The position numbers were made by a program, and so were the translations under genes. From Brachycybe producta (taxonomy: Eukaryota > Arthropoda > Diplopoda > Playtdesmida > Andrognathidae), in contig JAUPFP010000007.1 in the NCBI GenBank assembly GCA_036925085.1, positions 2,034,302 through 2,098,301 on the forward strand: a stretch of 64,000 bases of DNA, read 5' to 3'. A model generated the notes under the pieces. It was not told the origin of the DNA and made no database searches. It saw nothing but the letters and a program-made list of their open reading frames with translations. Of the stretch, positions 1 to 64,000 are shown in pieces (within the stretch, counting starts at the first letter, position 1; each line of letters begins with the position of its first letter).

Positions 1-360
1 TATAACCAATTTGGCAAGCCAAAAAAAAAGGCAAAGCAAAAATCTTTTTCTTGTTCGTTCTTTTTTTTTCTTCACTTTTTTCTGAGGTAATATGTATATG
101 AAGGTGTTAGTTGACTGGCCCTATCTTGCCACCTTTTTTCACTTTATCATAAATTGTTGCCCTCGAGGGACAATTCGGTTATTTTTTCTTCTTCTTGTTC
201 ATAACTTTCTTGATGATTCAACATATCCCGTGTAGAAAGGTACATTAAATGGCACTGACTGACTAAGTACATCGACAAAAATCTTGTTGCATAACATTGA
301 GTGAAATCCGTGTTTTTGAACTCAATATGACCTTTGACATCTCACCTTGTATACATTGAA

Positions 361-361
<1 letters not shown>

Positions 362-414
<53 letters not shown>
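362..414. repeat. (AT)n microsatellite
   Basis: About 26 uninterrupted AT units, a simple-sequence tract with no coding content. Confidence 0.97.
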
Positions 415-418
<4 letters not shown>

Positions 419-1315
419 TCTAGTATAGAAGATTTGGTCATCATTAATTGGTCAGATTAATATACAGAGGTAACTCAACTAAGAGCTCTTCCTATGGAGC
501 ATTTCGTGCCATAGATGAGTGTTGCCAGTAGAGGGCGCAAACTGTAATTAGATTAAAAAATGTAGACGATTCTTCACTTACTTTTGGCGTTTTTTTAAAC
601 ATGAACTTGCTTTACCTTTATCAATTTTTCTTGGTCTAAATATGGAATTTCAAGATGAAACTACTTTCCAAACAAAACAACTTAGCAACAGTTTTAGAAA
701 TAAAAATTCAGAATTTATTAATTACACGTAAAATAGCTTGATCAAAATGAATTTAATGCCAGTTTTAGGTTTTATTATATATAGTTTTAGTAGGCCTATA
801 ATGTCTTCAAAGTCAACATAGATATTTATGGTATTATTTGGAAAGATGGCTTACAATAAGTTGAGCTGGACAAAAGATGAATTGCTATTGGGTAATAAAT
901 AGTTTCTGCTAGAAAGATTACTTAGCGAAAAAAAAAAAAAAGGATGGAAGAAAAATATTGACTTGGTAAATCATTATTTCTTTGTTACATGTTTGAAAGG
1001 AGAAGAAGCTACAATACAACACACATAACAGAAAAATGAGCTTTTGTTAATATGGCTGCCATCACAATTTCTACATTCATTCATGCATTCAGTCAGGTAT
1101 AAATTGTAGGAGCTTTGAGGAAGACTTCCACATACTGACCAATGACCCTCCTCCCATGGTGACCTTATCACCAAAGATGGACACAAATTACTATTAGTTT
1201 CACCATAACTACAAACTCTACAGCTTATAAAACTAGAAAACTACTTTTCCCAAAAAAAATATTTAATAATTTAAAATAATACATGTACTGCAGTATAGAT
1301 TAGGCCTACAAATTG

Positions 1316-1590
1316 CAATAGGGCGTAGCTCTAATTAAATTAATTACAATTTACTTAATTTGAATTCATGTGTAGATAAAAGAGTTAGATTTCAAATTAA
1401 ATAACAATTTTACAAGTTTTTAATTTTTTTTGTAGTTTAAGTAACTACAGTAGTTATTAAAATAATAACTAAAATTGTAGTTTAACAGTACTTTAAACTA
1501 CATTTTTAAAGAACATGTAGTTGAAACTAACATTAAACTATAGTTGAGAAATAATTAAACTAGTCGTTTAACTATTGCCCATTAGTTTAT
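1316..1590. repeat. Degenerate element rich in TAGTTTAA/TTAAACTA words
   Basis: The words GTAGTTTAA, TTAAACTAC and AACTACA recur in both orientations over about 250 bp. The edges read AGGGCGTAGCTCTAATT on the left and AACTATTGCCCATTAG on the right. It looks like an old transposable element, but I found no convincing TSD, so class and edges are uncertain. Confidence 0.35.
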
Positions 1591-1924
1591 CACCAACCAT
1601 TATCTTTAATTTTTATGATTCTTCTTCTCTTATGGTAGTTAATTTTATGAATTCAATATTATAAAGAATGAACTTTTAAGTTAGTTTTAGGCCAATTAAT
1701 TTACAAAAAAATACTTTTAAAAGTTCTCAAAGAAGTAACTGAAGTATTTTGTTTCTTCAAAATTTCTTCAGTCTTTTCTTTTAAGGTGGCTTTATAGATA
1801 TTCATTTTGCTTTTTTTTTTCTCCGCTTTGCGGCGTTACTGCAGTGGCTAGTGCTGTAAAATTTGAACGCAAAAACGTCACGGGAACTTTTTTTTTAAAA
1901 AAAACATGAAAAAATTCAAATTGT

Positions 1925-2105
1925 TTTCAAAACTAGAATGGTAAAGATTATGTTAAAAGTTACTTCATGGCATTTTATGACATTTTATAAAAGTTTGAAA
2001 ATCACCCGTTGTTTGGATTTTCCATTTTTTTTTTCAAACTGTCACAAAAAGTTTAACAACTTTTAGCATTATGACCAACTATTCTAGTTTCTAAAACACT
2101 TTTTT
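1925..2105. repeat. Family C fold-back repeat, degenerate copy (C0)
   Basis: It carries the diagnostic inverted words of family C: AAACTAGAATGGTAAAG on the left and CTATTCTAGTTTCTAAAACA on the right, with ATTTTATGACATTTTATAAA between. The arms are diverged, so this is one of the oldest copies in the window. Confidence 0.6.
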
Positions 2106-2215
2106 TTTTGTAATGTTTCTCCTAAAAAACGTTTGGTTGAAAAACAAATTTTCTCAAAACTGCTGAGAAAACAAAAACAAATTAAATATTTATAAAACCA
2201 ACTTAAAGAAAATCT

Positions 2216-2360
2216 TGATTTACCTAAAAATGTGAATTTTCTTTAAGCCTAAAAACTACACAATTTTAGATTAACTAAAAAGTTACCTAAAAATGTATCG
2301 TTTTTAGGTTAAGTTTATAGTTTTTTTGGTTAAAAAAACTGCACATTTTTAGGTAAATCA
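2216..2360. repeat. Fold-back element with 19-bp perfect arms
   Basis: TGATTTACCTAAAAATGTG at 2216-2234 recurs as its exact reverse complement at 2342-2360. Between them are further copies of the TTACCTAAAAATGT/TTTTTAGGTTAA words in both orientations, so the whole 145 bp can fold. It is a small non-autonomous inverted-repeat element, or local inverted duplication, just upstream of the kinase gene. Confidence 0.65.
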
Positions 2361-2592
2361 TGAATTAAAAACTTTTAAAACCAAATTTGACTGTTAGTGA
2401 TTTTTTTTTTTTGTAATTTTATTGACAACATTAGATTATATTATTTTATAAAATTGTATATTTTACAACAACACTTGTCTGCATATAATAAATGGAAGTT
2501 TTCAACATATGGTGCAATCGATGTTGTTGCTACATATGAACGTAATATGGATTTTACTTGTATATATTGAAGGTTGTTTGCTTGGTTTGCTT

Positions 2593-2601
2593 TATATAAA
2601 A
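2593..2601 (+). promoter_or_regulatory. TATA-like box upstream of the kinase gene
   Basis: TATATAAAA lies about 150 bp before the ATG at 2747. Spacing is compatible with a core promoter and 5' leader, but such words are common in this AT-rich DNA. A TTATATTTAG/AA acceptor-like site at about 2696-2706 leaves open an intron in the 5' UTR. Confidence 0.3.
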
Positions 2602-2746
2602 GCAAAACATGAGAGATAAGAAAAAAACAAACCTATTTTATACTATTAGTCTTCGTCTCGCCATTGTTATATAATGTACCTAAGATATTGATTGTTATTA
2701 TATTTAGAAAAATAAGTTTGAGAATTTCCTACTGAGTACAATAATA

Positions 2747-4012
2747 ATGGCAGAAATGGCTGACAAATTAATCACTGATGAAATGAGCACACCAGAAGAA
2801 AAAATGGGACCTCGTGTAGGCGTCTCCATTACTCTGGAAGGTGTTCAAAAAGTAGTCAGTCACCACTTACCAGGTGTCAAGTGTCTCAAATTCAAGTACG
2901 TTCACCGCGGTTTCAATAATCGAATTTACATACTGGAACTTAGTGATGAATCTGAAGTGGTTCTTCGTCTTGGTGGTCTAGGTTGGGACAAGTGGAAAAC
3001 AGTTAATGAAGTGGCATGTTTGACTCTATTAAAAAATCGTTGTTCGGAAGTTCCTGTACCGAAAGTTCTTTTCTACTCTTGTGACAAAACTCTCATCGGA
3101 TTCGAATATATTTGTATGGAACGGATGCCTGGAACGCCTTTAGATGAATTGTGGCCCTCGATGAACGATGAACAACGACGTCACTTTTTAGATCAATTGG
3201 CAACATGTTTAGCCAGTATTAAGAAAGTTACTTTTGACAAAATTGGTCACTTAGCTTTTGAGAATGCAGATTTAGGAATTCTTCCGAAAGTAGAAGACAT
3301 TTATCTTACCTGTGTACTAGAACTCAATGAATTCGGCCCATTTAAAACGTATCGTGAGTTCTTGAAGGTCCATTATGAAGTGAGCTTGATACACCTAATG
3401 GAACATCCATTTTTCGAATCATTGAGATATTTTGAACCTAGAATTCGATCATTTATATCACATTATATGTCAGAAGATCGTCAGAGTTCGGCAGAACTTC
3501 AAGAAGAAGATTCTTTGGAACGGGCCATTCGTTCGTACTCACCTATCGTATTGTCACATTACGATCTGGAACCTCGTAACATTCTTGTCGATAAAGATAA
3601 CTACAACATCACGGCCATTTTGGACTGGGAATTTTCTGGAGCTTTTCCGGCTGACGAGGACTGGTTTGTTGGTTTTGAGTTCATCAATGCTAATACATCA
3701 GAGAACATTTATAATAGTTCGGAACTGAAAGACGTACATATGATTTCAACACCTAAAAGCGAAGAACCGGAAATATATGAACTAAGACAATATTTCTTCA
3801 AGAAACTTCAGGATTTGAATGTCTTTCATCCAAAATCTTTATCAGAAAATGAAATTCATGAACATAAAGCTCGATTATACCTGATGAAGGAGAACATTGC
3901 ACCTTGGCATCTTCGATTTCCGGATCGTAGTACTGTTCCGGATGATGCTTATGCGTGGAGAACGGAAAATGAAATGATAATAGCTAAGATTTTAGAAAAA
4001 TACAAATTTTAA
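2747..4012 (+). CDS. APH-fold (aminoglycoside phosphotransferase/choline kinase-like) kinase
   Basis: An uninterrupted 421-residue frame, about the usual length for APH-like small-molecule kinases. N-lobe: residues 54-77 (RGFNNRIYILEL, then VVLRLGG) fit the nucleotide-binding strands, with a helix around E88. The hinge is near residues 119-136 (FEYICMERMPGTPLDELW). The catalytic loop is HYDLEPRNIL at 271-280, giving the family pattern HxDxxxxN (H271, D273, N278). It is followed by ILDWEFSG at 291-298, where D293 is the metal-binding aspartate. All key residues are present, so the enzyme looks active and is probably cytosolic; no signal peptide or membrane segment is seen. The substrate cannot be told from sequence, since members phosphorylate hydroxyls on diverse small molecules. 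A second in-frame ATG follows at 2756; I took the first. No intron interrupts it, unusual for an animal gene and suggestive of a retrocopy or old acquisition. No neighbouring gene gives functional context. Confidence 0.92.
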   Translation: MAEMADKLITDEMSTPEEKMGPRVGVSITLEGVQKVVSHHLPGVKCLKFKYVHRGFNNRIYILELSDESEVVLRLGGLGWDKWKTVNEVACLTLLKNRCSEVPVPKVLFYSCDKTLIGFEYICMERMPGTPLDELWPSMNDEQRRHFLDQLATCLASIKKVTFDKIGHLAFENADLGILPKVEDIYLTCVLELNEFGPFKTYREFLKVHYEVSLIHLMEHPFFESLRYFEPRIRSFISHYMSEDRQSSAELQEEDSLERAIRSYSPIVLSHYDLEPRNILVDKDNYNITAILDWEFSGAFPADEDWFVGFEFINANTSENIYNSSELKDVHMISTPKSEEPEIYELRQYFFKKLQDLNVFHPKSLSENEIHEHKARLYLMKENIAPWHLRFPDRSTVPDDAYAWRTENEMIIAKILEKYKF

Positions 4013-4084
4013 AAAAAACATGAATTTTGAACGGCACCAAAATTGATTATCTTGTGAAATACTATAAAAATTGTATTATTAGAA

Positions 4085-4372
4085 ATGTTTGAGAAACTAG
4101 AAAGTGTTTTAGAAACTAGAAGGGTAGCTTAATCACTTAATAGTATTTTTATGTTTGATATTTTTTTGAAATCGTCTGCTAAACGTTATATGCTTAAAAT
4201 TTGATCATTTTTTTTAAAGATATCAAAATGAAAACACCTTAAAGTGATTGAGCTATACCCTTCTAATTTCTAAAACACTTTTCAAATTTCTCTTCAATTT
4301 TCACCTGAAAGACATAATAACTAGAGTTCAAGGTGCATTTACACTTTAAAACCAACTTAAGCTCTCGTTTTA
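4085..4372. repeat. Family C fold-back repeat (C1), in the 3' flank of the kinase gene
   Basis: Left arm: TTTTAGAAACTAGAAGGGTA then GCTTAATCACTTAA. Right arm is its imperfect reverse complement (AAGTGATTGAGCTATACCC, TTCTAATTTCTAAAACAC), ending in GAGTTCAAGGTGCATTTACA. It lies between the stop codon and the first AATAAA, so a kinase mRNA reaching that signal would carry a long hairpin in its 3' UTR. Confidence 0.8.
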
Positions 4373-4478
4373 TGGGCTGGGATGGGATTTATGAAAAGTA
4401 TTGTATATTTTATAAAATATTGTTCTGTTGTCTTGGAAACAAAGTTTTTTTTTTTTGCTAATATTTTTCAATATATTC

Positions 4479-4484
4479 AATAAA
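4479..4484 (+). promoter_or_regulatory. Candidate polyadenylation signal AATAAA
   Basis: First AATAAA after the kinase stop codon, about 470 bp downstream and beyond repeat C1. A weaker signal nearer the stop cannot be excluded. Confidence 0.4.
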
Positions 4485-4489
4485 AAAAG

Positions 4490-7255
4490 TAGGGCTTTAT
4501 AAGTTTTCTATGTAGACTCTTGTAGAGAGTTTGAATTGTTTTATAGGAGCAAAATTCAGAATTTACCAGACAGAACTCATAATAACTAGTTATTATCAGT
4601 TGTGGTCTGATCGAATTGGATAACCAGCTTTGTTAATGGCTACATTATGGATTTTGTGTGTTGCTGCTTCGTGTGCGATACAAGTAAAGAAAGAAAGATT
4701 GCTTCAGAGAATATATTTTAGCATTTTCCGGTTCGGTTGCAAACATGGCTGTCACGTCAAACAAGGGCCTCGATGATAGATGACGATTGAGACTTTAGCT
4801 AGGATTTAGATTTTAATTTTCACGCGTGTAAATGTTAAGAGAGAGAGAGAGAGAAAACCTATTGAAAGGCGTTTGCAAGCTGTCAAGAAGGCGATTATCC
4901 ACCCCACACACATCCCTCCCTTTTTCTTCTACATATATTCAATATGTCGTTGAATTGAAAAGGTTTGTGTGTGTGTGTGTGTGTGGGTGGATATTATTTA
5001 GAACAGGGTGCTTATATAGATTTTATACTTTTTTTAAAAAAAATAACAAGGGATATCATCAAACAATGTGTGACAGTCATTTTTTTCAACCCACCCTCTA
5101 AGTCAGTTCGATGTTCTCTTTTATTTTTTAATATTTACGCGTGACACTTTCGAAAAAAAAATGTTTTAATATTTTGCGTTTGCAATTTTTTCACTTAGCA
5201 AAAATTATTAAACTATGAAAATTTTGACTGAAGAAAAATGGCACTTTGCACTGGTCAAATGATCCATTAGTTAGACAATATAATGTCATTATTAGGAGAA
5301 AGGCAATTTGATATGATAGTACAAACGTGGCCTGCCTATTCACTGTAATGATGTGGTTGACTTTGTTAGGTCAATTGAGATGGGAAAACCCCTATCGCTC
5401 TACCACTATAACTAAACTATAAATATTGTCGTTTCTAGTGAATATTTACATTGAAATGATGTTATTTTGAGGTACAGCTATAGCTAAACCTAACATATAC
5501 CTAAGGTAAATGCGTTACATTACCTGAAATGATGACTAATTGAAGAAAAAGCTAAAACAGAAATTCACTAATATGAAAGAAAATTAGTTCATGTTCAAAG
5601 TGTAATATACATATATTTTAAGTATATCTTTAAATATATTTATCCTATTTCACCTACGATTCTAGCATTTATCGTATATCAGTCAAATCTGTTACCATTT
5701 CAGCAATGCATTTTGTAGGTAACATTTGAAAGTTGAAATACTGTTTGAATTTGGCGCATTTATTTATAACGCTCAAGTAGGAAATTATAAAGCGTTCGGT
5801 GCTGCCACCTATATCATATTTACACTATGAAGGCAACTAACTTGTCTCCTCTCTCTCTCTATGTAGCTTTCTCATCTTGGCAAAGAATAATAATACATTT
5901 CAAATGATAAATGGAATAATCATTGATCAGTACCACAACTTTGGCAACACGCTGTCTGGCATTGCAAAGTTCGCTTTTATTTTTAGAATTATTATTCTCA
6001 GTAATATTGATCGGCCAAAAGGTACTTTCTACTCTTGATATTTATTTCTACAGAATAGTCGGCACTACTTACTACACGTAGATTTTTGTTTTATTCAATA
6101 TTTTTCTTGGAATTTTCTTTTGGTTTATTCTTATGGTACTTTTAAATTGGTACCAACAATAATAAAAAAGTTCATTGTCTTTGAATGAAGAGTTATGCAG
6201 ACTTTTTTTTAAATATCATAATCGATCTTACAAAGGACACACAAAAAATGGCACAATGTCGCCTAGAATTAATTACTTGTATAATCAATATATTATATAT
6301 TCTTTTTTTTTTTTTTTTTGGTATGTCACACATCTATATAGAGTGTAGAAGGTACCATTATTAAATAGGAGAAAGAATGTGTGATGAATTGATATTATTA
6401 CTACTTGTGTACATATAATATGGTATATCTGTCATCATCATTATCATGAAACAAGCCCCCCCCCCCCCCCCCCCCCTTTACTCTCTCTAAAAAAAAAAAG
6501 TAATTTTGAAAGTGTGTTTTGCAAAATGAAAGATGCTGACTTTATGATAAATTGTTTCTTAATTACTTTTTTTTTACATTTATTTTTCTACAAAATCTTT
6601 ATCTAAAATAATTTTGTTTCTTAAGTTCATATGATTCCATATATGTGAAATGGAATTTCAAAACCACATTTGCAGTGTTGCAAATTGGCAATTGGTTTTA
6701 GTCTCAAGTGAAATTTTTTTTATATATGTTTAGTAGAAGGACGACCCACTGCGACCTAAGCTCCATTTTAGTTATTCCATTTTAGTTATGCTTTTGGAGA
6801 TTTTGATTGTCATCTTTTAGAAACTAGAGGGAGGCCCCTTTTTGGCTTCATAAGTTTTGAGTATTTCTTCAACCTTTAACATTGACCCAATCTATCAAAC
6901 AAAAACCATTTGGACACACAAGGTACATATTGTGCTTATACAGTATAAGCTGAAACTATGATCAAAATGGCTGACATCTTTTCTTGTTTGTTTTTTACTG
7001 TATGTGAAGGGTCAAAGTTGATTGGTAACTTTATGGTATGGAAGTATATGGTCAGTATTAGGTATTATCGTTGATATTTCTGCACAAACGCAGTACAGAA
7101 CGACCATGGTGTGAAACATGCTTAAAATATAGTTTGTGACCCAATATATATAAACAAATCTCTTCATGGTTGTTAGATTTGTAGCTTGAGGGCTTTTTTT
7201 TTCCTTCATATGATGATGGCCTTTTCCGGTACTAGATACAAATATCAGAATTTAC
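4490..7255. other. No gene seen; simple repeats only
   Basis: AT-rich sequence with (GA)n at about 4839-4854, (GT)n at about 4963-4984, a 21-base C run at 6456-6476 and several long T runs. No conserved frame, RNA gene or clear element edge was found. Confidence 0.6.
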
Positions 7256-7264
7256 GCTTACAGC

Positions 7265-7526
7265 CAGTACCGTCTTTACTATATGGGCACACGGGGCCCG
7301 TGCCCAGGGCCGAAAGGCCGATATATTCGCTTACACGAAAAAAAAGAGCTCAAATTTTCTTCTATTTTTAGGTAGATACCTACTAAGAATTACCGTCAAC
7401 ATTTCTAAATTGAAATGTTAATAGGACACCAGATCAGATTTTTACATTTTTTCTAATTTTTACTATCCAACGGGGCCCTCAATTCTTGCGTGCCCAAGGG
7501 CGCCGACATGCCCTAAGACGGCCCTG
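7265..7526. mobile_element. Non-autonomous hAT-type element, 262 bp
   Basis: The ends read CAGTACCGTCTTTA and (reverse complement of the right end) CAGGGCCGTCTTA. They are flanked by a perfect 8-bp duplication CTTACAGC at 7257-7264 and 7527-7534. An 8-bp TSD with CAG..CTG termini is the hAT signature. The interior holds GC-rich GGGGCCCGTGCCC and GGGGCCCTC blocks and no coding frame. Confidence 0.9.
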
Positions 7527-7642
7527 CTTACAGCCGACCCGCATTTTCTAAAATATTACTTCAAATAAAGCTAAGCTTAAAACATGATGCAATACAAAAT
7601 TATTTATAAAGATTCTATGGAAAGGTTGTAGTATTCTGAATG

Positions 7643-7868
7643 ATTGCTAAGTCAAAGGTAATGCTAAACTCATCAACTTTGATGAGAAGTTTCATGTAAA
7701 AGTTGACGAGTTTAGCACTAGCTTAAACTTAAAAAATCATAAATAATAATAATAATAATAATTAATTCTAATTAATAAGAAGTGATTGTTTAGTCAAAGT
7801 TATTGCTAAACTCATAAACGTTTACATGAAAAGGTTCATAAGTTTAGCACTACCTTTGACTTAGCAAT
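7643..7868. repeat. Double-hairpin ('dumbbell') fold-back element
   Basis: The outer arms are ATTGCTAAGTCAAAGGTAAT and its near reverse complement ending at 7868 (ACCTTTGACTTAGCAAT). Each half is also a hairpin: GCTAAACTCATCAACTTT pairs with AAAGTTGACGAGTTTAGC on the left, and GCTAAACTCATAAAC with GTTCATAAGTTTAGC on the right. An (AAT)n run separates the halves. No TSD was recognised. Confidence 0.75.
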
Positions 7869-8196
7869 AATTAAGAATATGATCCTAACGGGACATATTT
7901 TAAAACAGTAGTAAGTGGATGTTGCCTCCGCTGAATATGGTGAATAGAGAGAGGGACCCAAGCAGCCGTTGTGGTATTGCCAGCAATCACTTTCTTGTCA
8001 CGTGTTCATGGTTGCAGGTTGCTCGCTCATTTGGTTCCCTAATTTGAAAGTGTGTGAGCCACATTAGGCTCATAAGTAAACTTGCCACCCGTCCCTCCTT
8101 TGTGGAGGACAATCCTCCATTCTGAAGAAATGTCTTCCGTCCTCCACGAAGGCAAAAATGTCCTCCACACAATAAATTTTTATAAAAACTTAAATA

Positions 8197-8427
8197 ACTA
8201 GCGTTTGCCCATTAGAACTAGCAGAGCGCATGCGCATTACCATCTTATCGTTTTATATAGGAAAGTGATTACAGATTTGCGTTAGCAGCGCCATCTTTTT
8301 ATCACCAATGGAAACTGCCGATGGGACGTTCACTATAGGTTTGGTTAGGTTAGGTTAGTTTTCCTATATAAAACGATAAGATGGTAATGCGCATGTGCTC
8401 TGCTAATTCTAATGGGCAAACGCTAGT
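8197..8427. mobile_element. Mutator-like MITE with ~67-bp arms (nested)
   Basis: It starts ACTAGCGTTTGCCCATTAG and ends with the exact reverse complement. Arms of about 67 bp contain GCGCATGCGCATTACCATC and TTATCGTTTTATATAGGAAA. A perfect 9-bp TSD ACTTAAATA flanks it at 8188-8196 and 8428-8436. Long arms with a 9-bp TSD fit Mutator-like elements. The central loop contains GGTTAGGTTAGGTTAG. Confidence 0.9.
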
Positions 8428-8493
8428 ACTTAAATAGGTCTACGTTTTATTATTTTTTATTTGTTTTGGTTAAAAAATGGAGGGACTGTCCTC

Positions 8494-8711
8494 AAGGGGG
8501 CGGGCATTGGGAGATGAATCTCGTACGGTATTGCGAGCCATTTACTTTTTACCCACGTTTTACTGAATTTTAAAGCTTCAATTCTTTTCTAGATATTCTG
8601 TAAAACACAAATAAATAAAAAAACGATAATAAATAAACGATCTGCTGTGAATCTCGGTGAATCTTAGTGAATCTCTCGTTCATGATTTTCCTCAATGTCA
8701 TCCCCCCCCTT
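8494..8711. mobile_element. Mutator-like MITE, family F copy 1 (nested)
   Basis: The termini are AAGGGGG..CCCCCCTT. A perfect 10-bp TSD GACTGTCCTC flanks it at 8484-8493 and 8712-8721. The interior words GAATCTCGTA, CGTTTTACTGAATTTTAAA, CTGCTGTGAATC and ATGATTTTC recur in order at 37149-37355, defining a family. Confidence 0.88.
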
Positions 8712-8756
8712 GACTGTCCTCCACAAAGGAGGACGGTTGGTAGGACTACTCATAAG

Positions 8757-9830
8757 GGGCCGTTGTTTGTTTATCATTAGGGTTCTTTTTACTTTATAAG
8801 ACACCTTTTATAAGAAGAGTTATTAGTGAGTCAGCAAGTTGAAAGCCATTTTCTTTTTTCTTGCTCACATTTATTTTGTTTGTTTGTGTTTTTCAATTTC
8901 AAACTTTAAAAATTTCTTAGTTACATGAATATCGTGATGAAACTTTCTGCTTTTTTATAATAAAAAAGCATCTTGTTTGTTTGTCTTAGACGTATTTAAA
9001 TAAGAGGCAATGCTTTTTCTCCTCCTTTTGGGTTAAGAAGATGATTTGTGTTGCAAACCAAATGGAACGAAATATTTTCAGAAGTTTCTTTTTTTTCCCC
9101 CATTCTTTTTTTTTTTTAAATAGAAAAAACAACAACAAAAATAATGGAATTATTTGAAAAAATTCCTTTTTTTTTTCTTCTCGTCTTTCTTTTATTATAT
9201 TATTCTAAAAATCTTTCAAAAGTGTAAACTTTGCATTTTATTCTTATATTTTAACTGTTGCAATAACAACAGCAACAATAACAACATTAATAATGTTGAC
9301 CGTGTGCAAACAATAATTTATTTTGTGGTTTTTCAAAATCTGCATTTTGAAAATTATATCGATTGGTGAACTTTGATGTTTACAAATGTCTTTTTCTTGA
9401 AATCTGTCGTTTACATTGTTTGTTCTTATATATATATATTATTATAATATAAAATGAATGGATAACTGATGGTTTTGTTTGGTAACCCTCTGTTTTTATA
9501 ATATAATGGGGGGATGCTTGTTTGTTTAAGTTTACTTGAACAATTTGAGGGTTTTTGTTGAAATTTGAATATATAAGTAGAACAAGAGAAAATAAATATA
9601 ATATGGACAAAAACATAAATCATTTTCATGTAAAATTACATAATAGGAAAAGGGTTTTTTTCTTTTTCTTTCTATCTTTATTGCTTAGAAACCCAACAAA
9701 AAAGCCTCACAGGTAGTTTAAAATTGTTAATTCCGAATGTCAAAAGGTAAAAGAAATATCGAAAATCGAATTCAAATGAATTACTTTCCCATCTTGTCAT
9801 TCGACAAATAATATATTTAGTTATTATTAT
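8757..9830. other. No gene seen
   Basis: AT-rich DNA with long T runs near 9080-9180 and AACAACA/ACAATA low-complexity sequence. No conserved frame or clear repeat edge. Confidence 0.55.
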
Positions 9831-9837
9831 ATTAGTT

Positions 9838-10125
9838 ATTCAGTTATATTAGAGTCATAACAAGCTAATTGTGCGCCCGATGCAAGAATTAAACTGGCGC
9901 TCCTCTTTAATATTTTCATTCTAATTACTTTGCGCCTTTATTTCTGCGTATATATACCTAAGCTTTGCATTCAAGGTAAAAGAATACGCGCAACTAAGTT
10001 TTGATTTCGAGGCAAGAATAAACCTGGCGGCGCTCCATAGTATTATCATCGTAGTTACTTTGCGCCCTGTTTCTGAACCCGAGGCAAGGTACATCACTCG
10101 CCTCACCCTAGTTACGCCTCTTGAG
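9838..10125. repeat. Element fragment with two imperfect internal direct repeats
   Basis: Two units share GATGCAAGAATTAAACTGGC / GAGGCAAGAATAAACCTGGC, then GCGCTCC, and TTACTTTGCGCC followed by TTTCTG. The right edge reads CACCCTAGTTACGCCTCTTG, like the end of a DNA transposon ('GGCGTAACTAGGG' in reverse). I found no TSD. Confidence 0.5.
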
Positions 10126-10434
10126 TTAAACTAATGCAAACATCTAAGAAAATATTATGTTTACATTATTTTTTTTAAAAAAAAATGTCCAATCGATAAC
10201 AAAATATTACTATGCAAACAAAGTAGAAATAATTGAATTTTATGGTGTTTTCAGTTGAAACACTTGAATGGAGGAGACACACTACATGTACAAGTGACCA
10301 CTATTTATTTATTTCAGTTCGATTTATTTATTCCAGCTGTTTCTGAGAAAAAGAAACGTAAAATAAATTTGAATGTTATCCAAATGGATTGGAAACACCA
10401 AAGTAATAGCCTACATATACAACTTCAGACTGAC

Positions 10435-10459
10435 CCCCCCCCCCCCCCCCAAAAAAAAA
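10435..10459. repeat. C16 run followed by A9
   Basis: Homopolymer pair; an assembly-error-prone site. Confidence 0.9.
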
Positions 10460-10977
10460 GTGGTCATTTTTCTTCGCAGTGTTTTTTCAATTGAAGAAAT
10501 GGGATTTGCAAATAAGTTTGCAAATGGTGCGTGTACACATAGTAAGGGACTGTATTGTGTTATTCAATACAAAATACCCAAGTCTCAATAAAAAATCTAT
10601 AAAGTGTAATTAAAAATGGATGCATAAATAAATGTTTGAAACTTTTTTTGTTTTGATTAAAAGTATTAAGATGGTATTTACGTTAAATGGATATCTTATC
10701 GTGAAAATAACTGTTGCGGCAGATTGCAAGAAATGCACAATATTTGATTCATAGGGCCAGAAGCGGACTGGAAGAGATATAAAAAAAAAACGGCCCGGGA
10801 AAAATTATTTATAAGGAACTCCAAAAATGCCTAAATTTCTACACAAAATTTCACTTGGTTCTATTTCCATTTTTGCTTACAATAATATTATTTTAAAATT
10901 TGTTTAATTACTTTTTTATTATTAAAAATATCAGCTTTCTAGTATGTTTCTTTGGTGATTTTTAAACTTTTTTTAAA

Positions 10978-11331
10978 AATGGTTTATGAACAGCTGATTT
11001 TCTGTCTTTCAGGTGCAAAATTAAGTGAATCTAGAAAATCTTTTAGAAACTAGAAAGGTAGCTTAATCACTTAAGGGTATTTTTATGTTGATATCTTTCA
11101 AAGTAAACTTTTTATGAACTTTAAGCAGACGATATTTTTTATATATTTGAAGAATAGAAAAATGAAAGATATATTGAAAATTTGAAAATCTATATATCAA
11201 CATGAAAGTACCCATAAGTGGTTGAACTATACCTTCTAGTTTATAAAATACTTTCTAGTTTTTTCTTAATTTTGCTTGTGAATGATAGAATAACCAGAGT
11301 TCGAAAATCAGCTATTCATAAATCATCTTAA
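10978..11331. repeat. Family C fold-back repeat (C2)
   Basis: Both outer ends carry the same word: TTTATGAACAGCTGATTTT on the left and AAAATCAGCTATTCATAAAT on the right. Inside, TTAGAAACTAGAAAGGTAGC and TATTTTTATGTTGATATCTT face their reverse complements (ATATATCAACATGAAAGTA, CTTCTAGTTTATAAAATAC). This is the clearest full-length copy. Confidence 0.85.
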
Positions 11332-11339
11332 TTGAATTT

Positions 11340-13590
11340 CATCAACAACAAAAACTGGCCCTCAATGGAAAAAACCGACCCTCACAACATAATTAGGCAG
11401 AGCATAAAATATTCATACAAGTAACTGTAAAAACGTTGAGGTTACAACTTACCAGTCGAACTTTTGAGTTTTTTTTTTGTTTCTTAAATATATACCTACG
11501 AATTCATTGCAAATTCCTAAGTGTAAACGTGGCATCAAACATTGACCGTATTGAATTAAAATGATTCTGTTTTGTTAATTTGAAATCAGGTAAAGGTTTA
11601 TCTGTAAAGGGGGGGGGTGGCCAAAGGTGAGGTTGAATATCTGGAGGTTGGGTTACATTGTAGAATTTTGATTTTTAAATGTGTAACGAATTGATAACAG
11701 ACTTTTAACAGTTATTTTTTATGATTATATTAATGCATATCAAAAAAATGAACAACAACAACAAAAATTTGAATGTGACATTTCAGTGATGGCGTCGGCG
11801 GCGCATGAGGGCGTAATTTGTATCGGTGTGTCTGCACACCCCCCTCCAAACGCCGATTTCTATATTTATTACATATTTCTTATCTATGGTGAAATGAATG
11901 ATTTCTCTATATAAAAATACGGATACGTATATAGGACTACTATACGCCTTTAAGCCAGTTGGTCACGCTTTTTTTAAGATTTCAGTTATTTTTTTTTTGG
12001 CATAAAAAAGTGGGTTGGAATCGAATCTCAACACTTCCTTTTATTATTATCATCATTATTATGATTATTCGTAGAATTCGTTCCATAATCGATTCATTCT
12101 GGATCTCTTCAATGATGATACACTTAAGAGCAATTTTTTCAATGAGTTGTTTTTCTTTCTTTCTTCTTTTTTTTTTTCTTATTCATCATCTTCACGCCTC
12201 ATTTTATACGATTTCCTTGACCTTTGACATGAATTTCGTGTTTGTGATATGTTGGCGTCCATTAAACCTCACACTTCTACGTTTAGTTTTCATTTTTTTA
12301 AAGTTAGTTTTTACTATGAAGGAATTTTTTCATTTTTTTTTTTACTTGTATGAAAATATTGGATTGGAAATTTACCATAAACTTTGAGGATGTTCTTTTG
12401 TTTAAATTTCAAAAGTACTTTGGTGATCGATTTTACATTGTTTGATTGGATACTTTGGGTGCTAATTTTGTAGTTTGTGCTTTGGTCAAGTGTCATAATT
12501 TCCTTGAAGCATTATATAAGAGCCCCAACCGTTCTTTGCACCAGTAGTGCCGGTAGAAGCTTCACCGGAAGTTAAGTTCACTATAGTTCATTCTATCAAA
12601 AACAACACTCGTAGTACTAGGACACACGAGAACACAAAAATGGTGTCATCATAGAGTATAATAGCATCAATAGTGGCACATTGACAAATACGTCATCCTG
12701 TACTTCATACATGATACAGCACTGTAAAAAAAACTTATGGTTTTTGTCATTCTCTTTACTATTACAGTCATGGTTGGAACACACAAACCACTTTTGGTGG
12801 TCCATTTCGACTCCTAAATGAAGTCGGGTTGTCGCCAACACCGAACACTTCGAATTTTTTCATAAAAAATACATTGCAACCACAGCTCAACCACCTTCGA
12901 CTTCATTTTACAGTAAAAATTGACCACTCATAGTTGTATGTGTGTCAAGGCCCTTAGCCAAAATAATTTGCAACTTATTTGGTTTTTCATCGTGATAGGC
13001 ATAATGTGATAAAGTGATGGGCCATATTTTTTATATTCAAATGAGGACCTCTGTATTTATTCTTGCCAGTTGGAAGTTTTACTTCTTTTAAGTATAACAG
13101 CAGCCAGTTTCTATCAAAAGTTAAGTTGAAAAATCAATTGAAAGTCAAATATGTACATGTACCAAAGTATAGGAATAAACCTTGAGTTAAAATTCAACGT
13201 GTAGATTGAATTGGTTGTAAGAACTTCCATTTTAACCACATACATATAATATCATATGTACATGTAATGTAAATTGAGAGTTGGTTACCACCTTTAGTTC
13301 ACCTGCATTCCTGAATTTCACTTCTATAAAAGCGTAGAAAATTATCAAAGTGTGACCCACAATGAATAAATTGTTTCGAAAATGGGTACTATGAAATTTA
13401 TAGAAGAAAAAAAAAACCTACACTATAAATGCTTGTGTAATTATTATAAAAAAAAACTTAAAATTGAGGAGTGAATAAGGGGGTGTAACTTATGAAAAAT
13501 ACCTGCAGTGTAAAGGAAGTATGCCATTTTTTTAAAAAAATTTTGTTTTACTATTGTATGGTGTTGAATGGGATGTATATCCTTCTCTTT
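11340..13590. other. No gene seen
   Basis: AT-rich sequence with T runs and an (ATT/ATC)-rich patch at 12040-12070. A TATATAAG box with nearby CACCGGAAG words occurs at about 12513-12570, but no frame or transcript feature follows. The word ACACAAAAATGGTGT at 12633-12647 is shared with the family G repeat. Confidence 0.5.
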
Positions 13591-13595
13591 GTAGT

Positions 13596-13916
13596 TAAGT
13601 TTGGTTTTAAAGTGTAAACGCCCCTCGAACTCTGGTTATTCCGTGTTTCAGGTTCAAAATGAAGAGAAACTAGAAGGGTAGCTCAATCACATAAGGGTCA
13701 TTTCATGTTGATATATTTTAAAATAAGCTTTTTATGTCATTTTGAAAATGACAATATTTTTTTTAAAAAAGTTTATTTTGAAAGATATCAAACATAAAAG
13801 TAACTATTAAATGATTCAGCAGCCTTTCAAGTTTCTAAAACACTTTCAATTTATCTCTAAAGTTGCTCTCTTTTGATAAACTAAATAACCGGAATTCGAA
13901 AATCAGCTGTTCATAA
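13596..13916. repeat. Family C fold-back repeat (C3)
   Basis: The left end is TTTAAAGTGTAAACGCCCC then TCGAACTCTGGTTATTCC; the right end is GGAATTCGAAAATCAGCTGT then TCATAAA. Inner arms: AAACTAGAAGGGTAGCTCAA and TCATGTTGATATATTTTAAA against TTTGAAAGATATCAAACATA. It has one terminus of each of the two types seen in this family. Confidence 0.85.
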
Positions 13917-14155
13917 AACATTATTACTGGATAAATAAATATACAAGTAATAATTTTGTATTATGAACATGTGATTGTAAATGTAACGATAAATAGGGTA
14001 AAGTATAGGCAACTTAATAATTGTTGCAGTCACCTTTTTTTAACAGGTAAGATAGAAACAGATATAAACCCTATTATTATATTAAGAATCTATCGGAATT
14101 TCGATTAATTTATTATAATTATGTTTGAGAAAACTGAAAAAAACGGTTTTCATTG

Positions 14156-14584
14156 TACAAGTATATCGACTGTGATCTGACAATACCTCCTATCTGACAT
14201 TTTGGTCGAAATTGAGTTAAGATTACTACTAATAGTTTTTTTTACGCTGGATCGAATGGAAGAAACCTCTATTCATTTTCAAAAAAAATTCCTTAAGTTT
14301 AATTATTGCCAGGAAAATATCTTCTATTGTAAATCCGCTTGGAGCGCACTGACATAAGATCATGGAAATAACTACTAACTGCGATCAAATTAAAAAAAAA
14401 ATGATTCAAAACTTAAAAAGTATTAATTTTATTATAAAGCAAAAAAACAAAACAACAATATTGAAATGCCATTAACAAAGAAGTGCCGTAAAAAAAGGTA
14501 TTAAAACAGTTTTTTGCTTCTCCTGAAAAGTTAGTCCCTATATGCAGATAAGGAGGTATTGTCAGGTCACAGTCGATATACAAG
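14156..14584. repeat. Inverted-repeat element with ~40-bp arms, 347-bp spacer
   Basis: TATATCGACTGTGATCTGAC then AATACCTCCT at about 14162-14191 recurs inverted at about 14551-14580 (AGGAGGTATT then GTCAGGTCACAGTCGATATA) with few mismatches. The spacer has no coding frame. Probably a non-autonomous TIR element; no TSD recognised. Confidence 0.65.
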
Positions 14585-14639
14585 CTTATATTAAAATTAT
14601 TCTTGTTCAATTTTGAAATTGGTACTTTTATAATAAGAG

Positions 14640-16129
14640 AGAAGAATGGTATATAAATAGGTTGTAACAGTATGAAGAAAAAACGTTTTTCTGTGGTTGA
14701 TATTATCTTTTATCAAACAGCATTCTATTTTATATAAGGAGTATGTGTAAGAAAAGTGTGATTCAAAAGAAGTTTCTCTCTAAAGTAATTTATTAAAAGA
14801 TATCACGAAAGTTATACTTAGCACTTTGACAAGTTTTTAACGATTACTATTGTTCATATTAAACAATTTTTATTTTAATATATACAAAAAAAAGTTGGCA
14901 TTGGTCATAATACCTGCTGAGAAAGAAAGTGACACGACATTTACAACAACAACAAAAAAAAACAATATGGCCGTGGAAATTTTTTGTTATGATTTTCTCT
15001 TGAATGTAGTCCTATAGGAGATTAGGCTAATTATTATCTACAAGGGAGGGTTTCATGAAATTACTAGTGGATTATTTACTCCATGTGAATTCCGTTTGTT
15101 AAGTATAGGGCCTACTGCATGAGTATACCCAATAATGGACCCACAGTTGCGGGTCGTTTCTATATATTAGTGTCGGTACAATGTGGCTATTAATTATATA
15201 CGGTTGGTACCCTCGGCTTCCTAAAAATGACAACAACAAAAAAGAGTTGTTGTTGTTTTGCGTGTCAGCTGCTCTAACAAGACAACGTCATTTTTAACAC
15301 AATATTCAAATCCTCTACAATGATTGGTTCTAAAATCCAAAATGGCCGACAATTTGCCATTTAAAATATATATCTTTCAAAAACAATGTGCGACGGGGGG
15401 GGGGGGGGAAGTAAATTGCACATAAATATATAATATTATTTTGAGATTTTGTACGAATTTCATCTCATAATATGTTGGCTATAACTAAACATCATGAAGA
15501 GTAGTGGACCGTGGACAGTGTTATAGAGAAGTGTATGGAAATGGAGATTCTCACTTTTTGATTGACATCAAATTGGTAATACGTGATAATGGATCCTGGT
15601 TATTGAAGAGGTACAATTACAATGTCAGGTTTCGTTTTTTTTAGCTGTTGTTGTTATGTATACATAACATACACAGGTATTAAGGGGCTGTTCCTATGTG
15701 AAGTCTACACAGAAAAAAAAAGCAAGAGAAGATGGATAGATGGACACCTTTTGAAAGGCGGTGCGAGGTGTTACCTATAGGCTATAATACTCCTGGTTAA
15801 CTTTATAATAATATAAGAAAAATAGAAAAAGGGGAGTTGCAACAAAAAATGCATTGTGTTTTGTTGTTTTTCATGGAGAATGGAAGATAGTTTTGCCTTC
15901 ACCTTTCCTTTTTTTGAGGGGGTGGCGGGGAAGAGAGAGAGAGTTGGTTCGAAATCGCAAATGCACGATTGCCAAAAGCCACTGGACCACATGCTGTGTC
16001 CACCAACACTGTATTTACTCTACACACACACACACACACAGTACACACGATAACCCCCTATAGACCTCTCTTAACACGCAAAAATTTGGAGGTGTGTTAT
16101 GTCAATCTTTAAAATTATGTTTAAAACAC

Positions 16130-16173
<44 letters not shown>

Positions 16174-16600
16174 AAGCACCATTATATTTCTTAAGTTGTG
16201 TCTACTTTAGAAATAAATAAATATTAATACATAGTCAAAAGACTTATTTTTTGTTGTTGTTGTGTTATTTTAAGTGTTGGTCCTTGAGGGCCTCGGCTTA
16301 TCATACACATGGGACCTTACCTTACTTTCGTTTATTGCTTTCGGTTTTCTTTTGATCCAGATTTCAGAAATTCAGATTTCCAAATCTGCATTTTTCTAGA
16401 TTGGTTCTCCTTATTTAACATTTGTAAACTTTATGGATATATATGGAGAATTTTAAATCTAGTTACTATAACAGACTGTGTAAACAAAATGGATGTCTGA
16501 TTGTGTGTATGTATTGATTTTTTTTATTAATTAATTGTTAACATCTCAATAATCGTTCAATCAATTAGTTAGGTCAGAGTCAGTAAACGATTCCAAGTAT
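14640..16600. other. No gene seen; simple repeats
   Basis: It holds a 14-base G run at 15395-15408, (CA)n at about 16022-16040 and a (CT)n tract ending near 16167. Small frames here are chance. Confidence 0.6.
16133..16167. repeat. (CT)n microsatellite
   Basis: About 17 CT units. Confidence 0.95.
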
Positions 16601-16640
16601 GAAATGAAAACGAAACTGTCCCTCTTTCTTCCAATTTAAA

Positions 16641-16819
16641 GGTTGCCTTTGAGAATTCCTACCTTTGTTACACTGGATAGAGACACTGTAGGAGGCAAGA
16701 ACACACTAGAATACAAAAATGGTGTGGAATTTTAGGAGAGGTGCACTGCATAGATGGCGCTGTTTGTTTGAAATTAAAGCTTTAATACAATGACATCTTT
16801 CAGCGAACCTACAGTGTCT
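16641..16819. repeat. Family G repeat, copy 1 (+)
   Basis: TGCCTTTGAGAATTCCTACC, TTTGTTACACTGGATAGAGA and ACACTAGAATACAAAAATGG recur in order, in near-identical form, on the - strand at 52781-52890. AGACACTGTAGG at 16681-16692 and its exact reverse complement at 16808-16819 suggest TIRs of an inner element. No coding frame. Confidence 0.6.
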
Positions 16820-16849
16820 GAATTCATAGAATGTATTTCATAAGGCTTT

Positions 16850-18135
16850 CGAACCAGGTGGGAGGCCTCTTGTCAGGTGCACCACCGATCGGTCCCTGAA
16901 TTGTATCGCAGAATTAATCTCTGTACGTAAACATGCTTATCACTTCTATAGACGCCATCTTGTTTCCAGGTCATCTGCTGCTCCTGTACATCATTTTGGT
17001 TGTTTCTGCTGTTCTACTACTTTGATTGAAGTTATTAGAAAACACAATATACCGACATTCTCAAATGCTTTCCTACCAACTGTTTGTCAAAGAACCTTTG
17101 CTTTTTTGTCATTCTCAAATGCATCCATAAGTAGAGTAGTTCTACAGTATCTACCTGCCATATCAAGTAATTTTAAGTATGGGTTATTTTTTTCACTTAT
17201 GTGTGGAATCCAGTCTATTTTGATAATTCAGGCATACAAAATTGTAAGGCCTTGATTATCTACTATATAAAACTTTTTTTTTTAAGAAAAAAAGTTTACA
17301 TTGTTTTAAAAAAGTTCATTGTTTTAATAGAAGTTGAGGTGGTTTTTTTTTTGTCTTTTCTTTCTCGTACGAAGAAAACTAAACCGAATTCCTAAACCTT
17401 AGAAATACTTTTCATGAGGAATCATTATGATGATATAAAATAAAAGTATTTATTACTATTAATCTAAGACTTAAGTGTTACGTGCAAAGAATAGAATGGG
17501 AGGGGGGATGGATGGATGAAATAAGCTACATAAAAATTGAGAGACTGAAATAAAAAAAAGGTGAATTGATGGCCATGATTTAGCATTTTAGCAGGTGTGT
17601 ATTATTGCTCTTAAGTAGTTCTCCCCCCACCATTCTCCTTCTGCAATTCAACTTGTACAACAGTTCGGACAAAAAAAGAAGCCGACTTACTGACTAGCTT
17701 TTGGCCACTTCAAATTTGACAGAAAGAAAAATGCCGAATCTAAAACGTTTTTTTTTATTCTTCTTCTTCTTATGATGGGCTTTGCTACCCAATTACATTT
17801 ACAGATGTCTTCAATTATGATTGTTTTAACTAAAGACTCATATAGAGAGATGATGATGATATAGGCCTACTATTAAGGGTCTTAGAAAGTGAGAGAGGCT
17901 TCAGGCATAAAGTATGGAGATATTATTTGAGGGCCACACACTGATGAAAATGAAATTTCATTGGTGGGTCATGAAGATCATGAATGGCGTTTTTTTTTCT
18001 CTTTCTTTTCTTTCTAATTGTACTTTCAAATTAATTGATCCATGGATCACTGACCGAATTGGCTGCGAAAATAATTTGTTAGCATTTAGCATAAATATTT
18101 CTCTGAAATTCCTTATTTCAATATTAATTTTATTA
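16850..18135. other. No gene seen
   Basis: The CATTCTCAAATGC word occurs twice (about 17057 and 17110) within otherwise unremarkable AT-rich sequence. No defensible frame, RNA or element edge. Confidence 0.5.
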
Positions 18136-18139
18136 ATAA

Positions 18140-18679
18140 AGCCTCGTTTTCACGGCGATAGTTCTTTCATGAGAGTAGCTATCGTGAAAGTTGTGATAGT
18201 TCACTCTCACGATAGCAACTGTCTACATGTCTTGAAGTAACATAACAGTTGTTCAGGGCCGGACTGGCTAGTGGTTGGCCCCACCGGCTATGAACTTGTG
18301 TTGGCCCCAGCCCCAAAATAACCAAAGATTTGCTCCTTATAAACCTTCAGCATTTGGCCCCCAATTGACCGGCAATCGCCAGTCAGCCAGCCGGGCCAGT
18401 CCGAGCCTGCAGTTGTTTCATGACAGTGTGACGTCCACTTCATAGATATCATTGAGTCAACAACAGTGTTGCCTCTCTCTCTCCCCCTCCAGAAGCCAAA
18501 TTTCCCTACAAAGTGGATATTTTCCTACAAGCGGTCACACAACTATTACTATTGCGACAGGTGACTATCAACTATCTTGTTAAACGAGATAGTGTGATAG
18601 TGCTATCGCGACAGTGTGATAGTGACTATCATGTGGTCTTCACGATGATAGTGAAAACTATCATCGTGAAAACGAGGCT
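18140..18679. mobile_element. TTAA-type inverted-repeat element interrupted by a hAT insertion
   Basis: The ends are AGCCTCGTTTTCACG and its exact reverse complement CGTGAAAACGAGGCT. Subterminal TATCGTGA / CGATAGT words recur inverted many times on both sides. The flanks are ATAA and TAAA, close to the TTAA seen at 37009/37656 for an element with similar AGCC..GGCT ends. A hAT element sits inside at 18254-18409. Confidence 0.75.
18254..18409. mobile_element. Non-autonomous hAT element, 156 bp (nested)
   Basis: The ends are CAGGGCCGGACTGGCTAG and (reverse complement) CAGGCTCGGACTGGCCCGGC. A perfect 8-bp TSD CAGTTGTT flanks it at 18246-18253 and 18410-18417. It is non-coding and GC-richer than its surroundings. 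Confidence 0.92.
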
Positions 18680-18897
18680 TAAAAGAAAATGATTCATATT
18701 ATCATTTAGGTACAGGTCCAGAACAATGTTAAATTATTTTATTAAAAAGGAATTTTAAAACTATAATTAACAGGTGTTTATGTTATTTTTCTTCTTCTGA
18801 AACATATTTAACAGATTATTGCTGTAGTTTAAGGTTCCATTCACATATATTGTTAAAACAAAAGAGCTAAAATCTTATTCTTATCTTTAATAAAAAC

Positions 18898-18916
18898 GAG
18901 AGAGAGAGAGAGAGAG
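18898..18916. repeat. (GA)n microsatellite
   Basis: About nine GA units. Confidence 0.9.
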
Positions 18917-18919
18917 TGA

Positions 18920-19880
18920 AAGTGTGAACACACAAAAAAAAAGAGAAGCATTTCAAAATGAACAAATTCCTTTATCATATTTTTCTAAATGATTTCAAGA
19001 ACTTGTTTTTATTTTTAAAACACCTTTTGTGTTTTATAGCGGGTGTAATTTGTAAATGTTGTTGTTTGCACTTAAGAGTTTTTCTATCAAGAAGGTACAA
19101 CAACAAGCAGAAGAGAACCTTTATTATATATTATATACCATGTTATAGTATAACATACAGGGTCTCTCTGTATATTTTATTATCAAAGAGCTTTTTTTTT
19201 TTTTGCAGGTGACAACGTGAGCAATAAAAAATGAAAAGGTGTGAAAAGATCTTAAGACGAATTGTTAATATCATCCATCCATCCATCCATTAGAGAGAGA
19301 TAGTTGATGATTGGTGTTATATAGAAACACCTTTTTTATGTTTTCATGGTCATAAAATAATAATGCGTGTCAATAAATATGATAAAAAATGAAGAAGATG
19401 ATGGAAAATATATATTTTAGCCTCGAGTTGCAACTTTTTGCAATTTTATAGGCCCAACTGACATTAAATTATAAAATAAGAGAAAACAAAATGGATGCCC
19501 CTATAACATAGAAACTCTCCCCCCCCCCACACACACACACATATTCAAACAGGCATATCTATGGGTGGAGGAGAAGACTCTTATTTAAATTACATTACAG
19601 GCCCCTGAGGCCCTAGGGTTTGACCATTTATTTTTATTATTTAAAAAAAAATAATATCATAGGTACAATTCAATAACGGTGTTACTTTTATTTGTAACGG
19701 TCATTATTTTGATTGCTGAGAAGTTAGAATTATTTATGATTATAATTTTACGAGTAATTAGTAAGGTTCGGATTTTTATGAAATATCAAGTAAAATGTTT
19801 CTCAATTTGTGACCTCAAAAACCAATTGTGAATTAACAAATCTCGTTTAAATCAACCAAAAATTAATTTTTTTAAATCAA
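18920..19880. other. No gene seen
   Basis: AT-rich, with CATC repeats at about 19272-19290 and a C run followed by (CA)n near 19520-19540. Confidence 0.55.
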
Positions 19881-19881
19881 A

Positions 19882-19978
19882 AACTAGTTAGAGGCTAGAA
19901 CTCTGGCTGACAACTGATAGTAACCAAACATCTAGTCTCTAACCAGCCTTTTTAATTAGAAAAAGCAAAATTGCAGTT
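19882..19978. repeat. Family I small inverted-repeat element, copy 1
   Basis: GTTAGAGGCTAG faces CTAGTCTCTAACCAGCC about 50 bp away, followed by AATTAGAAAAAGCAAAATTG. The same arrangement in the other orientation lies at 46462-46575. Confidence 0.55.
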
Positions 19979-20081
19979 GCTCTAATTTATAGCCTTTCTG
20001 AGTGTTCATCAAAATAAGTCGGTGTTCCACGTATTCTGCCGTTTATTGATTTAGCACGGCGTTCCGACCGTTCCACCTTAG

Positions 20082-20119
20082 ACTATTATTACCTTCCTTA
20101 ATAGGAAGGTAATAATAGT
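20082..20119. repeat. 17-bp perfect hairpin
   Basis: ACTATTATTACCTTCCT at 20082-20098 and its exact reverse complement at 20103-20119, with a 4-base loop. Confidence 0.8.
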
Positions 20120-20129
20120 TCCACCGTTC

Positions 20130-21535
20130 ATCAAAATATTGGACCCCCATTATTTCTTGGAAATAAAGAATTTTCATGTTAAATACAAAATTTTGTTTTA
20201 ATTCCACTTTTATTATTGTACCAGTATTTTTTAATAAAAACATAGATAACTGTTTACAACAGACAATAAAGATTAAGTGTTTAGTGGCCCAGAATGATAA
20301 TTTACCTCAGTGGCCCGAGCTGGCTCTCTACGGCCCTGTCTAATGATGATAATTACTTCACAATTGGCACTTGAGCCACGAATTGAGAAACATTTGCCTG
20401 ATAGTTGCATACAAATTCGAGTTATTAGTTAATGGTATGGCTGCAATAAAAAAGAGAATTATTCAGAAGATAAATTTGAAATAAATGAAATAAAAACACA
20501 CGTCATTTTTGTGTTCATTTTTTATAATAATAAAAAAAGTCCAAATGCTAAATTTCCAATTTAAAACAATGGAAAAAAATAAGAGAATTTTGTTCCATTG
20601 GAGACGCCAATGTAATGGGAAGTGTTTTACGCCGTATAGAACAAAACAAAATTCAGACATATATAGTTTGTTAAATGTTGTTTGGGTTTCTGAAATGTTT
20701 TTCCATAAAGACACATTTATTTTTATTATTTGTACAATATACATTCTATGGGTTATGTCCATTAAATTCTTTCTAGACTACTATATGAGATAAACATTTG
20801 TTGTTGTTTTTTTTTTTTGAGAAGAAAAAAATGGAAGCTTTTAGCATGTAGACATTTTAAGTTTTTTTTATGTACAGCTGTATAGAAAAAAAGCCCCATA
20901 TACATGTTGTGGGCATACAAAAGCTGTAAATTTATGACCATTTACAACAACGTTTCAACATTTTACATTAAATCACTTTGACTGAAATTACGTATTTTTC
21001 TTTGCCACCCTCTTGACGATTTTTGGGCGCCTTTTTTGCCAAAACTATTCCATTTATGTGGTCAAAATTTGAACGTGTATATAGCTTTTTATTAATGTGC
21101 AAGGGAATAAAAGCATTATGGTAGAAATTGTATACATGGACCAGCAGGATGATTGTCTTCTAACAACTTGTATAATATATATAATATATATATAAAATAA
21201 TGTTTGTTGTTCACATGGTTTTTTCCCCTTTGGTCAGACAAAAATGGACAGGTGCGTAGAACTTTAGAGGTCAGCATTATGCGCAAATGTTGCAAACTTT
21301 GCAATAGTGTATACTACACATTTGTATAGAGTTCTTTCAGACTCCTAACTTTGTTTTTATAAATTTATAGTATCAGTTCTACATTACAAAATTTTGCAAC
21401 CATTTATATTAAGAGGCTACATCGCAAAATTACTTTGAACAATTTCCACAAAAAGCGCTAGCATCGTTTTTCTATTGAGCCCATAGACCCGATGTTAAAG
21501 AAGAAACGTTAATTTTTAAAATACACAGTCGCGGC
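20130..21535. other. No gene seen
   Basis: AT-rich. CTCTACGGCCCTG at about 20327-20339 looks like a hAT right end, but I found no matching left end or TSD. Short frames here have no recognisable motif. Confidence 0.5.
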
Positions 21536-21542
21536 GGCAATA

Positions 21543-21728
21543 CGTGCTGTGCAAATCTGCAATTGCATATTGGGAACCGGTTCTGATCAGTTCGTCGATC
21601 TTCATGAACCGGTTCAAACGCATTTGCAGATTTGCACAACACATTAGACTAATGTGTTGCACAAATCTGCTAATGCATATTGAGAACCGGTTCGTCAACA
21701 TCCGACGAAATGATCAGAACCGGTTTCC
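21543..21728. repeat. Cluster of inverted TTGCACAAATCTGC / GAACCGGTTC units
   Basis: The word TGCAAATCTGC with GCAAT and GAACCGGTTC occurs three times: forward at about 21548, inverted at about 21620-21645, and forward again at about 21655-21690. The middle copy pairs with either neighbour. The junction ACACATTAGACTAATGTGTT at 21640-21659 is itself palindromic. Confidence 0.65.
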
Positions 21729-22427
21729 AAAAAAAAAAAAAAAATCGCAAACCGATTAAATCGGTTCTTAACCGAGTAGAAACGGTTCGGTTCTACCCGT
21801 TGCCAACTCTACCTACACAAATAGACGACGACGATTTCAAAATGAAAAGTTTTAAAGTAATGTTTAATAAATAATTTGTGTTGGTTGGTTCTTTTTAATT
21901 TGTAGTCTAGTCTTTATGCATTTTTGTGTTGTTTTGTATTGTCTCCCTTTTAAAATTCAATTTCAATGTTAAGTCAAAATGTCGTTTGTTTTATCGAGAA
22001 CTTGTCTCGTAAATTCCTTATTAAATGCCGAGTGCTGACCTACCTACCTACCTGAATTAACGTAAATTCGTTGTATTTTTCTTCTTTGAGTGCTCGGTTT
22101 TGTGTATTTTTTTTATTCCCTCTTCTTCTTTTTACTATAATGAATTTTTTTTTGTTTCATTATCGTCTCTCAAATTTGTTTCAAATTTAGATTCTGAACA
22201 CGTATTATAGTCGAAACAACAAAAGAATTCCTGGTTTAAAATTATTTGTATTCAGTCAACTCACTTTTAAAAGTTGAAACTATTTCGAAATTTCTAAATG
22301 AAATTTTAAGAGGTCTTTTTTTTTAAAAAAAAATTCAGTTAAGTTTTTATTATTAAAAGTTATAACTCATTTGAAATTAATGAGGATATTCATTGTTTTC
22401 ATTACATAGTCAATATATATATATTGT

Positions 22428-23009
22428 ATTTTCTCACTGGAGATCATTTTTCCTGAGTTCTTCTTTCTATATGAAAGTTTCTTAAAGAATATTCTTAAGC
22501 CCGTTATACACCATCAATTATGTCTTAAATAAATGTATAAATTAATTTATAAATTTAACATTGCACGTGTATAACGACGTGAATGTTAAATTATTTGGTC
22601 AAAGTTGCATTAATATAGAAGATGTTCTATTTTTCTTAAATGATCACATCTACTAGAGCGCTTTTTCAGGATCAGCATCATTCTTATGTAATTTACAAAG
22701 CAATATACCGATGTGCTCTGCAACATGTTTAGCACACCTCTCCCCCAATTCTCTTGTCTAGAAGGTCACATCGTTAGATATACGATAAAGTGTCACACTG
22801 CGCAGTGTTCTGCGCACATAATTTTAAGTAAAAATGTTCGAATACTTTTACAAGTATATAACTGCCGATTGATACTTATAAATTAAGTTATATATTTTAT
22901 GTACCAAATCATTCACGAAAACATTCATCAATTAATCCACAATAAAAATGTAAGTAAAAATTGTAGGTGTATAACGGGCTTCAGGAAAAGTACTCTCCAG
23001 TGAGAAAAT
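22428..23009. repeat. Outer inverted repeat around a TTAA-type element
   Basis: ATTTTCTCACTGGAGA at 22428-22443 faces TCTCCAGTGAGAAAAT at 22994-23009, with TTTTTCCTGA and TCAGGAAAAG inside. The inner element 22498-22980 sits between the arms, as if inserted in the middle of an older fold-back. Confidence 0.65.
22498..22980. mobile_element. TTAA-type inverted-repeat element, 483 bp
   Basis: The ends are AGCCCGTTATACACC and its exact reverse complement GGTGTATAACGGGCT. The interior repeats TTATAAATTTAACATTG, CACGTGTATAACG and ACATTCATCAATTAATCC words in inverted pairs. The left flank reads CTTA; a clear TTAA duplication is not preserved, so class is by resemblance to 37013-37655. Confidence 0.65.
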
Positions 23010-23451
23010 GAAGAAATTGCAACTTGCACTTTAAATAGAGATTTAGAACTAAATCTTCAAGAAAAACTACTCTACGTGTCTAGATGACCATTGACCACTA
23101 AGGCCAAAAGTTTGTATAAAATACACAAAATGCATAATGACCTTTCCAACCCCCTTTTGAGAACACTATAATGCCATATATATGAATGTCATATATCAAA
23201 AATAAGAATGAATAAAATGCACAAATTGCATACTCTTTGGAAATTTCCAGAAATTCACTTATTTTTTGAGAAGAAGAAAAAAACATCCCTGTTACTGAAT
23301 CTTATTATTTGATTCAGACATTTAATTAATTTAATTTTAGACTATAATATACATTTTAATTTGCATAAAATGAACCATTTTCTTGTATAGTTTTGCATTT
23401 TTATAATTTTTTTTTGTTAGAAATCGTTGACCTTTAATGATCACTGAAGTT

Positions 23452-23501
23452 AAAATAAGAATGTATTACTGACTAAAATGTCAGTAATACATTCTTATTT
23501 T
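23452..23501. repeat. 22-bp perfect hairpin
   Basis: AAAATAAGAATGTATTACTG then AC at 23452-23473, with its exact reverse complement at 23480-23501 and a 6-base loop. Confidence 0.85.
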
Positions 23502-23509
23502 GTGAGAAA

Positions 23510-26150
23510 AAAAATGTTTTGCATTCACTTTTTATATTGTTTCACATAATGCAAATTTTGATATGTGTTACTTTTTGTCTGGACGTTGTTTAATTTGAGT
23601 ACAAAATAGAAATGGCAGAAATTTCTTGTCATTTTTTCTTCTTCTTAATACACCTTTAAGCTTTTAATCTGAAATGTCATCTTGTTTCTTTGAACAGGAT
23701 TTGTGTTTGTTAGAGCTTTTAATCTGGACATCATCAGATTCATCACGATACTTTCGAAATTCATAAGAAATGATGATGATGATGTGATGTCTTGAAAAAT
23801 ATACACACAAACACACATATACTGTAGTCAAAAAATAGTTTTAGTCGTTTTTCATAACCAATAAACCTTTTTTTTTAAGGTGTTCTAAATTCTTTTGAAC
23901 TATCTTATCAATTGAAGTTTCCTAATTTGCTGATGTTTATTTTTCGTTTAATTGAGTTTCTACTCGAATTGATCCAGTCTTAAATCTGTGACATGTTGAG
24001 GGTTAAAATAATTGTGATAAGTTCAGAGACTTCCATTTTATGGTATAGACTACATAATATATATGGACAAATGAAACATATCAGGCCAAACATTTTTTGT
24101 CGGTTTTCTTGAAAGATTTATATGTCATAGTTTTTTAAAAAAAAAAGATTATGTCAGATTTATTTTGATTATGAATTCACCAAAAACAATTTCAGTTCAC
24201 TGAACTACAAATACAGAGTAGACTGTCCACTACTACTACATTTTTGGTGGGAAATATTCAACCGTTTTTTTTTTTTCATTGACAGGAGCTTCCGTTGTCA
24301 AAAAATTAAGGTACTGACCGCAGGAAAATTAACCTTCTAAAGAGCTATAGTTTGACTTAGAAGATCACAGTTCAAACAGTAATGGCTCAAATATGTCATA
24401 TCATAAGTGTCATCTGATTTACTAGTGTGATTAGCACTGATTACAGTGATTAGTGATTAGGAAGAGATTTGAGACTCCACATTAAAACGTGAAGAAAAAG
24501 AAAAATGAAATTTACAAAGTTAACAACTGTTAAACAAATGCGAAAAATGATCAGAGTTCACTTTTGATGAAAAGGTCGCTGGTTGCGCCATACGCTCTTA
24601 TTGTAGCTTATTACCTACAGATTCAAATCTTGATTCATAACTTTGAAAAAAAGTCATGGTTTTTATATAAAAATAAAGGTGAAAAAATGTGTGTCGTCTA
24701 AGAATGTTCAGGGTCCATGAAAAAACGTGCAAAAATGATGAAAGTCCAAACCATGTAACGTTCTCTTATCTGTTCTCTGGTCAGTTGCAAAACATAAGGT
24801 TATGATTAATTGGTTAATTATGGTTCATTTTTGTTTATTAAAAAAGTTTATTTTGGAAACTATCAACATGAAAATAATGTATATGATGTAATAGTAATTT
24901 ACATTTTTGTTGAATTTCTCTGAAGGGTTTTTAACTTTTTAGTTAAAACTAGAAACTTTTACAATTGTTGTAGATAAAGATTACAGAGAATCATGTTTAT
25001 TCATTGTACCTTTGAATACACAATGTGGGCTTTTATAACCTTTTTAATTTATTCCAAGTGGTCAATTGAAAAGTTTTAAGTCACTTTTCTGACTTTTTCG
25101 GTTTCTAGCCATTAGAAAGATTAAGAAAACTGGAACAATTTCAAGTATAGAATGTACATGAATACAGATTGGTTACATGGTTTAAAACGGACCACTTTTT
25201 AGGATGAACGTTTCTACGAGTGACCATTGACCAACTAGACAAACAAAGTAATATTATTGTATGGCAAATTGCAAGTTAGTTTAATTGGTGATTTTTAATT
25301 GAAATGCAAATTAACAATGGTCCCTTCTTTTATTGTTGTTCAACGGATGGAATATTTTTGTGGTCAAAAAGGTTTTTCAAAGAGCTTTTCTAAATTGTGC
25401 ACCTGTCTTGATTCTATTTGAAACTCTACACACGTATTATTGTTAAGGTCCTAAACACACTTTGGTCACAATAAATAGGTTCAGGATCCAGTAGTAGCCA
25501 TTTTTTTGTTGTTGTTGGAACTTTTGTGTCACCAGTAAAAGAAACTACAAATGCATTTTATATTATATGGCATTTTTTTTTTGGCTGTTCACTTTGTGGT
25601 TTTTTCTTCTTCTGTGTTATTATCGTGACGTATCTTAGGACATTTATTTAAAACTATTTTAGACAAAGAAAGATTGTTTGGTTTTTTGAACTGGATTTGC
25701 ACTCAAATCATATAAACTCTGTACATTCGTATGTTTGAATAATTCATGGCTGTAATAAGTGAACAACGAGTGAAAGAAAAAAAATCTTTTAACAATAGTA
25801 AAAAAGAAAGTTTTCCCCTTTTTTTAAATAAAAGGCAAGAAAAAAAAAGCAATTCTTTTTTAAAACGAATATATAGCTTAGATTGTATAAAAAAAAGCTT
25901 AGATGAATTGTTCAATTTGATGGATCGTTCAATTTTTTTGTGCTGAGTTATCGATTGGAAACACTGTGAAGTGTGAGGGGTTCACATTATAAGACATAGG
26001 ACGAACTTTTAGTTTTAGATTTTATTTTATACTTTTAAGGTTTATATTCCAATTAAAATTTGTGATATTTTAAATTTCTCAGGTTTTGATATTCTGGAGC
26101 ATATTGTATCTAGTATTCCGTTGTTTATACGGAGACCGTTTTTTTTTTGG
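23510..26150. other. No gene seen
   Basis: AT-rich DNA with GATGAT repeats near 23771-23785 and several poly-A and poly-T runs. A family C-like stretch occurs at about 24838-24960 (AAAAAGTTTATTTTGGAAAC, AACATGAAAATAATG). No defensible frame. Confidence 0.5.
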
Positions 26151-26454
26151 ATAGTTGCATGGTTATAACTATAGGGACGGGACATTCGAATCCCGCGAAA
26201 TCTTGAAAAAATATTCGAGATTCGAAAACTCAAATCTTCGCGCTTTTTTTGTCTTTCGAATCTTTCGAATCCTAACCTTAAAAAAACCTGTTAAAAACTT
26301 TGGTAAAATTAATTTTAACTCAATTGACGTCCAATAGAAGCATTCACTAACAAAAAAAAACCGGCGATTGTTGCAATTTCGGTGTTGTATCCGGATCACC
26401 AATTGAATCACCTTGTGGCGACCCTGAGTGCCACACTTTAGTTTTTTATTATTA

Positions 26455-26964
26455 ATTATATATATTAAGCCAGGTCTGTGTGTGTGTGTAACGTCGGAAT
26501 TTATATAAATTTAAATGAATAAATGAACCGCTTTTTTTTCTCAAGGTCAACTATATGTTGCACACTCCCCATCCAAGAACCCCATGATATTAAATTGGAG
26601 AGGTTTGGAAAGTGTAGAAGGGGAGAGAAAAAAAGTGGGAGGGGGTGACTGAAATTGAAATGAAAGGAGTAAAAAAGGAACAAACGACGCGCATGCGCAC
26701 ACCAGAGAAAATGAAAAACTCATTTTCTCTTTCAAATATAAAAAGGCGAGGGGATAATAGTAGCAAAATTAAACTAGAATTTATCACGGGCAACTGTGCC
26801 CAGCATTAGAATTTCTTTTGCTCCGCCCTTTTATGAACGTCATCCATTTCTAATTGGTTTGTTACTTGGTGTGACGTCATAAAAGGGCGGAGGAAAAGAA
26901 ATTCTAATGCTGGGCACAATTGCCTGTGAATTTTGCTCCCGTCATTTATGACGGGTTATCCCAG
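26455..26964. mobile_element. Family A (TA-flanked) MITE, copy A2, nested
   Basis: It shares a long stretch with copy A1: CCATCCAAGAACCCCATGAT, GGGGGTGACTGAAATTGAAA and GCGCATGCGCACA. Its right end (GTCATTTATGACGGGTTATC then CCAG) is the family terminus, followed by TA. The left end is not clear. It is interrupted by the palindrome at 26789-26934. Confidence 0.78.
26789..26934. mobile_element. Palindromic MITE with TGACGTCAT core, nested
   Basis: The arms contain GCCCAGCATTAGAATTTCTT then TTGCTCCGCCCTTTTATGA, with a near-exact reverse complement at about 26872-26925. The loop has TTCTAATTGGTTTGTTA and TGACGTCAT. The core matches the Mutator-like element at 49366-49570 (GCTCCGCCCTT, TTCTAATTGGTT, TGACGTCA), so the two are related. 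TSD not clear. Confidence 0.75.
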
Positions 26965-27130
26965 TAGTAATTTAATAATTTAATATTATTTCTTTCATTT
27001 GTATCTTCTGAATTAATAATGTAGGATTCATATATAGAGGATTCGAGATTCGGGAGATTTGAGGGATTCGAGAACCTTTTAGGATTCGGATTCGAGTTAA
27101 TTTAGGATTCATCCCACCTCTAGTTATAAC

Positions 27131-28395
27131 ATTCCGTTATAAACTTTTTACAACAATTCATATTTATGTGCAACAGCATTGTTATTAAGTAATAATGTAA
27201 AAAAAATAATGGCGTTGCAACTTTGCATGACTGTGTAGATTTAATCTTAAATTTGACTAAATTTGACCATATATTAGTTTTATTGGTTTGATCATGTACA
27301 GGTCATAATATTTTCAAAATACAAAAAGAAAATTACCTGTCTTTCGTGTCCCAATTTTCGTTTTGCTTTCAACTATAGCCAGTGACCTAATGATATCAAA
27401 AGGTGTTTGATGTATGTTCTTTGGTCATGCAATAATGAATGTTTTCTCATAGGTAATAATATTAAATTATTATTAAAAATGACCCTCAGATCTTCTTCAT
27501 CCAATCATTGGAATATAAAGAGAGAGAGAAACTTGCCAATTGCAATAAATATTATCTGTGAAAATTATTATTTATCTTGTTTGTCGTTGTTGACATCAAT
27601 TTTATTGATTAAGTTCAGGTAAATTACGACAGGTGACATGTTTTTTCATTTATATGTAAGCATCAAATAATTATGGCTATTGATTCGATTAGGGGTAGAC
27701 CCCTCAGGCATAGTTTTTTTTTTACCATTTTCGGTGGTTTTCTGATAAAATTCGGTGAAGTCAGACTTAGCCGCATTTGATCTGGTGGCACTCGGCTGTG
27801 CTAAAATTCGGTGCATATTCGGCTGATTCGCTGCTTCGAGTTCCGAGCAGTTGAGAAAAAGTAAATAAAATTTTTACTAAAGAAAGTTAATTTCATTCAT
27901 TAGAAACACTGGACTAAATTTCAATTTTCAAGTTACAATAATTGAAAATTATCGTCAATAAAACTGTTTAGTTTCTCAGGTCCCAATGAAGAATGGTGGC
28001 CATTGCATAAATGTAAAGTTATGGAGAACATGCAACTAACAACATGCTAATTGCAACTGGCCCAGAGGACGTTCACAAATATAATCCTGCAATTTTATTT
28101 AATAATATTAAACTTTTTTCGGCTAAGCTGAAATTATTTCCGGCGGATTATTCCGCAGATTTTGGTGGAATACACCTAAATATGTATTGAATTTTGCAGA
28201 TTCACTAGCAGTTTGATGGTTTTGCAGGTTGCATAGGCAATCTGCAGATTGACTGATTCTGCAGATTGACAGTAACATAGATCTATAAAACAAATTGTAA
28301 AACACCAAGGATCCCGAAATTACACTGTTCCTAGGGTATAAACGTCTCACACATCGAAAATGTTAATTTTGGATTTGAATTTGAAAAATTACTCT
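27131..28395. other. No gene; possible degenerate DNA transposon at ~27690-28200
   Basis: From about 27690 the sequence is rich in TTCGGTG, TTCGGCTGA and TTCGGCTAAG words, including ATTCGGTGCATATTCGGCTG. Such terminal-repeat-like words are typical of old hAT-type elements, but I could not set ends or a TSD. Confidence 0.4.
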
Positions 28396-28401
28396 GATAG
28401 C

Positions 28402-28470
28402 AGCCAATTAAGAAGGCTTGTGGCAGAGGAACAAAAGTCCATTTGCAGCAATGTCAGAAGCAAATAACAA
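28402..28470 (-). repeat. Possible 3'-end remnant of a non-LTR element
   Basis: GGCTTGTGGCAGAGGAACAA and GCAATGTCAGAAG resemble the 3'-end words at 55030-55090 and 57095-57150 (TCTGTGGCAGAGGGACCA, GCATTGTCAAAATAAA). Short and diverged. Confidence 0.35.
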
Positions 28471-28639
28471 TTTTGATATAAAAATCAAAACTTTATGTAA
28501 GAAATTACAAAGACTTTTTTTTAAATTTGTAACCAGTAAGTTTTTGCATTTGGACTGGCGATGAAAACACAAATTTAATTACGAATTTCTTATTTTTGAG
28601 TTTTCTTTAAATTTTTTTTTTTTTGGCTTTTGCCAAGGA

Positions 28640-28903
28640 GACAGACTAAACGTCTTTATTATGATACTGACTATACAAAGTGGACTCTGTATCGGCCTGA
28701 AAATCCTTTAATTTGCGTGCTTTTTATAGTGAAAACGTCTGTAATACTATACAGACAAATAGCCAAAAAATGTTGGAAAATAAAAAAATTCATACCGATA
28801 CAGAGTGGACTCTGTATCGGCCTGAAAATTCGTAAATTGTCGCACTTTCCATGACGATACTGACTAGTCAGTATCATCATACAGACGTTTAGTCTGTCCT
28901 TTT
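28640..28903. repeat. Fold-back element with internal direct repeat
   Basis: AGACAGACTAAACGTCT then TTATTATGATACTGACTA on the left faces the reverse complement on the right (TAGTCAGTATCATCAT, AGACGTTTAGTCTGTCCT). Inside, GTGGACTCTGTATCGGCCTG then AAAAT occurs twice in direct orientation (about 28680 and 28804). No secure TSD. Confidence 0.7.
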
Positions 28904-28909
28904 GCGAAG

Positions 28910-29995
28910 TATTTTAATCAAGGCTTTTCACAAAATAAAGAACATTCTCAATTACGATTACATTCGACCAGAATTGTTTTTGAAAAATATCGACGTTAAC
29001 GTAAATGTAAAACGTCTTTTATATGTGAACCACTCATTTAGAAGGAACAAATTTAACATCCTTTTTTTTTAAAAAAATACTTGGTTTTAGTATTTTTCTT
29101 ATCGCCTTAGAAAAAACAAATTGAGACTAGATATTTAATTCATACTCACGATTATTATATTTTTTTTAATGTTTTCAATTCGTGTTGTAGACTCATAAAT
29201 TTTCACCTAATTTGAGAAGGTTTTTTTTTCTTTCTCTCTGTCTCTCTTTTCCAACACTTTTTTTTTTGTGTGTAAACTTTTCTTAAACATTTGTTGTATT
29301 AAGAGTTTTGATCAAGAGTGTTATTGGTTAACAAGACTAAATGTTTCCCTAGAATACCTCTAATTTTCTATAATTATCAGATATATGGAGTCGTGATTAC
29401 ACGAAGTTGGTTCTAAAAATTGTATAAGAGGTGATGATGATGATGATGATGGTTGGTGTTGTTTTTTTTAAAAAAACTTCAAAGCCTATTTTTCAGAGGG
29501 CGGTTTTCATAGTATAAATTTATACTTAATCGGAAATGGGTCTGAGGAAGGCGTCAATGAGAAACAAATTTTGGGGTTTCAAAATATATATTTGTCTTGT
29601 TAAGATTTTTTAAAGGTGGTTTTTTCTTCTTCTTCTTCAAGACTCTCTTGAAGCAAAAGGTGATGTTTATCTTGGTGTTTGTTCTGGTTGCGTGATGATA
29701 CCTATACTTGTAAATGTGTGTGGTGTTTGTCTATAATGTTCTTCTACACACATGTTGTTATAAGATTCAACCTAAAGGCCCCCTTCATTATCAATTGGAT
29801 AATAACAGGGTGTTTACTTCGATTTTCTTCTTTCTCCCCTCCCTTTAGTCCATAAGAAAAATCATGTATACATATGCAAAGGTGTGAAAATTAGTCTGCA
29901 ACCTTTTGTTGAAATACTTTTTTCATATTTTCATTGCAGATTTTATGCTATTTATGGAATTTTTAAGTCTAGTACAGACCGGTCGATAATCGACA
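28910..29995. other. No gene seen
   Basis: AT-rich with (GAT)n at about 29432-29452 and pyrimidine-rich runs. No defensible frame. Confidence 0.55.
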
Positions 29996-29999
29996 AACC

Positions 30000-30260
30000 C
30001 CAAGTGGCACAACATGTTGGCCTAATGTATGCATTATTTATATTGGCAACAACCTTTTGGGCCAACAAGTAGGCCCTACATCAAACAGTGGGACCAACGG
30101 CCAAACACAATGTTGGTCAGATCATTAGGCCAACATTTTTACATAAATCTCAATGGTTGGCATTGTGTTGGTTCATTGTTGGTGTGCTGCCTGGGACGTA
30201 TCACCGACTTGACGGACACAGCAACTTGTATCTGAATACATGTGGCCAGAGATGTTGGCG
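30000..30260. repeat. GTTGG/CCAAC-rich repeat fragment
   Basis: ACATGTTGGCC, TTGGGCCAACAAG, ACAATGTTGGTC, TAGGCCAACA, GGTTGGCATTGTGTTGG and TCATTGTTGG crowd into 260 bp in both orientations. This is typical of a degraded inverted-repeat transposon or minisatellite-like element. Small frames across it are chance. Confidence 0.5.
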
Positions 30261-30684
30261 TGTTCAAATTGAATTCAGTTTCTGTTGTTCCCTTACATGA
30301 AATAATAAGTCACAATGTGTAAATGAAGTTCACTATTTTCATTAACCCTTCACATTAAAAATCCTTCGTCGTTGCTTGTTCGGTTTTAGGTACAAACTGA
30401 ACGTTGTTTTCCATTTGAAGTGGGGAAACAAGAGAAACAAGCAACACTCTTTGTTGTCAAGGCGACAGATACTCGGGAAATGTTGCTTTGTGTCTGCAAA
30501 AACATCTGCTGTCATCGGGAAACATCGCTCTCGACAATGTTTTCGGCGATTATTACCCAGTCTGTACTACACTTTAAGTAACTGCAAGCAAACACGATTA
30601 CTTTTGTAAAAAAGACTAATTATTGTATTGGTTGGATTGACTTTTGTTAGTAGAGAATTCTCAATTTTGCAATTTGCAAACCTA

Positions 30685-30795
30685 AGCCCAAGTTACGATT
30701 ATACGACGAAGTGCAGTACATACTGAATAATGACGTCATTATTCCTCATATTACTGTCTGCGCTGCACTTCGTCGTATAATCGTAACCAGGCCTT
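30685..30795. mobile_element. Short TIR element, TTAA-type group
   Basis: AGTTACGATTATACGACGAA then GTGCAG on the left faces CTGCACTTCGTCGTATAATC then GTAACC on the right. The outer ends are AAGCCCA and (reverse complement) AAAGGCCTGG. The loop includes TGACGTCATTA. No intact TTAA duplication. Confidence 0.7.
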
Positions 30796-30799
30796 TAGT

Positions 30800-31510
30800 T
30801 TTTGTTGCTTCAGAATTTAGATCACCTTGTCAATTTTATTTATAAAAAAGGTGGTTCTCCAGAGAATTCAGATTTACATGAAAACAAAAACGCACCCTTT
30901 GAATGATGATTGTTATTTATTGAGGTTGTCTTTGTAAATTGCTACCAAAGTTAGGTTTCAGTTTAGCTTTTTTAGGGCACTTTTTAGATATCTTTATTCC
31001 ATATGTTCAAAATTTGGGTGGATTGATTTTCATTCTTTTTTTTTAGATTTTCATCACAAAAGCAAAATGTTTTATGGGATTATTATCATGTATAAGTGAT
31101 TAATTGGGCAATTTAAAGTGCCATAAATGAAGCCATTGTGTCAAAGTTGATCTGAGGGACGAACTTGTATCTCTTTATATAATTTGACCATGGTCTGATT
31201 TGTATATTGAAGTTCTGTTTAGTAATAAATATGTTCAAGTAGGAACTGCAAGTTAGGCACAAAGTAAAGTAGAAAATTTGAACTTGGACACTCAGAACAG
31301 GGTTCCAGTATCGTTTCTGTCACAAACGACGTCCCAACTGGTACTGTGTATCCCCTTGATCCCAGTTCGGATCGAGTGCCTAACAAGCCGCTCGCAAGGC
31401 CATTCCAACTAGACTAACTTGTTACATTACAGTCTCGGTTCGCCTAGTGTATATTCGCCTTAAAATTTACATTCTTTACATTCTGACCTTCTAGAAAAAA
31501 AGCAAGTATG
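30800..31510. other. No gene seen
   Basis: AT-rich unique-looking sequence; nothing recognised. Confidence 0.5.
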
Positions 31511-31517
31511 TGATTAA

Positions 31518-31804
31518 TACCTTGTACACACACATGAGTTAAGGTGAATTATACGGAATCCAGTTAAGGACACCATGAACCAAATAAAAATTGACTTTAT
31601 TATTAATATTTTAAATTGAAATACTAAATCAATATTTTGTCAATAGTTTACAGTATATAATTATATTTAAGTATTAACTCAGTATTTTCAGATTTATTAA
31701 CTGAATAAATTGAATTCGACATATTGATTGTTTGCCCTTCACGGGGCTCTGTAGAACACGTTTATTATTTAAATGCATTTAAGTTATCAGGTGTGTAATA
31801 GGTA
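31518..31804. mobile_element. Family B MITE, copy B1 (PIF/Harbinger-like)
   Basis: It starts TACCTTGTACACACACATG; the right end has GGTGTGTAATAGGTA. It shares GGTGAATTATACGGAATCC, AATTGAATTCGACATATTG and ATGCATTTAA with B2 and B3. The flanks are TAA and TTA, consistent with a TWA target duplication with one change. Confidence 0.8.
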
Positions 31805-32150
31805 TTAGATTGCTTTCTGTAAAATTGTAGGTGGAGCTAGCATTGTTCTCGGACACGTTTGCATTACAAACTTTCCGCCCACATGTTTTTTTTCTTTTCC
31901 GGACGCTATTTTTCTGTTTTCTTTAAAGATAAATAGTTTTTTCTTTAGTTTCTGATTGCGCCCATTGTTTAATTGTTGTACATTGTTTTTCTTTGTTGGA
32001 AGTGAGCTGTCTTAGCCTGGTGGGCTTGGCTCATTTTTACACAATGTTGGTCTCTACTTGGAACCTTTCTCAAGTGAGAAGTTTAATTTAAATTTTTTTT
32101 TTTGGCTTTATGAATGGTTATTGAAGTCTGGAATGGAACTTTTGAAATGG

Positions 32151-32217
32151 AAAATTTGAAATAATTTATAAATTGTTACCCACAACGGGTAGCAATTTAT
32201 AAATTATTTCAAATTTT
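32151..32217. repeat. 31-bp hairpin, one mismatch
   Basis: AAAATTTGAAATAATTTATA then AATTGTTACCC at 32151-32181, with its reverse complement at 32187-32217 (single T/C difference) and a 5-base loop ACAAC. Confidence 0.88.
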
Positions 32218-32224
32218 CAATTTA

Positions 32225-33310
32225 ACAATTCTTTTGACGCAACAACAAAAACATTGTGAAAAGAAACAAATAAAAGTACTTTAAGCCCAAAGAGGGGGAA
32301 AGTATAATAAAGGTTAGGAATTTTATGAATTTCATCTTTGTACATTTGTTATAACTTATTAGAAGATTGTTAAAAATAAAATAAATTACATGTAAATGTT
32401 GTCATTTAAATTCAGACAAAAAAAAATTCTCAATGAAAACAATTTCAGTTATGCTGTTCTAATTTTGTCTGTTTTTTTTTCTTCTAGAGATACATTTTTA
32501 TGAAGTCCTCCTTCCCTCTGTCTCTCCCCCTCTTCTCTTTATTAATAATGGTTTCCAAAACTCCTTCCATTGTCGAATATGTAACTTGAGTGTCACAGCC
32601 CATTAAAAATAAAATTTATTGCTTGTTCAAATATGGAAATTTTATTGATAATAATTGGATAGGTTGTAATGATGGGATGGCAACAGGTGACGATGTAAAC
32701 TTTGCTTTCTCCCCCCATCCACCCACTTTTCTCCCTCCATCTTTGTCTCTTCAGTTTAAATGGTGTGTGTCACAAAATTTGTGGCACCTCTCCGTCATCT
32801 TTTCCATTACTTTATTATTCCCTTCCATCTTCCTACAGAGTGTCCAAAAATGTATATACAATTTGGTTGTTAATGAGTCATAATAATACAACTTCGGAAA
32901 TTCATTGCAAGTAAACTGGAAGAGCGGGAATAGAAATGTTAGGTGCAGTACATTCCCAGTGATGTCTGCGAGACAAGAATGTCTTCATTTCCCGTGTGCA
33001 ATGCGCGCCTCAAAAGTTGACCAATTCGGAGTGGGCGTCGTTGAAAAGCTCATAACTTTCATGTTTATTTTCTTAAATTTTAGTAAATGTTACAACACAG
33101 GTTAGATATAAAAATATTACAGTACATGTTTTTTTGTGTTTAACATGTCTCTCCATTCTCGTTAAGGCATTGCTGATCTAGGTGCGAAACTGATCTCAAA
33201 CAACAATTAAGGTTTCTTTTGCAATTATGCGATAATTCTCTTTGATTTCTAAATACTTATACAATTAAAGCAAGAAATCGAATAGAATTGTCTCACAATT
33301 ACAAGAGATA
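32225..33310. other. No gene seen
   Basis: AT-rich. The pyrimidine-rich block at 32500-32780 (CTCCCCCTCTTCTC, CATCCACCCACTTTTC) gives chance frames. No element edge recognised. Confidence 0.5.
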
Positions 33311-33316
33311 CATTAA

Positions 33317-33551
33317 AGCGGTGATCACACTGACCATTTTTTTTCTCTCGCAAGATTCCATACTAGAAAAAAGTCAAATATCGCTGTGAATCTCGCAGTT
33401 TCTTGCAATCAGATCATCGATTTATGTAAGATAGTTTACAAGAAACCACTTTTATAAGTCTTGCAAGCGTATTATCACATTGGCAATTGCAATTAATTCA
33501 AGGACATATTGCAGTAAGTTTTGCTTTAAATATTGCCATTGTGATCGCTCC
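33317..33551. mobile_element. TTAA-type element with inverted extension
   Basis: After TTAA at 33313-33316 it begins AGCGGTGATCACACTGACCA. The right end reads GCCATTGTGATCGCTCC, then TTTA. TIRs are imperfect. Its right end is part of the large hairpin 33525-33657. Confidence 0.55.
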
Positions 33552-33657
33552 TTTATTGATGTTTGCAGATCAGTTAATCATCAAGGCATTGTTAACATTG
33601 ATGAGAAACTGATCTGCAAACATCAATAAAGGAGCGATCACAATGGCAATATTTAAA
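33525..33657. repeat. 51-bp perfect inverted repeat
   Basis: The arm 33525-33575 (containing ATTGCCATTGTGATCGCTCC and GATGTTTGCAGATCAGTT) recurs as an exact reverse complement at 33607-33657, with a 31-base spacer. This is the longest perfect inverted repeat I found apart from the microsatellites. Confidence 0.92.
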
Positions 33658-33849
33658 AAATGGACGACATTTTGAAAACTTGAGATAATGCATCATTTAT
33701 AAACATAAAACATGCCATGCTTTTATTATCTAATATTTATTGTAACATTTACTCTTAATTATAAAATTATTCTTAATTAAATTTAAGAAAATAAACATCA
33801 CAGTTATTTACAACCAAAGTGTGTATACATTTTTGGAACAATCTGCAGG

Positions 33850-33973
<124 letters not shown>

Positions 33974-34292
33974 TATGTATTGATAATGACGTCATTTCCA
34001 TTTATAATTGAATAAAGAAATAGACATCTACAGACTCACAAGAAAAAAAAAATATGAAACACAATGTTCATGAATCTCATTATTCATAAACGCTTAATTT
34101 AAATAAATATTTGTCTCTCGTCATTAGTTTGTGGTTGGTTTAGTTTTATACATTATATTCCGTGCTTCTTCTTCTTCTTCTTCTTCTTGAATAGTTATTA
34201 TTTAATTATGTCTGAACCGATTAGATGATAATGTTTCTTGTTTTAATGAAAGACCACACTTGAAGAAGAATAAGATATAGTGGAATAAGGGG

Positions 34293-34293
34293 G

Positions 34294-34352
<59 letters not shown>
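34293..34352. repeat. (GA)n microsatellite
   Basis: About 30 GA units with one AA interruption. Confidence 0.95.
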
Positions 34353-34357
<5 letters not shown>

Positions 34358-34359
34358 AG

Positions 34360-37005
34360 ATCCTAAAATAGTGATTGGAAAATAAGATGAGGAAGGGGGG
34401 GGGGGTGAATTTAAAATTTAAGGGGACTGTATCAATAATTGTTTTAGAATATATTGAAAGAGAATAATGGTGATGGTGGAGGGAGTTTGAGAGATTGTCA
34501 TTGGTTTCTATAAAAGTGCAAATGGGGAAAATGGGGGGTCCTCACCTCAAGAATCCTGACTCATTCACACACACACACACTCTACTGAATAATTCATAAA
34601 CTTAAAAATTATTTGTTGCGGTCATTTCTTGTCTCCTATTTTCATTTGTATCATCATGAGATATACATAAGGAACTTTTTTAAGGCATTGATATATATAT
34701 TCTATAGTTTGATTAGTGAAACATAAAAACAAAAGACAAAAATGGACAACAAATAACAGTAGTGAAATAACAAAATAACTTCTTATCATTGTAATTTTAT
34801 ATATTATAATAATGTAACTGTCGAAAAAAAAAATGTTTTATAATAAATAATTTATGCTTGAATTTTGTTATCTGTTTTGTATGTGTGTTAATCATTATGA
34901 ATAAAATGATTGATGTCACAAAGTTATAACAATACAATTGGTAGAAAAATTTCAAACTTTTTTTTTGTTGTCTTATCTACTAAGTAATAACTTCTAGAAT
35001 TTTAAGATCTCTTCTTCTAAATGATGATTTTTTTTTTGTTTTAAATATTTTCTAACTTTCATGTTACGCCCTCATATAATTACGTATTCATAACTTAGAA
35101 AATCTATGATCTTAAGTAACGAATTTGTTATCCATGATAAATTGTTTATCCTTTTTTTTTAGATAATTTTTTTGTTCTTCACCAATTTTTAGGTCTCTTA
35201 TTATATCCACACTTCAACCATATTTAGTCTACAATATAAGACACCTATAAAATATATTCTAAAAGATGAGGCAATGATGATGAGGGTTTTTTTTTTGGAT
35301 TTAATACCCATTAAATTCAACTTGTGAGCAATTTAAGTAAATTCAGTCTTTGTGCTTGAACCCTATAATTGAACCTGGAATTGGCCCACAGTGAAAAATG
35401 AATTGAATATCTTGTCAGTTAAATATAATGCTGATGTCGTTCATTGCCTTCTTTTTTTTCTGGCCTCATATATATATATATACATTATATAAGGCCTATG
35501 GTAATGTTGCTAGTTGCTGATAATAATCGCAATTGCATTATTTCTTATAATATACCTTAGGATGCCAGACAAGACAAAGTGTTGTATGTATGTGTACATT
35601 ATTGCCCTTTTTTTTTTGAATAGAACAAAAAATATTGTCGATTTTTATCAGTTACTAAATTTTAAGCAAAAAAAGACGCCTTATATACTAAATTTTTCTT
35701 TATACCTATATAGCTTGTTAATATTCTTGAATCTTGAGCGATTTTTTGACACCCCTATTTTTTTATTCTATTCAGTTTCTTTTAGAATTTAACAATGTTA
35801 TATATGGACGTTTTTTTTTTTCATTGTAAAAAAAAAAGTTCCATACTTATTCTTTGAATCCGATTATTAGACTTATGACTAGAAAGCTGCCATTAATTCT
35901 ATATTAGCGCCACCTTGATGTGGTTTGAGCATTTTTTTTGAGAGAGAGAGAGAAAGAGAAAGAGTAAAAAAGATAAAGGGGGAGTTTGCAAAACATAACT
36001 CAAAATATTACTTTGTTCTGAAACCGCCATTGTTTTATGTTTAAAGTAATAATTCTTGATTTTCAAATATGAACTATACAATGGGTTTATGTTTTAAAAG
36101 AATGTAATATTAACTTTTTTTTCTTCTTGACTCTCTTTGAGTAAATATGGTATTTTGAAGAAAAAAAGTTGTAGGCCTACATTTGATTTTATACAATGGT
36201 GTCAATGAAATTATTGTAATAAAATGGCTAAAATAAAGAAAAATGACTATATTGAGGGGTGGGGACCAGGGGGGATGCTTTCTAGACTGTATTTGATGGA
36301 GCTTTTTTTTGGAGGTGAGTTGGTGCAGAAATGGACTGGATGCCGGGCTCAACTGTTCTGCTTGAGGAACTTAAGGTGTTTTTTGGTGGTATTTTTTTTT
36401 TGTTGGTTGGTCTGGGCGCCTCATAGATTTCATTAATCATATCACTAATTAGATGGCCAGTAAGTTGTTTAGTAATATACAGAAGACGTAAAAGAAGAAG
36501 AACCGACAAATTTAGCCAATCGTCGTGGACCTTCTTATAATATACATTTTATTACATTTTTCTTCTAATATAAAAATGGGCCCAATTATGTTTTAAAAGC
36601 TATCGTCCCCAATATAGCTTTAAAGCAGGTATAATAAAGCAAACCACAATACAGGTTTAAATTTTTTTTAAAAAGTTTTAATTCTGTGTAATGTTTTGTA
36701 ATGATGCACTTTTACTGAGGTTTTAATTCTCATTTTGAATAACGATCTGTTTTTTTTTTGGTTTCTAAACGTGATTTTGAACTTGTTTAAAGACATGTTA
36801 AAGAACAGCAGGGTTATTTTTAGGTATAGACATATAGGAATTAAACGTTTATTCACATTTGTATTTATGGTCAGTTTAACAGTGTGAATTTTATGATAAC
36901 TACAATTGATGGTTTAAAATAATAGATACGCCTACAGAGTGTGTTCATAAAGTTAATATTTTATATTTAAAGGTATTCCTACTATCACCATCTTAAATTG
37001 ATGCT
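34360..37005. other. No gene recognised
   Basis: AT-rich. A TA tract lies at 35468-35481. A 75-codon frame on the - strand at 36282-36509 has no recognised motif. The segment 36240-36440 is somewhat less AT-rich and could be a short exon or element fragment. Confidence 0.45.
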
Positions 37006-37012
37006 TGATTAA

Positions 37013-37655
37013 AGCCCCTATCACACTAGCAACCTCCGATGCAATTTAACATGCAGTGCAACCAGTGATGTGACTTGCAACTAGAACTTTGTAATATCAC
37101 ACTATGTAACCTAGTTTCCAATCAAGTTTTCAAAACTTCGTTAATCTCAAGGGGTCGACACATTCGGGTGAATCTCGTATGGCATCGAAAGCCATTTTAT
37201 GTTTAATCCGCGTTTTACTGAATTTTAAAATTTCAATTCTAATTCTGGATATCCAGTAAAATGCAGCTAAAAAGTAAAATCACTTTCCATCCACACGATT
37301 CTGCTGTGAATCGTAGTGAAAATCGTACATGATTTTCTTCAATGACTACCCCCTTGGTTTGTGTCCATATTGGGATCAACTTACAGGAAGTTCATAAACC
37401 GGAAGTCATGAAACCGGGAATTCGTTCAATGTTACAGATGTCATTTCCGGCAAACGGCCTGATTGGTAGTTTGTCAGAAAGTTACATGAAAAGTCTCTCA
37501 AAAGTTGAACCTGTTCAACTTGGTGAGACTGAGTCTCACACTAGTTGAAAGGAAAATTTTATCAAGTTGCATGTCATATCACACTATAAACATTGAAGTT
37601 GCAATGTCACATTGCACGTTTTATCGCATCAAAAGTTGCTAGTGTGATAGGGGCT
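37013..37655. mobile_element. TTAA-flanked TIR element, 643 bp
   Basis: The ends are AGCCCCTATCACACTAGCAA then C, and the exact reverse complement (at least 21 bp). It is flanked by TTAA at 37009-37012 and 37656-37659. A perfect TTAA duplication fits piggyBac- or Kolobok-type transposition. A family F Mutator-like MITE is nested at 37149-37355. The frame at 37342-37548 has no recognised motif. Confidence 0.88.
37149..37355. mobile_element. Family F Mutator-like MITE, copy 2 (nested)
   Basis: It has AAGGGG..CCCCCTT ends and shares GAATCTCGTATGG, CGTTTTACTGAATTTTAAA, ATTCTGCTGTGAATCGTAG and ACATGATTTTC with 8494-8711 in the same order. The flanking 10-mers (CGTTAATCTC and GGTTTGTGTC) are only partly alike, so the TSD has decayed. 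Confidence 0.78.
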
Positions 37656-37714
37656 TTAAACACTGAATGTATTAAGATAGTAAATACTTGCATAGAATGT
37701 AGTAGTTGTGAAAA

Positions 37715-38035
37715 ATACCTGTGTAAATGCAAGGTATATGGCGCCTGCAACCTCCATAGGTGGCAAACTACACTCGCGGCCAATTATTAGTTGAAATAGA
37801 ATGCCTTTTTAGCTATAACACATATAAGTGAAGAGAGAGAGATAGCACGTGTAGAGAAATAGTGATGACGCAATTAAAAGTTTGCCACGTGAAAAAAAAA
37901 GGAAGAAGAAGGTGAGTCAAGAGTTGAAGAGTGTCAGTACATTTCTAGGGGAGGAGGGCTAGTGGCGCCATCTAACGTAGCGTTAATAACGCACAAAATA
38001 AATGATATACTTGCATTCTTAAAGATATGATTTGT
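37715..38035. repeat. Family E repeat, copy E1
   Basis: TGTGTAAATGCAAGGTATAT, CATAGGTGGCAAACTACAC, GTTTGCCACGTGAAAAAAAA and AGTGGCGCCATCTAACG match copies at 38764 and 62787 in order. Both ends carry GGCGCC words (ATGGCGCC left, GGCGCCATCTA right). Confidence 0.8.
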
Positions 38036-38081
38036 TATATCATTATAACATTGTTATAATGATATAACAAATCATATCTTT
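38021..38081. repeat. 29-bp perfect hairpin at the end of E1
   Basis: AAAGATATGATTTGTTATAT then CATTATAAC at 38021-38049 is followed after three bases by its exact reverse complement at 38053-38081. The left arm begins in the conserved tail of repeat E1 (TTCTTAAAGATA). Confidence 0.92.
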
Positions 38082-38089
38082 TCTACTAT

Positions 38090-38755
38090 TGAAACCACCA
38101 CTATACCTGTGTATGTATTTTTCTCTCTTCTTTTACAAAGATTATTCAGTCTGAAGTTTTAAAAAATATTTCTATCTTTTTTTCTTTCTTACAAAAATAT
38201 TATTATATATCTATACACACATATCATGAAGATGTATGAAAATTTCATTGAAAACGTGATAGACTCATATGTAAGTGTAATCCTCTATGGCTGGTTAGTG
38301 TACAATATTTTGTTTAGTTTCACGCCGTTTGTAAACGACTTTAAATCTGTCATTTTTATACAATTTTGAACTGTTTCTACCTCTGTGTAGACAATAGATA
38401 AACTCTTTAAATTGTGTAATATCTTTATTTGAATGTGTTTTTTTGTTGTTGTTGTTGTCTTCAATTTGTACTTGGCTATTTCATAGTCTAGACTACAATA
38501 TATAAAATACAAAATGTTTATATATAAACTAAAATGAACGCTAAATCTGGGGGCAAATACCATAGAATTTCATTTTTTCTTTGTAGGTTTTAGTTTGACA
38601 ACTTATAATATTTCAAATTCAATAAATTAACTGAAAAATACAAAAGTCCGGATTCTAAAAGTTTATAAGGCACCATAAAAATACACGTACAGCGCCATCT
38701 AGTAATTTTAAAACACTTTAGTTCTGAAAACACCATTGTTTTCTGAGTGGAAGTA
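38090..38755. other. No gene seen
   Basis: AT-rich spacer between two family E copies; nothing recognised beyond an ACAGCGCCATCTAGTAA word near 38690. Confidence 0.5.
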
Positions 38756-38763
38756 TATTATTA

Positions 38764-39224
38764 CAGACATACCTCGTTTAAGAGGGCTCCATAGAAAAAT
38801 ACTTGTGTAAATGCAAAGTAGATGGCGCCGGCAACCTCTCCATAGGTGGCTAACCACACACGTGACAAATTAGTTGATATAGAACTTAGCATGTTAGCAC
38901 TAAAAGCGTCCAAAACAACCTTAATTACCAGCACGTGGACAAACTTAACCCAGAACATAATATAAGTGAAGATAGAGCACGTTTAGAAAAAGCGATGACG
39001 CAATTAAGTTTGCCACGTGAAAAAAAAAAAGGAAAAGTGAGCCAAGAGTTGAAGCGGTGTCAGTACCTTTCTATGGAAGGAGGGCTAGTGGCGCCATCTA
39101 ATGATGCAAGGACAAAATAAATGATCTACTTCCATTCTTAAAGATAGGAATGCGTTTTTTGAATTTACATTTTCAATACAATAATAATAATAGTTTAGTC
39201 AATTACGTTATAGCGAGGTATCGT
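38764..39224. mobile_element. Family E, longest copy (E2), pogo/Tigger-like ends
   Basis: Starts CAGACATACCTCGTTTAAG; the right side reads TATAGCGAGGTATCG. Inverted TACCTCG/CGAGGTA resembles pogo/Tigger-type termini with a TA target. The interior matches E1 and E3 (AAATGCAAAGTAGATGGCGC, TAAAAGCGTCCAAAACAACC, TTTGCCACGTGAAAAAAAAA). No intact frame. Confidence 0.65.
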
Positions 39225-39229
39225 TCATA

Positions 39230-41925
39230 GAGGTAATGTCATTCTATGGAGTTGTTTTTGTGCATAATAAAAGAAATCAAATAAAGCTATGGTTACATTG
39301 ACTAGATCTATGGTGGTCAGTCTGGTCAGATTCTCAGGTGGCTAAAACACTTAACTTAAAATTACTAATGATAAGTAGGTTTGGTCGAAATGCTATTTTC
39401 CACGTCTACTTCGAAATTTAGAATATGGAGTTCGTTATGGGTTTAGCCCACTCCTTTCTACCATTGAGCCTCCCCCCCTCTCAGTAAGTGTTATATAGGC
39501 CATGACTGACCCCTCCTTAATAAATATACTCTTTCTTGTAAACCAAAAAAAAAAAAAAAAATTAGACGATTTCACGCCTAACATCTGTCCTTTCTTTTCT
39601 GTCTGTCTTCTATTTCCTTTTAGCTAACGGCATATTTTTTATATTTAATAAATATCATAACTCATTATAAGCGTCACTTTAAACCATTTTAAAAGGAGAA
39701 TTTCAAGGTTTTTTTTTCTCTCTCTTCTACTTCTAATGTTACAAACCTGTGTTTAATAACTGATTAGGGACACTTTATGAGCTATTATTAATGGTAATAA
39801 CTAACTTGTGAGCAACTGGTGTTTTTTTGTTCTTAACCAGGGTTTATCCCATATAGTATATATACTAATAATAATAAATAAATTATATAATATATATATA
39901 TATACTCTATAATAAAAAACTTCTTTGTTTTGCTATAGTTGTATGCTTAGAACTTGTATGTAGTCTTATAGTTTGCATTTTAAGCCATTATTCAACTGTT
40001 ATTAGTTGTGACTCATTAGTGTTGTTTATTTATTAGGCCTATACAACTTTTTAGTCTCTTTTTTATTTATGTAGCTCAAACTATTGATTTTATGATTCTG
40101 ATAGGCGTTTTTGATATGTTATCAAAATGATCAATAATAATAAGAAAATAAAAATCAACATTTCGCTATATTGAGCTATACTTGTGTCACATTTAATAAA
40201 CTTATGATAACTAATAATACTTAGTAATTTGCAAACATTTTGTCACAACTATCATCAATTATAATTTATAAATATTAGGGCTTTTTTTTCTCCACTGCAT
40301 GACACTGTATTAGACCTATTCCTCTAAAAATGAACAATGCATATGGGAACAATGTGGCCTATTGTTGTAAATATTGAATGCAACCATAACATACAAGAAA
40401 TAATTAATTATTGTTCTATTGACAATGATGTCAATGTACATAAAGATTATTTACAACTTAGATATATCTGTTTTAATATTGCTCTGGATACCAAAATATG
40501 GTAGGAGGAGGCTCTAAAATTTAAATAATAGAAGAAAGCTGGAAAGCAAAATGTTAAACAATAAAACAACAATGAACTGCTAAAAATCGCAAACATTATA
40601 AAATGCTATAGAAATAGAATGCAATATACATTTTAAAGAGAACAATTAATCAAAACGATTGCAAACAACAAAAGATGGTGGTGGCGGTTGTAGTTTTGAA
40701 ACTCAGATGAAACCTTCTACTTCTTTTTGGTTCCATTGTCTTTCTCATCGTGGAATTTCATCTGGTTTGTTCACGATTATTAATATATGTATGTTGGTGT
40801 CGAACAAACCCACCTTTCGAGGTTTTAAATTGCATTTACAAAACTTTATATAATTTTTTTTTATTTAAAAACCATTTGTCAAATGTCATCTTAGCACATT
40901 GTGTTTATAATAAAGAAAATTCATTTATCTTGATATCTAATATGACTATACCTTACTTATTTATTTCTTATTAGTGATTTTTTTATTATCAATTTGTGAT
41001 TTTCTACTAATGGATTTCATTTTTTTTTTTGGGGGGGGGCGGGGGAAATATTAAGCTTTTTTTAAAAAAGTTGAAATAATTTGTAGAGAATTAATTAATG
41101 CACACAATATTCACTTTGATGCTGATTTTCCCCAAGTGTTTTAAAACAATTAAGAAGGGAAGACTTTAATTAAAAATTATATATTTATGTTAAGTTTTAT
41201 TTTAGCAGATATTTTTCTGTTAACAAAAGTCTGAATCCGCATAGAGGCGCCACCCTTCATTCTTGATCATATGACCAAAAAAAGAAGTAACATTGATGTA
41301 GACTTTGTTATATCATTTTTGACATTAAATACTGATACCCTGGTGAGAATGAGAAGTTTTAGGGTTTACTTTTTAAAAGTTTCAGAATGTAAAATAAGAA
41401 AACTACAGAGTTAAAAGGCGCCTTTTGATGTCATGCTTATCTTCTTAAAAGTTGTAACCCCTCATTCAAAAATCTATATTTTTTATATAATATATCTGTA
41501 AGGTTGTTTGTTTATTTTTTTTTTGTGTCTTTTATACTGAAATCACAACGGGGTGGCTAACTATTGTAAAAATGTTTTCATTGGCCTCGAGCAATGTAGA
41601 TTTAACTGGACAACATGCCAATGATTGGAGTTACACGAATGAGAACTGTGTATTGTTGCCTTCATCAGAGGGGTTGACAAAAAATTTAGTATTTTGTCAT
41701 TTAGTCTAATATAAAAATTAATGCTGGCAAACCTTTATCAACAGTTTAAAGAAATGGATTCTTGTCAAAAAAGTGTAACGAGATATTTTCATGATGTTTC
41801 CAATTGTCACTTGGTTGCTACAGCCATTTGAGCAACCTTGGAACCGCAAAATTGACCACGTACAACAACTCTAGAGTGTTTAATACTGTATTCAGACTGG
41901 CACTTAATATGGTATTGAATAAATA
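39230..41925. other. No gene seen
   Basis: Very AT-rich, with poly-A at 39544-39561, TA-rich tracts near 39880-39905 and a G run at 41031-41045. A frame at 40659-40853 lacks any motif. Confidence 0.5.
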
Positions 41926-41933
41926 TCCTATTC

Positions 41934-42275
41934 CAGTGGTCTCCAAACATTTTTGATCGAGTACCCCTATGACAGAAACAAATAAATAACGCGGAAAGTC
42001 TCTGGCTAGTGTAATAATAAGCGTTGCTATATGCCCCTTCTATGTGTATGCGAAAATGTTGCGGCTACCTCATCTATTTGGTGTTCATTATCATGTCATT
42101 TAAAAATACAAATTAATATTTATTCTTTAATTAATTTTCTTAATTTTTTTCTGTAAATATAAATTTCTGTAAAAATACAAAAAGAAATTATGAGATTTTC
42201 TTGAAGGTACTTGCATACCCTCTGGGGTACCGAATGGTGCTGTATGTATGCACACCATGGTCTCCACTATTTAAT
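41934..42275. repeat. hAT-type element fragment
   Basis: The left end CAGTGGTCTCCAAACATTTT then TGATCGAGTACCCC has the form of hAT termini. CCCTCTGGGGTACC near 42220 is the usual inverted partner of the AGTACCCC motif. A clear right end and an 8-bp TSD (expected TCCTATTC) are not seen. Confidence 0.5.
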
Positions 42276-42398
42276 CCTGGGATAGCTAGGCCACTTGCTG
42301 AGGTGGATTCATTCCTGGATTAAGCTAAGTGCACATACCCATTACCCATGATGCTTCACAAAGAAGCAATTTAGAAGAAGAATAACATTTTGTTACTA

Positions 42399-42932
42399 GT
42401 GGGGTAACCCGTCATAAATGACGTGGGTAACCATTCATATATGATGGGACATTCTAGTTTAACTATTTTATTCAAATACTGAAGGTTACTCAATGAAGGA
42501 CGTTTCCATCTCCCCTCTCCCCCACCACCCTCACGTGTGTTTACTTAAAGGTTTTTGTTCATGTGTTCTTACAGCGTTACATGCAGACAGACAGACTTGG
42601 CTTAATTATTATATATAATATCCCAGTCTGTGTGTGTAGAGTAACATCGGAATTTATATAAATTTGAATAAATGAAGAAATGAACAGCTTTTTTTTTCTC
42701 AAGGTCAACTTTATGTTGCACCCTTCCCATCCAAGAACCCCATGATATTAAATTGGAGAGGAGAAAGGTTGGAAAATGTAGAGGGAGGGAGAGAGAAAGA
42801 GAAACGTGGAGAGGAAAAAAAGTGAGAGGGGGTGACTGAAATTGAAATGAAAGTAAAAAAAGGAACAAACGATGCGCATGCGCACAATTGCCTATGAATT
42901 TTGCTCCCGTCATTTATGACGGGTTACCCCAC
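42399..42932. mobile_element. Family A TA-flanked MITE, full copy A1
   Basis: The termini are GTGGGGTAACCCGTCATAAA then TGACG, and the reverse complement, flanked by TA at 42397-42398 and 42933-42934. Each terminus contains a small palindrome CCGTCATAAATGACGG (imperfect on the left). The right half is shared with A2 and A3. It is non-coding; the frame at 42602-42913 is chance. Confidence 0.85.
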
Positions 42933-42944
42933 TAGTATATATAT

Positions 42945-44628
42945 TAGGGTGGAGCTTAGGGAATAGTGAAAATGTAATATTATGATTTTTAAATGTCTTA
43001 CACCTCTATGTTGTTCCTTTTATTCTTAAAGCACTACACAAAAAGTTTGAATAACAAATATTTATATTTAGAAGTAGCTCAAGTGCTTCAAAGTTTAAAA
43101 CATGCGTTAGTATTGTGTTACATTTACTGAATTAAAAATGAAAACTGAGATTTTGTTGCAAGTAGCACTTTAATTGCAGCAATCACCAATAATATTATAA
43201 ACTGCAAAATTATTATCTATTGTCCAAGAATGTCTGCCAATGTTTATGTTTTAGGTTTAATTCATAGCCTCTGCCAAAGTCTGTTTCCTGCTGTCTGGGA
43301 ATGCTCGATGGTGCTCTTCAACAACCTGCAGCAAGAACTGGAGCTGCGATTCATCACGTGTCATGAGACCACTGAACTCTTATATGAGTGTGACTCCACG
43401 TTCTGCATGATCATTGACCACCTTCAAAGCTTGCACTGTCTCCTAGGCCTGCTTGAAACCATCTTGTTCATCCCACTCATCTGGATCCACGGAGAGAAAT
43501 TCGTTGGGCAGCTCCATCAGTTCAAATAGTTTGTTTGAATTTGTACTGGCAAAGACTTCCAGGCTCTTGCCATTGAAGGTGTCCAGTTCGACATTGATGC
43601 ACTTTGCCTGGTTTGGAGTCCCTTCCTGCTCCAGAGCCTTCACCATCAGCCTCTTTGTTGCTGAACTAACCTGACTCGAAGAAAGCCAGGCCAACGAGAT
43701 CTTCAGACAAATACCACAAGTGGTTAGGCAGCTTGGCTGATGTGGCCTTTGAGATAGCAGGATGAATTGCTGAGTACTGCAAGAGGGACTTCAGGAGCAA
43801 CATGTCATTGTGTGGAGCACTTGCAGCCAGTGGTGCAGTCATCCACGCCTTCAGGTATACACGAAAAACAAACACACACATGTGAAGCAGGCCATTTTCC
43901 TCTCGTGGAGTCAGTTTAAACTGGGACTGGTACATCCAGACCTTCAGAGAATAGATTACCTTCGACATCTAGCGGGCATGATGCATGGGCCCGGGTGACA
44001 TGAAGTGCACACCTCTAGTAGGAGCTGCACCAAGAAAGATGATTGCTAACTCCAGGAATTCTTTGTAATCATCCCTTGGCTGATTCTGCTCTAATTGCTT
44101 GAAGGCAAACTCGATGACACTCTCCCGAATTTCTTTCGCAAGACCAGCCACATCATCACTTGCAATGCCTGTTTGGTACTTGTCTTTGTCAACCAATCCC
44201 CAGTGTTCCTGGACATGCTTGAATAGTTGAACCCCAGGAGAGGATGTTGGTTCCAAACAAACATGGAATGCAGCACCAATGATGAGTTCCAATATGTGAT
44301 TAATTAATATTGCTCGAAATGCTCTTAAAAAATTGATGATGCTTTTTTAAGGCATCTGGATTTTTAAGCCCTTTGCTGACTGGTATACAATGTACATTTG
44401 TGATATTTGTGACAATACAATCTATTACTAAATGTCTGAATGATATTACACAGTTTTTATCCATTGACTACAGCTTGTCAAGTACCAGAAACCTCAGCAT
44501 CATTGAGCTATCCCTAAATATTGTCCAATTGTGTTCATATTTTTTGTGAATTTTTAATTCATATATTGGAACAAAATGAGGGGGTAAGAAAATCAAATTT
44601 AAAAACTTAAAAAATAAGCTCCACCCTA
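42945..44628 (-). mobile_element. 1.7-kb TIR DNA transposon with degraded transposase-like gene
   Basis: The ends are TAGGGTGGAGCTTA and its exact reverse complement TAAGCTCCACCCTA (14 bp). The flanks are alternating AT on both sides; duplications of 2, 4, 6 or 8 bp (up to ATATATAT) are all compatible, so the superfamily cannot be fixed from the TSD. Its interior carries the broken frame 43257-44292 on the - strand, the only coding content. It lies exactly between two family A ends pointing away from it. Confidence 0.85.
43257..44292 (-). pseudogene. Broken transposase-like gene of the 1.7-kb TIR element
   Basis: Three - strand frames join into one protein remnant of about 345 codons. Frame one (44292 down) runs to an amber codon at 43969-43971, where the context MHHAR(stop)MSKVIYSLKVW suggests a lost Trp. 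It continues in frame to about 43680, where a one-base shift moves it to the 43694-43443 frame. Two more stops follow in place, TAG at 43443-43445 and TAA at 43380-43382, before the final TAA at 43257-43259. Distinctive blocks are RDDYKEFLELAIIFLGAAP, SQFKLTPREENGL, VYLKAWMTAPLAASAP, HLWYLSEDLVGLAFF and VVNDHAERGVTLI. I recall similar repeated proteins in cnidarians and arthropods without a named function. Residues well conserved in such copies cannot be assigned as catalytic here. The frame is open upstream to about 44350, so the true start or a splice site may lie there. Transposase is inferred only from its place inside the TIRs. Confidence 0.75.
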
Positions 44629-44640
44629 ATATATATACTA

Positions 44641-44840
44641 GTGGGGTAACCCGTCATAAATGACGGGAACAAAATTCACAGGCAATTGTGCGCATGCCTG
44701 TCGTTTTTTCCTTTTTTTCCTTCTTTCATTTCAATTTTCGTCACCCCCTCCCACTTTTCTCTTTCCCCCACAGAGACACAGAGACACAGACCTGGCAAAA
44801 TATATATATAATATAATTATAATTATTAATGCTCTCTGGT
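44641..44840. mobile_element. Family A MITE, partial copy A3
   Basis: It begins GTGGGGTAACCCGTCATAAA then TGACGGGAACAAAATTCACA, preceded by TA. It continues with GGCAATTGTGCGCATGCCTG and TTTCATTTCAATTTTCGTCA, matching the right half of A1 in reverse. It fades near 44840 in an AT-rich TATAATATAATTAT run; the far terminus is missing. Confidence 0.78.
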
Positions 44841-44849
44841 CACCAGTGT

Positions 44850-46455
44850 GACAAGGTGACAAGCAACTCAGAATACAAATCAATGTAAATACATATGTAC
44901 TTATTACAAAATGATTTTTAAGATTCATGGTAGGTCAGGAATTAATAAAGGTAGAGGCAAAAACATAAGAAGAAAAATTGAAAATGTGGCATTCAGACAT
45001 TCCTACACAAGATGCAAACGTTTTACAATTTATATTGTGTTGTAGGTTAACTTCTACATACATTTGATTGTATGTTTCTATAGTACAGTAGTGGTTATTT
45101 GTTTCCATGTCCCAGTTCGTTATGTCTAATGTCTAACTTCTTTTTTGAAGAAGTTTCATGACACATAAACATTGTGCATTTTGAATTTTTTTTTTGAAGA
45201 AAAAAAAACCTGAAGAACAATGGCTGCTGCTGCTTCTGTATATATTAGTTTCTGTCTAACTTGATTCTTACTTCCATACTTTATAAGTTGTTATTGTTAT
45301 TTTTGTAAATGTGTTGTTCAAATGTGATGGACATGCTGTGGGATGGCACTGTATAGAAAGTAAAAAAAAAGTTTGTTAGATTTTCTTGATAGTTTCTAAA
45401 ATACCTGTTTCACCACTGGAAGAAACATGGAAACGTCAAGATGGGTGCTAACTTGCTAAGGTTTTTCTTCTTCTTTTATCTCCACCCGTTGTTGTGTTAT
45501 AATAACTTATAATGTTATATCTTCAATGTATTCCATGATGATATTACTCCAGGTGGTCTAAGTATTAAGACTAAACAATCAAACATTTTGTATTTTGACA
45601 TTTTATTGAACTAGTTATTGATTGCAAATGAGCTACAAACTGGAAATAACCATTTCTAAAACTAAAATTACCATTTAGGTTATACTACTTCAGAATGAAA
45701 ATTCAAAACTAAACATTAGTTTCAAAGATGGCTATAGTGAGTGACCACCTGTTTAACTAATTTGCATAACGTACCCATTTTGTTTGATTTCATGTGGGAC
45801 AAATTGGTCCTACAAGTACCTGTTTTTTTTTACTATCGGTATTTTTAGGCAGACGTTCAAGGAGTCGGATTGGGGGGTGGGGTGGGGGAAGCACAAAAAA
45901 AAAACAATAGGCGACACTGTTTTTGTAAGCGCTCTTTTTTATGATATCTGAAGTTACCTTTAATTTATTGAGTCATAAAAATCCTATCTGCATCCTGTGT
46001 AATACAATTTGTAAAATCGAGAGTTCGTCGGATGATGATGATGATGATGATGAGGGGTGGGCCATGTATATTATGGGTTTACTATGGGATTGTTTTGACG
46101 GCTGTTGAGCAAGGTAATATTTTAAAAACTGAACTATCTTAAGTATGTATAAAAAAATACACGACTTTATAAATATATCTTAATTTTTATTGTTTTTCTT
46201 GGTCGGTTTTCTATATTGGGTTATAATCCACCTCAAACGATTTTCCATTATAAACGATGACGAGAGTTGGAGTTGGAGGCTAGCTATCATGTTTACTACA
46301 TAAGAGTACAGAATGTGTTGGAGACTAAATTACAAATGGTTACTAGAGAGTGAGAGAGAAAGAGGGGAAACGTGCTTGAGAACTGATTTGGGCCAAGTGT
46401 GCTGGCGCTTTACTGGAGTATCCTCCACCACCAGCACCTTTCCAATCAGTGCTAA
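44850..46455. other. No gene seen
   Basis: AT-rich DNA with a G-rich patch at 45869-45889 and (GAT)n at 46033-46053. Nothing recognised. Confidence 0.5.
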
Positions 46456-46461
46456 GGCAGC

Positions 46462-46590
46462 CAGAAAAATTGCGTTTTTCAGTCAAAGAACCTGGGTTAG
46501 AGGCTACAGGTGTAGTCTCAAGAAAACTATTTGTAGATTGTAGGCTAACCTATATAGCCTCTAACCAAGCTGTTTAATTGAAAAATACAT
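46462..46590. repeat. Family I small inverted-repeat element, copy 2
   Basis: AAAATTGCGTTTTTCAG, then GGGTTAGAGGCTA faces TAGCCTCTAACCAAGCTG, the same order as 19882-19978 in reverse. Confidence 0.55.
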
Positions 46591-46606
46591 TTTTCTGTTT
46601 ATCTTA

Positions 46607-46907
46607 TACCTTGTACACACATGTGCTAAATGAATTCAAATTAAATGTGTTTAGGTGAATTATACGGAATCCAGTTAAGGACATGAACACCAAATAAAAA
46701 TTGATTTTATTATTAATATTTTTAATTGAAATACTAAATCAATATTTTGTCAATAGTTTATAAATTATATTTAAGTATTAACTCAATATTTTCAGATTAT
46801 TAACTGAATAAATTGAATTCGACATATTGTCCATTTGCCCTTCACAGGACTCTGTAGAACGTGTTTAATGTTTAAATGCATTTAACTGTGTATGTGTGTC
46901 GAGGGTA
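46607..46907. mobile_element. Family B MITE, copy B2 (PIF/Harbinger-like), 301 bp
   Basis: Starts TACCTTGTACACACATGTG; ends GTGTGTCGAGGGTA. Flanked by TTA at 46604-46606 and 46908-46910. The 3-bp TTA duplication is the PIF/Harbinger preference. The interior shares GGTGAATTATACGGAATCC and AATTGAATTCGACATATTG with B1 and B3. Non-coding. Confidence 0.87.
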
Positions 46908-46914
46908 TTAGATA

Positions 46915-47600
46915 CTACCTAAAAAAAGCACTTGCTTGCTAGTCTCTATCTCCAATCCTCAGGTGTTGTTTGAGATGGAATCGTTTGAATTGGAATACGC
47001 CCTCTGTTGACAAAAGAAAACAAGATCTTAACAAGCTAATATAATAAACAGACGAAACCACTGGTTAGATTCCACAAATATATTTTTGTTGTTGTTATTT
47101 TTCTTAAAGTTATTTCTTTTTCTTCAAAAACAAATGAATATTTTTTTTTTATTAATAAATTATTTATTATGTTTTCTGATTTTTTTATGGAATTCTAACT
47201 AACTTTGCATAATAAATTAAAAGTAATAAAAATATTTATCTAGTTAAAAAGTTCTTATATTTTAGAGAGACAGAGAGAGAAGAAAAAAAAAAAAGACCAC
47301 ACAACAAATGTGAATTTTGAAAGAATTTTTATGACTTATAACAAAACATTTATATGAAAATTATTTGTCTTGAAATAAAATTTTTTTGATAACTATCAAA
47401 GTAAAATTTTTGAAGTTTTTAGTATTTTATGAACATCATCTATCTGGTTATTATTTTATTAAAAAAAATAGCCTGAATCAGATGAGTGTTTCTTTTTATA
47501 TAAATTAGGTGACCGTTTAAATGGACAACAATGACGTCACAGAATGGTAAGTTTTTATAATAATATTTTTTTAAATAAATTTCTGCCAAACTCTAAATTT
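46915..47600. other. No gene seen
   Basis: AT-rich with poly-T and poly-A runs and a short GA-rich patch at 47265-47283. Confidence 0.5.
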
Positions 47601-47608
47601 ATACACAG

Positions 47609-48055
47609 TTGTCTTAAAGTGTAACCGGGCCTCGAACCCCGTTTATGATTTTTTAGGCGTAAAAATTGAGAGCAAATTTAAAGTATTTTAGAAACTAAAA
47701 GGGTAACTCAATCAATTTTTCATGTTTGATATATTTTAAAATAAGCTTTTTATGCTAATTTAAAAATGAACAATATTTTGAGAAAAATCTCTCAAAAAAT
47801 TGAGAGCAAATTTAAAGTATTTTAGAAACTAAAAGGGTAACTCAATCAATTTTTCATGTTTGATATATTTTAAAATAAGCTTTTTATGCTAATTTAAAAA
47901 AGACAATATTTTTTTTTTTTAAAAGTTAATTTTACAAAGATGATCAACATTGAAAATAATTAGGTACTAATTAAGTGGTTCAGCGACCCGTTCTAGTTTC
48001 TAACAAACTTTAAATTTATCCTGAAACGTAGAATAACTGAGTTTGAAATGATTTG
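47609..48055. repeat. Family C fold-back repeat (C4) with internal tandem duplication
   Basis: The left end is TTAAAGTGTAACCGGGCCTC then GAACCCCGTTTATG. The unit starting ATTGAGAGCAAATTTAAAGT at 47665 is repeated from 47799, 134 bp later, and is near-identical for about 100 bp. The right arm AGCGACCCGTTCTAGTTTCT is single copy. Confidence 0.83.
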
Positions 48056-48104
48056 CTTCGCTTTTATACTGTGAATTGAATTATTTATACTGTACAGTGT
48101 ACAC

Positions 48105-48365
48105 TCATACCTCGCTATACGGCTCCTTTTTATATGGCATTTTGCTATAACGGCTTTTTTTTTAAATTATAGTGAAGTTTTGATTTACAGCTCAAAATTT
48201 TTCGATATACGGCCAAAAAAATAGGGTAAACAACATACAGTAATATATGTATGTAGAATGCAATTTACTATGTTGTCGCTTATGGTGAAAATAAATGATT
48301 CGTTATACGGCAATTTCGCTTTACAGCCAACTTTCTCGGAACGTCGTATCTATAGGCTGTAAATT
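48105..48365. repeat. pogo/Tigger-like element fragment (K)
   Basis: CATACCTCGCTATACGGCTC begins a stretch with repeated TATACGGC / TTACAGC words (CGATATACGGCC, CGTTATACGGCAATTTCGCT). ATACCTCGCTATA is the terminus form also seen in family E2. The right end AACGTCGTATCTATAGGCTG is diverged. Confidence 0.5.
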
Positions 48366-48369
48366 AATT

Positions 48370-49110
48370 TTGTAAATAATAATAGTAAGCAACAACATAT
48401 TTAATCTTTTGTTGATTTCATCTTTGATTAAAATGCCACAGCTGTGATAATTCTCAGTTATATTTTTCAATATGAAATAATTGTATTTGCATTAATATTA
48501 AAAGATTACACAAATATGAGTTTAGTTGGGTCCTTTAAAAAGTTCTGAGACCTATTTTAATTTTAATTAGCTTTGAAACAAAACAAAAAAAAAAGAAATC
48601 TAAGATAGAGAGACACTTCAATTATACTATTTGTATCAAAAACAATAAGAGAGATGATAAGATCCTCTAATTATTATGTCACATGGGCCACATTTCATTG
48701 AAATAGCAAACCTGTTGATAATTATAACTAAAACTTCCGACAATCAAGACAGTTGAAAACCATTTAATGAAATCAAATCTCTTTGTTCTCTACATGGTAT
48801 TAAACTTTATTTTATAAATAATTATAATTAGTTTACTTATATTGAAGGTAATATAAGCAATAACATTACGTGATTTTCTTATTATTTCAAAGCTTAAAAA
48901 AAGTTGAAGTGTTTATTCAGAAATGATTATTAGTTTCTTGTCTATATCTAGTATCTAACATTGTTGAGATGAATTTGGACAAATATGGAACACGGATAAT
49001 AATCACAAACAGTAAAACAACACAAACGGGTATTATAGAAATTAGATAGTAAACACGGTTATTTTAAGGTTCAAATTCAAGACAGAAATTAATGGTTGTG
49101 TTCTGTTCTT
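48370..49110. other. No gene seen
   Basis: AT-rich spacer, nothing recognised. Confidence 0.5.
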
Positions 49111-49114
49111 TATG

Positions 49115-49291
49115 CCTTGTTTCGATTGGGGTAAAAATTTGAACTTTTTGAAAATTTCAACTGGTGAAAAATTGAACAAACGTGGTGTCCTTTGCCTATG
49201 ATAGTGAATGGGCGGGGGAGCCACGTCTCTTCTATTTTTCATCAGTTGAAATTTTCAAAATGTTCAAATTTTCACCCCAGTGGAAACAAGG
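49115..49291. repeat. Fold-back element with ~48-bp arms
   Basis: CCTTGTTTCGATTGGGGTAA then AAATTTGAACTTTTTGAAAA and TTTCAACTG on the left face the reverse complement ending TGGAAACAAGG on the right. The central loop contains GGGCGGGGGAGCC. A degenerate relative of the end (CCTGTTTCCACTTGAC) occurs at about 55552. Confidence 0.75.
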
Positions 49292-49365
49292 GTAAAGCAC
49301 CTCTTTTTTGTGCTCGTTGCTTGTTTGAAGCCGCACGCAGCAAGCGCTCGAAATGAATTGAACGC

Positions 49366-49570
49366 ACAGGCAGTTAGAAATCGGGAAGAACTTCAGTGAG
49401 CTCCGCCCTTGTTATGACTAAAGCAACTTCTAATTGGTTAGTTATGTAGTCTGACGTCACATGCTCCACCCTTTTCAACGTCGAACCACACAACAAACCA
49501 ATTAGAAGTTGCCGGTCGTCATAACAAGGACGGAGCCAACTGAAGTTCTTCCCGATTTCGAACTGCCTGT
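49366..49570. mobile_element. Mutator-like palindromic MITE with TGACGTCA core, 205 bp
   Basis: The ends are ACAGGCAGTTAGAAATCGGG and reverse complement CCCGATTTCGAACTGCCTGT. Perfect 9-bp TSD ATTGAACGC at 49357-49365 and 49571-49579. The arms also carry GAACTTCAGT and GCTCCGCCCTTGTTATGAC; the loop has TTCTAATTGGTTAGTTA and CTGACGTCAC. The 84-codon - strand frame across it is a by-product. Confidence 0.9.
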
Positions 49571-49579
49571 ATTGAACGC

Positions 49580-51630
49580 ATAGCTTGCATTTCACTTTGC
49601 GCCATCTATAGCCAATAATGGAAAACATTTAATATTATGAAAACATTCAAAGTCTTTTATAAACTAGAATAGTTGGTTATAATAGATAATTTCTTCATGG
49701 TGGATAATATCTTACAAAATAAACTTTTCATGACAATTAGAAAAAGGCAAAAATATTTGTTTGTGAAAATATTGATGAAAAACAACCTAAAAATGGATCA
49801 GTGTAAAGGTATTTTGCAAGCAAACTTCACAGGATTAATGCATCATTTAGTAAGACTTAGTATCTGCAAACATAAGTTTTAAAATTTTATTTGTTTTACT
49901 TCAAGTTGGAAACAATTGAATGCAATAAAGGGAGTATAGGAGATTCCTTTATTGAAATCTCTTTTTCTATGTTGAAATTTTGCTCAGAGAAGTTCAAGTG
50001 CCCAAATTTTCATCTTGAAGTTGGACCTTTTAGTAAGACTCAAAATAAACAATAATTGTCAGACCAGGTTTTGGAAGTCACGTGACTTTTTTTTTTGTTA
50101 GTTATGTTGCAATATGGTAAAACGGATTTCGTTTATTATGGCGGGGTTATACATTCATGTAAGACATCATCATCATTATTATTATTATTATTATTATTAT
50201 TTTCAAATGTTTGTTGTTGTTTTTTGTACTTTTTTTTGACTAAGTATACAAATTTCAATTTTTTCTTAATTTAATGTTTGAAAATTAGATAGGACGTTTT
50301 CCTGTAATGTCTTTATTTTCAATGTTGGAAATGGATTTTGTCCGCTTTAGGCCGTTTAGTCGGTTTTTTTTTGTCTTCTCGTTTTCTCGTAAATGGGATG
50401 AGGATGTTCAAAAGGGGGGAGATTGTGATATAGTATTATGAATTTTCTTGTTTTATTTAATAAGAATGACAAAAAAAAAAAGAAAAGACATTAAGGACTT
50501 TAAAAAAAAGGCAGTCAACTGTATCTTTTTTTACTTCTTTTGTTTATATATATTTAGGTTTTTTTTTTTATAAGAAAATGTTCCAATTAGAAAATTTTAC
50601 TTTTGCATTAATTTCAGAGGAGGGGAGGAGGGAGTTTCGAAGTAATTTCTACCTGTCCCCATTGATATTTATGACTGTCTAGAGGAAATAGAAACTAATG
50701 TTTTTCTTACTTTAAAAAAAAAATATAGTAAATTTGGTGGATGTCTGCATTTTTCCCTCCAAGAAGAAGAAGAAGACTTAGAAGAGGAAATTGTCATTTT
50801 TACTAATAGTGTTGTCTGCTGTTGCTGTTTTTTGTTTGTTGTTACTGTCTTTTTTGTGTGGCTAATTCAAAATTTTGAGAGAATTTCTAAGACTGATGAT
50901 ACTATCTGTAAAATATGATAATATTTTGTGCTTTTTTTTGTCGTAAAAAATGATGTTTTTTCAATGTTTTAAGCATTTTTAAAATGACAATCTTTGTTAA
51001 AATTCTGAAAGGATAAGCAACTTTCTTAAATCTGAGCCATAACTATCTTTGAAATATTTTCTCTCATCATATAAGTTGGCCCACAAGTTGAATAACTATA
51101 GTTTAATAATTATTCTTTTCCATTAAGAACAAGAAAAAGAAAGGTTTCTTTGTCTATTTTGCAAATACAACTTGAATCGCACCATTAATTTCTGCTTTTA
51201 AACAATTTTAAATTTTTTTATACGTTGACATTTTTTTATCAGATGTTATTGAGAGAAAGAAAAAAAAAGTCAAAACTAAAAGCTGGATAAATTTATGTTT
51301 TCCACTGTTGACTGATGAGACAAAGAAATTATTATTAACAGTTAAAAGTCATTGAGAATAAGAAAGATGTCAAGACACTAAATAAAGACAAAATGGCATT
51401 TTACATGAAGTTTAAAAATACTTTCACAATATGGCGCTGATCAGCACACATGTATAGGAACTTCATAATATTATATATATTTGAGATTGAAAAACTGCAC
51501 TGCATGCAGCCATAAAGGCCTGTAACAGAGAGACAAAAGTCTACGGGTGCACTTGAGAATGACGAAAATATAGAGGTTGTTTAACGACATTTGGTAGGAA
51601 ACAGTTGTGAATGTGTAGATAATTTTGTTA
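49580..51630. other. No gene seen
   Basis: AT-rich. A family C-like fragment lies near 49645-49770 (AAACTAGAATAGTTGGTTAT). (ATT)n occurs at about 50176-50201 and (GAA)n near 50763-50776. Confidence 0.5.
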
Positions 51631-51636
51631 TTTCTA

Positions 51637-51748
51637 TGGTACACACCAGGATTATTTGTTGCGATACATTGTTGCGGGGCAGAATCGTAACTGACGCTAT
51701 TCAGACCTGCAACAATGTATTACAACAAAGAATCCTGGTGTGTACTAC
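51637..51748. repeat. Fold-back element with ~40-bp arms
   Basis: GGTACACACCAGGATTATTT then GTTGCGATACATTGTTGC on the left faces the reverse complement on the right (GCAACAATGTATTACAACAA then AGAATCCTGGTGTGTAC). No TSD recognised. Confidence 0.75.
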
Positions 51749-51943
51749 TAGCCTTTAGGTTAGGTTTCATAATTGTTACAGTGATGGCAGCAGAACGAGT
51801 TCTGAACAACAATAAAAACAACCAAAATGATGTGCAAAAGTGGTAGACAATTTGTAGGTGCAATGGTGTACTCTTAAGTCTTCAACTTATGCGGTTAATT
51901 CGTTCCAAAGGTTTCCGCGTTAGTCAACTGTAACACGCCACCT

Positions 51944-52785
51944 ATCAATTCAATTCAATTCAATTAAATACACCTGCAATCAGCTCGAAAGCCATATTGC
52001 AGGGAGGGATTGCTCCCAATCACGACTGATTGCCATTATTTAAAAATAAGACATCATCATGAAATTGAAATCGTCCTAACAAAGAACTATTCACAGGAAG
52101 AGAATTCCATAGTCTAATAACATTAGGAAGAAAAGACCAAAAATATGCATCAGTCCTAGCCATTAATTCTTTGAAAGTTTTTGAATGCCCGAATCTACCT
52201 TTACGAGGATTTCTAGTTAGTAAACCATTAAGCAGGGTAATGTTATTACAAGACAGCAAACGTCCCAGAAGAGCGAGGCTTTGCTCATTTCTTCGGCCTG
52301 CTAATGATTCCCATTCTAATTCTTGGAGCATAGACGATACGCTGTCAGTATACGCATACCGTCCCTTTACAAATCTTGCAGCCCTACGCTGCACCATTTC
52401 TATTTCTTGTTTTAGATTATTTCTAAATGGGTTCCAAATTGGGGAACAATATTCTAAGATAGGTCTAACTAGGGTAAAGTAACAGACCTTCTTTACATTT
52501 TCTTTGCAATGTTTAAGTGTGCGTTGGACAAACCGCAGCCTTTGATTAGCTTTGGCAACTGCTTTGGTTATATGATCTTTCCAAAGCATGTCCTTGGACA
52601 AGGTTAAGCCAAGATATTTGATGGTATCAACATGGGTTTGACTATGTAAAGAGTCAATTGATAGGTGGTGTGTTGCTAGTGTAAGGGGAAGTATAGAAAA
52701 TGCGTATCTACGAATAGGTGTAACTCGAATCCGTGTAAGTGGAGGACTTACTGTATTCAATTTGGTGCCACTATTTTTTGTATTC
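51944..52785 (-). mobile_element. 5'-truncated non-LTR retrotransposon
   Basis: On the - strand it comprises the C-terminal part of a reverse transcriptase frame, a short 3' UTR (GCAATATGGCTTTCGAGCTG, GATTGCAGGTGTATTTAATT) and a tail of tandem TTGAA units at 51944-51966. A short tandem 3' tail instead of poly-A is typical of the CR1/L2 group. The 5' edge abuts the family G repeat at about 52781. Confidence 0.82.
52020..52760 (-). pseudogene. C-terminal reverse transcriptase fragment (CR1/L2/Jockey-type)
   Basis: An open frame of 246 codons. It encodes the thumb and C-terminal region that follows the catalytic palm in non-LTR reverse transcriptases. Markers are HVDTIKYLGLTLSKDMLWKDH (split as TIKYLGLTLSKDM and LWKDH), VRPILEYCSPIWNP, QRRAARFV and FWSFLPNVIRLWNSLP. 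The palm with its (F/Y)xDD box and the upstream endonuclease are absent, as in normal 5' truncation during target-primed insertion. The frame has no internal stop and ends at what looks like the natural stop, so insertion is relatively recent. It cannot work alone. The first ~35 residues are weakly conserved and the start is only the first codon of the open stretch. Confidence 0.88.
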
Positions 52786-53090
52786 TAGTGTATTCTACAA
52801 CATGTGCAGATTGTTGGTAAAATAACTATAGCCTCCTACACTGCTTCTATCAGTGCAACAAAGATAGGCATTCTCAAAGGGCACCACCCTTAATGCAGCA
52901 TGAGATATGAATTGCCAAAATCTGAAAATAGAAAACGAAGAACAATTATTGCAGTGTGTTTTGGTGCAACTGATAAAGTGCACAGTTGGAACATTATAGA
53001 TCTCTCCCCATCAAAAAAAGCACCAGTATGTTTTTCGTGCACAAAATTACTTTCAACAATCGAATAATAGCCTGAAGAAGGAATGACCAA
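52781..53090 (-). repeat. Family G repeat, copy 2
   Basis: On the - strand, CCCTTTGAGAATGCCTATCT, TTGTTGCACTGATAGAAGCA, GTGTAGGAGGC and ACACTAGAATACAAAAAATA match 16641-16745 in order. It lies directly upstream of the retrotransposon fragment. Two overlapping short frames on this strand do not form a recognised protein. Confidence 0.6.
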
Positions 53091-53692
53091 GTAATATGAA
53101 TCTGTTCATATAGTGAGAAATGAACGAATTGTTCTCAGCGCCACCTAAATTATATATTTAACCTGATGTGAACTTATTATGAAGTTTATTTATTTTTTGA
53201 CAACTTATTATCTATAATTATTATTGGCTGTTGTTTCAACACACAATTGTGTTAATTTCTAAAGAAATTAAATTTTCCAAAAGTTTAATTATAAATTTTT
53301 CGAACATAAATTTGTCTCACTGTATTATTCTCAAGCTATGTATATATGTTATAAATTATAATATACATAATTGCACAGTAGTAGGCGATTTATTTGCAAT
53401 TCTAAGAATATATAGCAAAACAAAATATACATGAAACTTATTTTGACAGCTCAGATTTCATAAAGGTTTTTTTTAGACAAGAGATAATGGTTTATAGATT
53501 CTAATTATATCCAATGATTATGATGTTCATCATCATTTTTTTTTTCTTTTCTATGTTACAAAAGCCATTTTCATTCAGTTCTTTTTTTGAACACAAACAA
53601 AAAACACAAAAAAGGGGTTAGGTAATAATTTCTACTGTAAGTTACAAACTTACATGCCTTCAATTATCCTATAGCAAAGGGGCTATATGAAA

Positions 53693-53693
53693 G

Positions 53694-53744
<51 letters not shown>
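53693..53744. repeat. (TA)n microsatellite
   Basis: About 25 TA units. Confidence 0.95.
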
Positions 53745-53747
<3 letters not shown>

Positions 53748-53988
53748 AGGGGATCATAATGATAATGATGATGAGGATGATGATGATAATGATGAAAATT
53801 GAAAGGACCAGGGACGCGTTTTTCTCTTGTGTTTTGACATTTACACAGAGAATGAATATTATCCATTTTGTTTTTCTTGTTTCCTCTTTTTGTTTATAAT
53901 TTCTCTCTTTATCTATATACAAGTATATATATTTCATTCAACACTAATTTGTATGTTTGTGTCACATGTAATAAGACCTACTAAAGGT

Positions 53989-54008
53989 GTAGGTAGGTAG
54001 GTAGGTAG
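53989..54008. repeat. (GTAG)n microsatellite
   Basis: About five GTAG units. Confidence 0.85.
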
Positions 54009-55019
54009 GGACATTGCACAACTAACTTAACTGTAAGTAAAGGGGGGATGTTGTAATTAGTTTCCGTTCATCATTTTGTAGATTGGTGGGTGAAATGTCT
54101 ACTTTTGAACGGTTATAATTATTATTATTCGCAAATATTACTCAGATTTTTGAAACTTAAATTAACTCACTAATAAATTTAAAGTTCAGACAAAAGATTT
54201 AAATTATTGCCATTAACTTTTTTAAGTTATGCAACATTAAAATTTGTTAGAAATATAGATAAATTTGCTAATACATAATTATATATCTTTAAAAATTATT
54301 AAAATAATAAAAATCTTATATTTGTTAACAAACTTTATTAAACTAGTTAAAAACCTTAAAATTTGATATTTTTTTTATTTGATATTTTTTTTAAAAAAAA
54401 GTTTGCTTTCGAAGATAATATTTTCATGAAAGTACTTTGAGCGCAATCGTCTACTATTCTAGTTTCTAACAAATTTTGAGTTTGAAATCTTCTTAATCTA
54501 AAATATTTCTTAAGTTAAATAATACATAAATAAAATAAAAGACAAGACAAAAAAAATATCTTGTGAGTCTATGAAGAAGTTTTACTTTTAACCTTGTTTA
54601 AGCATTTGCTTTGCCTTAAGCAATGTTTTAGAATACGGAGATAAATGTTGTTGCTACTTACAACCCCCCCTCCCCTGAAAGGTTGACATTCACAAAATTA
54701 CTATTCAGTATAACTAACTTTTGTAAACATTCGTAATTTTTTTATGACCAAAAAAAAAAGAATCTTTTTAAATAATTAAATGCATAAGATTATTTTTTTT
54801 AAAAAAAAAGTTGTTCAAATATTTCGATGATTGCAACATGAATCAGCCATTCTTGTTCAAATTTCAGGGTTTGTTTTTTCTTTCTTCTTCTCATTTTGAA
54901 TTGCAACAAAATTGTATTTCGTGTATACAGTGTGTCTCTGAAACATACATTCTAGTGTATTATCAAATATACTTGGGTGGCATAGTCAATTGTTTAAAAT
55001 AGAATATATATTTTTAATA

Positions 55020-55345
55020 AGCAGCCCAGATGATCTGTGGCAGAGGGACCATTTTGTCCAAAAAAAAAAACAGCATAGAAATGCATTGTCAAAATAAACA
55101 TTTATTATACCTGTTATACAAATCCTCCAATTTGAATATAATAAGTTCATTTGCCACATCATTATAATTTATATATGCTTTGTTTAATAGTAAACCTAAG
55201 AATTATCCAAATCATAACATTCCCGATGCACAGCATCCTCTGGAAGCAAATTCCATATGTCGAATGACCCTAGGTACAAATGACAAGAAAATACGAACCT
55301 GTTCGCGCAATGTTTTAAGAGTGGTCACCCTACCCATGCTTTACA
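55020..55345 (-). pseudogene. Frameshifted 3' end of a second non-LTR retrotransposon
   Basis: Read on the - strand, one frame gives VRIFLSFVPRVIR and a +1 shifted frame gives IWNLLPEDAVHRE. Together these match the end of non-LTR reverse transcriptases (compare SFLPNVIRLWNSLP at 52020-52760). It is followed by a 3' UTR with GACAATGCATTTCTATGCTG and a terminal GGTCCCTCTGCCACAGATCA. The frameshift and short length show an old dead copy. Confidence 0.65.
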
Positions 55346-55349
55346 CAGT

Positions 55350-57080
55350 GTACTAGCAGCCGACCTGATTATACATTATATTAAAACTATAAGCTACTAC
55401 ACATTTTAAACTTAAGGTGGTTATTGTTAACATTAACATATCAAAATGTAGTTGTACAAAAAAATGAAAACAATTTTTTGGATAATTAAAAAAAATATTG
55501 AATTTTTTTTAAAAAAAACAAGGTTTAAAAATTTGTTTCTTTAGACCCTGTTTCCACTTGACGAAATTTATTATTTATGAAATAATTAATGTAAATGCTA
55601 AAATAAAAACTCATCAAAACCAAAGAGAAATCTAATAATGGCGACCAGAATCACCCCCTCAAATGTTGAAAAACAAATTCAACTAGACGAAAAAGTTGAA
55701 ATTATTCAACGTTTACTTTTTGGTCGATTACAATTAAGTTTTTTAAAATTTCAATAACTTTTTCAATTCTTTACTAATTTGGTCAATTTTTTTATGTACA
55801 ACTTTATTTTGATCTGTTCTTAACAATGAACTGCAGTTTTAAAAGGTGTAACATCGACAATTTTAAAAAAAAATATTTAATTTTAAACGATTTAGCTATG
55901 CCATTTCTGAAACTTTGTTGTGGTATTAGTTGTTGGAACATACTGTAAGAAGTATTTATATTGTAGGCCTATAATATAAAGTCAATGCCCCATTGTGACG
56001 TCTAATGACGTCATTGCCTCCTCCTCCTCCTTCTTCTTCTTAATGGCGCGAAGGATGATGGGAATATTAATACTTTTTTTTTGTTGTTGTTGCATGTGTT
56101 TTTGTGTGTTGTTGTTGTTATACCACTCACCTGCTTTTGGATGTTAATAGTTGGATAAGAAATGATTCACAACCTATACCTTGAATGTCTGCCTCAAAAC
56201 ATTTACTTTCAGAGACTGGAAGTCAGTTAGTTGTGTACTTTTTCACTATCTGAGGCATTGTTTTAAGGACGGGACCTACATATATAATACTAGTAATAGG
56301 TCTACTATTTATGTATATCAATAATATCAGTGTATATACAGGTGTAGATAGACCTAATATTACTACTGTGTCTAGAGACCTCATCTGTATTATTATTTGA
56401 ACCACTTGGGTGTTTTATGTGTAATATCATCATCATTATATGTCTATATCAATAATTATATAAATATTGTAATATTTCATATGGAATATAGTTAAATATA
56501 GTGAATAATATTGTTGTTTTTTTTGCTCTGAATTTAATATAAATATATTTCTAACATTTACGGAGATGGAATATAAAATATAAACGACCATTTTTCGTGT
56601 TAATTACAATAATCTCCCCATCAACAGTTAGTGTTTTTTAGTATCATTATATCAATTAACGATTATTAATTTTATTTGTGTTTGTGCGTGTTTTTTTTTT
56701 TCTTCTTTCTAATATTCAAAACTGCATGGTAAGTGATACAATTTAAACTTTTCTTTTGAATTTCTTTCTCTCAAAAAGGTCACTAATTCAACTTAGAACT
56801 TTTTGGTTATATTTGACTTATTTTGCATTTTGAAAGTACAATATTATTGTGTTTTTTTAGAAACTAGGAGGGTAAGCGAAATCATAGTAAGTCTCATAAG
56901 CTTATTTATTAGGCCTATATCTGTACATTTCAAAATGACACTGGTGAAAATGTCACTATTTTAAGTTGTGAAAATGAAAATAATAGCATTTGAAAATTAC
57001 CATATAAAAAGTTTATTTTTAAAGATGTAAATTCTCTTTTAAGTCATTTATTTGAATATCAATAATTACTTCATAAGTAG
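55350..57080. other. No gene seen
   Basis: AT-rich. A stretch near 55548-55740 carries CCTGTTTCCACTTGACG and later AATTCAACTAGACG words, possibly a degraded relative of 49115-49291. A family C-like fragment begins near 56858 (TTTTTTAGAAACTAGGAGGG). Confidence 0.45.
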
Positions 57081-57082
57081 TC

Positions 57083-57160
57083 CTATAAGAAGGGTCTATG
57101 GCAGGGGAACTATTTAGACCAAAAACAACAAAAATACATTGTCAAACTTTATCTATTCTT
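57083..57160 (-). repeat. 3'-end fragment related to 55020-55100
   Basis: GTCTATGGCAGGGGAACTAT, AGACCAAAAACAAC and ATACATTGTCAAACTTTAT parallel TCTGTGGCAGAGGGACCA, TGTCCAAAAAAA and GCATTGTCAAAATAAA at 55035-55100. Likely another truncated 3' end of the same retrotransposon family. Confidence 0.5.
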
Positions 57161-57164
57161 TATT

Positions 57165-58850
57165 GATATTCTCTTTTTAAGTAATTGTATCTACTTTTTC
57201 TAGATTTTAACATTTGAAATTGTGAAACGCAGAATAATCATAGTATTCAGTTAATCTTTTTCATTTAGCATATTTTCGACAATTTTTTGCAATTGTCTTG
57301 CTTATAAAACTGTCTAGAAATTTACAAAGATTGAAGACAGTGAAGAAAAAACTCTATATCCCAAATAGAAATGTTTTCGATTTAATATTATAGAAACCGT
57401 AAATATAGATCTATAGTTGTATACGACTTAATGAACCATTGTTATGTTGGTTTGTTCAATTGACCACCACAGTCTAGACTCGAGACTAATGAGTAATGAC
57501 AAAAAAATCAACAACACAAGAATCGATTCAGTTAAATGTTCAATGTGATGATTGCAATTTACAATGAATTTTTACACAAAATATATATATAGGGGCTTAA
57601 TATTATACATAGTAGGCTAAAACAGCTGAAATGATTTGTATTGTAAGTAAAGGTTTCAATATCAGAAAAAAAAAGGCTTTAAAAGAAGGCAACTATAATG
57701 ATTATTGGTGGTTTATGTATAAAAATGGAGAGAAAGGACAAAAGAGAGAGAGAGAGAGAGAGTGCTTTTAAAAAGCGATGATAAATTTTCATTTAGAAAA
57801 GGCCCTCCTCCACCTCTCTCCATCCATCCTCCCGGTCCCCCCTTAAAATCTTTGTATATGTCGACATCATCATCATCTATTTATATATAATGTATATACT
57901 ATGTATGATGTAATGTACATATAATATGGGGGAATCCTTCTAGCATTTTTCCCTATAGCTAATAGACGTGCAAACGATAAGCAATTTACTTGTATATTGG
58001 TGGCAAGGGCCACATTGAAGGAAGAAAAAAAAAAGGGTTGATGATGTTGTTATATTTGTCCTGCAGTGATGAAGAGTCTATATAAATATACTTGTATATA
58101 TATATAACCCTAAAGCTATCCTTTTAAACTATGCCAATATACCTCTTTATATATTATACCTATTGGATTTGATCATCATCATTATCGTCAATCGTGTAAA
58201 TCGAAATTTATGGCAAGAACTTTCATTCAACACTGGTACATTACAGTGTATAGTAGCTTACATCACTCAAAACCCTAGATAGAGACTTATAATACAATCC
58301 AATATGATTTTCAACTTTAGATATTTCGATATTGCATGATATTTCATGGTATTTCAAGAGATATTTAACGTAGATCATGTAACATGTGAGGTGTATTTAT
58401 ATGTTAGTTCGAGTTCGAGCTTCGTAGATTCACCCTTTGGTCCTGTTTTTAGGGGTTTTTTTTTAGTTGTCTTGTGGGAATCATTTTCTCATTTGTAGAA
58501 ATTGGTCCAATATATTCAATGTGAAGAGAGAGGAGAGACCCATCTTCTTCTTCTTTTTCTATCATATTTATTGCATTTATATACGAGTGACCCATAGTTT
58601 AAATGTTACATTTGATGTAAAGAGAATTGGAGATTACTTTGTAGGATGCAAAGTAATTTTTACTTGTTTTTTTTTTAGTTTTAGCCAATTTCTGTTACTT
58701 GTACAAGATTTGTACAATTACTAGATTGCTTTTTTTCCCAGAAGAACAAAAAAACCCTATTGAATATTTGGGAAAAAAATCTAAGCGCCAGAATCGGCTA
58801 GCTGCCTTTACGCTGTTTTTTTTTTTGGAAGAGCAACACTAAGGAATAGG
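57165..58850. other. No gene seen
   Basis: AT-rich with (GA)n at about 57743-57762 and many TATA-rich words. Nothing recognised. Confidence 0.5.
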
Positions 58851-58859
58851 ATAAATAGA

Positions 58860-59165
58860 CAGTGTGTTAGAAACTAGAACGGTAGCTGAATCACTTACTA
58901 TTCTTTTCATATTGATATCTTTCAAAATAAACTTTTTTTTTTATAGATAAAAGTTTAAAAATATTGTCTGCTGAAAGTTAGGTAATTTTAAAAACAGACA
59001 TAAAAAGTTTATTTTAAAAGATATCAATATGAAAATAACATTAAGTGATTGAGTTGCGATTCTAGTTTCTAAAACACATTCGAAGTTTCTCATACGAATT
59101 TTATTCTTGAAAACAGAATTACCAGAGTTATAGGAGGCGTTTACACTTTTAAAAACCGTTTTAAA
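58860..59165. repeat. Family C fold-back repeat (C5)
   Basis: GTGTTAGAAACTAGAACGGT, CATATTGATATCTTTCAAAA and TAAACTTTTT face the reverse complement AAAAAGTTTATTTTAAAAGA, TATCAATATGAAAATAAC and ATTCTAGTTTCTAAAACACA. Right end AGGAGGCGTTTACACTTTTA. Confidence 0.82.
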
Positions 59166-59169
59166 TGTA

Positions 59170-60820
59170 ATTTTTATTCGAGTAGAGTCCTTTAGATCTA
59201 ATTGAAATTCCCTATTAGAATGTAGTATTTTAGGTTTTCTTTATAGATTCTTATGTAAATAGAGAAATGACAATGGACCTTTTTTTTTTTATAAATTGTT
59301 CCTAATTTTGTGTGTAAATTATCCCAAAAAAGGACCTTAAGAACGATAGTAATTTAATTTTTAGGAAAATTTATGAATGTTCTAGACCTTATATGTAGCC
59401 TAACTAATTTTTTATTCTAGTCTTGATTACACAAAAAAAATGTATTCCAAGAACACTGTAATCAATGAAGGTGTTGGGTTGACCACTGGTCAACTTTCAT
59501 TGATGAATTTATGATTTTTAGATTTGTAATTGTTAAATTTGACGTTCATAATTTTACGAGATAGGATTTTTTTGTGAGTCTGTGGGGCCCTAAGGGCTCT
59601 AAAAGCGAAAGCTGTTATTATAATAGTAACTTTAAATAAAAACAGTAACTAAAGGGTCAAAGTATACATCTTGTATTAGGGTACGGTCGCAAGGTGGAGC
59701 CAGTAAGCGGCGTCGGTGGTGGCGCCTGCCGTGTTTTCATATTAATATGATTCATCAATAAAGTGCTTTTTTTGGTGGGGTTCTTCTCTCTTAGTTGAGC
59801 TGAGCTCAGATCTCCTTCGTTCATTTTCTAGCCGTAAAACGAATAGTTTGTGTCGAAGAGAAAAAAGACTTTTTTTTCGTGTTGTGGAATGGATGTTTGA
59901 AGGCTTTTTTGAAGTTGATGCTCACTTTTCAGAAAATTGCTTCTTCTTCTTCTTCTTCTTCATCATCGATTCCTCATTTTTTGCCCTTAATATATTTAGA
60001 AAAAGAGGACTTTTTTTTTAACTGAAATCTATTGGAGTTAAATTTGGTTGTGTCTGTTTTTTTATGACTATTTTAACTTCAAATTCAGAAGAAGAAAAAA
60101 AATAGTGAGAGTAAAAAAAAGCAGCATTTTGTGACAAGTGTCAGCTGAGTGACATCCTTTGGAATATATTTTTGGTTTTTATTAGATGCATGGATAGATT
60201 AGGTTAGGAAGGATTACGGTAGAGAGAAAGAAAGAAAAAAAAACTAGAAGGTGTCACTCATTTATATTAAGAGACCAATTTATTTCAAAAGAGGCACTTT
60301 TTTTTCTTCATTTGAATTGATGATGATGGTTCAGATAATTATGTCCAATTTGTAATTTTCATCATCAATTTGTGGATGTTAATTTCATTTGATGAAATAT
60401 TCTGATCAATTTTGTTATTTTTTTTTACATATAGAGAATGTGTGTGTGTCAACTGTGTCTTCGGTGTTTTTAAATACTTTATTTTACTACTGTTAGTAAA
60501 ATCAAAGAGTGTTTTTTTTTAAAATAAGTTTATATAATTCTAAATGTTAATTACAAGTGGTCATTTGGTGTTTTTCAACTTTCTACACAAGAATATCTTA
60601 AAGGAACATTGTTAAAAAAAAAATTAAGGATATTTGCATAGAAAAATTATTTAAAGGTGGATTTTTACGTGTGTTTCTGGTGTTTATAAAATTGTGTCCA
60701 TTTTATATTCGAAAACTTAATATAGATTTTTCTTTCTTCTGAAAGAAAAAAACAAATTTCAAGTGAAATTGAATTTCAACAAAAATAAGAAAGGTAAGAA
60801 TCAAAGAGTTTATATTGTTG
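59170..60820. other. No gene seen
   Basis: AT-rich, with a small GC-rich island at 59690-59740 (CGCAAGGTGGAGCC, GGCGTCGGTGGTGGCGCC) and (TTC)n at about 59939-59960. No frame or RNA gene recognised. Confidence 0.5.
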
Positions 60821-60827
60821 TGATGTG

Positions 60828-61240
60828 GTTTATGAACAGCTGATTTTTTAAACTCTTGATTATAGTCTGTCTTTAAGAAAAGCAAAATTAATAAAAACTA
60901 GAGAGTGTTTTAGAAACTAGAATGGGGTAGCTTAATCACTTAAGTGTATTTTTATGTTGATATCTTTCAAAATAACTTTTTTTTATAACCCCCCCCCCCC
61001 CCCCCAAAAAAAAATTACTTAAAATTACTTAAAAGTTATGTCATTTCCAAACTTACATAAAAAGCTTATTTTGAAATATATCAACATGAAAATTCTCTTA
61101 GCTTAAGTGGTTGAGTTACCCTTCTAGTTTTTAAAAACACATCCAAGTTTGTGTTCATTTCGTACCTGAAAAAAAAAAAACAGAATCTAATCAAGAGTTC
61201 GAGAGGAGAGGCATTTACAGTTTTAAAACCCACTTTAACC
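60828..61240. repeat. Family C fold-back repeat (C6) with C17 run in its loop
   Basis: The left end is GTTTATGAACAGCTGATTTT; the inner word GTGTTTTAGAAACTAGAATG faces GAGTTACCCTTCTAGTTTTT. The loop contains 17 Cs followed by As (60989-61014). Right end CGAGAGGAGAGGCATTTACA. Confidence 0.83.
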
Positions 61241-61244
61241 AAAA

Positions 61245-62140
61245 AAAAAAAAATAAGGTTTGTTCTAGTGTCTTATTATTACACTGAAAAATGACTTGAG
61301 CCACAGGGGTTGGGGTGGGACTCGGGAGAGTAATGATTTTAAGGGGGAATTTGTGATACTCTTTTCTTTTTCTAGGCCGGTTTACAAAGTGTCTTCTTAT
61401 TATTATAAAGATAACCTATTATTATGTTTTTTTCTTTCTCCAAAGGTGCTTGTTTCCGATCAGAGAATGTCCCTTCTTATATCGTGACTCCCCCTTCCTT
61501 TCATCCCCTTTAAAATATATTTTTTCTTCTTCATGTTAAATATACTTTTAAGTCTTTAATGTATATTAAAGTTAAATTTCGTAACTGAAAACTACGATAT
61601 TATATTTATATTTACTGGTAAAAATCAGGAAAAAAAAAAGAAGAAATCATGTTTAAAGTGGTTTGTTTCTGCGATTTGTTGTTGTTGTTTAACGTTGATC
61701 TTGTTAAAATCACGAGAAAAAAAAAATATAAACAAAAGGAAAAAAATGGGATGTCCTTTTTATTTCCCATTGTCTTTTTTGCAATCCTACTGTTTTTATA
61801 TGACGGGTGGAGATTGTGTCTCTTTGTTTGCGTGACGTCACGCAAAGGTTTACGCTCCGGTTATGTTAAGGTTAACATGTCACAATTGTAAAAAAATGAA
61901 ATCTAAAAGAAAGTCGACTTGACGTTTTTAGAAGGTTTGTTGTAGTAATATTGACAACTTGAGTTTAGTAATGTACTGTACTAAAGTACATAACTGTGAA
62001 CTATTCAATATTCAGGAGAATTTACTTTTTTCAGAAACGTCAGAAACGAATATTTTATTAATATATTCTTAGATATTAAAAGTAAAATTTGACTTTTTAG
62101 CACAGAAATAAAAATCTATAAAATTTGGAGAAAATAAACT
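61245..62140. other. No gene seen
   Basis: AT-rich. GCGTGACGTCACGC at 61830-61843 is a perfect 14-bp palindrome with a CRE-like core, but no gene is seen beside it. Confidence 0.5.
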
Positions 62141-62144
62141 CTTA

Positions 62145-62603
62145 TACCTTGTACAGAGACATACACAGTTAAATGCATTTAAATATTAAACACGTTCTAC
62201 AGAGCCCCGTGAAGGGCAAATGGACAATATGTCGAATTCAATTTAATCAGTTAATAATCTGAAAATATTGAGTTAATACTTTAATATATAAACTATTGAC
62301 AAAATATTGATTTAGTATTTCAGTTTAATTAATTTGAATTCATTTCAAGTTAAATGTGTTTAGGTGAATTATACGGAATCCAGTTAAGGACCTAAACACA
62401 AATAAAAATTGATTTTATTATTAATATTTTAAATCGAAAATATAAATCAATATTTTGTCAATAGTTTATATATTATATTTAAGTATTAAACTCAATATTT
62501 TCAGATTAATTAACTGAATAAATTGAATTCGACATATTGTCCATTTAACTTTCACAGGGCTTAATATTTAAATGCATTTAACTGTGTATGTGTGTACAAG
62601 GTA
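62145..62603. mobile_element. Family B MITE, rearranged fold-back copy B3, 459 bp
   Basis: Flanked by TTA at 62142-62144 and 62604-62606. The right half matches B2. The left ~180 bp is the reverse complement of the family's right end (ACACAGTTAAATGCATTTAA, CCGTGAAGGGCAAATGGACA, CAATATGTCGAATTCAATTT), joined to the usual left interior at about 62326. Confidence 0.87.
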
Positions 62604-62611
62604 TTAGAGAG

Positions 62612-62785
62612 GTTTATGAACAGCTGATTTTCGAACTCTTCTTCATTATTCCGTTTTTCAGAAGGGCAAATGTAAAAGAAACTAGAAAGTGTTTCAGTTT
62701 CTAATACACATTCCAAGTTTTTCTTTATTTTGCACCTGAAATCAAAGAGTCCGAGGGGCGTTTACATTTTAAAACTATGTTAAGA
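62612..62785. repeat. Family C, internally deleted copy (C7)
   Basis: Both outer arms are present (TTTATGAACAGCTGATTTTC, AGAAACTAGAAAGTGTTTCA and TTCCAAGTTTTTC, GTCCGAGGGGCGTTTACATT), but the central hairpin is missing, leaving about 175 bp. Confidence 0.78.
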
Positions 62786-62786
62786 G

Positions 62787-63066
62787 GGCTTCATAGAAAA
62801 ATACTTATGTAAATGCAAGGTAGGTGGCAAACTACACACGTGGTGACATTTAGTTGAAATAGAATGCAGCATTTTAGCTCTAAAAGCGTCTAAAACAACC
62901 TTAATTATCAGAGCACGTGACAAACTTACGCAGAACATAATAAATATAAGTGAAGGGGAGCATGATTAAAAGTTTGTGTGAAAAAAAGGAAGGTGAGTCT
63001 ATGGGAGGGATAGTGGCGCCATCTAATGCTACATGCACAAAATAAATGATCTACTTGCAGTATTAA
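62787..63066. repeat. Family E repeat, copy E3
   Basis: GAGGGCTTCATAGAAAAATA, ATGTAAATGCAAGGTAGGTG, TAAAAGCGTCTAAAACAACC and TAGTGGCGCCATCTAATGC match E1 and E2 in order. The CACGTGAAAA block of E1/E2 is reduced here. Confidence 0.78.
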
Positions 63067-63069
63067 AGT

Positions 63070-63829
63070 GAAATATTAATAAGAAATTCTGTCCATTTAT
63101 GAGAAATTTCCATTGCAACTTAGAATGATTTCAAGATAGTATTTATGTTGAAAGTTTTCCAGAACATCATTAATTCACTCTAGAATCGTGCTAGACATTC
63201 TAACAGATGAATGCTCCTGAATCCTCTAGCGTATTTAATTTACACATTTGGATGTTTAGATTCACATTTCACATATGTTGAAGGTTTTCAGTATTGAGAA
63301 TACGGTTCCAATTCTTATCACGGTACTGTGTTTAAGGGCACATAATAAAACAGTTTTTTTATGTTGATACCCTGTTGAACAAGTTCAAGTGTTAAGTTTC
63401 GTTCTTGACTTTGGACCTTTATAGTTTACTACACTGAATGATGTGAAAAGAAAAAAAATATGTCAGAAAAACACAGAGGACTCTGAGGCACTGACCAGCA
63501 CTCATAAGTGTTGATGCCTAATTTTGCAACTTTTCAAGTTTAAATTACCCTGTTGTACATTGTATAAAATACAATGAACACGAACAAAAATGAAAGGTTG
63601 TAATAAAAGGGTTGAGAGATCTCTTCTGTATGTTTGTTGGTATCCAAAGGGTTGGCTTTCAAGTTGATCATGATGATCTGTCTTGTCTGTCGGTTTTGAC
63701 CAACTTCAAAGCCATTCCTCCACCTTGTTTTTCATTACCTCATTTGAACTATTCTGACTCTCTCTCAAGTGAGTGTCTCAAGGTTGAGTAGAGCCGTTGG
63801 CCACCACCACCAAGGCCCATGTTTTTTTT

Positions 63830-63860
<31 letters not shown>

Positions 63861-64000
63861 GTCCTAGGAAACAATTCAAATCATACAACAAGAAAAGAGA
63901 TTGAACTTTTTCAGAGGTTATAGAAGGCAGTTTTTGCATTTTGTCGAAGGGTGGGTTGTTGGAAAAAAAAAAGGTGAATTGAAAACTCCACTGATGGGGG
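63070..64000. other. No gene seen; (CT)n tract at 63834-63860
   Basis: AT-rich sequence to the window edge with one CT microsatellite and a CCACCACCACCAAGG word near 63802. No defensible frame. Confidence 0.5.

Follow-up and report, generated by a model that had tools for sequence, protein, structure and literature searches.

The locus and its surroundings

The analysed stretch of Brachycybe producta DNA, 64,000 nucleotides long (C7:2034302-2098301 of the assembly) and referred to below as the window, carries at 42945..44628 a decayed, non-autonomous element of 1684 bp, with its gene on the minus strand. Two 14-bp terminal inverted repeats (TIRs) bound the element: TAGGGTGGAGCTTA, on the plus strand at 42945..42958, forms the 3' end in gene sense, and its exact reverse complement at 44615..44628 (minus strand) forms the 5' end. 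The initial annotation had described a compact TIR transposon with 14-bp TIRs at this place, a description borne out by TIRs that are exact at both ends and occur paired at five loci. Elsewhere in the window, a 434-aa open frame at 2708-4012 (plus strand) matches the phosphotransferase family APH (PF01636, E 4e-21), and a 254-aa open frame at 52020-52784 (minus strand) looks, by eye, like the C-terminal region of a reverse transcriptase of the LINE type; the latter frame had no Pfam match at E values up to 0.01.

The element is flanked by a probable target site duplication (TSD), ATATATAT, at 42937..42944 on the left and 44629..44636 on the right. As this sequence is a TA-repeat, it is uninformative by itself and was left out of the TSD count (discussed later). 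Around the element, the inverted repeat extends beyond 14 bp, with a 108-bp arm at 94%. As a candidate for the element's TIR, this long repeat was ruled out: its outer arms, at 42795..42944 (plus strand) and 44629..44765 (minus strand), belong to a separate repeat of higher copy number, recognized by similarity to other genome sites, and have many matches at places that hold no window-type element. Because the arms occur elsewhere without it, the element begins at the 14-bp TIR, and it is inserted into the TA-rich center of an older palindromic repeat. The arms of that repeat, which end in ACCCCACTAGT and contain the inner palindrome CCCGTCATTTATGACGGG, have dozens of matches in the genome.

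A transposase remnant occupies 43272..44298 on the minus strand and, as judged by tblastn, open reading frames, and alignment, is homologous to amino acids 388-734 of P0001, the protein of an intact relative. The initial annotation had spoken of a single degraded gene. Degraded it is: a TAG at 43969-43971 stands in place of the tryptophan that relatives have in their RWxS motif, and the frame changes near 43669-43700. What is present, however, is not a whole gene but the C-terminal half of a protein that in P0001 has 736 aa.

Other copies of the window family

Searching the host genome with the TIRs was a check suggested in the initial annotation. The 295-Mb assembly contains the 14-mer TAGGGTGGAGCTTA at 13 places (seven forward, six reverse) and the reversed control at three. 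Ten of the 13 form five inward-facing pairs, and three are single ends. Four of these pairs, the window's included, enclose elements of 1684-1690 bp, and the fifth encloses one of 2857 bp. The four two-ended copies outside the window lie at different sites with different flanks, each with its own 8-bp duplication (CTATGCAT, ATGTTGAT, and CTGTACGG, and, with one mismatch, CTGTGTAC/GTGTGTAC). In the 2857-bp copy, on contig C3, two aligned parts meet at query positions 582-587 around approximately 1.2 kb of extra DNA; as this copy has the same deletion junction plus an internal insertion, it is not the undeleted form. A further long copy, on C10, has one exact end only. At the DNA level, copies that are full or long are 95-98% identical to the window stretch, and the fragments on C20 are 92% identical to it.

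When P0001 was compared with the window by tblastn, the match covered only aa 388-734, and in five other copies (L009, L010, L012, L013, and L015) its start likewise fell at aa 387-389. None of the six window-family copies compared has the N-terminal half of the protein, and no undeleted form was found among the five exact TAGGGTGGAGCTTA pairs. All six are thus without the N-terminal domain and both putative catalytic aspartates. The window family is, then, a non-autonomous deletion family. A single junction common to six copies suggests that the family spread as a deletion derivative, which would need transposase made elsewhere.

Intact relatives in the same genome

The initial annotation had raised the prospect of intact relatives inside the same TIRs elsewhere; such relatives are present in this genome, with closely similar TIRs (TAGGGTGGTCCTT) and an open frame of 759 codons. 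A protein search of the genome with a 100-aa block from the window gave at least 150 matches (290 candidates, of which 150 were scored). Beyond the window family, identity among the matches listed was 57-58% at best and 42% at its weakest, and 11 of the 150 listed lie in a 759-codon frame (counted by eye). One intact relative, at C3:9191020-9193800, is 2781 bp long; its single long open frame (178-2457) measures 759 codons from stop to stop and encodes 753 aa from the first methionine; P0001 comprises 736 aa of this frame, the first 23 codons being left out. For the 13-bp TIR TAGGGTGGTCCTT, the assembly contains 212 exact ends, compared with one for the control. The first 100 of these 212 ends include 20 pairs that face each other at no more than 4 kb; of the 20, 19 span 2767-2782 bp, and one spans 2211 bp.

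Twenty-two other fetched loci, which were the best protein matches from the top of the list and several of which have gaps or missing parts, are 98.4-99.8% identical to the reference copy L061 in the parts that align. This near-identity of the 2781-bp copies points to recent spread. The window element and the 2781-bp element have common termini (73% over 129 bp at the 5' end) and a homologous protein. A more diverged pair of relatives, L097 and L098, have broken frames; between P0001 and L097, the differences at the three codon positions are 0.43, 0.26, and 0.61 (425 codons; protein identity 51%), a distribution that would be expected of a gene under selection.

With paired TIRs, TSDs, dispersed copies, and an intact gene, these elements are class II TIR DNA transposons, and the gene product is presumably the transposase of the TIR family. 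Had the window copy alone been available, truncated as it is and lacking both aspartates (D1 and D2), one might have thought of a Pack-TIR, that is, a fragment of a host gene captured by an unrelated TIR element, whose protein is not a transposase. We regard such a capture as very improbable: the space between the related TIRs of the 2781-bp element is taken up by the 759-codon frame, and a frame of this length recurs in the listed protein matches noted above, within a TIR family of near-identical copies.

Several other kinds of copies appeared in the same search. A 133-aa open frame was counted by eye in 72 of the 150 listed matches, many at equal score (e.g., C2:444758-445054, C2:650866-651162, and C1:5893353-5893649). 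These three examples have a TAGGGTGGTCCTT end 1205 bp upstream of the match, as against approximately 1746 bp in the full element, and no second exact TAGGGTGGTCCTT end nearby among the ends listed; copies with the 133-aa frame apparently form a further family derived by internal deletion. Of the 72, at least C3:6166823 is instead full-length and contains a stop. Four of the listed matches lie in giant open frames of 1857-3463 aa, that of L064 adjoining an N stretch.

The 2781-bp element also has a subterminal inverted repeat: ATATTTAGGGGTAGCTCAATGAAT lies 108 bp from one end, and an inverted version that differs at one position lies 121 bp from the opposite end, a match of 23/24 that was equaled in none of 100 shuffles. 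In the window, ATATTTAGGGATAGCTCAAT on the 5' side (44502..44521, minus strand) is similar to this repeat, and ATATTTAGAAGTAGCTCAA on the 3' side (43064..43082, plus strand) is inverted relative to ATATTTAGGGATAGCTCAAT. When the six window-family copies were put through the same shuffle test, between four and 62 of 100 shuffles equaled the best pair; the subterminal motif pair was the best pair only in L015 (14 of 100 shuffles), a different pair being best in the other five. As the window motif does not rise above shuffles, its identification rests on resemblance to the 2781-bp relative.

Target site duplications

For TSDs, whose comparison had likewise been suggested in the initial annotation, both ends were looked for in 25 copies, of which 20 belong to the intact family and five to the window family. 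For three of these, no 5' end was found, and five of the 22 two-ended copies, the window's among them, were dropped for TA-repeat flanks, leaving 17 informative copies. Duplications were present in 16 of the 17, 13 of them exact and three with one mismatch, the sole miss being L063; by the same rule, 7 of 272 mismatched left-right pairs scored as a TSD. After two TA-repeat cases (L057 and L075) were left out, 14 TSDs were scorable. In the 3' flank of L075, the copy at C106:272466, a TA repeat separates the element's 3' end from a second TIR end that points toward it, which suggests that two elements inserted next to each other in a single TA-rich site.

The 14 scorable duplications all differ in sequence, and they are of two lengths: eight are 8 bp and six are 9 bp. 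All four from the window family, one with a mismatch, are 8 bp long; the 10 from the intact 2781-bp family comprise four of 8 bp and six of 9 bp. Where the two copies mismatch, in two of the 14, the left copy was taken for the following base counts. Counting from the left, T is found at position 2 in 12/14, G at position 3 in 11/14, and T at position 4 in 12/14; counting from the right, A is found at position 2 (n-1) in 12/14 and C at position 3 in 10/14. T2 and A(n-1) occur together in 11 of the 14. The 8-bp duplications have T2 in 8/8 and A7 in 7/8, and the 9-bp duplications have T2 in 4/6 and A(n-1) in 5/6. The target sites are palindromic and ATGT(N)ACAY-like.

The predicted transposase

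Inspection of P0001 by eye revealed D291 in HWDGK, D356 in CFDTTSSNTG, a CxxH at 385-388, RW at 499-500 in RWMSK, and E691 in NDNAERGVAL. The spacings are 65 residues from D1 to D2, 32 from D2 to H, 112 from H to W, and 335 from D2 to E. The ordered pattern D-D-CxxH-RWxS-ER is present in P0001 and in three of 20,000 shuffles of it, although the shuffle result is no strict test, since the pattern was written after the protein had been seen.

The initial annotation could name no family for this protein, and the database searches agree. P0001 had no match in Pfam at E values up to 10, nor in NCBIfam and PHROGs at E values up to 1. The hATC dimerization domain, PF05699, was found neither in P0001 (Pfam, E up to 10) nor in L097, L098, or L015; as a positive control, Pfam found this domain in Hermes with an E value of 4.1e-25. 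There was also no sign of a BED zinc finger, as residues 1-270 of P0001 contain no CxxC and gave no Pfam match; those of the N-terminal codons left out of P0001 that were inspected contain no cysteine. A number of weak hits were set aside as being at chance level: (i) Herpes_U44 (E 0.036) and SGTA_dimer (E 0.068), matched in Pfam by a window piece, and SCO1-SenC and UPF0542, matched by L097/L098, all under curated cut-offs; and (ii) among PDB sequences, thioredoxins (E 0.015) and others with a window piece, and two chains (E 0.12 and 0.73) with P0001. Alignment A2 had no match among PDB sequences. Pattern-based scans of GTDB genomes and IMG/VR with P0001 or alignment A4 found no relatives; a degenerate pattern matched 55 stretches there, with a best profile E-value of 0.76. 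AlphaFold, run on L097 with eight further rows, returned a mean pLDDT of 37, and the model is therefore used for no claim. In the literature searched, we found no description of the protein or the TIR (PMC3706591, PMC4763223, PMC5753468, PMC8961557, PMC3942097), an absence that is not proof.

Comparison with hAT and other superfamilies

According to the initial annotation, the gene did not match hAT motifs. The intact relative does not bear this out as stated, since it has D, D, CxxH, RWxS, and ER in the order seen in the hAT transposase Hermes, together with TAGGG ends and TSDs of 8-9 bp that mostly have T2 and A(n-1); the truncation of the window copy hides D1 and D2. P0001 and Hermes, whose catalytic residues are D180, D248, and E572, are near to one another in two spacings (Hermes vs. 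P0001: D1-D2, 68 vs. 65 residues; D2-E, 324 vs. 335) and apart in two others (D2-H, 20 vs. 32; H-W, 51 vs. 112). An element start of TAGGG is hAT-like, and these elements have it.

Other comparisons rest on published descriptions. H268, W182, and W319 are noted in Hermes, and the CxxH, W182, W319, and an insertion domain are given as features of Hermes and Kat1 (PMC4763223). Short TIRs of 10-25 bp are described for hAT elements (PMC8961557, PMC3942097), a range that includes the 14 bp of the window family and the 13 bp of the intact family; so is a length of 2.5-5 kb (PMC3942097), and the intact element measures 2.78 kb. The hAT TSD is approximately 8 bp (PMC3942097, PMC8961557), compared with the 8 bp in 8/14 and 9 bp in 6/14 found here. 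Finally, the target consensus of the Ac family, nTnnnnAn (PMC8961557), is matched at T2 and at A(n-1), each in 12/14.

These likenesses, a 13-14 bp TIR, 2.78-kb length, and approximately 8-bp TSD that fit the hAT description (PMC3942097, PMC8961557), together with the TAGGG ends, would also suit a hAT member that Repbase or Dfam already lists under a hAT name and that is merely absent from Pfam. We think this unlikely, in view of the missing PF05699 match, the 9-bp TSDs, and the outcome of profile comparison. An hhalign comparison of the P0001-family profile with Hermes placed the best local match at the CxxH, in register, but its score of 19.0 is not significant, being reached by nine of 100 shuffled Hermes sequences and exceeded by reversed Hermes (19.6). 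As judged from the sequences, then, the similarity to hAT is at the level of motifs only.

Merlin target duplications are 8-9 bp, and in its mixture of 8- and 9-bp duplications the intact family is like Merlin; P0001 is unlike Merlin in having no Pfam transposase match and 335 residues between D2 and E. The Kolobok target is TTAA, which was found in 0/14 scorable TSDs here. Dada, Kolobok, P, and MuDR are DDE superfamilies with a C/DxxH motif (PMC3706591), and they resemble the P0001 family both in having C/DxxH after the second D and in their long target duplications (4-10 bp). Dada elements have 6-7 bp TSDs in small-RNA genes, and no TIRs were found in the U6 families (PMC3706591), whereas the elements described here have TIRs of 13-14 bp and TSDs of 8-9 bp. 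No P or MuDR transposase domain of Pfam was found in P0001.

A reading compatible with our main conclusion is that the group is a separate, undescribed DDE superfamily, outside hAT, with its own N-terminal domain and 8/9-bp TSDs; we consider it possible, if on balance doubtful. Equally tentative is the corollary that its likeness to hAT would lie in a CxxH-type RNase H core common to hAT, P, MuDR, Kolobok, and Dada. The lack of any family match to P0001 in Pfam (E up to 10) and in NCBIfam or PHROGs (E up to 1), the failure to find BED or hATC, a Hermes profile score not above shuffles, and the mixed lengths of the TSDs all speak for separation; against it, RWxS, ER, and the nTnnnnAn-like target are hAT-like, and deep branches of hAT could have lost detectable BED and hATC.

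Discussion

We conclude that the window element is probably a defunct copy, with an internal deletion, of a cut-and-paste TIR transposon that has intact relatives with a predicted DDE transposase. The group is apparently an undescribed, recently active, hAT-like group of DDE transposons. Recent activity of the intact family is suggested by the identity of its copies, and the DDE assignment and catalysis are predicted from the sequence of the intact protein.

We postulate that the intact relatives encode a single DDE-type transposase, for which the 13-14 bp TIRs and the subterminal inverted repeats of approximately 24 bp are presumably the binding sites. By way of these, the transposase would pair both ends of the element and then excise it; excision may be hAT-like, forming hairpins on the flanking DNA. 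Insertion of the excised element would take place at palindromic, ATGT(N)ACAY-like sites, where it would be joined to staggered cuts spaced by 8 or 9 bp. Copies without D1 and D2, the window's included, would have been moved in trans.

A stronger proposal, which we offer tentatively and as somewhat less likely to be right than wrong, is that this is an undescribed, recently active superfamily of eukaryotic DDE transposons, whose N-terminal domain is new and whose strand-transfer complex tolerates spacings of 8 as well as 9 bp at palindromic ATGT(N)ACAY targets. Such proteins would probably be widespread in invertebrates as 'uncharacterized protein'; similar unnamed repeated proteins probably occur in aphids, spiders, and Hydra, and the initial annotation likewise mentioned some in other invertebrates. 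Were the group a separate superfamily, it would add to the approximately 20 that are recognized (PMC3706591), and it would give a name to repeated proteins that are now unnamed in annotation. With an intact gene, near-identical copies, and defined ends, subterminal repeats, and targets, the family is directly testable for transposition, and its mixed 8- and 9-bp duplications, occurring as they do within a near-identical family, would bear on how rigid the cut spacing of a transposase dimer is.
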